From Candidatus Methylomirabilis oxygeniifera (GTDB lineage: Bacteria; Methylomirabilota; Methylomirabilia; Methylomirabilales; Methylomirabilaceae): a DNA stretch of 39,906 nucleotides. Shown piece after piece: positions 1 through 39,906 of the stretch; within the stretch, counting starts at the first letter, position 1; each line of letters opens with the position of its first letter. Position numbers and translations under genes: made by a program. The stretch spans positions 1 through 39,906 of the forward strand of contig JACPQX010000110.1 in the NCBI GenBank assembly GCA_016190255.1. Reading direction: 5' to 3'. A model generated the notes under the pieces. That model did not search any database, had not been told where the DNA came from, and was given only the letters and a program-made list of their open reading frames with translations.

Positions 1-119
1 AGCCGAAGCCCTGAGTGAAGCGAAGGGGTGGCAATCTCGCCGCTCTCACCTGGGCTATTGCGGGATTGCTTCAGTCACTTCGTTCCTTCGCAATGACACT
101 CTATTTAATGCGTTTGTAT
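1..119. repeat. Dispersed repeat, inverted copy of the element at about 32118..32222
   Basis: Reverse complement of 1..119 reads aatacaaacgcattaaatagagtgtcattgcgaaggaacgaagtgactgaagcaatccc...gcggcgagattgccaccccttcgcttcactcagggcttcggct, nearly identical to 32118..32222. Confidence 0.9.
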
Positions 120-1480
120 TAAATTCCCCCCACGAAACGACCGGGATTCAAGAGCCTATGTGGATCGAATTGCTGTTTCAACTCCCGCATCAACGCCAGG
201 GCTCTTCCCACCGATCCCCACACGTCGACGGCGGCCTTGACGGCAGCAGGGGCCGACACCACCACGAGGCTCCCGCCCTCCCGCACGATCGAATCCCGGA
301 GTGCCTCTATCGCCTTCGCCATCACCTCGACCGTCACGCCCGGCTTGCCTCCATCAACGGTCCAGTGCAGTCGGACGATCCCGCTCCCCGCCTCGCCAAT
401 CGCGAGGGAGTGCAGGCCGGCGGATCGCGCAATCTCCTCACTACGGCGGACAGTATCCAGAACCTTCCGGAGCACCACGCTGGCCTTCAACGCCACCCCC
501 ACCCGACCATCGCGATCGCGCGGCGCAAGGTTGCTGATCGCCGTCCAGAAGCTCGCCTGAGCATCCCCCTCCAGCAGGAATCCAGCCTCAGCCCCGCTCC
601 GCTCCGAGATCTTCTTGATCTGGCCGATCTGGGCATCAACCGCCTCGGCCACGCTTCCTACCGAGGACGCGAGCGCGACATGCCCTTGCGGAAGAGAGAG
701 ACCCGCCTGCCTCGCAACCAATTGCGCCGCGGCAGATGAGAGGATCTCGAGCGTACCGGGCACGATGGGCGCAGCAAGGATCTCTGCCACCGCCGAGGAC
801 AGGCCCTCTTCGTGCGGGAAGGAGGTCACCCATGTCCGCTCCACCGCCGGCAACGGGTAGATCCTAAACGTGGCTTCCACGATGATCCCCAGCGTCCCGA
901 GTGAGCCGATGTACAACTTCGGCATGTCATATCCGCTCACGTTCTTCACGACCTTCGCCCCGCCCCTCGTGATGGTACCGTCAGCATGGACAACGCGAAT
1001 CCCGATCAGCAAGTCGCGGGCGGCGCCGTACAGGAGACGCCGAGGGCCGCTTGCATTCGCTGCGAGGATCCCGCCGATCGTTGCCCGGGCAGCCAACGGG
1101 GGATCAAGGGGCAAGAACTGCCCTCGCTGGCCGAGGCAGGCCTGGACCTCGCGAAGCAGAGCGCCCCCCTGGATCGTAGCGGTCAGGTCGGCCGGTTCGT
1201 GTTCGATAACCCGATTGAACCGTGCCAGCCCGACCAGCAGATCGACCCTCTCGGGAATGCCGCCCAGAGATGTCTTCGTGCCGCTTCCCCACGGAATGAC
1301 TGAAAGCCGCTCCGAGGACGCCAGCCTCATGACCTCCGAGAGCTCCTCCACCGTGGCCGGAAATGCCGCTGCTGCCGGCACCTTGCCGTCCACGGCGTAC
1401 TGGGCGCACCGCTCTTCCGGCAGGACGTGCTCCGTCCCGACGATGCCCTCGAGCCGCGCGGCTAACTGGCCTGGCGTCAT
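119..1480 (-). CDS. glcE: FAD-binding oxidase, glycolate oxidase subunit GlcE-like
   Basis: 453 aa ORF; PCMH-type FAD motifs (PWGSGTKTSLGG, TIGGILAANASGPRRLLYGAARDLLIGI, GGAKVVKNVSGYDMPKLYIGSLGTLG) and C-terminal FDPHRLLNPGRF. Confidence 0.85.
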   Translation of the reverse strand: MTPGQLAARLEGIVGTEHVLPEERCAQYAVDGKVPAAAAFPATVEELSEVMRLASSERLSVIPWGSGTKTSLGGIPERVDLLVGLARFNRVIEHEPADLTATIQGGALLREVQACLGQRGQFLPLDPPLAARATIGGILAANASGPRRLLYGAARDLLIGIRVVHADGTITRGGAKVVKNVSGYDMPKLYIGSLGTLGIIVEATFRIYPLPAVERTWVTSFPHEEGLSSAVAEILAAPIVPGTLEILSSAAAQLVARQAGLSLPQGHVALASSVGSVAEAVDAQIGQIKKISERSGAEAGFLLEGDAQASFWTAISNLAPRDRDGRVGVALKASVVLRKVLDTVRRSEEIARSAGLHSLAIGEAGSGIVRLHWTVDGGKPGVTVEVMAKAIEALRDSIVREGGSLVVVSAPAAVKAAVDVWGSVGRALALMRELKQQFDPHRLLNPGRFVGGI

Positions 1481-1490
1481 TGTCGTCCAA

Positions 1491-1620
1491 ATTCACAGTT
1501 CAGAGTTCATAGTTCTTCGTAGTTCAGAGTTCATGGTTCATGGTTCATAGACCGAACCAACGTTCGGGGATTGTGTGCTCATCCCATCTGCTCTGAACTA
1601 TGAACTCCGAACTATGAACG
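1491..1620. repeat. Two-armed inverted heptanucleotide array (GTTCATA/GTTCAGA-type, then TGAACTA-type)
   Basis: cacagttcagagttcatagttc...gttcagagttcatggttcatggttcatag, a spacer of about 40 nt, then ctgaactatgaactccgaactatgaac. Confidence 0.85.
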
Positions 1621-1628
1621 ATTTTCGA

Positions 1629-2996
1629 TTACAGGCTGCCTTCGTCCCGCATGAGACGCACCGCGGCCTCGAAGGCTCGAATGGTCTTCTCCAGGTCCTC
1701 GTCCGAGTGAGCGGCTGACAGCCAGCCGTGGAAGAGCGGCAGATCGACGCCGTGCAGGATCAGGGCGCACCGCAGCAGGTGATACGCCTCCAGGTTGGGA
1801 TGTCCCATGAGAAGCCGATGATCCAGCCGTGATACGGGGCCGCTGATGTCAAGGCCGTGCCGGCGCGGGCCGAGAAAGAGGTTGATGATCGAGGACTCAC
1901 CATAGACGCAGGCATCCACCGCGAGCTTCTCGATGACCTCCGCGATTCCGGTCCGCAGAATCACTCCGGCGCGATCTGCCTTGGCCTGAGCCTGGCCGTC
2001 GGCGAGCAGTTCCAGAGTGGCAATGCCTGCGGCCGCAGAGAGTGGATTCGCGTTGAACGTTCCGGCGTGAGCGACTCGATCTTCCCGATTCCAGACCGAG
2101 TCGTCCCTGAACGCCAACTGGTCCATGATCTCGGCGCTGCCGACCACGGCGCCGCCCGGCAGGCCGCCAGCCAGGATCTTGGCGAGAGTGGTCAGGTCTG
2201 CATGGATCTCGTAGCGTTGCTGCGCACCCCCGGGAGCGAATCGAAACCCGGTGATCACTTCGTCGAAGATCAGGACCATGCCCTGCGCCCGGGTGAACTC
2301 TCGCAACCGGACCAGAAAGTTGCGGTCGGTCGGGATGGTTCCGGAGCTCCCGCCGCCTGGCTCAAGGATCACCCCTGCGACGTCGTCCCTTCCGGAGGTC
2401 AGCGCCGCGAAGGCGTCCCAGTTGTTCGGCGGGCAGATCAGGAGTCCGGCGAGGACACCTTGGGGCACGCCAGCCGAGACGGGACGATCGAACGGCGGGC
2501 GGACTCCGGCGACCGCGTAGTCGTGCCAGCCATGAAAATGACCTTCGAACTTCACGATCTTGTCTTTGCCTGTTGCAGCCCTGGCCAGCCGGATCGCCAG
2601 CAGCGTCGCCTCAGTCCCTGACCCGACGAAGCGGATCCGCTCGGTGCGTGCCATCAGCTTGAGCACCGCTTCTGCCCACCGCACCTCGAGCCCGTGACAG
2701 GCGCCATAGTGAGTCCCGCGACCGAGCTGATTTCCGACAGCCTGCTGGACAGTCGGGTGTGCATGTCCAAGGAAGAGCGCGCCGTGACCGACCCAGTAGT
2801 CGATCAACTCGTGGCCATCGACATCCCATTTCCTCGATCCGCCAGCTCGATCCACGTAGATGGGGAATGGCAGGAGGTGACGGATATCATGGGTGATGCC
2901 GCCCGCGATAGCCGCCTTGGCTCGATGGAACAACGCCTCCGACCGCGGATGCGCCCGGCGAAATTGCTCTTCAATGGACACCCTGGTCTTCGTCAT
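1629..2996 (-). CDS. Glutamate-1-semialdehyde 2,1-aminomutase-like class III aminotransferase
   Basis: GGITHDIRHLLPFPIYVDRAGGSRKWDVDGHELIDYWVGHGALFLGHAHP; GTEATLLAIRLARAATGKDKIVKFEGHFHGWHD; LIFDEVITGFR. Start placed at 2996 (MTKTRVS), overlapping the upstream stop, rather than the ORF-track start at 3041. Confidence 0.85.
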   Translation of the reverse strand: MTKTRVSIEEQFRRAHPRSEALFHRAKAAIAGGITHDIRHLLPFPIYVDRAGGSRKWDVDGHELIDYWVGHGALFLGHAHPTVQQAVGNQLGRGTHYGACHGLEVRWAEAVLKLMARTERIRFVGSGTEATLLAIRLARAATGKDKIVKFEGHFHGWHDYAVAGVRPPFDRPVSAGVPQGVLAGLLICPPNNWDAFAALTSGRDDVAGVILEPGGGSSGTIPTDRNFLVRLREFTRAQGMVLIFDEVITGFRFAPGGAQQRYEIHADLTTLAKILAGGLPGGAVVGSAEIMDQLAFRDDSVWNREDRVAHAGTFNANPLSAAAGIATLELLADGQAQAKADRAGVILRTGIAEVIEKLAVDACVYGESSIINLFLGPRRHGLDISGPVSRLDHRLLMGHPNLEAYHLLRCALILHGVDLPLFHGWLSAAHSDEDLEKTIRAFEAAVRLMRDEGSL

Positions 2997-3292
2997 CGGC
3001 TCGTTTCCTTCGCCGCGACTCCGAGAATCCGCCGCTGCCACAGCAAGAAGGTCAGCTTGCGGCGGAGCGCCGCTTCGCTCACCCGATACTTGAAGGCCTT
3101 GCGACCATCGAGGTAGAGCACAGGAATCTCCCAGGCGAATCGATCACGCAGCGAGGCATCGGCCCGGATATCGATCTCCCTGATGGCAAGCGGGTATTCC
3201 CCGCGAAGCCGTTCGAGCACTGACTTCATCTCGCGGCAGAGGCTGCATTCCTCACTGGTGTAAAGCTCAGCAACGATCGGTTCGGCATTCAT
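2993..3292 (-). CDS. Glutaredoxin-like (DUF836-type) family protein
   Basis: 99 aa; ELYTSEECSLCREMKSVLERL thioredoxin-fold CxxC and IPVLYLDGRKAFKYRV. Confidence 0.8.
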   Translation of the reverse strand: MNAEPIVAELYTSEECSLCREMKSVLERLRGEYPLAIREIDIRADASLRDRFAWEIPVLYLDGRKAFKYRVSEAALRRKLTFLLWQRRILGVAAKETSR

Positions 3293-3475
3293 GGTCCCCG
3301 CCAGATATGATCGTCACGTTACCACGCAGCCGCTTCACTGTCAACGCGACCCTGTCTGCGATTGAGTTCTACGCTGCTCCTTTGACGATCTCTTCCATCA
3401 TCACTCCGTTCCTCGTCTCTTGCATGAGCCACCATGGCTGATCTCTTGCCACCTCCAAGAGTTACGGCACGGTGA

Positions 3476-3840
3476 GATTACTGTAACTTATTGATATTAC
3501 TGACTAATTCAACCGACAAATGATTTTTTTCCCAAGCGAAAAAAAGGCTTGACAGTCGATGAGAGGTAGGCTAAAAGGGACTTCTCTTCTGGAGGTCTGA
3601 ACCCGCAAATGCCCATGGGACGCGGTTTTCCACAGTGCCATCATACTTCGTACCTGCCGCCAGGCTTCACTATGCTGCTTCTAATGCGACGGGGCGGGCG
3701 TTTCCGCCTTATCCACACCTGGGGATAAGTCTGTGGATAACCGAACCCGCGTCCCGCAAGGCTTTTTCAGTGGCAGATCGTAATTTATACAAGAAATTCA
3801 ATGAGTTGGATGAGGAGGCCGCTTGTGGATAACAATGGTG
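3476..3840. other. oriC: Putative chromosomal replication origin (oriC) and dnaA upstream region
   Basis: AT-rich tract 3476..3545; perfect DnaA boxes TTATCCACA (3709..3717) and TGTGGATAA (3732..3740, 3824..3832); near-match TTTTCCACA (3626..3634); directly upstream of dnaA with flanking genes diverging. Confidence 0.75.
3549..3577 (+). promoter_or_regulatory. Putative sigma70-type promoter reading toward dnaA
   Basis: TTGACA (3549..3554), 17 nt spacer, TAAAAG (3572..3577). Confidence 0.45.
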
Positions 3841-3851
3841 GAGGTAAGGTG

Positions 3852-5210
3852 ATGAGCCCAGTAAGCGCCGTTCCTAACGCCCGCGAGATATGGGACGAGG
3901 CCCTATCGACTATCCGGGGCAGGATTCCACGCCAGAGCTTCGACAACTGGTTCCGTCCCTTGAGCCTGGAGTCGATAGAAGGCTCTCGCATCAAGGTCCT
4001 CCTGCCGAACCGATTCTTCAAGGAGTGGTTCGAGGACCATTATGTGGCGATCCTCAAAACGGTGCTGGAAGACCTGATGTTCTCCAAGGTGGAAGTGGTC
4101 TTCCGGATTCCCGAGCAAGAGACCCAGACCGGAACCGATACCAGGGGCGAGGGTTCCGCCAGGCGTCCGGTTCGCCGACACCGGAACGAGGTCACGTATC
4201 TTAATCCGAAATACACGTTCGAAACCTTCGTCGTTGGAACCTCAAACCAGTTCGTCCACGCAGGCTGCCTGGCTGTGGGAGAACAGCTCTCCAAAGCCTA
4301 CAACCCGCTTTTCATTTACGGAGGTGTCGGGCTTGGCAAGACCCACCTGCTCCACGCGATCGGCCACCTCGTCCTGAGGCGGAACAACAGGCTCCGGCTC
4401 TCCTACGTCTCCTCCGAGAAATTTACCAATGACCTGATTAACGCGATTCGATTCGACTCAACAGTAGAATTCAGGAACCGCTACCGGAGCCTGGACTTGC
4501 TCCTGATCGACGATATCCAGTTCATTGCCGGCAAGGAGCGAACCCAGGAGGAGTTCTTTCACACCTTCAATGATCTCTACGACTCCGCCAAGCAGATCGT
4601 GATCTCCTCTGACAGCCTCCCTCGGGAGATCCCCACGCTCGAAGAGCGCCTGAGCTCGCGATTCGAATGGGGGCTGATCGCCGACATCCAGCCGCCGGAC
4701 CTCGAGACGAAGGCGGCCATTCTTCGAAAGAAGGCCCAAGCCGAGGCGGTCCGGCTTCCCGATGAAGTCTCGCTGTTCATCGCGAAGAACGTCCAGTCGA
4801 ACATTCGCGAACTGGAGGGCTCGCTCGTGCGCCTCATCGCCTATGCCTCTTTGACCGGCCGTGAGATCAGCCTGGAGCTGGCGCAGGAGACGCTGAAGGA
4901 GCTCAATGCCGAGCGCGCAAAGGTGATCACGCTTGGCGCGATCCAACGGGCAGTGGCCGACTTCTTCCGGGTCAAGGTCGAGGACCTGAAATCCAAGGAG
5001 CGGAATCAGGGTATCGTGTTGCCACGACAGGTGGCGATGTACCTCAGCCGCACCATGACCCCCTCCTCGCTGCCGGCCATCGGCGAGGCGTTCGGCGGAA
5101 AAGACCATACGACCGTGATCCACGCCTGCGAGAAAATCAAGCGACGACTGGCCGGCGATGACGGGTTCCGGCGTCAGATCGAATCCCTCACGCAATCGAT
5201 CGGCTCCTAG
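3852..5210 (+). CDS. dnaA: Chromosomal replication initiator protein DnaA
   Basis: NPKYTFETFVVGTSNQFVHA, GGVGLGKTHLLHAIGH (Walker A), LLIDDIQFIAGKERTQEEFFHTFNDL, GGKDHTTVIHACEKI. Start chosen at ATG 3852 (MSPVSAV) preceded by GGAGGTAAGGTG. Confidence 0.97.
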   Translation: MSPVSAVPNAREIWDEALSTIRGRIPRQSFDNWFRPLSLESIEGSRIKVLLPNRFFKEWFEDHYVAILKTVLEDLMFSKVEVVFRIPEQETQTGTDTRGEGSARRPVRRHRNEVTYLNPKYTFETFVVGTSNQFVHAGCLAVGEQLSKAYNPLFIYGGVGLGKTHLLHAIGHLVLRRNNRLRLSYVSSEKFTNDLINAIRFDSTVEFRNRYRSLDLLLIDDIQFIAGKERTQEEFFHTFNDLYDSAKQIVISSDSLPREIPTLEERLSSRFEWGLIADIQPPDLETKAAILRKKAQAEAVRLPDEVSLFIAKNVQSNIRELEGSLVRLIAYASLTGREISLELAQETLKELNAERAKVITLGAIQRAVADFFRVKVEDLKSKERNQGIVLPRQVAMYLSRTMTPSSLPAIGEAFGGKDHTTVIHACEKIKRRLAGDDGFRRQIESLTQSIGS

Positions 5211-5226
5211 TCCGAGGCAGCGTCCA

Positions 5227-6192
5227 GTGGCCAGCCGTATTCACACTCTGGAGATCCCCACCCCCTTCCCGGTCGGTCCGGTGAATGTCTACCTGATCGA
5301 GGGACGAGAGGCCGCCCTCATCGACACCGGTCCCAACACCCCAGAGGCATGGGAGAGCCTCCAGCAGGGTCTTCGACGCCTCGGCGCCACCGTCGATCAG
5401 ATCCGGCAGATCGTCATCACCCACGGCCATGCGGATCACTACGGCCTCGCAGGCAGGATCGCCACCGAGTCAGGCGCCAGTGTGTGGGCCCATCGGGATG
5501 ACCGGGATATGATCCAGGACTACCCCCAGGCGCTCTATGACTGGGTTCGCTTCCTACGGGCCTTCCTCCCCGAGACGGGCCTGGAGAATGGCTGGGTCGA
5601 GCGTTTCTGTCGGGCCATCGAAAAGCGGCAGGATTACGCCGCACCGACCCGTGTGGGCCGTCTGCTGCGGGACGAGGAGCGGGTGGAGCTCGACGGGATG
5701 CTGCTGAAAGTGATCCACACCCCCGGTCACAGCCCGGGTTCGATCTGCCTGTACAATGAGGCGGAGCGCCTGCTGTTCGCCGGAGACCATCTTCTGAAAA
5801 CCATCACGCCGAATCCTATCTTGCAGGCGTTCCCGGATTTCTTCGGCGAACGGTTCCAGGGGCTCGTCCACTATTTGGCTTCCCTCAACAAGCTCGAACG
5901 GTTGCCGATCGCCCGCATTCTTCCCGGACACGGCGAGGAGATTGCCGACTGCGACGCCAGGCTCCACGAGGTCCGGGAGCACTCCGAGCGGCGAAAGAAC
6001 AAACTGCTCGATCTGCTCAAACAGGGGGAGCTGACGATCATTCAGGCGAAGGAGGGGCTCTTCCCCGGCCTGCCGGATTCACAGACGCTCCTTGCCCTCT
6101 TCGATGTGATCGGACACCTCGACCTGCTGCGGCAGGAGGGAGCAGTCAGTTTCGATCGGCGAGACGGCCTGCTCTACGCAAAGGCTGCCTGA
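5227..6192 (+). CDS. MBL-fold metallohydrolase
   Basis: ITHGHADHYGLAG (HxHxDH), HTPGHSPGSICLY, LLFAGDHLL, ILPGHGEEI. GTG start at 5227 is in frame and avoids the long dnaA overlap. Confidence 0.88.
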   Translation: MASRIHTLEIPTPFPVGPVNVYLIEGREAALIDTGPNTPEAWESLQQGLRRLGATVDQIRQIVITHGHADHYGLAGRIATESGASVWAHRDDRDMIQDYPQALYDWVRFLRAFLPETGLENGWVERFCRAIEKRQDYAAPTRVGRLLRDEERVELDGMLLKVIHTPGHSPGSICLYNEAERLLFAGDHLLKTITPNPILQAFPDFFGERFQGLVHYLASLNKLERLPIARILPGHGEEIADCDARLHEVREHSERRKNKLLDLLKQGELTIIQAKEGLFPGLPDSQTLLALFDVIGHLDLLRQEGAVSFDRRDGLLYAKAA

Positions 6193-6214
6193 CCTCGCAC
6201 CTCGCACCTTGTAC

Positions 6215-6235
6215 GGGCGACCCGCCGGGTCGCCC
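6215..6235. repeat. Perfect 10-bp inverted repeat (intergenic hairpin)
   Basis: GGGCGACCCG c CGGGTCGCCC immediately after the MBL gene; no clear T-tract. Confidence 0.6.
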
Positions 6236-6270
6236 CTACGCCCCTCGCACCCCGCATCTCATTTGGACCA

Positions 6271-6299
6271 TTGCTCAAACGAACCGGTTCACGTACCAT
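6271..6299 (+). promoter_or_regulatory. Putative promoter, leaderless geometry
   Basis: TTGCTC (6271..6276), 17 nt, TACCAT (6294..6299); ATG at 6306, 6 nt after the -10. Confidence 0.4.
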
Positions 6300-6305
6300 G
6301 AGAGC

Positions 6306-7298
6306 ATGTCAAGCCTTGTAACGGGCGGGACGGGGTTCGTCGGCGCGGCGGTGGTCCGGGCGTTGCTTGCCGAGGGCCAGGCTGTGCGTGCCCTGGTCCG
6401 ACGTGCCGGCGATCCTCGGAATCTCGACGGGCTTGACGTCGAAATGACCTATGGTGACCTTCACGACAAGGAGTCCCTGCGCCGAGCCCTCAAGGGATGC
6501 CGACGCCTCTACCACGTCGCGGCCCACTACTCGCTGTGGGAGGCTGACCCGCGCGTCTTTTACCGGGTGAATGTTGACGGCACGCGAAACCTCCTCGAGG
6601 CCGCCCTAGACGAGGGGATCGAACGGGCCGTGTATACGAGCACCGTCGGCGCTTTGGGGCATCGGGACGACGGCCAACCAGCCGACGAGGAGACACCGGT
6701 GTGCCTCGATCGAATGATCGGCCACTACAAGCGGTCGAAGTTCCTCGGTGAGGAGGTCGCCCGGCAGGCTGCGAATCGCGGATTGCCGGTCGTGATCGTC
6801 AACCCGAGCACGCCGGTCGGGCCACGGGACATCAAGCCGACGCCGACCGGCCAGATCATCGTCGATTTCCTGAACCGCCGGATGCCAGCCTACATCGACA
6901 CCGGTCTGAACCTGATCGATGTGGATGACGTGGCCCGAGGACATCTCCTGGCGGCTGACCGTGGCCGGGTTGGAGAGCGGTACATCCTCGGCCACAGGAA
7001 TCTGAGCCTCAGGGAGATCTTCGCTCTTCTGGGACAGATCACGAAGATCCCGCCGCCCACGATCCGATTGCCGTACCATCTGATCCTCCCGCTCGCCCAC
7101 GCGAATCAATGGCTCTCCAACCGCATCACCAGGAAACCGCCAAGGATCCCGCTGGAGGGGGTGAAGATGGCAAGGCACCACATGTTCTTCACCGCCTCCA
7201 AGGCGGTCCAGGAATTAGGCTTGCCGCAATCGCCGATCGACCAGGCACTGGAAGGGGCGGTGCGGTGGTTTACCGGCAATGGGTATGTGGAGAAATAG
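6306..7298 (+). CDS. hpnA: NAD-dependent epimerase/dehydratase, hopanoid-associated sugar epimerase (HpnA)-like
   Basis: LVTGGTGFVGAAVVRALL Rossmann motif; RNLDGLDVEMTYGDLHDKESLRRALKGCRRLYHVAAHYSLWEADPRVFYRVNVDGTRNLLEAA; YKRSKFLGEEV. Confidence 0.8.
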   Translation: MSSLVTGGTGFVGAAVVRALLAEGQAVRALVRRAGDPRNLDGLDVEMTYGDLHDKESLRRALKGCRRLYHVAAHYSLWEADPRVFYRVNVDGTRNLLEAALDEGIERAVYTSTVGALGHRDDGQPADEETPVCLDRMIGHYKRSKFLGEEVARQAANRGLPVVIVNPSTPVGPRDIKPTPTGQIIVDFLNRRMPAYIDTGLNLIDVDDVARGHLLAADRGRVGERYILGHRNLSLREIFALLGQITKIPPPTIRLPYHLILPLAHANQWLSNRITRKPPRIPLEGVKMARHHMFFTASKAVQELGLPQSPIDQALEGAVRWFTGNGYVEK

Positions 7299-7302
7299 GT
7301 TC

Positions 7303-7331
7303 CGAGTTCCGGGTTCCAAGTTCCAGGCTTA
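7303..7331. repeat. One-armed heptanucleotide array (RGTTCCN x4)
   Basis: GGTTCCG AGTTCCG GGTTCCA AGTTCCA G in the short intergenic gap. Confidence 0.7.
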
Positions 7332-7346
7332 GAGAGGGAGGGGGCG

Positions 7347-7712
7347 GTGGCCTTTGCAAGACATCTTGGTCTTGAAACGAGGCGGATCGACGGCGGGGCT
7401 GAGGTTCGACTCGAAATCACGGAGCAGTCTCTCAACAGCCTCGGCGTCGCTCACGGCGGCGTGATCTGCAGTCTGGTGGATCACGCGATCGGGGCCGCGG
7501 TCGCCTTCGCCCTCGGGCGGGGCAGGCGAGCGGTGACAGCAGAGCTGAAGGTGAATTTCCTCGCCCCGGCCTCAGCAGGCGTCTTGATCGCCAAGGGCCG
7601 ACTACTCCGGGAGGGCAAGCGCCTCATCGTCGGCGAAGCAGAGGTCGTGGACCAGACCGGCAGGATGATCGCCAAGGGGCTCGGGACGTGGGCAGTCGTG
7701 GATACGCCGTGA
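7347..7712 (+). CDS. PaaI-like hotdog-fold thioesterase
   Basis: LNSLGVAHGGVICSLVDHAIGAAVAFAL; VTAELKVNFLAPA; LIVGEAEVVDQTGRMIAKGLGTW. GTG start. Confidence 0.82.
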   Translation: MAFARHLGLETRRIDGGAEVRLEITEQSLNSLGVAHGGVICSLVDHAIGAAVAFALGRGRRAVTAELKVNFLAPASAGVLIAKGRLLREGKRLIVGEAEVVDQTGRMIAKGLGTWAVVDTP

Positions 7713-7744
7713 GGAGACCGACGGACTAAGGAGCGCGCGGACCG

Positions 7745-8773
7745 ATGCCGGAGCCGAACGACTTGCATGACATCACGATCATCGGCGGCGGACCGACCGG
7801 GCTGTTCGCGGCCTACTACGCGAGGTTTCGCGGCCTCACCGCCAAGATCATCGATAGCCTCCCGGAGCTCGGCGGACAGTTGACGGCCGCGTACCCGGAG
7901 AAATATATCTATGACGTGGCCGGCTTCCCAAAGATCCTGGCGAAGGACCTCGTCAGGAACCTGGTGGAGCAGGCCATGGCGTATTCGCCGACAGTCTGTC
8001 TTGGGGAGCGCGTCCAGAAGCTTGAGCCATCGGGAGAGAAGCGCCTCCGGGTCCTCACCGACCGGGCAGAGCATTGGACCAGGGCGCTGATCATCACCAC
8101 CGGGTTGGGAATGTACACCCCCAGGCGCCTGAGGGGATCAGAGTTGTTCGAGGGCAAGGGTCTCTATTACACGGTGACGCGGACTGATGAGTTTCGTGGG
8201 AGGGAGCTGCTGATCATCGGGGGCGGCGACTCAGCCGTGGACTGGGCGCTCCACCTGGAACCGGTCGCCAGCGGCATCACGCTCATTCACCGGCGAGACC
8301 AGTTCCGCGCCCACGAAGAGAATGTGCGACAGCTCGTCAACTCGACCGTCAGGGTCAAGCTCTCCTACAAGCCGAAGGAACTCCGCGGAGAAGCGCGCGT
8401 CCGGGAGGTGGTGATCGTCAATACCAAGACAAAGGCAGAGGAGATCCTCCTCGTCGATGCCGTCCTGGCCTGCCTTGGCTTTTCCTCTGAGCTCGGCCCG
8501 ATGGCCGACTGGGGATTGGAACTCGAAGGGAATGAGGCATTCCAGGTCAACACAAGAATGGAGACCAATATTCCGGGGGTCTATGCCGCCGGCGACGTGG
8601 CTGCCTTTCCAGGAAAGGTGAAACTCATCGCCACCGGCTTCGGCGAGGCGGTCACCGCCGTCAACAACGCCGCCCACTACCTCGATCCCGGCATGAAGGT
8701 CTTCCCCGGCTACAGCACCACCATCATGAAGCGCCGCGAGCGAAAAGCTCAGAATAAGCAGATTACACCCTAA
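7745..8773 (+). CDS. Ferredoxin/flavodoxin-NADP+ reductase, thioredoxin reductase-like
   Basis: IIGGGPTGLFAAYYARFRGL; PELGGQLTAAYPEKYIYDVAGFPKI; LLIIGGGDSAVDWALHL; PGVYAAGDVAAFPGKVKLIATGFGEAVTAVNNAAHYLDP. Confidence 0.9.
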   Translation: MPEPNDLHDITIIGGGPTGLFAAYYARFRGLTAKIIDSLPELGGQLTAAYPEKYIYDVAGFPKILAKDLVRNLVEQAMAYSPTVCLGERVQKLEPSGEKRLRVLTDRAEHWTRALIITTGLGMYTPRRLRGSELFEGKGLYYTVTRTDEFRGRELLIIGGGDSAVDWALHLEPVASGITLIHRRDQFRAHEENVRQLVNSTVRVKLSYKPKELRGEARVREVVIVNTKTKAEEILLVDAVLACLGFSSELGPMADWGLELEGNEAFQVNTRMETNIPGVYAAGDVAAFPGKVKLIATGFGEAVTAVNNAAHYLDPGMKVFPGYSTTIMKRRERKAQNKQITP

Positions 8774-8874
8774 CCTCGCGAGCGCCACTGCACCACTCCC
8801 CCCACTGCAGCCACCCGCGCCACCAGGTTGACTGAGAGCTTCTGAAACTCCTACGAACCACTCACACCGGTATC

Positions 8875-9167
8875 TTAGTACTCTGATTCGTAATTACGGT
8901 GACGTATCCTTCGGGAGAACCGAATGCCGTTCATCCTGAGGAGGCCCATAGGGCCTGTCACTTCGACAGGCTCAGCGCGTAGCCTGAGGCGGCTCGAAGG
9001 ACGAACGGATTCGTAAGCGCATTTACGAAATGCTGCACTTAGTGCTCTGGTTCATAATTATGGTGACGTATCCTTTGAGAGAAGTGAATGCCGTTCAGCC
9101 TGAGGAGGCCCGGAGGGCCGTCTCGAAGGGCGAACGGATTCGTAAGCGCATTTACGAAATGCTGCAC
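8875..9167. repeat. Tandem duplication of a structured repeat (163-bp and 130-bp units)
   Basis: Units 8875..9037 and 9038..9167 share ttagt-ctctg-ttc-taatta-ggtgacgtatcctt...gaatgccgttca-cctgaggaggccc...cgaacggattcgtaagcgcatttacgaaatgctgcac; copy 1 has about 33 bp extra containing cacttcgacaggctcagc. Confidence 0.9.
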
Positions 9168-9368
9168 TTAGTAATGTCTATCTTTGTTTTTGGAATCGAC
9201 TTTTCTCTTGACACGACCGGGGGAACCAGCGAGCATCACGCTGTGGTGACTTCGAGGAACGGAACAGCCGTTGATGCGGTGCGGCCCCGCCGGGGGGAAT
9301 GTCAACGACCTCTAGCCGCGGCCGGCCCAAAAGCAAATTCCTACCAGCCACCAGGAGAGGAGCGCGCC

Positions 9369-10955
9369 ATGAGACGGAGCGCCTCGTGGGCCGGAACGCC
9401 ACCAGCCGGGTTCGTCGGAGCTCGACGCCGCCGATTCGTGCCCTGCCTGCTCCTGTTCCTGGGCGCCGTCGCCGGGAACGCGGAGGCCCAGCCGACGCAA
9501 CTGACGGTACGGGTGCGCCAGCCAAACGGGAGCCCGATATCCCTGGCGACCGTGTGCATGGCCCAGGGGAGCCAGGCCGGGTCCCGCCTGACCGACAGCC
9601 AGGGGGTCGCCGTGCTCACGGGCCTCCCCGCGGGTGCCTACTCCCTGCACGTGATTAAATCGACCTTTCAGACCGTGAGCGACGCCCATTACCTGTCAGG
9701 CACCCAGGAGCGGATCGTGACGCTGCAGCCCGGCGCCTCCACGCTGCCGGCCGGGGTGAACTGCCAGGTGGGCGGGGCGCCGACGACGCTGCCGCCCATC
9801 ACGATCACGAGCTTCAGGGTCGATAACCTGCCCGCCGACTTCAAAGTGACGGCGCCGCCGGCGACCACCCTGCCCCTGCGGGCGACCTTCGACCAGCAGC
9901 CCGCCTTCTTCCGGATCAAGGAGGCTCACCCGGACGCCTACACGACGCCGCTCCAAAACTTGCGGACAGCGTCCTGGCAGCCGATTCTGGCCCCCAACGC
10001 GCCGTTCATCATTCTCTTCCCGATCGATTTCACGAAGCCCTTCGGTACCCGGGTCATCTATCTCCAGGTCAGCCACGTCGCGTCCGAGGACGCTGCCTCT
10101 CAGATCAAGTCCGTCTCCGTGGTCCTCACCCCGGCGACGTTGCGGACCTCGGTCCTCACCGGGGCAGCTCTGCAGGGATTCCTGGATCGAGCCCAACAGC
10201 AGGGGTACGGATCGGTCAGGCCCAAGGGCGTCCGGACCGACCCCGACCTGAGTGTCTGTCCGGCGGGGAGAGTTCCGGTGCTGGTCAACGCAGAGACATA
10301 CTCGCTCTTACCACAGACGACGCCGTTGGCGTTTGCGTGCAATTCTGACCTCGACTGTCCCATTAACCTACGACCCTGCCAGGCGGGAGCCTGCAGCGCT
10401 CGTCAGAGAGTGAGATTCTACCTACCACTCGTAGGCTGGTTCTATACCGATGTCGTCATCACCCCCCCGGCCGGCCAGCTAGCGCAAGCGTGGCCGAAGG
10501 GCTTGATCGAGAAAGCAGAGTACAGCGCTTTCGCCGGGCCGCCGTTGAACCCGTTCTGGAAGATCACCGACCTCAAAGTGCTTCACGACTGGGTTCCCTT
10601 GCAACCTGCGGGGAGTGGAGGCTGGCCTCCGCCCCCTCCCCCCGTGCCGGGGAGCATCTCGGTCGGCGGGTACAACATGGTGAACACCCCTCTTCAGCCC
10701 CCGATTCAGGATCCGGAGCGGAGCATCAGGGTCGAGAGAACGACCCAGTTCCCTTACCGCATGAGGCCCGTGTGTCTGGTGGGCACTGAGCCGCCGTCAC
10801 CACCCTTGCCGAGATTCCTCTCCGTCACCGTCGTCGGACCGGACGGCCGCGACCCCCTCGAGGCGTTTCCGCCGCGCGGGCCGACCGCTTTCGGTCCGGC
10901 CGGGCCGCTGTTCCCCATCCCCCCGCCGGGGACCCTCGGACCCTTCAGACCCTGA
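9369..10955 (+). CDS. Secreted protein of unknown function with N-terminal carboxypeptidase-regulatory-like fold and Pro-rich C-terminus
   Basis: Signal peptide RRRFVPCLLLFLGAVAGNAEAQ; LTVRVRQPNGSPISLATVCMAQGSQAGSRLTDSQGVAVLTGLPAGAYSLHV. Start at 9369 after ccaggagagg, not 9030 (inside the repeat). Confidence 0.7.
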   Translation: MRRSASWAGTPPAGFVGARRRRFVPCLLLFLGAVAGNAEAQPTQLTVRVRQPNGSPISLATVCMAQGSQAGSRLTDSQGVAVLTGLPAGAYSLHVIKSTFQTVSDAHYLSGTQERIVTLQPGASTLPAGVNCQVGGAPTTLPPITITSFRVDNLPADFKVTAPPATTLPLRATFDQQPAFFRIKEAHPDAYTTPLQNLRTASWQPILAPNAPFIILFPIDFTKPFGTRVIYLQVSHVASEDAASQIKSVSVVLTPATLRTSVLTGAALQGFLDRAQQQGYGSVRPKGVRTDPDLSVCPAGRVPVLVNAETYSLLPQTTPLAFACNSDLDCPINLRPCQAGACSARQRVRFYLPLVGWFYTDVVITPPAGQLAQAWPKGLIEKAEYSAFAGPPLNPFWKITDLKVLHDWVPLQPAGSGGWPPPPPPVPGSISVGGYNMVNTPLQPPIQDPERSIRVERTTQFPYRMRPVCLVGTEPPSPPLPRFLSVTVVGPDGRDPLEAFPPRGPTAFGPAGPLFPIPPPGTLGPFRP

Positions 10956-11071
10956 ATGCGCCTCCGACACGCCGCTTGGCGCTACGGCCATCGTGCCGGC
11001 CGGGGTAGGCCTTATCGTCGTGGGGGTTGTGCTCGCCCAGCCGGCGGTCGCTGTCACCAGGCTCCTTAGTC

Positions 11072-11165
11072 CTAGAGCCTGATCTCAGCCCAGCGCAAGC
11101 CGCGGAACCAGAGGAGCACGACCGCGGCCCGGATCCACCAGTCGAGCCACATCATCAGCCCGACC
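11072..11165 (-). pseudogene. Degraded 3' remnant of a MATE efflux gene
   Basis: Encodes GLMMWLDWWIRAAVVLLWFRGLRWAEIRL*, matching the C-terminus of the intact MATE at 12013..13371 (LTMWLDWWVRAAVVLLRYRHLPWREIRL*); no upstream MATE sequence. Confidence 0.75.
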
Positions 11166-11283
11166 CGGCCCCAACAGCTCATTGCTCCAAGCGTCCCGTC
11201 ACTGCCATTCTCTCTCCCTCGTCCCAACCCTTGGGGCTGAGCCCTCAGTGCAAAGCCTCTCCCGTTCACCGGAAGGCCCCCTC

Positions 11284-11312
11284 TTGACATTCTCGTACTT
11301 GAGTATTACAGT
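11284..11312 (+). promoter_or_regulatory. Putative vapBC promoter
   Basis: TTGACA (11284..11289), 17 nt, TACAGT (11307..11312); direct repeats GTACTTG at 11295 and 11313 bracket the -10. Confidence 0.6.
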
Positions 11313-11333
11313 GTACTTGGAGGTGAAACAACC

Positions 11334-11591
11334 ATGCGGACGACGATTGAGCTGACGGACGATCTCCGGGCCAGACTCCTGGCATTGGCTGCCAAGAGAA
11401 AGCTTCGGGGGTACTCGACTATCGTGCGCGAAGTGCTCGAGCGCCACCTGGATGAGGCGCCAGAAGAAGGCCGAACCGGCAGGGGAGCAAAGGCCGCACG
11501 GGTCGCCAGAAGGGTGCGGGGCTCTCTGTCAACGGCTGAAGCCGATCGGATGCGTCGGCGGATCGACCGACTCTGGGAGCGATGGCGATAA
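11334..11591 (+). CDS. vapB: Ribbon-helix-helix antitoxin (VapB-like)
   Basis: MRTTIELTDDLRARLLALAAKRKLRGYSTIVREVLERHL; overlaps the downstream PIN gene. Confidence 0.8.
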   Translation: MRTTIELTDDLRARLLALAAKRKLRGYSTIVREVLERHLDEAPEEGRTGRGAKAARVARRVRGSLSTAEADRMRRRIDRLWERWR

Positions 11592-11986
11592 GGTTCATCC
11601 TGGACAGCGATGTGTTGATCGACCTGCTCGCGGACCGTGAGCCCGCCGCGACAATCATTCCAACCTTGCTTGAATTGGAGGTCGCGGCCACCACCGCGGT
11701 CACCGTCTACGAGTTGTATTCAGGGGCTGGTCGGGCGGGCGACCGGCGGGATCTCAATACGTTGCTGTCCAGCCTGACGATCCTTCCACTCGATGCTCGC
11801 TCGGCCCGCTACGCTGGGGCGGTTGACCACTCTCTGAGGCGTGATGGCCACCCGATCAACCCTGGCGACACGCTGATCGCGGGGATCTGCCTCGCAAATA
11901 GTCTGGCCATCGTCTCTCGGAACGTCCGCCATTTCGAGCGAGTGACCGGCCTCCGAGTAATCAGCTTGCAAGATCTCGTCGTGTAG
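11582..11986 (+). CDS. vapC: PIN-domain toxin (VapC-like)
   Basis: FILDSDVLIDLL; VTVYELYSG; PINPGDTLIAGICLANSLAIVSRNVRHFERVTGL (PIN acidic residues). Confidence 0.88.
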   Translation: MAIRFILDSDVLIDLLADREPAATIIPTLLELEVAATTAVTVYELYSGAGRAGDRRDLNTLLSSLTILPLDARSARYAGAVDHSLRRDGHPINPGDTLIAGICLANSLAIVSRNVRHFERVTGLRVISLQDLVV

Positions 11987-12012
11987 GGGAGAGAGCGCTT
12001 CCCATCATCTTC

Positions 12013-13371
12013 CTAGAGTCGGATCTCCCTCCATGGCAGGTGACGGTAGCGAAGCAGGACCACGGCGGCCCGGACCCACCAGTCGAGCCACATCGTCAGC
12101 CAGACCGCGACCAACCCCAGACCCAACTGGACGCCGAAAAGATAGGCCAACGGGATCCTGACGACCCAGCCTCCCAGAATCGCGGCATACAGCACTACCC
12201 TGGTCTCGCCCGCACCCCGGAGGGCACCCTTGAGGGCCAGCGCGAGCGCCAGCGGCGGCTGCAGAAGCGCCATGATCCACATCAAGGTACGGCCATACCC
12301 CGCAACCTCCTGGTCGGACGTGAAGAGCGCCACCCATTGAGAGGGAAAGAGCAAGTAGCTGACGCCAAAAGCCGCCATCACCGCGACGGCAAGCCATGCG
12401 GCATGGATTCCGCTCCGCCGTGCGGCGAGGCCCTGACCCGCGCCCAGGCGCTGTCCCACGAGGGTCGTGGCGGCCTGGGCGAACCCGAGGGCCGGCAGGA
12501 AGGAGAGCGCCTCAATGTTCAGTCCCACCTGATGAGCGGCATAGGCTGCCACACCGAAACCGATCACGAGCTTGGCGTAGATGAGCTGCATCCCGTGGGT
12601 GATGAGGCGCTCCCCCATCGCCGGCGACCCGATCGCGATAATCCGCCGGACCTCGGTGGGGTCGCCCCATCGTCCCCTCCACGACAGCCATCCGCGCCGA
12701 AACGCCATCACCACGAGAAGGACGGCACCGAACGCCTCAGAAGCGACAGCGGCGATGGCCGCGCCCGGCACGCCCATCCTGGGGGCGCCGGCCCATCCGA
12801 AGATCAACGGGAAGGCGACCCCGACATGGATGATATTCACAAAGATGATGACGGCAAGCGGCGTGCGGCTGTCGCCCACGCCGTAAAAGACGCAGGCTGC
12901 CATGTGCAGCATGACCTTGAAGACAAAGAAGGTCCAAATGATGACCAGATAGTCCACCGTGAGCGATAGGACCGACCCCAACGCGCCCAGAAAGCGGGCG
13001 GTCGGTTCCGAGACCCACAGCCCAAGAACGGTGAGCCCGACAGAGGCCCAAAGGCCCAGCAGCAGGGAGGCCCGAATGGCGCGAGCGCGCTCATCGTGAT
13101 CACCGGCGCCAGTGTGGTAGGCCACCGCCACCGTGCAGCCGATCCCGAGACCGTAAACGAGCGCCATCAGGAAGAAGATGAGAAGCTGGGAGAGGCCGAC
13201 GGCGGCCAGCTCGGCGGCGCCGAGCCGGCCGACCATCAGAGTATCGACGATCCCGACACCGCGCTGGAGCAGGTTGCTCCCGGCAATTGGCAGGGCAAGG
13301 CGGACGAGAGGGGGTAAGAGAGGCCCGTCGGACGAAGCGGGAGCCGGCCTCACAGCCTCTGCCAGAGCCAC
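12013..13371 (-). CDS. MATE family efflux transporter
   Basis: 452 aa, about 12 TM segments; LPIAGSNLLQRGVGIVDTLMVGRLGAAELAAVGL; ALGFAQAATTLVGQRLGAG. Confidence 0.9.
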   Translation of the reverse strand: MALAEAVRPAPASSDGPLLPPLVRLALPIAGSNLLQRGVGIVDTLMVGRLGAAELAAVGLSQLLIFFLMALVYGLGIGCTVAVAYHTGAGDHDERARAIRASLLLGLWASVGLTVLGLWVSEPTARFLGALGSVLSLTVDYLVIIWTFFVFKVMLHMAACVFYGVGDSRTPLAVIIFVNIIHVGVAFPLIFGWAGAPRMGVPGAAIAAVASEAFGAVLLVVMAFRRGWLSWRGRWGDPTEVRRIIAIGSPAMGERLITHGMQLIYAKLVIGFGVAAYAAHQVGLNIEALSFLPALGFAQAATTLVGQRLGAGQGLAARRSGIHAAWLAVAVMAAFGVSYLLFPSQWVALFTSDQEVAGYGRTLMWIMALLQPPLALALALKGALRGAGETRVVLYAAILGGWVVRIPLAYLFGVQLGLGLVAVWLTMWLDWWVRAAVVLLRYRHLPWREIRL

Positions 13372-14099
13372 TGGGGCGTCAGGCGGAGCGCGTAGGCGGA
13401 GAGGATGGTGAAGTAATTCGTCAGCAGCAGCGTCCCGACGAAAATCAGGAAAATCCCGCCAGCCATGCTGACGGCCGGCATCAGCCGTTTGAACCGGTCA
13501 AAGAAGTCGAGGAAGCGATTGAGGGCCAGGGCGCTGAGGAAGAACGGGATGGCGAGCCCAAGCGAGTAAGCCCCGAGCATCAGGACTCCGGTGCCGGCGG
13601 TCTTGGCCGTGCCGGCATAGAGCAGGATGGAACCCAAGATCGGGCCGACGCAGGGGGTCCAACCGGCGGCGAAGGTAACCCCTACAATGAACGCGCCGAG
13701 GTAGCCGGCAGGCCGATCCTTCAACTCGACGCGGATGTTCCGCGTCAGGAAAGGAAGCCGGAGGAGCCCGGCGATGTATAAGCCGAACAGGATGACCAGG
13801 ATCCCACCCGCCCTCCTGAGGATTTGTTGATAGTCGAACAGGAGTCGCCCCAGCAGGCTGAAGGAGGCGCCGAGCGACATGAACACCAACGAGAAGCCAA
13901 GGATGAAACAGAGGGAGTTCAGGATGATCGCCCGGCGCGTCTTGGCGTTGGCCACCGACCCTGAGAGCTCGCCGAAGGAGATGCCGGTCACAAACGAGAG
14001 GTATGAGGGAAAAATCGGGAGCACACAGGGCGAAAGGAAGGAGAAGAGCCCCGCGCCCATGGCAACCCAGATGGTCAGTGATTCGCCGCTTCCCGACAT
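13350..14099 (-). CDS. ccdA: Cytochrome c biogenesis/thiol transport protein CcdA
   Basis: GLFSFLSPCVLPIFPSYLSFVTG; VGVTFAAGWTPCVGPILGSILLYA. Start 14099 preceded by AGGAGAGG; the 14120 start lies inside the heptad array. Confidence 0.88.
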   Translation of the reverse strand: MSGSGESLTIWVAMGAGLFSFLSPCVLPIFPSYLSFVTGISFGELSGSVANAKTRRAIILNSLCFILGFSLVFMSLGASFSLLGRLLFDYQQILRRAGGILVILFGLYIAGLLRLPFLTRNIRVELKDRPAGYLGAFIVGVTFAAGWTPCVGPILGSILLYAGTAKTAGTGVLMLGAYSLGLAIPFFLSALALNRFLDFFDRFKRLMPAVSMAGGIFLIFVGTLLLTNYFTILSAYALRLTPQWLWQRL

Positions 14100-14112
14100 G
14101 AACAACCTCTCC

Positions 14113-14213
14113 TGGTTCATAGTTCATAGGTCATGGTTCATAGTAAGGCTTGGATCCGGGAGCCTTTCCATCGCCATGAACTCTGAACTCTGAACTCTGA
14201 ACTCTGAACTACT
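14113..14213. repeat. Two-armed inverted heptanucleotide array
   Basis: ggttcatagttcataggtcatggttcatag, about 31 nt spacer, then catgaactctgaactctgaactctgaactctgaactact. Confidence 0.88.
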
Positions 14214-15546
14214 CCTGCGGTAGCGCGGCCTTCGCCTGGTCGGCCACAACAACCAGGACGTACCGATCAGGCGTGAGATGAGCGCGCGCCACCCGAAGGA
14301 TGTCCTCTTTGGTAAGCGCCTCGATCAGCGCCCGGTAGCGATCGGCGTAATCCAGGCCAAGTTTGAAATACTCGACCGTGGAGATCAGTCCTGCGAGCTT
14401 GGAGTTGGTGTCCATCCGAAGGGGAAAGCTTCCGGTCAAATAGGCCTTGGCATCAGCGAGCTCCTGGTCGGTCACCCCCTGGTCCCGGATCCGCCGCAGC
14501 TCGCTGAGCACCTCCCCTACCGCTGGACCTGCATTCTCATTCTTCGTCTGTAGCCCCACCTGAAACGCTCCGCGCTCGAGCCCCGGGTAGAAATATGAGT
14601 GCACGTCGTAGGCCCACCCCTTCTCCTCGCGGATACGCTCCACCAGGCGGGAGGAGAACCCGCCGCCGCCCAGGATATAGTTCATCACTGTCACGGCATA
14701 GAAATCCGGATCATCGCGTCGAATCCCCTGATGTCCAAGGATGATATTGGCCTGGGTCACGCTCCGATCGATCTTCTTGACGAGCGCGCCACCCTGAAGT
14801 GGGTTCGTTTGCTTGGCCCTTTCCACTGCCGCCGTCACTTTGGGCCAGGGCTTGAGGAGCGCGCGAAGCCGGCCTGCGATCTCCTTCGATTCGACGTCGC
14901 CGACGACGGTGATAATCGTCCGATCAGGGGTGTAGTGATCGCGATAGAACCGCACGAGGTCATCCCGGGTGATCGCTGAGAGGGAGGCGTCAGTCCCCTC
15001 AAGCGGTCGGCCGTAAGGGTGTCTGCCGAATACTAATTCGTTGAATGCCTCCAAGGCCACCTCACCCGGATCTTCCTGCCGCTTACGCAGGGCCGCCCTG
15101 ATCTCTTGCACCTTCCTGGCGATCTCCCCCTCCTGGAAGGCGGGGTGAAGCAAGACATCCGCCAGCAACTCCAGTCCACTCTGCAGGTCCTTCTTCAGCA
15201 CGGTCAGGTCCAGCTCGCTGGAGTCTCGATCGGCCCCCGACGAGAGCGACGCGCCGATGTAGTCGATCGCCTCGTCGATTTGGCCCGCAGTCCGCGTCGA
15301 TGTCCCCCTGGTCAGCAGCGAGGCGGTCAGATAGGCCAGGCCGGCCCGCCCCTCAGGCTCCCAGAGGGAGCCGGCCTGTATCGTCACATTCACGGTGACG
15401 ATGGGCAACGCTCGCCTGCTCGCCACAAGCAGTGTCAGGTCATTCTCCAGGAGCTGCCGCTCGGCCAGGGGCGCCGCCGCCACAAGCGCCGGCAGCAGCA
15501 CCAGGATGAGGCTGAAGTAAGGAATCCGACGGCTTCGGCCTTTCAT
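14209..15546 (-). CDS. M16 family peptidase, HxxEH-lacking subunit
   Basis: LLENDLTLLVASRRALPIVTVNVTIQAGSLWEPEGRAGLAYLTASLLTRGT; IITVVGDVESKEI. Zn motif replaced by LAYLTASLL. Start at MKGRSRR (15546). Confidence 0.85.
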   Translation of the reverse strand: MKGRSRRIPYFSLILVLLPALVAAAPLAERQLLENDLTLLVASRRALPIVTVNVTIQAGSLWEPEGRAGLAYLTASLLTRGTSTRTAGQIDEAIDYIGASLSSGADRDSSELDLTVLKKDLQSGLELLADVLLHPAFQEGEIARKVQEIRAALRKRQEDPGEVALEAFNELVFGRHPYGRPLEGTDASLSAITRDDLVRFYRDHYTPDRTIITVVGDVESKEIAGRLRALLKPWPKVTAAVERAKQTNPLQGGALVKKIDRSVTQANIILGHQGIRRDDPDFYAVTVMNYILGGGGFSSRLVERIREEKGWAYDVHSYFYPGLERGAFQVGLQTKNENAGPAVGEVLSELRRIRDQGVTDQELADAKAYLTGSFPLRMDTNSKLAGLISTVEYFKLGLDYADRYRALIEALTKEDILRVARAHLTPDRYVLVVVADQAKAALPQE

Positions 15547-15601
15547 ACCTTCCACGTTCCCCCTTTCACTGTCATTGCTCCGAAAGTCTCCCGTCACGCG
15601 T

Positions 15602-15665
15602 CGTGTCACCCTGAGCCGAGCGAAGGGTCTAAGCGGGCCAGATTCTTCGCGTAGCTCAGAATGAC
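15602..15665. repeat. Dispersed palindromic intergenic repeat
   Basis: GTCAcCCTGAGC ... GCTCAGaaTGAC imperfect inverted repeat between the two M16 genes. Confidence 0.7.
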
Positions 15666-15739
15666 AGGGAGAGGTAACAGACTCTCATGCCCATGGGCGC
15701 GCCGCAGGTGCATGGGGTATTGCGAGGGAGCCAAGCGAC

Positions 15740-15860
15740 CCCTTCGGCTACGCTCAGGCCGCGCACTGAGCCTGTCGAAGTGGCAGGCTCGGCAATCCCA
15801 AGTACGGCGGGATTGCTTCGGCCCCGACACGTCGGGACCTCGCAATGACGCGCGATAGGG
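15740..15860. repeat. Dispersed repeat block (cgggattgcttcgg...ctcgcaatgacg), related to the 1..119 / 32118 family
   Basis: Shares gggattgctt...tcgcaatgac with the window-start element and cactgagcctgtcgaagtg.cag with the 8875 repeat. Confidence 0.65.
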
Positions 15861-15886
15861 CTCCACATTCGCACTGTCGTCTGCCA

Positions 15887-17251
15887 CTACCGCTCGGCCT
15901 TCGTCGGTATCAGCCCTGCGACGGTTCGATTGTCAGGAACCAGATATTCCTTGGCGACCCGCCGAAGATCCTCCGCCTTGACGGCGCGGATGCCCGGGAC
16001 ATACGCCTCCCATACGCGCCAGCCGGCCACCAGCTCGTACTCGGCCAGTTGCCTGGCTAGATTGAACACCGAATCCTGCCCCAACAGGAAACCGGCCTCG
16101 ATCTGATTCTTCGCCTTCTCCAACTCCCTGTCCGGGACAGGCTCGCTCTTCAGCCGCTCGATCTCCGCTGTGAGCGCCTGCTCAACCTCCCCCGCCGTCT
16201 TCCCCGGCATGACGCTGGCGTAGAAGTAGAAGAGGTTGGGATCGATGCTTTCTCGGTCATACCCGCCGCCGGCGAACAGGGCAAGCTGCTTCTCGTAGAC
16301 CAGGCTCTTGTAGATTCTGGCGCTCTTGCCGCCGGACAAGATGTACGCCAACACCTCGAGTGCAAAGTTATCCTGGTGTTTCAGGTCCGGGACGTGATAG
16401 CCCATATACACAAAGGGAAGTTCGGCTTCCTTCTTCAGGACGATCCGCCTCTCACCCTGCTGCGGCGGCTCCACAGCTCGGACCATCGGAGGCTCTTGAC
16501 CTCGCGGGATCTCACCGAAGTATTGTCGGATCTTCGGGAGCAACTCGCCGCTGTTGAAATCGCCCACGACGATCAACACGGCGTTATTCGGGACATAATA
16601 GGTATCGTAGTGCCGGACCAGATCCTCCCGCGTCAGGCCTCGGAGATCCGACATCCAGCCGATGACGGGTTGGCGGTAGGGATGCACCTGAAAGGCCGCA
16701 GCCCCCATCGCCTCCTGCAAGGCAGAAACGGGGTCGTCCTCGGTCCGCAGCCGGCGCTCCTCCATCACGACCTTCTTCTCGGACTCCACCTCCTTCGGAT
16801 CGAGCAGCAGGCCCCGCATCCGATCAGCTTCGAGCTCCAGCGCCAGTTCGACTCGATCCGAGGCAAAGGTCTCAAAGTAGCCGGTATAATCATCGCTGGT
16901 GAAGGCGTTATCACGGCCACCGTTCTTCTGGACTGTCTTCGAAAACTGGCCCGGACCCAGCTTCGACGTCCCCTTGAACATCATGTGCTCCAGGAAATGG
17001 GACAGTCCGGTGGCTCCAGGGTGCTCATTGCGAGCGCCGACCCGATACCAGACATGCACCGTCACCACGGGCGCCTTGTGCTCTTCGAGCAGCAAGACCC
17101 TGAGTCCGTTCTCGAGGACCGACTCCTTGACCCTCGTTGTGACCTGGGCACCCGCCAGGCCGTGTGCCGCGGCGAGAAGCAAGACCAATGCAGCCGCCGG
17201 AATCGCCGGCCCTCTCCCTCTATGCTTCCTCCGGTCCATCGCCACTGTCAT
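15887..17251 (-). CDS. M16 family zinc peptidase (HxxEH-containing)
   Basis: GATGLSHFLEHMMFKGTSKLGPGQFSKTVQKNGGRDNAFTSDDYTGYFE. Start near MTVAMDRRKH (17251 or 17239). Confidence 0.9.
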   Translation of the reverse strand: MTVAMDRRKHRGRGPAIPAAALVLLLAAAHGLAGAQVTTRVKESVLENGLRVLLLEEHKAPVVTVHVWYRVGARNEHPGATGLSHFLEHMMFKGTSKLGPGQFSKTVQKNGGRDNAFTSDDYTGYFETFASDRVELALELEADRMRGLLLDPKEVESEKKVVMEERRLRTEDDPVSALQEAMGAAAFQVHPYRQPVIGWMSDLRGLTREDLVRHYDTYYVPNNAVLIVVGDFNSGELLPKIRQYFGEIPRGQEPPMVRAVEPPQQGERRIVLKKEAELPFVYMGYHVPDLKHQDNFALEVLAYILSGGKSARIYKSLVYEKQLALFAGGGYDRESIDPNLFYFYASVMPGKTAGEVEQALTAEIERLKSEPVPDRELEKAKNQIEAGFLLGQDSVFNLARQLAEYELVAGWRVWEAYVPGIRAVKAEDLRRVAKEYLVPDNRTVAGLIPTKAER

Positions 17252-17265
17252 CCTCAATGAATGAA

Positions 17266-17724
17266 TCACTTGTATCTGACCCGGAGCGGTTGACCCACTC
17301 GAATCCCCATCTCTTTGGCGTAGCCGGCCGGCACCTCCAGCACGAGATCGGCCACGTGGGTGAAGACCGCCAGCGGGCCATTCGAGGACGGCGGCGGGAC
17401 ATCCGGTTCGATCGCCACGATCCTGCCGTCCCGTATCCAAAGGATGTCGATAGGGATCAGCATCCCTTTCATCCAGATGCCCCGTACCCCCGTCTCGTCA
17501 TAGGGAAACACCATCCCCGTTCCCTTTTTGAGGGACGGCCGGCCCCCTAACCCTCTGGCCTGTGCCTGAGGGCTCCGCGCGACCTCCACGCTGATGGTCA
17601 CCCGGCCGTCGATCACCACCTCGCCCCTCCGAAGGGCCCAGGCCACGGGAAGTCCAACTGCGACTTCCAGCGGAGCAAGAGCGAGAAGGAGCCCAAGGAT
17701 CGCACGATTTCCGACGGCCGTCAT
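17266..17724 (-). CDS. DUF192 family protein
   Basis: ISVEVARSPQAQARGLGGRPSLKKGTGMVFPYDETGVRGIWMKGMLIPIDILWI; VLEVPAGYAKEMGI. Confidence 0.85.
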   Translation of the reverse strand: MTAVGNRAILGLLLALAPLEVAVGLPVAWALRRGEVVIDGRVTISVEVARSPQAQARGLGGRPSLKKGTGMVFPYDETGVRGIWMKGMLIPIDILWIRDGRIVAIEPDVPPPSSNGPLAVFTHVADLVLEVPAGYAKEMGIRVGQPLRVRYK

Positions 17725-18848
17725 GCGTCGGGAAGCTCCCCCAGCCGAACGGAAAGTGCAAGCGGCCGGCCATCCCGAAGCAACTCGATCTTCACCTTGT
17801 CCCCTACCTTGTGCTCAGCGTCCAGGAACGCCGTCATCTCGTCGACCGATTGCACCTTGCGCCCATCGATCTTGATGATGATGTCCCCCCCTACACTGAC
17901 GAGCATGTTACCGAACCGTATTCGCTTCGTGCTCCCCTTGATTCCTGCGCGGCCGGCGGGGCCTTTCGGCGAAACCTGAACGACCATAACCCCCTCCTGC
18001 GCCGCGAGCTTCAGGGCCTTGGCCACCTCGGGTGTGATATCTAAACCGGAGATCCCAAGCCACGGATGGCTCACCCGCCCCCTGGCGATCAATTGGGGGA
18101 GGAGCCGCTTCGCGGTGTTCACCGGTATGGCGAAGCCGATCCCGACCGACCCGCCACTCGGCGTGTAGATGGCGCTGTTGATTCCGATGACCTCGCCCCG
18201 TGAGTTCAGCAGCGGCCCACCCGAGTTGCCGGGATTGATCGGCGCGTCCGTCTGGATGATCCCGCGAATCTGGCGTCCGCTGTCGGAGCGCAACATCCGA
18301 CCCACCGAGCTCACCACACCGCGCGTGACGGTCCGATCCAGGCCGAACGGATTCCCGATGGCGATCGCCATCTGCCCGACCTGGAGGGCATCGCTATTGC
18401 CCAACTTCAGGGGAGAGAGCTTCTCCTTCGGAACGTCGATCTTGATCACCGCCAGATCGTTGCTGGAATCACGGCCGACCAACTTCGCACGAACCTTGCT
18501 CTTGTCGGTCAGCGTCACCTCCAGGCTATCGGCCTCCTCGACCACGTGGTTGTTGGTCAAGATGTATCCGCGATCATCAACGACGAAGCCCGACCCGGTC
18601 CCTTTCTGCGGCACCGGATTGAAAAAGAAATCATAGGCGAGGGCCGTGCTGGTGATGTGTACGACGCCCGGGCCGGCACGCTTATAGACAGAGATTACAA
18701 TCTGCTCCTCCGGGCTGAGTCCCTGAACCTCTGGTTGGGGCTTTTGTGCATGAACGAGGCCCGCAACGCCAATCACCCCAAGGGCCAAGACCGCGGCAGT
18801 CAGCGCGCGCCGAATCCGTGCAGAAACAGCGACAGTCATGAGTCTCAC
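17721..18848 (-). CDS. HtrA/DegP-type serine protease (S1C, PDZ)
   Basis: TGSGFVVDDRGYILTNNHVVEEAD, SSNDLAVIKID, QTDAPINPGNSGGPLLNSRGEVIGINSAI, then a PDZ domain. Confidence 0.93.
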   Translation of the reverse strand: MRLMTVAVSARIRRALTAAVLALGVIGVAGLVHAQKPQPEVQGLSPEEQIVISVYKRAGPGVVHITSTALAYDFFFNPVPQKGTGSGFVVDDRGYILTNNHVVEEADSLEVTLTDKSKVRAKLVGRDSSNDLAVIKIDVPKEKLSPLKLGNSDALQVGQMAIAIGNPFGLDRTVTRGVVSSVGRMLRSDSGRQIRGIIQTDAPINPGNSGGPLLNSRGEVIGINSAIYTPSGGSVGIGFAIPVNTAKRLLPQLIARGRVSHPWLGISGLDITPEVAKALKLAAQEGVMVVQVSPKGPAGRAGIKGSTKRIRFGNMLVSVGGDIIIKIDGRKVQSVDEMTAFLDAEHKVGDKVKIELLRDGRPLALSVRLGELPDA

Positions 18849-18879
18849 GTCCAGTTCACGACGAAGGGCTCGAAAACAA

Positions 18880-18900
18880 AAGTGGACCCTCGGTCCACTT
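18880..18900. promoter_or_regulatory. Perfect 9-bp inverted repeat over the predicted htrA transcription start (operator candidate)
   Basis: AAGTGGACC ctc GGTCCACTT. Confidence 0.6.
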
Positions 18901-18905
18901 CATTC

Positions 18906-18934
18906 ACTGTAGTCCACAACTGTTGGCTTGTCAA
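18906..18934 (-). promoter_or_regulatory. Putative htrA promoter
   Basis: On the minus strand: TTGACA (18934..18929), 17 nt, TACAGT (18911..18906). Confidence 0.6.
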
Positions 18935-19046
18935 CGCCCAAGCCCGGCGCTCTTCCTCCTTTTCCCCCCGGTCCACAAGACCCTATGAGATCCGCGATAC
19001 CCCCCAGGTCAAACGAACGTCGCGAGGAGTGACCATGCGACACCGC

Positions 19047-19196
19047 CTACTGTTTCGAAGCGTACTTCTCCGGTGTCTGCTCGAAGGCCCGCTTGCACGC
19101 CTGAGCGCAGAAATAGTAGGTTGTACCCTGATAGACGGCGGTAGCGGGCGCGCGCTTTTCATCCACCATCATTCCACAAACTGGATCCTTCGACAT
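19047..19196 (-). CDS. YHS-domain protein
   Basis: MSKDPVCGMMVDEKRAPATAVYQGTTYYFCAQACKRAFEQTPEKYASKQ; SD gagggagag. Confidence 0.85.
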   Translation of the reverse strand: MSKDPVCGMMVDEKRAPATAVYQGTTYYFCAQACKRAFEQTPEKYASKQ

Positions 19197-19260
19197 CTCG
19201 TCTCTCCCTCGAAAGGCATCACTGAACCTCACCCTTCACCCGGCCCCTCTCCCCACAACT

Positions 19261-19719
19261 CTATCGCCAGGGCCCATACCGGGCGTACTTGGCGTCGATG
19301 GCCGCCTTGATCTCGGGAATTCTCTTCCCCTGCTTGTACATTGCATACGCCTCCAGCGTAATGTCCTGGCACATGTCTCACCCGAACGCGTGTCGATCCA
19401 CGTAGCAGTCGAGATTGTTCTGATGCCTGTGCGACTTGAAACAGCCACAGTAGCAGGGCATCTGCTCGATCAGCTCGGGGACCTCCCTCGCAATCCGGTA
19501 CGCCCGGGCCGTCTTCCCCTGAAACAGCGCCGGCGAAAGCGTTGCGGGACGCGGACGCCTCGGAATCGCCGGAAGGGCTCGACCGCCATGCTCCGCCGCG
19601 TGTGCGGCCGGCCCTCGCCCCGACCTCGATCCGACGAGGAAGCCAAGGAGGCTCCCTGCGAGAGCCCTGAGCACCCGTCGTCGATCAAGTTGTTGAGATG
19701 ATCCTTGCCGTTCGTCCAT
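19261..19719 (-). CDS. PCYCGC-motif protein, Tat-type signal, candidate selenoprotein with in-frame UGA at 19378..19380
   Basis: AGGAGG SD 7 nt before ATG; RRRVLRALAG N-terminus; PCYCGCFKSHRHQNNLDCYVDRHAFG-[TGA]-DMCQDITLEAYAMYKQGKRIPEIKAAIDAKYARYGPWR*. The same frame continues family-like sequence for 38 codons after the TGA. Confidence 0.75.
19344..19363 (-). promoter_or_regulatory. Candidate bacterial SECIS stem-loop
   Basis: CAU-(U bulge)-ACGC-[UGGAG]-GCGU-AUG; loop begins 22 nt after the UGA, G at loop position 2. Confidence 0.55.
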
Positions 19720-19788
19720 GCGGCTCCCTCCTGTAGCAGCGTCTCAGGAAACGTGAAGGTGGTCAGGGCGCAGGCCGCTCGATCCCCC

Positions 19789-22341
19789 TCACCCATTTCT
19801 CTCCCCTGCTGGAGGAGAGGTGAGCGGGGTGGGCCGGAAGCGTCGCAGCCGCAGCGCATTGCCGACCACCGTGACGGAGGAGAGCGCCATGGCCGCCCCC
19901 GCGAGGACCGGGCTCAACAGCATCCCGAACACCGGATAGAGCACACCGGCGGCCACCGGGATCAGGACGACGTTGTACGCGAACGCCCAGAACAGGTTCT
20001 GTTTGATGTTCCGCATCGTCTGTTTGCTCAATTGGAGGGCGGTCACGACGCTTCGCAGGTCGCCGCCGATCAGCGTGATATCCGCCGCCTCCATCGCTAC
20101 GTCGGTCCCGGTCCCGATGGCGATCCCGACATCGGCCTGCGCCAGGGCGGGGGCGTCATTGATCCCATCACCCACCATCGCCACCAACTTCCCCTGCTCC
20201 TGAAGCCTCCGAACCTCCAATGCCTTGTGTTCCGGCAAGACCTCTGCCAACACGCGATCGATCCCGATCTGTCTGGCGATCGCCTCGGCGGTTCGGGGGT
20301 TATCGCCCGTGATCATGGCGACCTCGATACCCAGGCGACGCAGGGCGGCCACTGCCGCTTTCGAATGCGGCTTGACGGTGTCGGCCACGGCCACGATCCC
20401 AAGCAGTTGGCCGTCAGCGGCGACAAACATCGGGGTCTTCCCCTGCCCAGAGAGCGTTTCAGCCGGCTCAGCAATCCCTGTCAGGTCAATCCCGCGCTCT
20501 TGCATCAGGCGAAGATTGCCGAGGAGCACCTCCCTCCCCTCCGCGACCGCCCTGATCCCATAGCCCGGGATCGCCTTGAACTCTTGCGGTCCGGTCAACT
20601 CGAGACCCTCTTCCTTTGCGCGCTCGACGATCGCCTCCCCAAGCGGGTGCTCGGACCCCTTTTCCGCCGACGCCGCCATCCTCAACAGCTCACGCTGCTC
20701 AGGGTTCATGGTTGATAGTTCAGGGTTCAGAGAAGAGATGGGGACCTCTGTCTGTGAACTATGAACTGTGAACTGTGAACTCGCAATAATGTCGGTGACC
20801 GACGGGTGGCCGACAGTCAGCGTACCGGTCTTATCGAAGACGACCACCCCAACCCGACATGCCTGCTCCAGGCTCTCGGCGTTCTTGATCAGCACACCGT
20901 GGTCTGCCCCCCTTCCGGTTCCGACCATAATCGACGTGGGGGTGGCAAGACCCAAGGCGCAGGGGCAAGCGATCACCAGGACGGCCACGAAATTAGAAAG
21001 CGCGAACAGGAACGAAGGCTCTGGGCCAAGGAAAAGCCAGACACCGAACGTCACGACCGCGATCACGAGGACGATCGGCACGAAGACCCCGGCGATCTTG
21101 TCCACCAGCCGCTGGATGGGCGCCTTTGAGCCCTGGGCCTGTTCGACCAATCGGACGATCTGAGCCAGGGCGGTCTCCCGTCCCACCTTGATGGCCTCGA
21201 AGGTGAAGCTGCCTGTCTTGTTCAAGGTTGCCCCGATCACCGGATCCCCCGGACCCTTCTCCACTGGAAGGCTCTCGCCGGTCAGCATCGATTCATCGAG
21301 GGCCGATCTGCCCTCGCGGATGACCCCGTCCACCGGCACCTTCTCCCCGGGCCGAACCAGGACGAGGTCACCGGCCCGGACCTCCTCCACCGGGATGTCT
21401 TGCTCCAGGCCGCCACGGATCACCCGCGCGGTCTTGGCCTGGAGCCCCATCAGTCTCCTGATCGCCTCGGAGGTCCGACCTTTGGCCTTGGCCTCAAGCC
21501 AGCGGCCCATGACGATGAGGGTCATGAGGATCGCCGCGGTGTCGTAGTAGGTCATCGCCTCCATCCCATGAGGAGCGATGGCCGCGGGGAAGAAGGTCAG
21601 GGCGACACTGTAGAGGTAGGCGGCGTTCGTGCCGATCGACACGAGGGTGTTCATGTCGGCAGTCTTGTGTTTCAGGGTCGTCCAGAATCCTCGATGGAAC
21701 TGCCAGCCGACCCAGAACTGAACCGGCGTGGTGAGCAACAGGAGCACGAAGGAGTTCGACAGAACCGCCGGCGCCCATGGAAACCAGTTGGGAAAGCTTC
21801 CCAACAGAACCGGGACGCTCAGAGCCGACCCGACCAGGAATTTGGTTCGAAGGAGGCCGATCTCCGCCTCCCGCGCCCCCTCTTCCCGATCGGGCGATGC
21901 GGACGCGGACGCCGCCGCCAGATCCGGCACTCGATACCCTGCCTCCTCGATCGCCTTCCGGAAACTGGCCGGCTCAGCGACCGAAGGAAGGTACGACACC
22001 GTGGCACGCTCTGCGGCGAAGTTCACCTCGGCGCTCACGACACCGGGGGTCTTCATAAGCGCGTTCTCGATCCGTTGGACGCAGGAGGCACAGCTCATTC
22101 CCTGAATCGGTATCTCAATCTGCGTAGCGAACCCGACCATCTCAGGATCTTTTCGCCTGATCTCCAGCGGCCTCAGTGACACGGCCTCGACCGCGGATCC
22201 GGATAGATAACGATCCGGCGACTTGTCGAACGTCTCCTTGCAGGCGGCCGCGCAGAAATAGTAGTCCACTCCTTTGTAGCGGCTCGTGCCGGCCGCCTCC
22301 TCCGGGAGCACCTCCATGCCACAGATCGGATCTATTGCCAT
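19789..22341 (-). CDS. copA: Copper-type P1B ATPase with N-terminal YHS and HMA domains
   Basis: [38 protein letters not shown] (YHS); [15 protein letters not shown] (HMA); [57 protein letters not shown]. Start at 22341, not 22623. Confidence 0.93.
20703..20783. repeat. Two-armed inverted heptanucleotide array inside the copA coding sequence
   Basis: ggttcatggttgatagttcagggttcagag, about 19 nt, ctgtgaactatgaactgtgaactgtgaactcg; translated in frame as [29 protein letters not shown]. Confidence 0.88.
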
Positions 22342-23531
22342 CGACGCTTCTCCCGAGCCCCTCGTTCGCCGCCCATCTGCTCCCGATCGGTCCACCCGCC
22401 CAACAGCAGGCCCAGGGGCCGTGGAATCTCCGCCCAGACACGGTCGGCGAAGGACCTGTAGCTCTCCTGCCCCATCAAGACCTTCCTGTAGAAGTCGATT
22501 GCCCCGGGGCGCCGCTTCAGCGCCTTGAACCAGAGCCAGGGCAGCCGATGAGCTAGGCGGCTGAGTCGGCCGGCCGCCTCGAGTTCCGGCGTGATTCCGG
22601 TCGAGATCGCCGTTTGATACCACGCAAGGTCACCCCCATTTCGCTCGGCGCTGAGGATCGCCCTGGCAGCCAATTGCCCGCTAAGGATCGCATAGTAGAT
22701 CCCCTCTCCAAGAAACGGATCGACGAGGGCGGCCGCATCACCCGTGAGCAGCGCGCGGCCTTGATACAACGGCCCTGAGTTGCCGCCATGTAGCGGGATC
22801 AGCGCCCCGTGGGTCCGCGAAAGTTTCCCTCCGCCGAAGCCGCCCGCCCCCAGGAAGGTCTCCAAACAATGAGATGCGGTCCTCGCCGCCGCGCGGCCGA
22901 CCATCGCGCCAACCGAGGCAACGTCTCGCTTCGGAAAGGCCCAGCAGTAGCCGCCGGAGGCGCGGCCAAGCTCGATCACCACCCGGCCTTTGAGCGCGGG
23001 GGCGGCACCCGCTAATGGAAGGTCAGCATCCAGGCCGACAGCTCGGGCCTTCCGGCGAGTCGAGAAGAGGTCCCTTGCCACAACCCCGGAGGCGCCATCG
23101 GCCCCGACCAAGAAGTCGCCGGCCTCCATCTTGCCATCGACATCGACCTCGACTCGGTTATCCGCTTGCCTCACAGCCCGAACCGTGAGCCCGTCATGGA
23201 GCTCGGCGCCAGCCTCAACCGCCCTCAGGCAGAGCGCTTGATCGAACCGGTCGCGCCAGACCGTGTAGGCCATCGGTTCCCGGATCCTCGCCTCGATCGG
23301 CTCGCGACCGCGGTAGGTGAACGTCAGGCCGGTGATCGTGTCCTCGACGAGGTCCGCCGGATCGAAGTCAAGGAGTCCCGCCACGCGCCGGGACAGGCAT
23401 CCGCCACAGGCCTTGTAGCGAGGCAGCCGCCGACGCTCCAGTAGCAGCACCCTCGCGCCTGCCTGCGCCAACCCACGAGCAGCCGTGGCCCCGGCCGGCC
23501 CTCCCCCTACGACGATCGTATCGTATCGCAC
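22332..23531 (-). CDS. Geranylgeranyl reductase family FAD-dependent oxidoreductase
   Basis: [95 protein letters not shown] start. Confidence 0.88.
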
Positions 23532-23548
23532 TACACGCTCCCGCGACC

Positions 23549-23827
23549 CTACCGCGTATACCGCGAAAAGACCTCGAGGAGTTCCTCGATCTTCTTCTGG
23601 CGATCCCCTGCACGCCCGGAGGCCACCGCGTCGGCCACGCACGACTCGATGTGACGCCCGAGGAGGATCTTGCTCACCTGCTCCAGGGCCCCCTGGATGG
23701 CCGAGATCTGCAAGAGGATATCGACGCAGTACTTCTCCTCCTCCACCATCCGCCGGACCCCTTGCACCTGGCCCTCGATTCGGTTCAGGCGCGCCATCGC
23801 CTTCTGCTTCGTCGTCTCGTCGATCAC
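23549..23827 (-). CDS. csoR: CsoR/RcnR-family metal-sensing repressor (DUF156)
   Basis: ARLNRIEGQVQGVRRMVEEEKYCVDILLQISAIQGALEQVSKILLGRHIESCVADAV; Cys-His-Cys ligand set typical of CsoR. GTG start after a GGAGGGG-type SD. Confidence 0.9.
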   Translation of the reverse strand: MIDETTKQKAMARLNRIEGQVQGVRRMVEEEKYCVDILLQISAIQGALEQVSKILLGRHIESCVADAVASGRAGDRQKKIEELLEVFSRYTR

Positions 23828-23857
23828 CGCCCCTCCTCCTTCTTGACGCGGATTGGA

Positions 23858-23879
23858 ATACTCTACTCCTGTAGGGTAT
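23858..23879. promoter_or_regulatory. Putative CsoR operator
   Basis: ATACTCTA-ctcctg-TAGGGTAT, 7/8 matched inverted repeat just upstream of csoR. Confidence 0.6.
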
Positions 23880-23907
23880 ACCATACGGGGCAGATTGTCA
23901 AGGCTCT

Positions 23908-24438
23908 TTACCCAGGCAGAACGCCAAGCTCCCGCAACCGGCTCATGACTAGGGCTGCGGACTGCTCGGGGCTTTCCTTATCGGTATGAAGGGTCAGTTC
24001 CGGAGACGGCGGAGGTTCATATGGGTCGGAGATCCCCGTGAAGGCAGAAATCTCGCCCGCCACGGCCCTTCGATACAGTCCCTTGGTGTCCCTGCCCATG
24101 CAGACCTCGATAGGGCAGTGTACATACACCTCAACGAAGCGTCCGATCTCCCTCCTCGCGGCCTCCCGCGCAGCCCGGTAGGGTGAGATGGCTGCGACGA
24201 GGGTCGCCACCCCATTCCTGGTGAGCAGCTTGCTGACGAAAGCGATCCTTCGGATGTTCTCGTCCCGATCAGCCTTGCTGAACCCAAGGCCACGGCTGAG
24301 ATTCTCCCGCACCACGTCGCCATCCAAGACCTCCACCTGAAGGCCGCGCTCCCGGAGCATTCGTGCAACGGCTTGAGCGATCGTGCTCTTCCCCGCGCAG
24401 GACAGACCTGTGAACCACACGGTGAAGCCCGACTTCAT
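23908..24438 (-). CDS. cysC: Adenylylsulfate kinase
   Basis: [92 protein letters not shown]. Confidence 0.95.
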
Positions 24439-24617
24439 CTCAGTCTCACTTGAGGCCCAACGGGTACGACTACTATGGCCTGGCCATCTGCGCGAAGAAG
24501 GTCTCCGCCCGCTTGCGGATCTCCCTCGGTGTCAGATCCTCCTTGTGTGTCGCCATCCCCCATTCATGGCCGACTCGCCCTCCCCACCAATGGGGGGAAA
24601 GGGCAAGAGCGGAAGGT

Positions 24618-25577
24618 TTATGAGCCGGGTTCGAAGACCTCGTTCAGGCTGCTCCTGGAGGCGCCGGGCCTCACCCCCCCGCCAATTACGTAGATCTTGC
24701 CTGCGACGGCCGCCGCGCCGAGGCCGTGTCGCGCCGCCGGCATCGGGGCCATGCCGGTCCAGCGGTCAGCGCCCGGATTGTACGCCTCAGTCTGCGCGAA
24801 CGTTCCCGCCGATTCCTCGCCGCCGAAAACAAACAGGCGCCCACCCAGGGCGACCGCCGCGATCCCGCCCCTAGCGGTCGGCATCGGCCGCCGCGCCTCC
24901 CAGCGGTCGGCCGCGGGATCGTAGACTTCGGTGGCGGCCAGATTCCGACTCATCGACCCGATACGGCCGCCGACGACATAGACCTTGCCGCCAAGGGCGG
25001 CGGCCGCCAAATGATCGCGGCCCGTCGGCATCGGCGCCCGCGACCGCCAGGAGTCAGCCACCGGGTCGTATTCCTCGTTGGTCGTGAAGACCTGCCCGTC
25101 CTTGCCTCCGACGGCGTAAAGTTTCCCGTTCACCACCGCGACCGCCAATCCGCCGCGCGGCGTCGGCATCGGGCGTCTCGGCTCCCACCGATCGGTCGCC
25201 GGATCGTAGCGGAAGAGCGTCGCCATCGGCTTCCAGGGCCACAGGTCGCGATACCCGCCGACCACATAGAGCTTGCCGTTCAAGGCGACAGCGGCAGTAT
25301 GATGCAGAGGCTCTGGAAGGGGCGCCCGGTCTCGCCACCTATTCAGCGCAGGGTCGTACTCCTGAACGGCATTGGTGACGCCGCCGATGAAAAAGCTCTT
25401 GAACCCTCCGATCACGTAGATCTTTCCCGCGAGAGCCGCCGCAGCTACTTCAGTCCGTTCGACCGGCATCGGCTCGGCGGCACGCCAACTCCCAGGGTGA
25501 GCGGCAAAGGCGCCAAGAGCAATAACGAGGCAGGCCGCGCCGAACGCTCCCGCCAGGAGTGCTACACGTCGATGCAT
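24618..25577 (-). CDS. Kelch-repeat beta-propeller protein, secreted
   Basis: Signal peptide plus repeated GKIYVIGG...YDP..DRW...PMPT units. Confidence 0.9.
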   Translation of the reverse strand: MHRRVALLAGAFGAACLVIALGAFAAHPGSWRAAEPMPVERTEVAAAALAGKIYVIGGFKSFFIGGVTNAVQEYDPALNRWRDRAPLPEPLHHTAAVALNGKLYVVGGYRDLWPWKPMATLFRYDPATDRWEPRRPMPTPRGGLAVAVVNGKLYAVGGKDGQVFTTNEEYDPVADSWRSRAPMPTGRDHLAAAALGGKVYVVGGRIGSMSRNLAATEVYDPAADRWEARRPMPTARGGIAAVALGGRLFVFGGEESAGTFAQTEAYNPGADRWTGMAPMPAARHGLGAAAVAGKIYVIGGGVRPGASRSSLNEVFEPGS

Positions 25578-25599
25578 CCTTCCCTCCTCCTCAGAGTGA

Positions 25600-25629
25600 T
25601 TGACACGTCCGACCTCACGCTCTTACAAT
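25600..25629 (+). promoter_or_regulatory. Putative promoter, leaderless geometry
   Basis: TTGACA (25600..25605), 18 nt, TACAAT (25624..25629); ATG at 25636. Confidence 0.5.
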
Positions 25630-25635
25630 CGCGTC

Positions 25636-26430
25636 ATGGCAAAAGTGCGGGTCGGCCAGATCGAGATGTTTTACCGGGAAGAGGGCCAGGGTGACCATGT
25701 CGTCTGGATCCAGGGGCTCGGACTGGACCATCGAGGCTGGGCTCTCCAGATCTCCTTCTTCAGTCCGCATTTTCGCTGCCTGACCTTCGATAATCGCGAC
25801 ACAGGGCAGAGCGGCCGTTCACCCGGCCCCTATACGATCAGGACCATGGCCGACGATACCGTCGGCCTCATGGACGCGCTGGCCATCAAGCAAACACACG
25901 TCGTCGGACTCTCGATGGGCGGCGCGGTCGCCCAAGAGCTTGCGATCCACTATCCTGCTCGTGTGAAGCGGCTGGCGTTGGTCGCCACCTACACCTCGGG
26001 CGATCCCAGGGGGACCGACCTTCTCAACTCCTTCATCCAGATGCGGGCCCGATTCACCAGGGAGGAGTACCAACGCGCCATCGGCCCCTGGCTCTTCAGT
26101 TATCAGGACTATCTCATCCCCGGACTGGTGGAGGCGGCGATAAAAAAGGGGATGGACGATCCGTACTTTCTCCCACCCAAGGTCTATGCTCGCCAGGTCG
26201 AGGCAGCGACCACACACTTCACCGAGGATCGCCTGAAACAGATTCAGGCCCCGACACTCATTGTGGCCGGCGAGGACGATCTGCTGACCCCGATGCGCTT
26301 CGCCAGAACGCTTCACGAGAGCATTCCCGGCAGCAGGTTGGCGGTGATCCAGGGCACGGGTCACGGGCTGATCTGGGCACGCGCCGAGGAGTTTAACAAC
26401 CTCCTCCTGTCGTTTCTCAAGGAGGCGTGA
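25636..26430 (+). CDS. Alpha/beta-fold hydrolase
   Basis: VVWIQGLGLDHRGWALQISFFSPHFRCLTFDNRDTGQSG; HVVGLSMGGAVAQELAIHYP; PTLIVAGEDDLLTP; IQGTGHGLIW. Confidence 0.9.
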   Translation: MAKVRVGQIEMFYREEGQGDHVVWIQGLGLDHRGWALQISFFSPHFRCLTFDNRDTGQSGRSPGPYTIRTMADDTVGLMDALAIKQTHVVGLSMGGAVAQELAIHYPARVKRLALVATYTSGDPRGTDLLNSFIQMRARFTREEYQRAIGPWLFSYQDYLIPGLVEAAIKKGMDDPYFLPPKVYARQVEAATTHFTEDRLKQIQAPTLIVAGEDDLLTPMRFARTLHESIPGSRLAVIQGTGHGLIWARAEEFNNLLLSFLKEA

Positions 26431-26450
26431 GTCTAACTTCCCACCCTCGC

Positions 26451-26472
26451 CCTCTCCCTCAAGGGAGAGGGA
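26451..26472. terminator. Hairpin between convergent genes
   Basis: CCCTCTCCC tcaa GGGAGAGGG, without a long T-tract. Confidence 0.4.
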
Positions 26473-26479
26473 TCGTTAG

Positions 26480-27637
26480 TTATCCAGCATAGGCCATCGC
26501 CTCGAGGATCCTGATCCGCTCGGCCATCGGAGGGTGGGTAGCCAGGAGGTCCGACCAGAACCCTTTGCGGTCGTCCAAAGGATGGTGCAGCGGATCGCAA
26601 ATGCAGAGCGACGCCGTTCCGCGGCTGATGCTCCGCGTGGGAGCTGTGGCGTCCCGGAGCTTCCGCAGGGCACTCGCCAGTCCCAGAGGGTTCCGGGTCA
26701 GTTCGGCGCCGGACGCGTCGGCCAAATACTCCCGGCTTCTCGAGATCGACATGGCGATCAGTTGGCCCAAGAGAGGGGCCAGCGCCACCAACACGACCCA
26801 CACGACGAACAACACGACCTGACCGATGCCGACCGCTCTCCCCTCGCCAGAATCGCGCGCCCGCCATGATCCGGTCCGGGCGCTCCAATCGTGAAGCAGC
26901 AGCACAGCCCCAAGGAGAGCTGCTGTCACAGTCATCGTCCGTGTATCGTAGTTTCGGATGTGAGACATTTCATGGGCGACGACCCCCTGCAGCTCCTCCC
27001 GGCTCATCATCGCCAGGAGGCCTTGGGTCACCGCGATAGAGGCGTGAGCCGGGTCGCGACCGGTGGCGAACGCGTTCGGATCAGGGTCCGGCACAACGTA
27101 GACCCTGGGCTTCGGAAGCCCGGAGGCGATCGCCATCTCCTCCACAACGTTATCGAGTTGGCGGGCTTTCAGGTCGGTCGGGGAAAGAGGGACGGCCCGG
27201 GAGGAGGCGAGGACCAACTTGTCACCGTTTCTGTAGCCGAGCCAGGCCGTCAGCGTCCCCACTCCAAGGGCCGCGACGGTTGCCATCGGAAAGGCGACCT
27301 GCCTCGAGGATCGGGGCGTGGAAGGCTCGAATAGACTGACGTCCCAGAGGCCTTTCGAGAAGCCGATGATGAACCGATCGACCCCATAGCCCAAGAACAG
27401 GACGAGCAGGATGAAGAGACCGATCACGAGGGCCGTCTTCCGCCGGTTGTTGGCCTGCTGATCGTAAAGATTCAGCGGCTGGGGGGGACGCAAAGGGCGG
27501 GCAGGTGGGGCCGTGCCTGAAAGGCCGGGCGCAAGGCCGACGGGCTGATCCGGCGGGCGGGCGATGGGCACCCTGGCTCCGCACTGTTTGCAGCGAGGGG
27601 CGTCAAACTGGACGAACCCGCACGACGGACAGCGCAT
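26480..27637 (-). CDS. M48 (HtpX-like) membrane metalloprotease with N-terminal zinc ribbon
   Basis: MRCPSCGFVQFDAPRCKQCGARV; VVAHEMSHIRNYD (HExxH); SRSREYLADASGAELTRNPLGLASAL. Confidence 0.9.
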   Translation of the reverse strand: MRCPSCGFVQFDAPRCKQCGARVPIARPPDQPVGLAPGLSGTAPPARPLRPPQPLNLYDQQANNRRKTALVIGLFILLVLFLGYGVDRFIIGFSKGLWDVSLFEPSTPRSSRQVAFPMATVAALGVGTLTAWLGYRNGDKLVLASSRAVPLSPTDLKARQLDNVVEEMAIASGLPKPRVYVVPDPDPNAFATGRDPAHASIAVTQGLLAMMSREELQGVVAHEMSHIRNYDTRTMTVTAALLGAVLLLHDWSARTGSWRARDSGEGRAVGIGQVVLFVVWVVLVALAPLLGQLIAMSISRSREYLADASGAELTRNPLGLASALRKLRDATAPTRSISRGTASLCICDPLHHPLDDRKGFWSDLLATHPPMAERIRILEAMAYAG

Positions 27638-27659
27638 CGTCCCGCCTCGTCTCCGGCAC

Positions 27660-28217
27660 TCAGTTCAGCGACAGATCCACGCGGGGGGAGCCCTTTTCAG
27701 CCTCCTCGATTCGAAAGTAGTCGGCTGGGCCGAACCCCATCCCGGCCGCCATCATGTTGGTCGGGAAGACCTGCTGCTTGATGTTATAACGGGCCACGAG
27801 GTCGTTGTAGAGCTGGCGGGCGAAGCCGATCCGGTTTTCGGTGCTGGTCAGCTCCTCCTGAAGCTGCAGGACATTCTGACTCGACTTGAGGTCCGGGTAG
27901 TTCTCCATCAGCGCAAACAGCCGCGAGAGCGCCTGGCTAAGCTGTCCCTCCGCCGCCGCGGCCTCTTGGGCCCCCTTCGCGGAGACCGCGCGGCTGCGTG
28001 CGCCGATGACCTTCTCCAGCGTGTCACGCTCGAACTGCATCGCGCCTTTCACCGCGTTGACCAGATTGGGGATCAGGTCATGGCGACGCTTGAGCTGGAC
28101 GTCGATCTGCTGCCAGGCATTTTGCACCTGATTCTTGAGGCCGATCAGACCGTTATACGTGACGATCAGCCATCCAAGGACGATGACGACGAACCCGAGG
28201 GTGAGATAGAACGCCAT
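27660..28217 (-). CDS. LemA family protein
   Basis: YNGLIGLKNQVQNAWQQIDVQLKRRHDLIPNLVNAVKGAMQFERDTLEKVIGAR; ENYPDLKSSQNVLQLQEELTSTENRIGFARQLYND. Confidence 0.93.
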   Translation of the reverse strand: MAFYLTLGFVVIVLGWLIVTYNGLIGLKNQVQNAWQQIDVQLKRRHDLIPNLVNAVKGAMQFERDTLEKVIGARSRAVSAKGAQEAAAAEGQLSQALSRLFALMENYPDLKSSQNVLQLQEELTSTENRIGFARQLYNDLVARYNIKQQVFPTNMMAAGMGFGPADYFRIEEAEKGSPRVDLSLN

Positions 28218-28353
28218 GGCTGCCCCCCTTTCAGATGCGATGTCTCCTCACCACGATCCGAGGCGCTCCTCCGAAGGAGCCCTTCTCTTCTACCACTGAT
28301 ATGGCCGCCGGTCAACGGCGATCATCCGGTCGGGCCAGCGGGCCGGATTGGTT

Positions 28354-28382
28354 TTGAAACCCGCTGGTCGTTATGCTACAGT
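28354..28382 (+). promoter_or_regulatory. Putative promoter of the M16 pair
   Basis: TTGAAA (28354..28359), 17 nt, TACAGT (28377..28382). Confidence 0.5.
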
Positions 28383-28423
28383 GTCACCCGCTCCCTCCCC
28401 GCGAGAGGACGAGGGTCTGACCG

Positions 28424-29947
28424 ATGCGAACACGATGGCTTTCTCTCATGGTGTCGGCACTGCTGTCCACCCTGATCGCTTACAGTGTCAGGGCGCAGGA
28501 GATCTCCCTCGACGTCAGGGAACATACCCTGAAGAACGGGATGACGCTGCTGACCGTTCCGAGGCGCGGCCACTTCACGTTCTCGGCCTACGTGCGCTTC
28601 AAGGCCGGGAGCGTACAGGAACAGGCCGGCAAGACCGGCCTCTCCCACATGCTGGAGCATATGATGTTCAAGGGGACGCGGTCGATCGGGACTCTGGATG
28701 CCGAGGAGGAGGAGCTGATCCTTCAGAGGCTCGACCGGCTCCATCGGGAGCTCTCGGGCCTACGTGAAGCGGAACGCTCTCCCTTCCCGCCGCCTGCCCT
28801 GAGCCCGGTCGAGGGGAAAGACCGCACACGACGTATCGCATTACAGAAGGAGATCGCCGAGGCCACCGCGGCCGAAAAGGCATTGATCGTTCCCAACGAA
28901 TTCTGGGAGATCTACCGCCGGCACGGCGCCGTCGGCCTCAACGCCTCGGCCTCAAGGGACGGGACGCAGTACTTCGTCAGCCTTCCCAGCAATCGCCTGG
29001 AGCTCTGGGCGATCGTTGAATCCGACCGGATCAGGCATCCGGTCTTCCGGGAGTTCTACACCGAGCGGGAGGTTGTGAAAGAGGAGAGGCGGCAGCGCTA
29101 CGAGGCGAATCCAGATGGCGCCCTCTCGGAGGCGCTGATCGCGATGGCGTTTACGGCCCACCCGTACCGCAACCCGATCATCGGCTGGCCCAGCGACCTC
29201 GATCGTCTCTTCCGCCCCGACGCCATCCGCCACTTTAGGAGCTTCTACGCGCCCAATAACGCGATAGTGGTCCTGGTGGGCGACCTCGATCCGGAACGAA
29301 CGGTCCAGATCATCGAGGAGCAGTTCGGCTCGATCCCGCCGCAGCCGCTGCCCGAGCTCCACATCACGCAGGAGCCGCCACAACGTGGAGAGCGACGGGT
29401 ATCGGTCCGGTTTGACGCCCAGCCCCGCCTGATGGTCGGCTACCACATCCCGGCCATGGGCCATCCCGATACATATGCCCTACAGGTCGCGGCCGCTCTC
29501 ATGGGGACCGGCAGAACGAGCCGATTCTACCGGGGCCTCATCGATGGCAAGCGTCTGGCCTCCTCAATTGAAGTCTCCGTGAGCCCGCTCCGAGACCCCG
29601 GCCTTCTCACCATCTCGGCCACGCCGCTCGGGCCTCACACCCCGGAGGAACTGGAGAAGGAGATCGGCGTCGAGATCGAGCGGTTGAAAGAGGCCGCCAT
29701 GACCGATCGCGAGCTGGAACGGATACGGAATCAGTTGGAAGCCGACCTGGTCCGCTCGCTGCGCTCCAACGCCTCGCTGGCAGCGGGGCTCGGTAACGCA
29801 CAGGCCATGGCGGGTGACTGGCGGTACCTTCTGGAGTCGCGCAAGCGGCTGAAGGCGGTGACCGCCAAGGACGTGCAGCAGGCGGTGATATCCTACCTGA
29901 CCACGGCGAACCGGACCGTCGCCACACTGCTTCCCGCAAAGCCATGA
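28424..29947 (+). CDS. M16 family zinc peptidase (HxxEH-containing)
   Basis: GKTGLSHMLEHMMFKGTRSIGTLD; NASASRDGTQYFVSLPSNRLELWAIVESDRI; NNAIVVLVGDLDPERTV. Confidence 0.9.
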   Translation: MRTRWLSLMVSALLSTLIAYSVRAQEISLDVREHTLKNGMTLLTVPRRGHFTFSAYVRFKAGSVQEQAGKTGLSHMLEHMMFKGTRSIGTLDAEEEELILQRLDRLHRELSGLREAERSPFPPPALSPVEGKDRTRRIALQKEIAEATAAEKALIVPNEFWEIYRRHGAVGLNASASRDGTQYFVSLPSNRLELWAIVESDRIRHPVFREFYTEREVVKEERRQRYEANPDGALSEALIAMAFTAHPYRNPIIGWPSDLDRLFRPDAIRHFRSFYAPNNAIVVLVGDLDPERTVQIIEEQFGSIPPQPLPELHITQEPPQRGERRVSVRFDAQPRLMVGYHIPAMGHPDTYALQVAAALMGTGRTSRFYRGLIDGKRLASSIEVSVSPLRDPGLLTISATPLGPHTPEELEKEIGVEIERLKEAAMTDRELERIRNQLEADLVRSLRSNASLAAGLGNAQAMAGDWRYLLESRKRLKAVTAKDVQQAVISYLTTANRTVATLLPAKP

Positions 29948-29963
29948 TGCGGCTTGCACGGAG

Positions 29964-31463
29964 ATGATGATGGGTGAGGTGACCCGCACGCTCGGCACGG
30001 CCATCGTAATTATCGGTCTCATTGCAGGGCAGGCGGCGGCGGAAGAGCCGGGCGCGCCTGCCGTCGAGCGGCGATCCGAGGGAGCGGAGAAGATCGGCCT
30101 GATGATCTTTCCGCCGCTCCTCTGGCGCCCACCGGCCGTCGGGGATGAGGTCGAGCGCCGCACCCTCAGCAACGGCATCATCCTCTACCTGTATCCCGAC
30201 CGCACCCTCCCGCTCCTGGACGTGGTCGGACTGATCCATGGCGGCCGCCTGTACGATCCCGGCGAGAAGGCGGGCTTGGCCCGCGTGGCCGCATCGCAAA
30301 TCCGCGCGGGCGGTACCACTTCGATCGCGGCGGACGCTCTGAACGAGGAGCTGGAATCGCTCGCGGCATCCCTCGAACTGTCTGCGGGTGACGAGGCGCT
30401 CGAGGTGCGCCTGAACCTCCTGTCGAAACATACCGAACGAGGCGTCAGGCTCATGACTGACGTGCTGACCCGGCCGGCATTTGATGCCGGACAACTGGAG
30501 TTGGCCAGGGGCCGCTTCCTGGAGGAGCTTCGCCGGCGGCGCGATAACCCAACCGAGCTCCTGCACAAGGAGTTCGCCGCGCTCCACTACACCCACCGCC
30601 ACCCGCTGGGGCTGGAGCCAAGCGAGACGAGCCTCCGGAGCATCAGTCGCGAAGATCTCATCGCGTTCCATCGGCGCTACGTCCGCCCCGACAACCTGCT
30701 GCTGGCAGCGGCCGGTGATTTCGACAAGGAGGCCCTGGTCGCGCTCCTTGAACAGTCGCTCGGGAGCTGGTCCGCCAACGGCCGCTCTTCGCTGCCCTCC
30801 GTTCCAAATGTAGAGACGGCCGCCAAGCCCGGGGTATACCTGATCGAAAGGCCGATTCCGCAAAGCAGCATCGCTATCGGCCACTTTGGCGTCGATCGGA
30901 CCAATCCCGACCGCCAGGCGATTGAGCTGATGAATGTGGTCCTCGGTGGCGGGGGATTCGCCTCACGAATCACCAAGCGGGTTCGGTCCGCCGAGGGGCT
31001 GGCGTACTCCGTCGGCTCACGGTTCGGAACCGAAGGGCGCCAACCCGGATTGTTCCAGGTTGTCGCGTTGACGCGCACCGACGCGACCGCCCAGGCCGTC
31101 GCTGCGATCCTCGAAGAGATCAAGCGGCTCCGGGAGACGCCGGTGCCGGCCGCCGAGCTCGAAGCGGCGAAGGAGGCCATTTCGAACTCGTACCTCTTCT
31201 GGTTCACCGATCCAACGCAGACGGTCCGTCGGTTGATGCTGCTGGAGTTCGAGGGCCTCCCGCCCGATTACTACCACACGTTGCTCGACCGCTACCGAGC
31301 CGTGACAGGCGACCGTCTGCAGCAGGTGGCTCGCCGCTACGTCAAGCCGGACGATCTGGCCATCGTCGTGGTGGGCGACGCGAAGGCGCTGGCACCTACC
31401 CTGACGACCTTTGGCGAGGCAAGGAAGATTCCCCACGAGGCCCCGGCCGCCCACACGCCATAA
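29964..31463 (+). CDS. M16 family peptidase, HxxEH-lacking subunit
   Basis: RRTLSNGIILYLYPDRTLPLLDVVGLIHGGRLYDPGEKAGLARVAASQIRAGG; LGGGGFASRITKRVRSAEGLAYSVGSRF. Confidence 0.88.
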   Translation: MMMGEVTRTLGTAIVIIGLIAGQAAAEEPGAPAVERRSEGAEKIGLMIFPPLLWRPPAVGDEVERRTLSNGIILYLYPDRTLPLLDVVGLIHGGRLYDPGEKAGLARVAASQIRAGGTTSIAADALNEELESLAASLELSAGDEALEVRLNLLSKHTERGVRLMTDVLTRPAFDAGQLELARGRFLEELRRRRDNPTELLHKEFAALHYTHRHPLGLEPSETSLRSISREDLIAFHRRYVRPDNLLLAAAGDFDKEALVALLEQSLGSWSANGRSSLPSVPNVETAAKPGVYLIERPIPQSSIAIGHFGVDRTNPDRQAIELMNVVLGGGGFASRITKRVRSAEGLAYSVGSRFGTEGRQPGLFQVVALTRTDATAQAVAAILEEIKRLRETPVPAAELEAAKEAISNSYLFWFTDPTQTVRRLMLLEFEGLPPDYYHTLLDRYRAVTGDRLQQVARRYVKPDDLAIVVVGDAKALAPTLTTFGEARKIPHEAPAAHTP

Positions 31464-31557
31464 GTTGTCCCTCACGATCGATTCATCCCCTGGATCCCTT
31501 CGCGTCTGTCTTTCTATCCTTGCGCCAGGAACCCGGATTTGTTCCTGGATTTTTTCC

Positions 31558-31586
31558 TTGACAGCGCCCCGGCCATGAGGTAATGT
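31558..31586 (+). promoter_or_regulatory. Putative fur promoter
   Basis: TTGACA (31558..31563), 17 nt, TAATGT (31581..31586). Confidence 0.6.
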
Positions 31587-31598
31587 CCCTTTCACAAT

Positions 31599-31617
31599 GA
31601 AATTGACAATCAATATC
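31599..31617 (+). promoter_or_regulatory. Fur box candidate upstream of fur
   Basis: GAAATTGACAATCAATATC, 15/19 identity by eye to GATAATGATAATCATTATC. Confidence 0.65.
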
Positions 31618-31630
31618 ACTTTCAACGGCC

Positions 31631-32104
31631 ATGCAAAATAAACAACACAAGTTCCGGCAGCATCTTGTTCGGTCCGGGCTGAAAGCCACCCGCCAGCGCG
31701 AGTTGATCGCCAGGGCCTTCTTTGCCACCAACACCCACATTAGCGCCGAGGCTCTCTACCGCCGAGTGAGCGGCCGCGACCGCCGGATCGGGCTCGTCAC
31801 CGTCTATCGGACCCTGAAACTGCTGAAGGAGGCTGGCCTTGCCCACGAGCGTCAGTTCGGCGAGGGGCGCGCGCTCTTCGAGCACGCCTCCAGCGATCGG
31901 CATCACGATCACATGATCTGCAGCCACTGCGGGAAGATCGTCGAGTTTGAAAACTGTGAGATCGAGGCGTTGCAGGAAGAGGTCGCCCGGAGATTGGGTT
32001 TCACGATCCAGTATCATAAGCTCGAGCTGTATGGCCGATGCAAGGACTGTCGGGCGGATGCGAGTGGGGGAACGGGACGGATCCGGGCGGTTGGAGCTCG
32101 CTAG
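31631..32104 (+). CDS. fur: Fur family transcriptional regulator
   Basis: GLKATRQRELIARAFFATNTHISAEALYRRV; IGLVTVYRTLKLLKEAGLA; HHDHMICSHCGKIVEFENCEIE; CKDC. Confidence 0.93.
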   Translation: MQNKQHKFRQHLVRSGLKATRQRELIARAFFATNTHISAEALYRRVSGRDRRIGLVTVYRTLKLLKEAGLAHERQFGEGRALFEHASSDRHHDHMICSHCGKIVEFENCEIEALQEEVARRLGFTIQYHKLELYGRCKDCRADASGGTGRIRAVGAR

Positions 32105-32117
32105 TGCCGTTCCAACT

Positions 32118-32245
32118 ATTACAAACGCATTAAATAGGGTGTCATTGCGAAGGAACGAAGTGACTGAAGCAATCCCAAAAGCGGCGAGATTGCCACCCCT
32201 TCGCTTCACTAAGGGCTTCGGCTTATTTGGTCGCTCGCAATGACA
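32118..32245. repeat. Dispersed palindromic repeat (inverted copy of 1..119)
   Basis: Same sequence as the reverse complement of 1..119; ends TGTCATTGCGA...TCGCAATGACA are themselves inverted. Confidence 0.88.
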
Positions 32246-32336
32246 ATGAAACAACATTTATGTCGTTTGCTATAGTTACGCCTAAATGGTAAGGCCGGGG
32301 AAAGCGATAGTTCTTAGCACGACACCTGTCGACAGT

Positions 32337-32433
32337 TAGTGCCGTTCCAACTTTTTGGGCAACAGAACATCCCTTGGCGATTAGCCGAAACGAGTTGGAA
32401 CGGCATTAGCCGCAACAAGTTGGAACGGCACTT
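32337..32433. repeat. GTGCCGTTCCAACT repeat cluster with a 25-bp tandem repeat
   Basis: TAGTGCCGTTCCAACT at 32102..32117 and 32337..32352 (direct); AGTTGGAACGGCAYT-type copies at 32393 and 32418 (inverted); tandem 25-mers 32381..32405 and 32406..32430. Confidence 0.88.
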
Positions 32434-32476
32434 GGTCTCCCCTGGAGGATCCGGGGTTTTTTGTGGGCCTCATACT

Positions 32477-32495
32477 GAAAATGACATTCTTTTTC
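32477..32495 (+). promoter_or_regulatory. Fur box candidate upstream of the iron ABC transporter
   Basis: GAAAATGACATTCTTTTTC, 14/19 identity by eye to the Fur consensus. Confidence 0.55.
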
Positions 32496-32539
32496 ATCTC
32501 ATCGCGGACAGCGGCGTTTCGCTGACTCGGATCGAAGCA

Positions 32540-33607
32540 ATGGGGCGCACATCAGAAACGGGGAGGTGTCGAATCTTGCTCAAGACTGTTGAAACGACGG
32601 CCGGTCGGAACGCGACGAGGAGGATGATCCTCCTGATCCTTGCGTGGATGTCAGTGATCGCCCTTGGCCCGAGCGCTCCCACAACGGCCTCCGAGCTGGT
32701 GATCTACTCCGGCCGCAAGGAGAGCGCAATCAAGCCGGCCGTGGATCTCTTCGAGCAGAGGACCGGGGTTAAGGTTGTGTTGAAGACCGGGAAGACCTCA
32801 GGGCTTGCGAACGAGATCCTCCAGGAGCGACGGCGCCCGAGGGCCGACATCTTCATCGCCACAGAGGCCGGCGTCTGCGAGGTGCTGGCACGCGGAGGGG
32901 TGCTCGACCCATACGCGCCTCCCGGGGCGCGGCCGATCCCGCCGGAGTATAAGAGCAGCAAAGGCTTCTGGACCGGCATCTCCGGCCGCGCCAGGGTCAT
33001 ACTCTACAACAAGGGCCTCGTGAGAAACGAAGAGGTCCCAAGCTCGGTGCTCGATCTGGCCGATGCAAAATGGAGGGGGAAGGTCGCGATCGCCGGCACG
33101 CTGGAGCGGACAACCCTCTCGTGGCTCAGCGCCCTCGTCCAGGTGATGGGCGAGAGTAAGGCCAAAGCCTATGTGGACGACTTGGTACGAGGCAGCCTCA
33201 AGATCCTGCCCGATAACTCAGACGTCTGGCGCGGGGTGGGGAGCGGGGAATTCGCGCTGGGATTGACCAACTCACCCAATTACCATCTGGCCCTCAAGGC
33301 CGGGCTTCCTGTGGGGGTCGTCTATCCGGATCAGGGGCAAAAAGGCATGGGAAGCCTGGTGAATCCAAACGCCGTGGCGATTCTAAAGGGAGCGAAAAAT
33401 CTCCCCGAGGCCAGGCGTTTCGTCGATTTCATCCTAAGCCGGGAGGCGCAGGCGATCCTGGTCGGCCACGCCTTCGAGATCCCCCTTGTTCGGGGAATGG
33501 ACGCCGGCCAGGTCCGGCCCCTCTCCTCATTCAAAGCCCTCACGATCAGTCAGGAACGCCTGGCCGACCTGGAGGAACGTACCATCAAGCTTTTTCCCGG
33601 TTTCTGA
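32540..33607 (+). CDS. Fe(III) ABC transporter substrate-binding protein
   Basis: ELVIYSGRKESAIKPAVDLFEQRTGVKVVLKTGKTSGLANEILQE; LPDNSDVWRGVGSGEFALGLTNSPNY; FVDFILSREAQAILVGHAFEIPLV. Exact start uncertain (32540 or 32624). Confidence 0.88.
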   Translation: MGRTSETGRCRILLKTVETTAGRNATRRMILLILAWMSVIALGPSAPTTASELVIYSGRKESAIKPAVDLFEQRTGVKVVLKTGKTSGLANEILQERRRPRADIFIATEAGVCEVLARGGVLDPYAPPGARPIPPEYKSSKGFWTGISGRARVILYNKGLVRNEEVPSSVLDLADAKWRGKVAIAGTLERTTLSWLSALVQVMGESKAKAYVDDLVRGSLKILPDNSDVWRGVGSGEFALGLTNSPNYHLALKAGLPVGVVYPDQGQKGMGSLVNPNAVAILKGAKNLPEARRFVDFILSREAQAILVGHAFEIPLVRGMDAGQVRPLSSFKALTISQERLADLEERTIKLFPGF

Positions 33608-33617
33608 GGGACGGCCC

Positions 33618-35267
33618 GTGCTGAGCGGCATACAGAAGAGCACAGTGGAACGCGTGGCCTGGGGTGAACGATTGGGGTTCCGTAGACCGATGATGAGCCC
33701 TCTCACGCCGGTTGCGGCTCTTGGCGTCGCCTTCGTGGTTCTCCTGACGGCCTCCCCCCTGCTGAACCTCTTGACGGCCGCCCTGGCCGGGGGGTCGCGC
33801 GGTCTGTCCAGTCTGCTGAGCGGCTCTGTGTTTACGTTGATGAGTAGAACTCTCCTGCTCGCCACGCTTGCCACGCTGTGGGCCCTGCTCCTCGGGGTCC
33901 CGCCGGCCTGGATACTGACGCGGACCGATCTGCCGGGGCGCCGCCTCTTTCGTGTCCTGGGTGTCCTGCCGCTGGCGATCCCTCCTTACATCGGCGCCTT
34001 GACATACATCACACTCCTTGGTCCCGTCGGTTTGGTCAATAAGGCTTACCACGCCATGGGCGGCGCCGGCCAGCTCGTGAACATCTACGGCCTGTGGGGA
34101 GGGGTCCTGGTCCTTGGCCTGTTCACCTATCCCTACATCCTCCTCCTGGCAGGGAGCGCACTGGAGAGTAGCAACCCTGCCCTGGAAGAGGCGGCTAGGG
34201 CCGCCGGTCACGGTCCGATGGGGATCTTCATACGAGTGACCCTGCCCCTGCTCCGCCCCAGCCTGCTCGCAGGGAGCCTGCTCGTGTTCCTCTACGCCCT
34301 CTCGGACTTTGCCGCTGTCTCCTTTCTCAGGGTCACCACGTTCACCACCGAGATCTATCAACAGCTCAACACGCGGTTCGACCTGCGAAGCGCGTCCGCC
34401 CTTTCCTCCGTTCTCGTCCTCCTGACGCTCCTGGTGCTAGTGGCCCAACGCAAGAGCTTGGGCCGGCGAAGCTTCGTCCAGCGCGGCAGCGGCGCAAAGC
34501 CGCCAACCGTCTACCCGCTCGGGCGCTGGAAGGCCCCGGCCCTCCTTTGCACCTACCTCGTCCTAGGCAGCTCGGTTTTTCTCCCGATCGCGCTCCTCTT
34601 GTACCAAGTCGGCTCGCCCGGGATCCTCTTTCAGACCCTGGCGTCAGGCCAGCGCTACCTATGGAACAGTCTCTGGACGGGAGCCGTGGCGGCCACCGTG
34701 GCATCCGGGTTGGCCCTATTTGTGGCGTACCTGATTGATCGGCGAAAAGGGCGCGTGGGGCTGATCCTGACGGCAGCGACCCAGCTCGGCTACGCCATCC
34801 CAGGCACCGTCCTTGGCCTTAGTCTGATCCTCCTCTACAACACCTACGTTCCCTGGATCTACGGGACCGCCGCCATGGTGGTCCTGGGCTATCTCCTACG
34901 GTATCTGCCGCAAGCGGTCCAGGGGAGCGTAGCCGCCCTGTCCCAGGTCGATCCGAACCTGGAGGAGGCGGCCAGGGGGCTCGGGCGTTCGAGCTGGCAG
35001 GCGCTTCGGGAGGTGACCATTCCGCTCATCCGCCCGGGGATGGCGGCCGGATGGATGCTGGTCTTTATCTCCTCGATCAAGGAGGTGGCCGCAACCCTCC
35101 TCCTCCGGCCTGCCGGGTTCGACACACTGCCGGTCCGAATTTGGATCGCCACCATCGAAGTCGATTTCGCCGGAGCCGCAGCGACCTCGTTGATACTTAT
35201 TGCGACCACCGCGCTTCCGCTTTTCCTGATCAAGAGGCTCGACGCCGGCATATCGCAGCTCGACTAA
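33618..35267 (+). CDS. Iron ABC transporter permease (FbpB-like, two permease domains)
   Basis: Two BPD-type EAA loops (LEEAARAAGHGPMGIFIRVTLPLLRPSLLAG; LEEAARGLGRSSWQALREVTIPLIRPGMAAG), about 12 TM segments. Confidence 0.9.
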   Translation: MLSGIQKSTVERVAWGERLGFRRPMMSPLTPVAALGVAFVVLLTASPLLNLLTAALAGGSRGLSSLLSGSVFTLMSRTLLLATLATLWALLLGVPPAWILTRTDLPGRRLFRVLGVLPLAIPPYIGALTYITLLGPVGLVNKAYHAMGGAGQLVNIYGLWGGVLVLGLFTYPYILLLAGSALESSNPALEEAARAAGHGPMGIFIRVTLPLLRPSLLAGSLLVFLYALSDFAAVSFLRVTTFTTEIYQQLNTRFDLRSASALSSVLVLLTLLVLVAQRKSLGRRSFVQRGSGAKPPTVYPLGRWKAPALLCTYLVLGSSVFLPIALLLYQVGSPGILFQTLASGQRYLWNSLWTGAVAATVASGLALFVAYLIDRRKGRVGLILTAATQLGYAIPGTVLGLSLILLYNTYVPWIYGTAAMVVLGYLLRYLPQAVQGSVAALSQVDPNLEEAARGLGRSSWQALREVTIPLIRPGMAAGWMLVFISSIKEVAATLLLRPAGFDTLPVRIWIATIEVDFAGAAATSLILIATTALPLFLIKRLDAGISQLD

Positions 35268-35299
35268 ACCCACGTGGTCAGAGGAGAGAGGGAGCAGGA

Positions 35300-36382
35300 A
35301 TGAAGGCAGCAGGAACAGGGGCAACGATGACGGAGGTCATCCGACTCGAAGGGGTCAGCAAGTGTTACGGGGGCGGAGGAATCGTTGCGACCCGGGAGAT
35401 CTCCCTCGTTGTGGCCAAGGGAGAGATCGTGGCGCTCGTGGGGCCAAGCGGCTGCGGCAAGACCACGACCCTGCGGCTGATCGCCGGGTTCGAGGCCCCA
35501 GACGGCGGGTCGATCGAGATCGGTGGCCGGATCGTCGCCAACGAGGCGATCTTCGTGCCGCCGGAGCGGCGCGGCGTAGGAATGGTCTTCCAGGACTACG
35601 CGCTCTTTCCCCACCTCACGGCCCGGGAGAACGTCGCATTCGGCCTGCGCAACTGGAATGCGGAGCGACGACGGAGGCGAATCGCGGAGGCGCTGGACCT
35701 GGTGGGCCTCTCGGAGCTGGAGGGACGATACCCTTACGAACTTTCCGGCGGTCAGCAACAGCGGGTGGCGCTGGCCCGGGCGCTCGCCCCCAGTCCGCAG
35801 GTGGTCCTGTTGGATGAGCCGTTCAGCAACCTAGACGCAGACATGCGGGCCCAGATGCGGCAGGACGTCCACCGGATCCTTCACCAAGCCGGCACGACCG
35901 CCATCTTCGTCACCCACGACCAGGAAGAGGCATTCATGATCGCCGACCGGGTCGGGGTTCTGAACCAGGGGCGGCTGGAGCAGATCGACCTCCCAGATGT
36001 GATTTACCATACTCCAGCCACAAGGTTCATTGCCCGGTTCGTCGGCTCGGCTGATTTCATTCCCGGCCTTGTCCAGAACGAGGGAATCATCACCGAGCTG
36101 GGCACATTCCCCAACCAGCAGGGACTCCCCTCGGGGCAGGCGGTTGAGGTTATGATCCGGCCTGACGACATCGAGCTGTTCGCCGATCTGAATGGAGAGG
36201 CGACCGTGGTGACACGACACTTTCGCGGCTCGGATAACTTCTACTGCGTACGGTTGCCATCCGGCCGGACGGTCCATAGCAGCCAGGGCTCAACGAAGGT
36301 CGTGGAGCCAGGCGCCAGGATCGCGGTGAAAACCGATCCAACCCACGTGGTCTGTTTCTACGAGGACGAGTCAACGCGGTGA
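35300..36382 (+). CDS. Iron ABC transporter ATP-binding protein
   Basis: LVGPSGCGKTTTLRLIAGFEAPDGG; YELSGGQQQRVALARALAPSPQVVLLDEPFSNLD; TIFVTHDQEEAFMIADRVGVL; TOBE-like C-terminus. Confidence 0.93.
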   Translation: MKAAGTGATMTEVIRLEGVSKCYGGGGIVATREISLVVAKGEIVALVGPSGCGKTTTLRLIAGFEAPDGGSIEIGGRIVANEAIFVPPERRGVGMVFQDYALFPHLTARENVAFGLRNWNAERRRRRIAEALDLVGLSELEGRYPYELSGGQQQRVALARALAPSPQVVLLDEPFSNLDADMRAQMRQDVHRILHQAGTTAIFVTHDQEEAFMIADRVGVLNQGRLEQIDLPDVIYHTPATRFIARFVGSADFIPGLVQNEGIITELGTFPNQQGLPSGQAVEVMIRPDDIELFADLNGEATVVTRHFRGSDNFYCVRLPSGRTVHSSQGSTKVVEPGARIAVKTDPTHVVCFYEDESTR

Positions 36383-36420
36383 ATTGTGATCTCTAGAGAG
36401 GGGGCCCATTGGGAGCGCTC

Positions 36421-36963
36421 ATGAAGCGATTAGCGTACACCTGCGCATCACTCGCGTTCGTCTTTCTGATTGACACTGCCATTCCGTGCGTCACATCGGC
36501 GGCGGAGACGCCGATCGGCAAGCCGAAGACGCTGCGCGGTCTGCGGGTCTCGGCGGCCTATTCGGAGGCTGTAGCGATGGACGAATATTGGGGCGGCCCG
36601 CCGCCTCACGAGGCCGACATCCACATCGAGGCCGACATCCATGCGATCAAGGGAAACCGCTACGGGTTCCGCGCGGGCGAATGGATCCCATATCTCAGCA
36701 TTCACTACACCCTGGAGCTCCTGGGAACCGACAAAAGGCACAGCGCACCGCTCTGGCAGATGATGGCCAAGGACGGCCCGCATTACGGCCTGAATCTCAA
36801 GATGCTCGGGCCTGGCAGGTACAGGCTGACCTACCGGATCGGGTCGCCCCAAGAGTGGGGCCTGTCGAGGCACACCGACCCGGACACCGGCGTCGATCCC
36901 TGGTGGGAGCCGTTCGAGGTTGAATGGACGTTTCAGTATCCAGCCGCACAAAAACGGCGATGA
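36421..36963 (+). CDS. Tp34/P19/FetP-type periplasmic iron(copper)-binding protein
   Basis: EADIHIEADIHAIKGNRYGFRAGEWIPYLSIHYTLEL; MMAKDGPHYGLNLKMLGPGRYRLTYRI; signal peptide. Confidence 0.85.
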   Translation: MKRLAYTCASLAFVFLIDTAIPCVTSAAETPIGKPKTLRGLRVSAAYSEAVAMDEYWGGPPPHEADIHIEADIHAIKGNRYGFRAGEWIPYLSIHYTLELLGTDKRHSAPLWQMMAKDGPHYGLNLKMLGPGRYRLTYRIGSPQEWGLSRHTDPDTGVDPWWEPFEVEWTFQYPAAQKRR

Positions 36964-36991
36964 CCGTCTGGAGGGATGATCTGAGAAACAG

Positions 36992-37076
36992 CTTCTAATC
37001 GTTTGAAGGCGTCAACCACAAATTAGAAGGCGACCCCACTGCTCCTTGCTTGGCGGCCGGTGCGGTGGAGTCGCCT
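36992..37076. repeat. Two consecutive inverted repeats (intergenic hairpins)
   Basis: CTTCTAAT (36992..36999) / ATTAGAAG (37022..37029); AGGCGACCCCAC (37028..37039) / GTGGAGTCGCCT (37065..37076), 11/12. Confidence 0.65.
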
Positions 37077-37317
37077 GCTGCCGTAGAAAGCCATTCGACC
37101 GTTGCCCTCGTGGGGCCGTCTTCTTTTCTGGCCTTCCTGGCAACCAAATTCTAACAACCTCCCTGGAGCAAGTCTAGGGAAAAGGCGGACAACGGCGAAG
37201 GAACAGTCCGATGCGGCTGATGACGATCAGGGGCCCTGTACAATTCTTACACCAGAGCTGATGGTCTTGGCCTCGGCGGCGAGGCCCAAGCTCTGAAGAA
37301 AGGAGGGTTCGATAGGG

Positions 37318-37539
37318 ATGATTACCAAGTGGATGACGGTTGAGGAGATCCTTCTCTGCTACCCGAAGATGGTCCCGGTCTTCGCCCAGCATGGCTTGGC
37401 TTGTCCTGGATGCTCGCTAGCTGCTTTCGACAGCCTTGAGCAGGCGGCAAAGGCTCACGGTGTTGATCTGACTGCCCTCATCCGCGAGCTGAACGACACA
37501 GCGGCTGAAGCCTGCCCAACGGGGACCCTCGCCCGGTGA
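37318..37539 (+). CDS. DUF1858 domain protein
   Basis: MTVEEILLCYPKMVPVFAQHGLACPGCSLAAFDSLEQAAKAHGVDLTALIRELN; AAAGGAGGG SD. Confidence 0.88.
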   Translation: MITKWMTVEEILLCYPKMVPVFAQHGLACPGCSLAAFDSLEQAAKAHGVDLTALIRELNDTAAEACPTGTLAR

Positions 37540-37575
37540 CAGTGGCACCGAGCAGTTCGAGAGAGGGGTGAAAGC

Positions 37576-37854
37576 ATGTCCTTCGTCATCTCTGGGCCAA
37601 AGCGATTTCTCGTGGTCCTGTTCTACTGCGTGAGACTTCCAAAGCGCGCGCAGCCCGGCCAGACCATCCGCCCCGGAAGCGGACAGAGATCGCCGAGCAC
37701 GATGCAGTCACCGAGAGACTGGGCGCAGTCCCGCCAATTCCGGCTCTGCAGGCGGATCGGCGATCGAGTGATCGGAATGACCTTGATCATCGCCGACTCC
37801 AAGCAACTCGACCTGCTGGGTGAACTGAGCTATCCCGAGCCACACACTCGATGA
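37576..37854 (+). CDS. Small hypothetical protein
   Basis: 92 aa ORF with GAGAGGGG upstream; ATGA overlap with the next ORF; no recognised domain. Confidence 0.35.
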   Translation: MSFVISGPKRFLVVLFYCVRLPKRAQPGQTIRPGSGQRSPSTMQSPRDWAQSRQFRLCRRIGDRVIGMTLIIADSKQLDLLGELSYPEPHTR

Positions 37855-38303
37855 GGTTCACCGGAGGGGGCAATAGAGGTAAATCCCGGAAGGCTGATCC
37901 CCTTTCGATTTGTCTCCTTATCGCGACGATCTTCATCCCGGCCATCGTTAGTGGCGACTCCCTCTGCGAGAAGAGTGAGAGCTACGCGACGGATGCCAGA
38001 AGGCCCAGGAGATCCCTTCAGGAGGCTCTCTGGCTCGCCTCGGAGAGCGCCGCAGTCAACGTCTCGGTCACTGGCGCTCTCTGCACAGCGGGAGGCGTCC
38101 GACTCTGCCACCAGGTTACGAGCGGTCCTTCCTCCGTCTTCACGTCGGACGGCTCGATCGCTCGGATGGAGCACGGTATGGGAAACCATAAGCGTGAACG
38201 AACGCATCGCCTGCGGGGTCGCCGCGCTGTCATGATCAAAGACGGGGGCGGGCAGGAAGGGATCGAGATCGAGTTTACAGACCTCTATCCTGCCTCGGAC
38301 TAG
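37851..38303 (+). CDS. Hypothetical protein, possible N-terminal hydrophobic segment
   Basis: 150 aa ORF, PLSICLLIATIFIPAIVSG; no recognised family. Confidence 0.35.
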   Translation: MRFTGGGNRGKSRKADPLSICLLIATIFIPAIVSGDSLCEKSESYATDARRPRRSLQEALWLASESAAVNVSVTGALCTAGGVRLCHQVTSGPSSVFTSDGSIARMEHGMGNHKRERTHRLRGRRAVMIKDGGGQEGIEIEFTDLYPASD

Positions 38304-38339
38304 AACAGGCGCATGGGGAGAAAGGAAGGACCGTAAGGG

Positions 38340-38843
38340 ATGGCGATGAAGGAGTTACGCATCAGGGGGCTTGACCGATGTATTAAAGCTGAGGGGGCAG
38401 CCCTGGTTCTCGAGTCCGCGGGGGGTTACGCACTTCACGTCATTCTGACACCCGAGGAGGCCCACCGCATTTCGCACGAACTCCAGATTGGGGGAGGACT
38501 CCCCCGCTGCCCGTGTTTCACGAGTTCGATCTATTCGCTTATCACCTGCGTGCTTTCCTACGCTGATGTCGGCGTTGGCTCGATCGTTCTAGACGCACGA
38601 GGTGACGATCTGTTGTCGGCGTCTGTTCAAGTTCGGACCGGCGCCGAGGAAACCTCGGTTTCTTGTCACACTGCCGATGCCCTGGCGCTGGCCATCCGTC
38701 TACGGGCACCAATCTTCGCCACGGATTCCCTCGACCAGCTTCTCGAGCAGAAGGGAACCGAAGTCGGGAGAGTTCCCCTACCCGACGATGCGGAAGCAAC
38801 CCCATGGCTGGACAGGGTCAAGCCAGATGACTTCGTCAGGTAA
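38340..38843 (+). CDS. Bifunctional nuclease family (DUF151) protein
   Basis: VILTPEEAHRISHELQ; FTSSIYSLITCVLSYADVGVGSIVLDA; SCHTADALALAIRLRAPIFATDSLDQL. Confidence 0.8.
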   Translation: MAMKELRIRGLDRCIKAEGAALVLESAGGYALHVILTPEEAHRISHELQIGGGLPRCPCFTSSIYSLITCVLSYADVGVGSIVLDARGDDLLSASVQVRTGAEETSVSCHTADALALAIRLRAPIFATDSLDQLLEQKGTEVGRVPLPDDAEATPWLDRVKPDDFVR

Positions 38844-38885
38844 GCCTTACAGTGGAACGAGGAAGCTATCAGGAGGGGATGCCCT

Positions 38886-39906
38886 ATGACTGTACGGGCC
38901 CTATCGATCCTCGATGCGCTGGACCCCAGCCGAAGACGGTTCCTCAAGGTGGTGGCCGGAAGCGTTGCCGGAATCTATTGCGGGCTTCTGTCACAGACAG
39001 AGGCAAGGAACAGCACCAGGGTGCGCACCCTCACCCTCGGCCGCCTACTTATGGGCACGGTCGTGGAAATCGAGGCGAATCACCCTGACCTCTCAATCGC
39101 TAGGGACGCGATCGAGGCCGGCCTTCAGCGAATGGTGGATGTGGATCGCCTGATGAGTACCTTTCGGCCTGACAGCGAGATCAGCCTGGTGAACCGCTTG
39201 GCCGCCACACTCGCCGTCCCGGTCGGGGAGGAAGCCTTCAGCGTGCTTTCAGAGGCCAAGGAGATAGCGCAGATGAGTGGCGGGGCATTAGACGTCACCA
39301 TCCACCCGTTGATGCAACTCTGGCGCCGCACGACGCAGGAAGGCCGACTTCCATCATCGCAAGAGATCGAGGCAACCCTCGGCCTGGTGGCCCATAGTGG
39401 CCTTTCTGCTGACCCCAACAACCGCCGCGTTCGGTTACGACACCCCGGGATGGGCATCGATCTGGGGGGGATCGCCAAAGGGTATGCCGTTGACGTCGCA
39501 GCGCAGGCCCTCACGCAGTGCGGGGTTTACAGTGGTTTAGTCGATGCGGGGGGCGATCTCCGGGTCGTCGGCCGCAGCCGGGATGGGGGTGTCTGGAGGA
39601 TTGGCCTGCGGCATCCTCTCGCGCCTTCGAGGCTGTTGCTCTCGGTTCTGGTCGAGGATGAGGCTGCGGCGACATCCGGAAATTACTTTCGCTACTTCAC
39701 CATTGGCGGGCTGCGTTACGGCCACCTGTTACACCCTCGAACCGGAACGCCTGCGGAGAGCGCATTGAGCGCGACCATCATCGCAAAGAGCGCGATGCGC
39801 GCCGACGGCCTGGCGACCGCCGCCATGATCCACGGGGCAGGCGCGATGGCGTTCATACAATCGGTGAGCGGGGTCGAAGGGATCGTGGTCCACCCTCTCG
39901 CTCGCC
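38886..39906 (+). CDS. apbE: FAD:protein FMN transferase (ApbE), Tat signal, truncated by the window end
   Basis: Open to window end (absent from the ORF track); MTVRALSILDALDPSRRRFLKVVAGSVAG; LMGTVVEIEA; MSTFRPDSEISLVNRL; IDLGGIAKGYAVDVAAQAL; VDAGGDLRVVG; AGGAGGGG SD. Confidence 0.9.
   Translation, partial: MTVRALSILDALDPSRRRFLKVVAGSVAGIYCGLLSQTEARNSTRVRTLTLGRLLMGTVVEIEANHPDLSIARDAIEAGLQRMVDVDRLMSTFRPDSEISLVNRLAATLAVPVGEEAFSVLSEAKEIAQMSGGALDVTIHPLMQLWRRTTQEGRLPSSQEIEATLGLVAHSGLSADPNNRRVRLRHPGMGIDLGGIAKGYAVDVAAQALTQCGVYSGLVDAGGDLRVVGRSRDGGVWRIGLRHPLAPSRLLLSVLVEDEAAATSGNYFRYFTIGGLRYGHLLHPRTGTPAESALSATIIAKSAMRADGLATAAMIHGAGAMAFIQSVSGVEGIVVHPLAR

Follow-up and report, generated by a model that had tools for sequence, protein, structure and literature searches.

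The locus examined here raises the question of whether a UGA codon inside a small gene of a copper-related gene run ends translation or is read as selenocysteine (Sec). In the window, which is the whole analysed stretch of 39,906 nucleotides, the open reading frame by translation table 11 ends at TGA 19378-19380. The initial annotation had described this stop as being followed by a continuation in the same frame to a proper TAG, and this description was borne out, since translation from 19719 to 19261 with TGA as U gives 152 residues, ...PCYCGC...NNLDCYVDRHAFG-U-DMCQDITLEAYAMYKQGKRIPEIKAAIDAKYARYGPWR, and then TAG; its coordinates were correct, while the strand, which it had left out, is minus. 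The good Shine-Dalgarno sequence, the Tat-like signal peptide (DRRRVLRALAG at the N-terminus) and the neighbours it had named, YHS downstream and a CopA-type ATPase upstream, were all found as described (Table 1). Likewise, the TGA replaces the first Cys of the conserved PF13798 CxxC to give U-D-M-C, and in the organism's own genome the match to PF13798 spans the TGA (55.2 bits against a cut-off of 25, with Cys replacing U). Along the protein, the Tat-like N-terminus is followed by PCYCGC, a conserved His, DCY, a second His and U-D-M-C. Judging from the comparisons below, the UGA is almost certainly recoded as Sec at position 114. The explanation favoured as a whole, to which we assign a probability of roughly 0.93, is that the gene encodes a member of the CYCXC (OS_HP4) family with Sec114 inserted via SelB and a hairpin, and that the product would be an exported Cys/Sec protein encoded beside a copper ATPase. 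A mechanical search of the window for other recoded genes was also made, and most of its candidates look like frames running antisense to real genes or like the normal ends of genes.

Table 1. Features of the selenoprotein locus and its gene run, in positions of the window.
Feature	Coordinates	Strand	Remark
CYCXC family (OS_HP4, PF13798) selenoprotein gene, predicted	19261..19719	-	152 aa including one Sec, stop TAG
In-frame TGA, predicted Sec114 in U-D-M-C	19378..19380	-	TGA likewise present here in all 81 class homologues
Predicted bacterial SECIS hairpin	19343..19363	-	+17 to +37 counted from T of TGA
Apical loop TGGAG of predicted SECIS	19351-19355	-	bulged U at +20
N-terminal Tat-like signal peptide (DRRRVLRALAGSLLGFL...AHA-A)	19591..19719	-	putative cleavage point
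Shine-Dalgarno AGGAGGG, 6 nt 5' of ATG	19726..19732	-	direct reading of sequence
YHS-domain small protein, downstream	19047..19232	-	no internal TGA
Copper-type P1B ATPase, HMA and fused YHS domains, directly upstream	19789..22623	-	
FAD-dependent oxidoreductase, same gene run	22332..23642	-	
CsoR/RcnR-type metal-sensitive repressor, head of gene run	23549..23884	-	

The evidence from related genomes carries most of the argument. Searching 95 genomes of one class (NC10/Methylomirabilota including Rokubacteria) with PF13798 gave 81 matches from 70 genomes, each with an in-frame TGA, and in every one of them this codon opens the same U-x-x-C, while Cys occurs there in none (0/81). Because all 81 carry TGA at exactly the same codon, the TGA of the window gene is not a matter of chance; the comparison of TGA with TGC or TGT in related genomes, which the initial annotation had proposed, found TGA independently in 70 genomes. 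The 81 loci were grouped by the residues following the motif into A (15), A2 (4), B (18) and C (44; L002-L031, L041-L052 and L070-L071), group A comprising the genus of the window and one member from outside it. In an alignment of 72 of the 81, eight columns are invariant (P63, C89, C91, C93, H99, C105, U114 and C117, in the numbering of the window protein) and H110 is nearly so. Protein-coding constraint, as judged from nucleotide differences, persists beyond both the TGA and the hairpin; within group A, differences at codon positions 1, 2 and 3 were 0.139, 0.077 and 0.346 over codons +13 to +33 past the TGA. Twin-Arg-like N-termini were found repeatedly among the homologues of the genus. Within PF13798, group C forms a divergent Sec subfamily, in which about 11 inserted residues precede UxxC.

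A Rfam scan of the window gave no matches, and the SECIS was therefore judged by comparison. A hairpin lies at a fixed distance 3' of the TGA among the class homologues, and the 48 nt from the TGA are more stable than synonymous shuffles, with a mean z of -1.36 over 80 related sequences that are not independent samples. The stem pairs are retained in nearly every sequence, and A2 and B differ in a compensatory manner at two of them (19-35, A-T/T-A; 20-34, G-C/T-A), as does group C at pair 23-29. The apical loop occupies +25 to +29 in groups A, A2 and B, where it reads TGGA and one further base, and its counterpart in group C, CGTGA or CGGGA, spans +24 to +28; a loop of UGGA places a G in its first positions, as is characteristic of bacterial SECIS elements. 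A single pairing register for all groups was ruled out, the index sum being 54 in A/B and 52 in C, and within group A the sum shifts from 54 to 53 below the bulged U. Moreover, uncommon synonyms are frozen in the hairpin when compared with the neighbouring genes, as for TCT (18/18, against 5% of Ser codons), ATT (15/15, 19% of Ile) and CGT (35/44, 14% of Arg), together with TAT (15/15, 37% of Tyr) and GTG (43/43, 35% of Val). SelB, guided by this hairpin right after the UGA, would insert Sec at residue 114, which would be the first residue of the U-x-x-C pair.

As for the machinery, the initial annotation had pointed to selA, selB, selC and selD, of which selA (595 bits), selB (382 bits) and selD (401 bits) are present in the organism's own genome, all above cut-off, while selC, the tRNA-Sec, was not found in its assembly, which is 80% complete. 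The selD gene (contig C127, 11242-12168) has one in-frame TGA, reading GAGUACK, which we take to be the usual Sec site of SelD, and this SelD is itself predicted to carry Sec. The weak tRNA-Sec candidates in the assembly are Gly, Tyr and Trp tRNAs, and the 2.2 kb surrounding the tRNA-Sec of a relative have no match there, so that both the gene and its flanks are missing, which fits an assembly gap and falls short of proving one. In the class, tRNA-Sec is above cut-off in 79 of 95 genomes; in the genus, it reaches at least 65 bits in 12 of 15 genomes, for three of which ARAGORN agrees.

These observations bear directly on the two other ways of reading the codon. Table 11 takes TGA as a stop, and a real stop would leave a truncated protein or a pseudogene; this is very improbable when TGA stands at the same codon in all 81 homologues with the downstream frame open, coding constraint continues past it, and the part beyond it includes an invariant Cys as well as a conserved tail. 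Hardly more probable is the decoding of TGA as another amino acid, for example Trp as in codes 4/25, or as Cys through a suppressor tRNA charged with Cys: UGA has been reassigned in some lineages and homologues do carry Cys at this position, yet many homologous genes of the class end in TGA as a true stop, selA, selB, selD and a putative Sec-containing SelD are encoded in the genome, and the hairpin 3' of the TGA is what the SelB pathway requires. Under Sec recoding, standard gene calling truncates the protein at the UGA, and the conserved UxxC is consequently lost from the annotation of these genomes; the present evidence corrects the gene annotation and supplies a SECIS with comparative support.

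Outside the class, a genome scan found TGA forms in Deltaproteobacteria, one Acidobacterium and isolate ODZ_NOB7a, while TGC or TGT occupies the Sec codon in other Acidobacteria (Acidobacteriota), Desulfatiglandales, an Anaerolineales and another Chloroflexi (Chloroflexota) genome, in line with the Cys-bearing homologues of the initial annotation. In a poorly resolved tree of 86 usable columns, Cys forms fall at at least three separate places among the Sec forms, and the distribution, as read from these sequences, is one of classical Sec/Cys alternation. Absence of selA was ruled out as the cause of the split, for selA is present in 8 of 9 Cys-form genomes. In two Cys forms (L128 and L141), a hairpin-like sequence, judged by eye, is retained at the SECIS position, and may be left over from a Sec-to-Cys replacement. 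Isolate ODZ_NOB7a carries TGA at this codon, yet no selA over the cut-off in its genome, for which an incomplete assembly or a mis-binned contig is a possible explanation. The closest Sec relatives outside NC10 are delta-type bacteria (L120-L123 and L130; 64-68% identity for four of them), whose hairpin is nearly identical to that of NC10, and horizontal exchange between the two is possible.

The initial annotation had also proposed a new Sec-for-Cys family, and this part did not hold. The window protein matches the NCBIfam equivalog model NF041379, 'CYCXC family (seleno)protein' (OS_HP4_CYCXC), with 127 bits against a cut-off of 90 (E 2.1e-37, profile positions 2-89 of 90). A 'hypothetical protein OS_HP4' with UxxC is listed among selenoproteins in two reviews, with reference to Zhang & Gladyshev 2007 (PMC9312934; PMC13188914), and OS_HP4 has been tied to PF13798 (PMC13188914). 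The protein belongs to this known selenoprotein family, listed since 2007. In addition, one genome of the NC10 phylum reportedly has a very large predicted selenoproteome (PMC13188914). The group C representative scores 61 bits with NF041379, below its cut-off of 90, and 113 bits with PF13798, and the group C subfamily may be overlooked by the current model. The class-wide fixation of Sec and the divergent Sec group C are modest extensions of the CYCXC family.

With regard to function, the product is best read as an exported Cys/Sec protein for thiol-disulfide (redox) or metal handling. Its export would probably proceed via Tat, and a redox-active and/or metal-binding centre is probably made up of the invariant CxCxC...H...C...UxxC set together with the second His, which is nearly invariant. 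Such a centre may cooperate with the copper-exporting ATPase encoded beside the gene, for instance as a reductant or carrier of Cu, or in the extracytoplasmic repair of oxidised thiols. At every locus of the genus examined, the one in the window and 8 others, the copper-type ATPase precedes the selenoprotein gene, often with the FAD oxidoreductase and the CsoR-type repressor farther upstream; in several genomes of the genus, the FAD oxidoreductase lies between the CsoR-type repressor and CopA. A role in copper handling in this genus, as suggested by these neighbours, stands at about even odds. The gene surroundings are not uniform across the subfamilies: in group B a Fer4_5 membrane protein comes next, with cytochromes and an EB_dh-type protein farther on, and the three group C loci examined showed no copper genes alongside. 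L103 of G016, the sole member of group A that falls outside the genus, adjoins a TlpA-like protein and not a copper-type ATPase. The Fer4_5 membrane protein and cytochromes were observed after the group B genes L105-L111, and such neighbours hint at a role in electron transfer. No description of a selenium-copper link for the CYCXC family was found in the accessible literature. A broader proposal, namely that all PF13798 proteins found in the class, those of group C with a representative below the NF041379 cut-off among them, keep Sec and never have Cys, and that copper export in Methylomirabilis has this protein as a selenium-dependent component, is tentative and rather doubtful as a whole. 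The regular pairing with a copper ATPase is a testable lead on the role of the CYCXC family in NC10 bacteria.

A rival view of the function, which does not compete with Sec recoding, sees the protein mainly as a CcmH/TlpA-linked thiol-disulfide oxidoreductase of cytochrome c or cupredoxin maturation and not as copper-specific. The AlphaFold model of the window protein is confident for residues of about 61-148, and its best PDB fold match by Foldseek is CcmH 2hl7 (probability 0.80, E 0.6), which speaks for this view, as does the hhalign pairing of UxxC with the RCxxC of CcmH (PF03918), although the profile match is not significant (P 0.001, probability 14-21%, the upper value belonging to the pairing cited in its favour). 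TlpA-like genes near L120, L122, L123, L141 and L142 and a DsbD_TM-like protein just below the Pfam cut-off near L104, in addition to the TlpA-like neighbour of L103, point the same way. Against it, the fold match was not reproduced with the better group C model (mean pLDDT 95.9), and the gene stays beside CopA in the genus of the window. Comparison of the AlphaFold models with the PDB found no solved relative or confident fold match, and homology to CcmH was not supported, the profile being not significant and the fold match weak and not reproduced. A role of the protein chiefly in CcmH/TlpA-linked maturation is accordingly a minority view, unlikely on the whole.

Among known systems, CcmH (PF03918) offers a loose likeness, with helices and a G-K-x-x-x-E-I...Y stretch coming after a CxxC, but it is without CxCxC and is not claimed as a relative. 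The PCYCGC lipoproteins of Firmicutes, such as Parageobacillus AOT13_14730, have PF13798, the PCYCGC motif and further conserved cysteines (PMC13068155), and share the Pfam domain and the motif with the window protein, whereas they are described as Cys-containing lipoproteins and not as selenoproteins (PMC13068155). Closest is OS_HP4/CYCXC itself (NF041379), the curated model of which the window protein passes with the same UxxC and a predicted Sec at the same site, and close Sec relatives of the window protein occur in Deltaproteobacteria, hosts of the type where the family was first discovered. What sets the window protein apart within the family is its NC10/Methylomirabilota host, the fixation of Sec in all class members seen, and its place in a gene run with CsoR, the FAD oxidoreductase, CopA and YHS.
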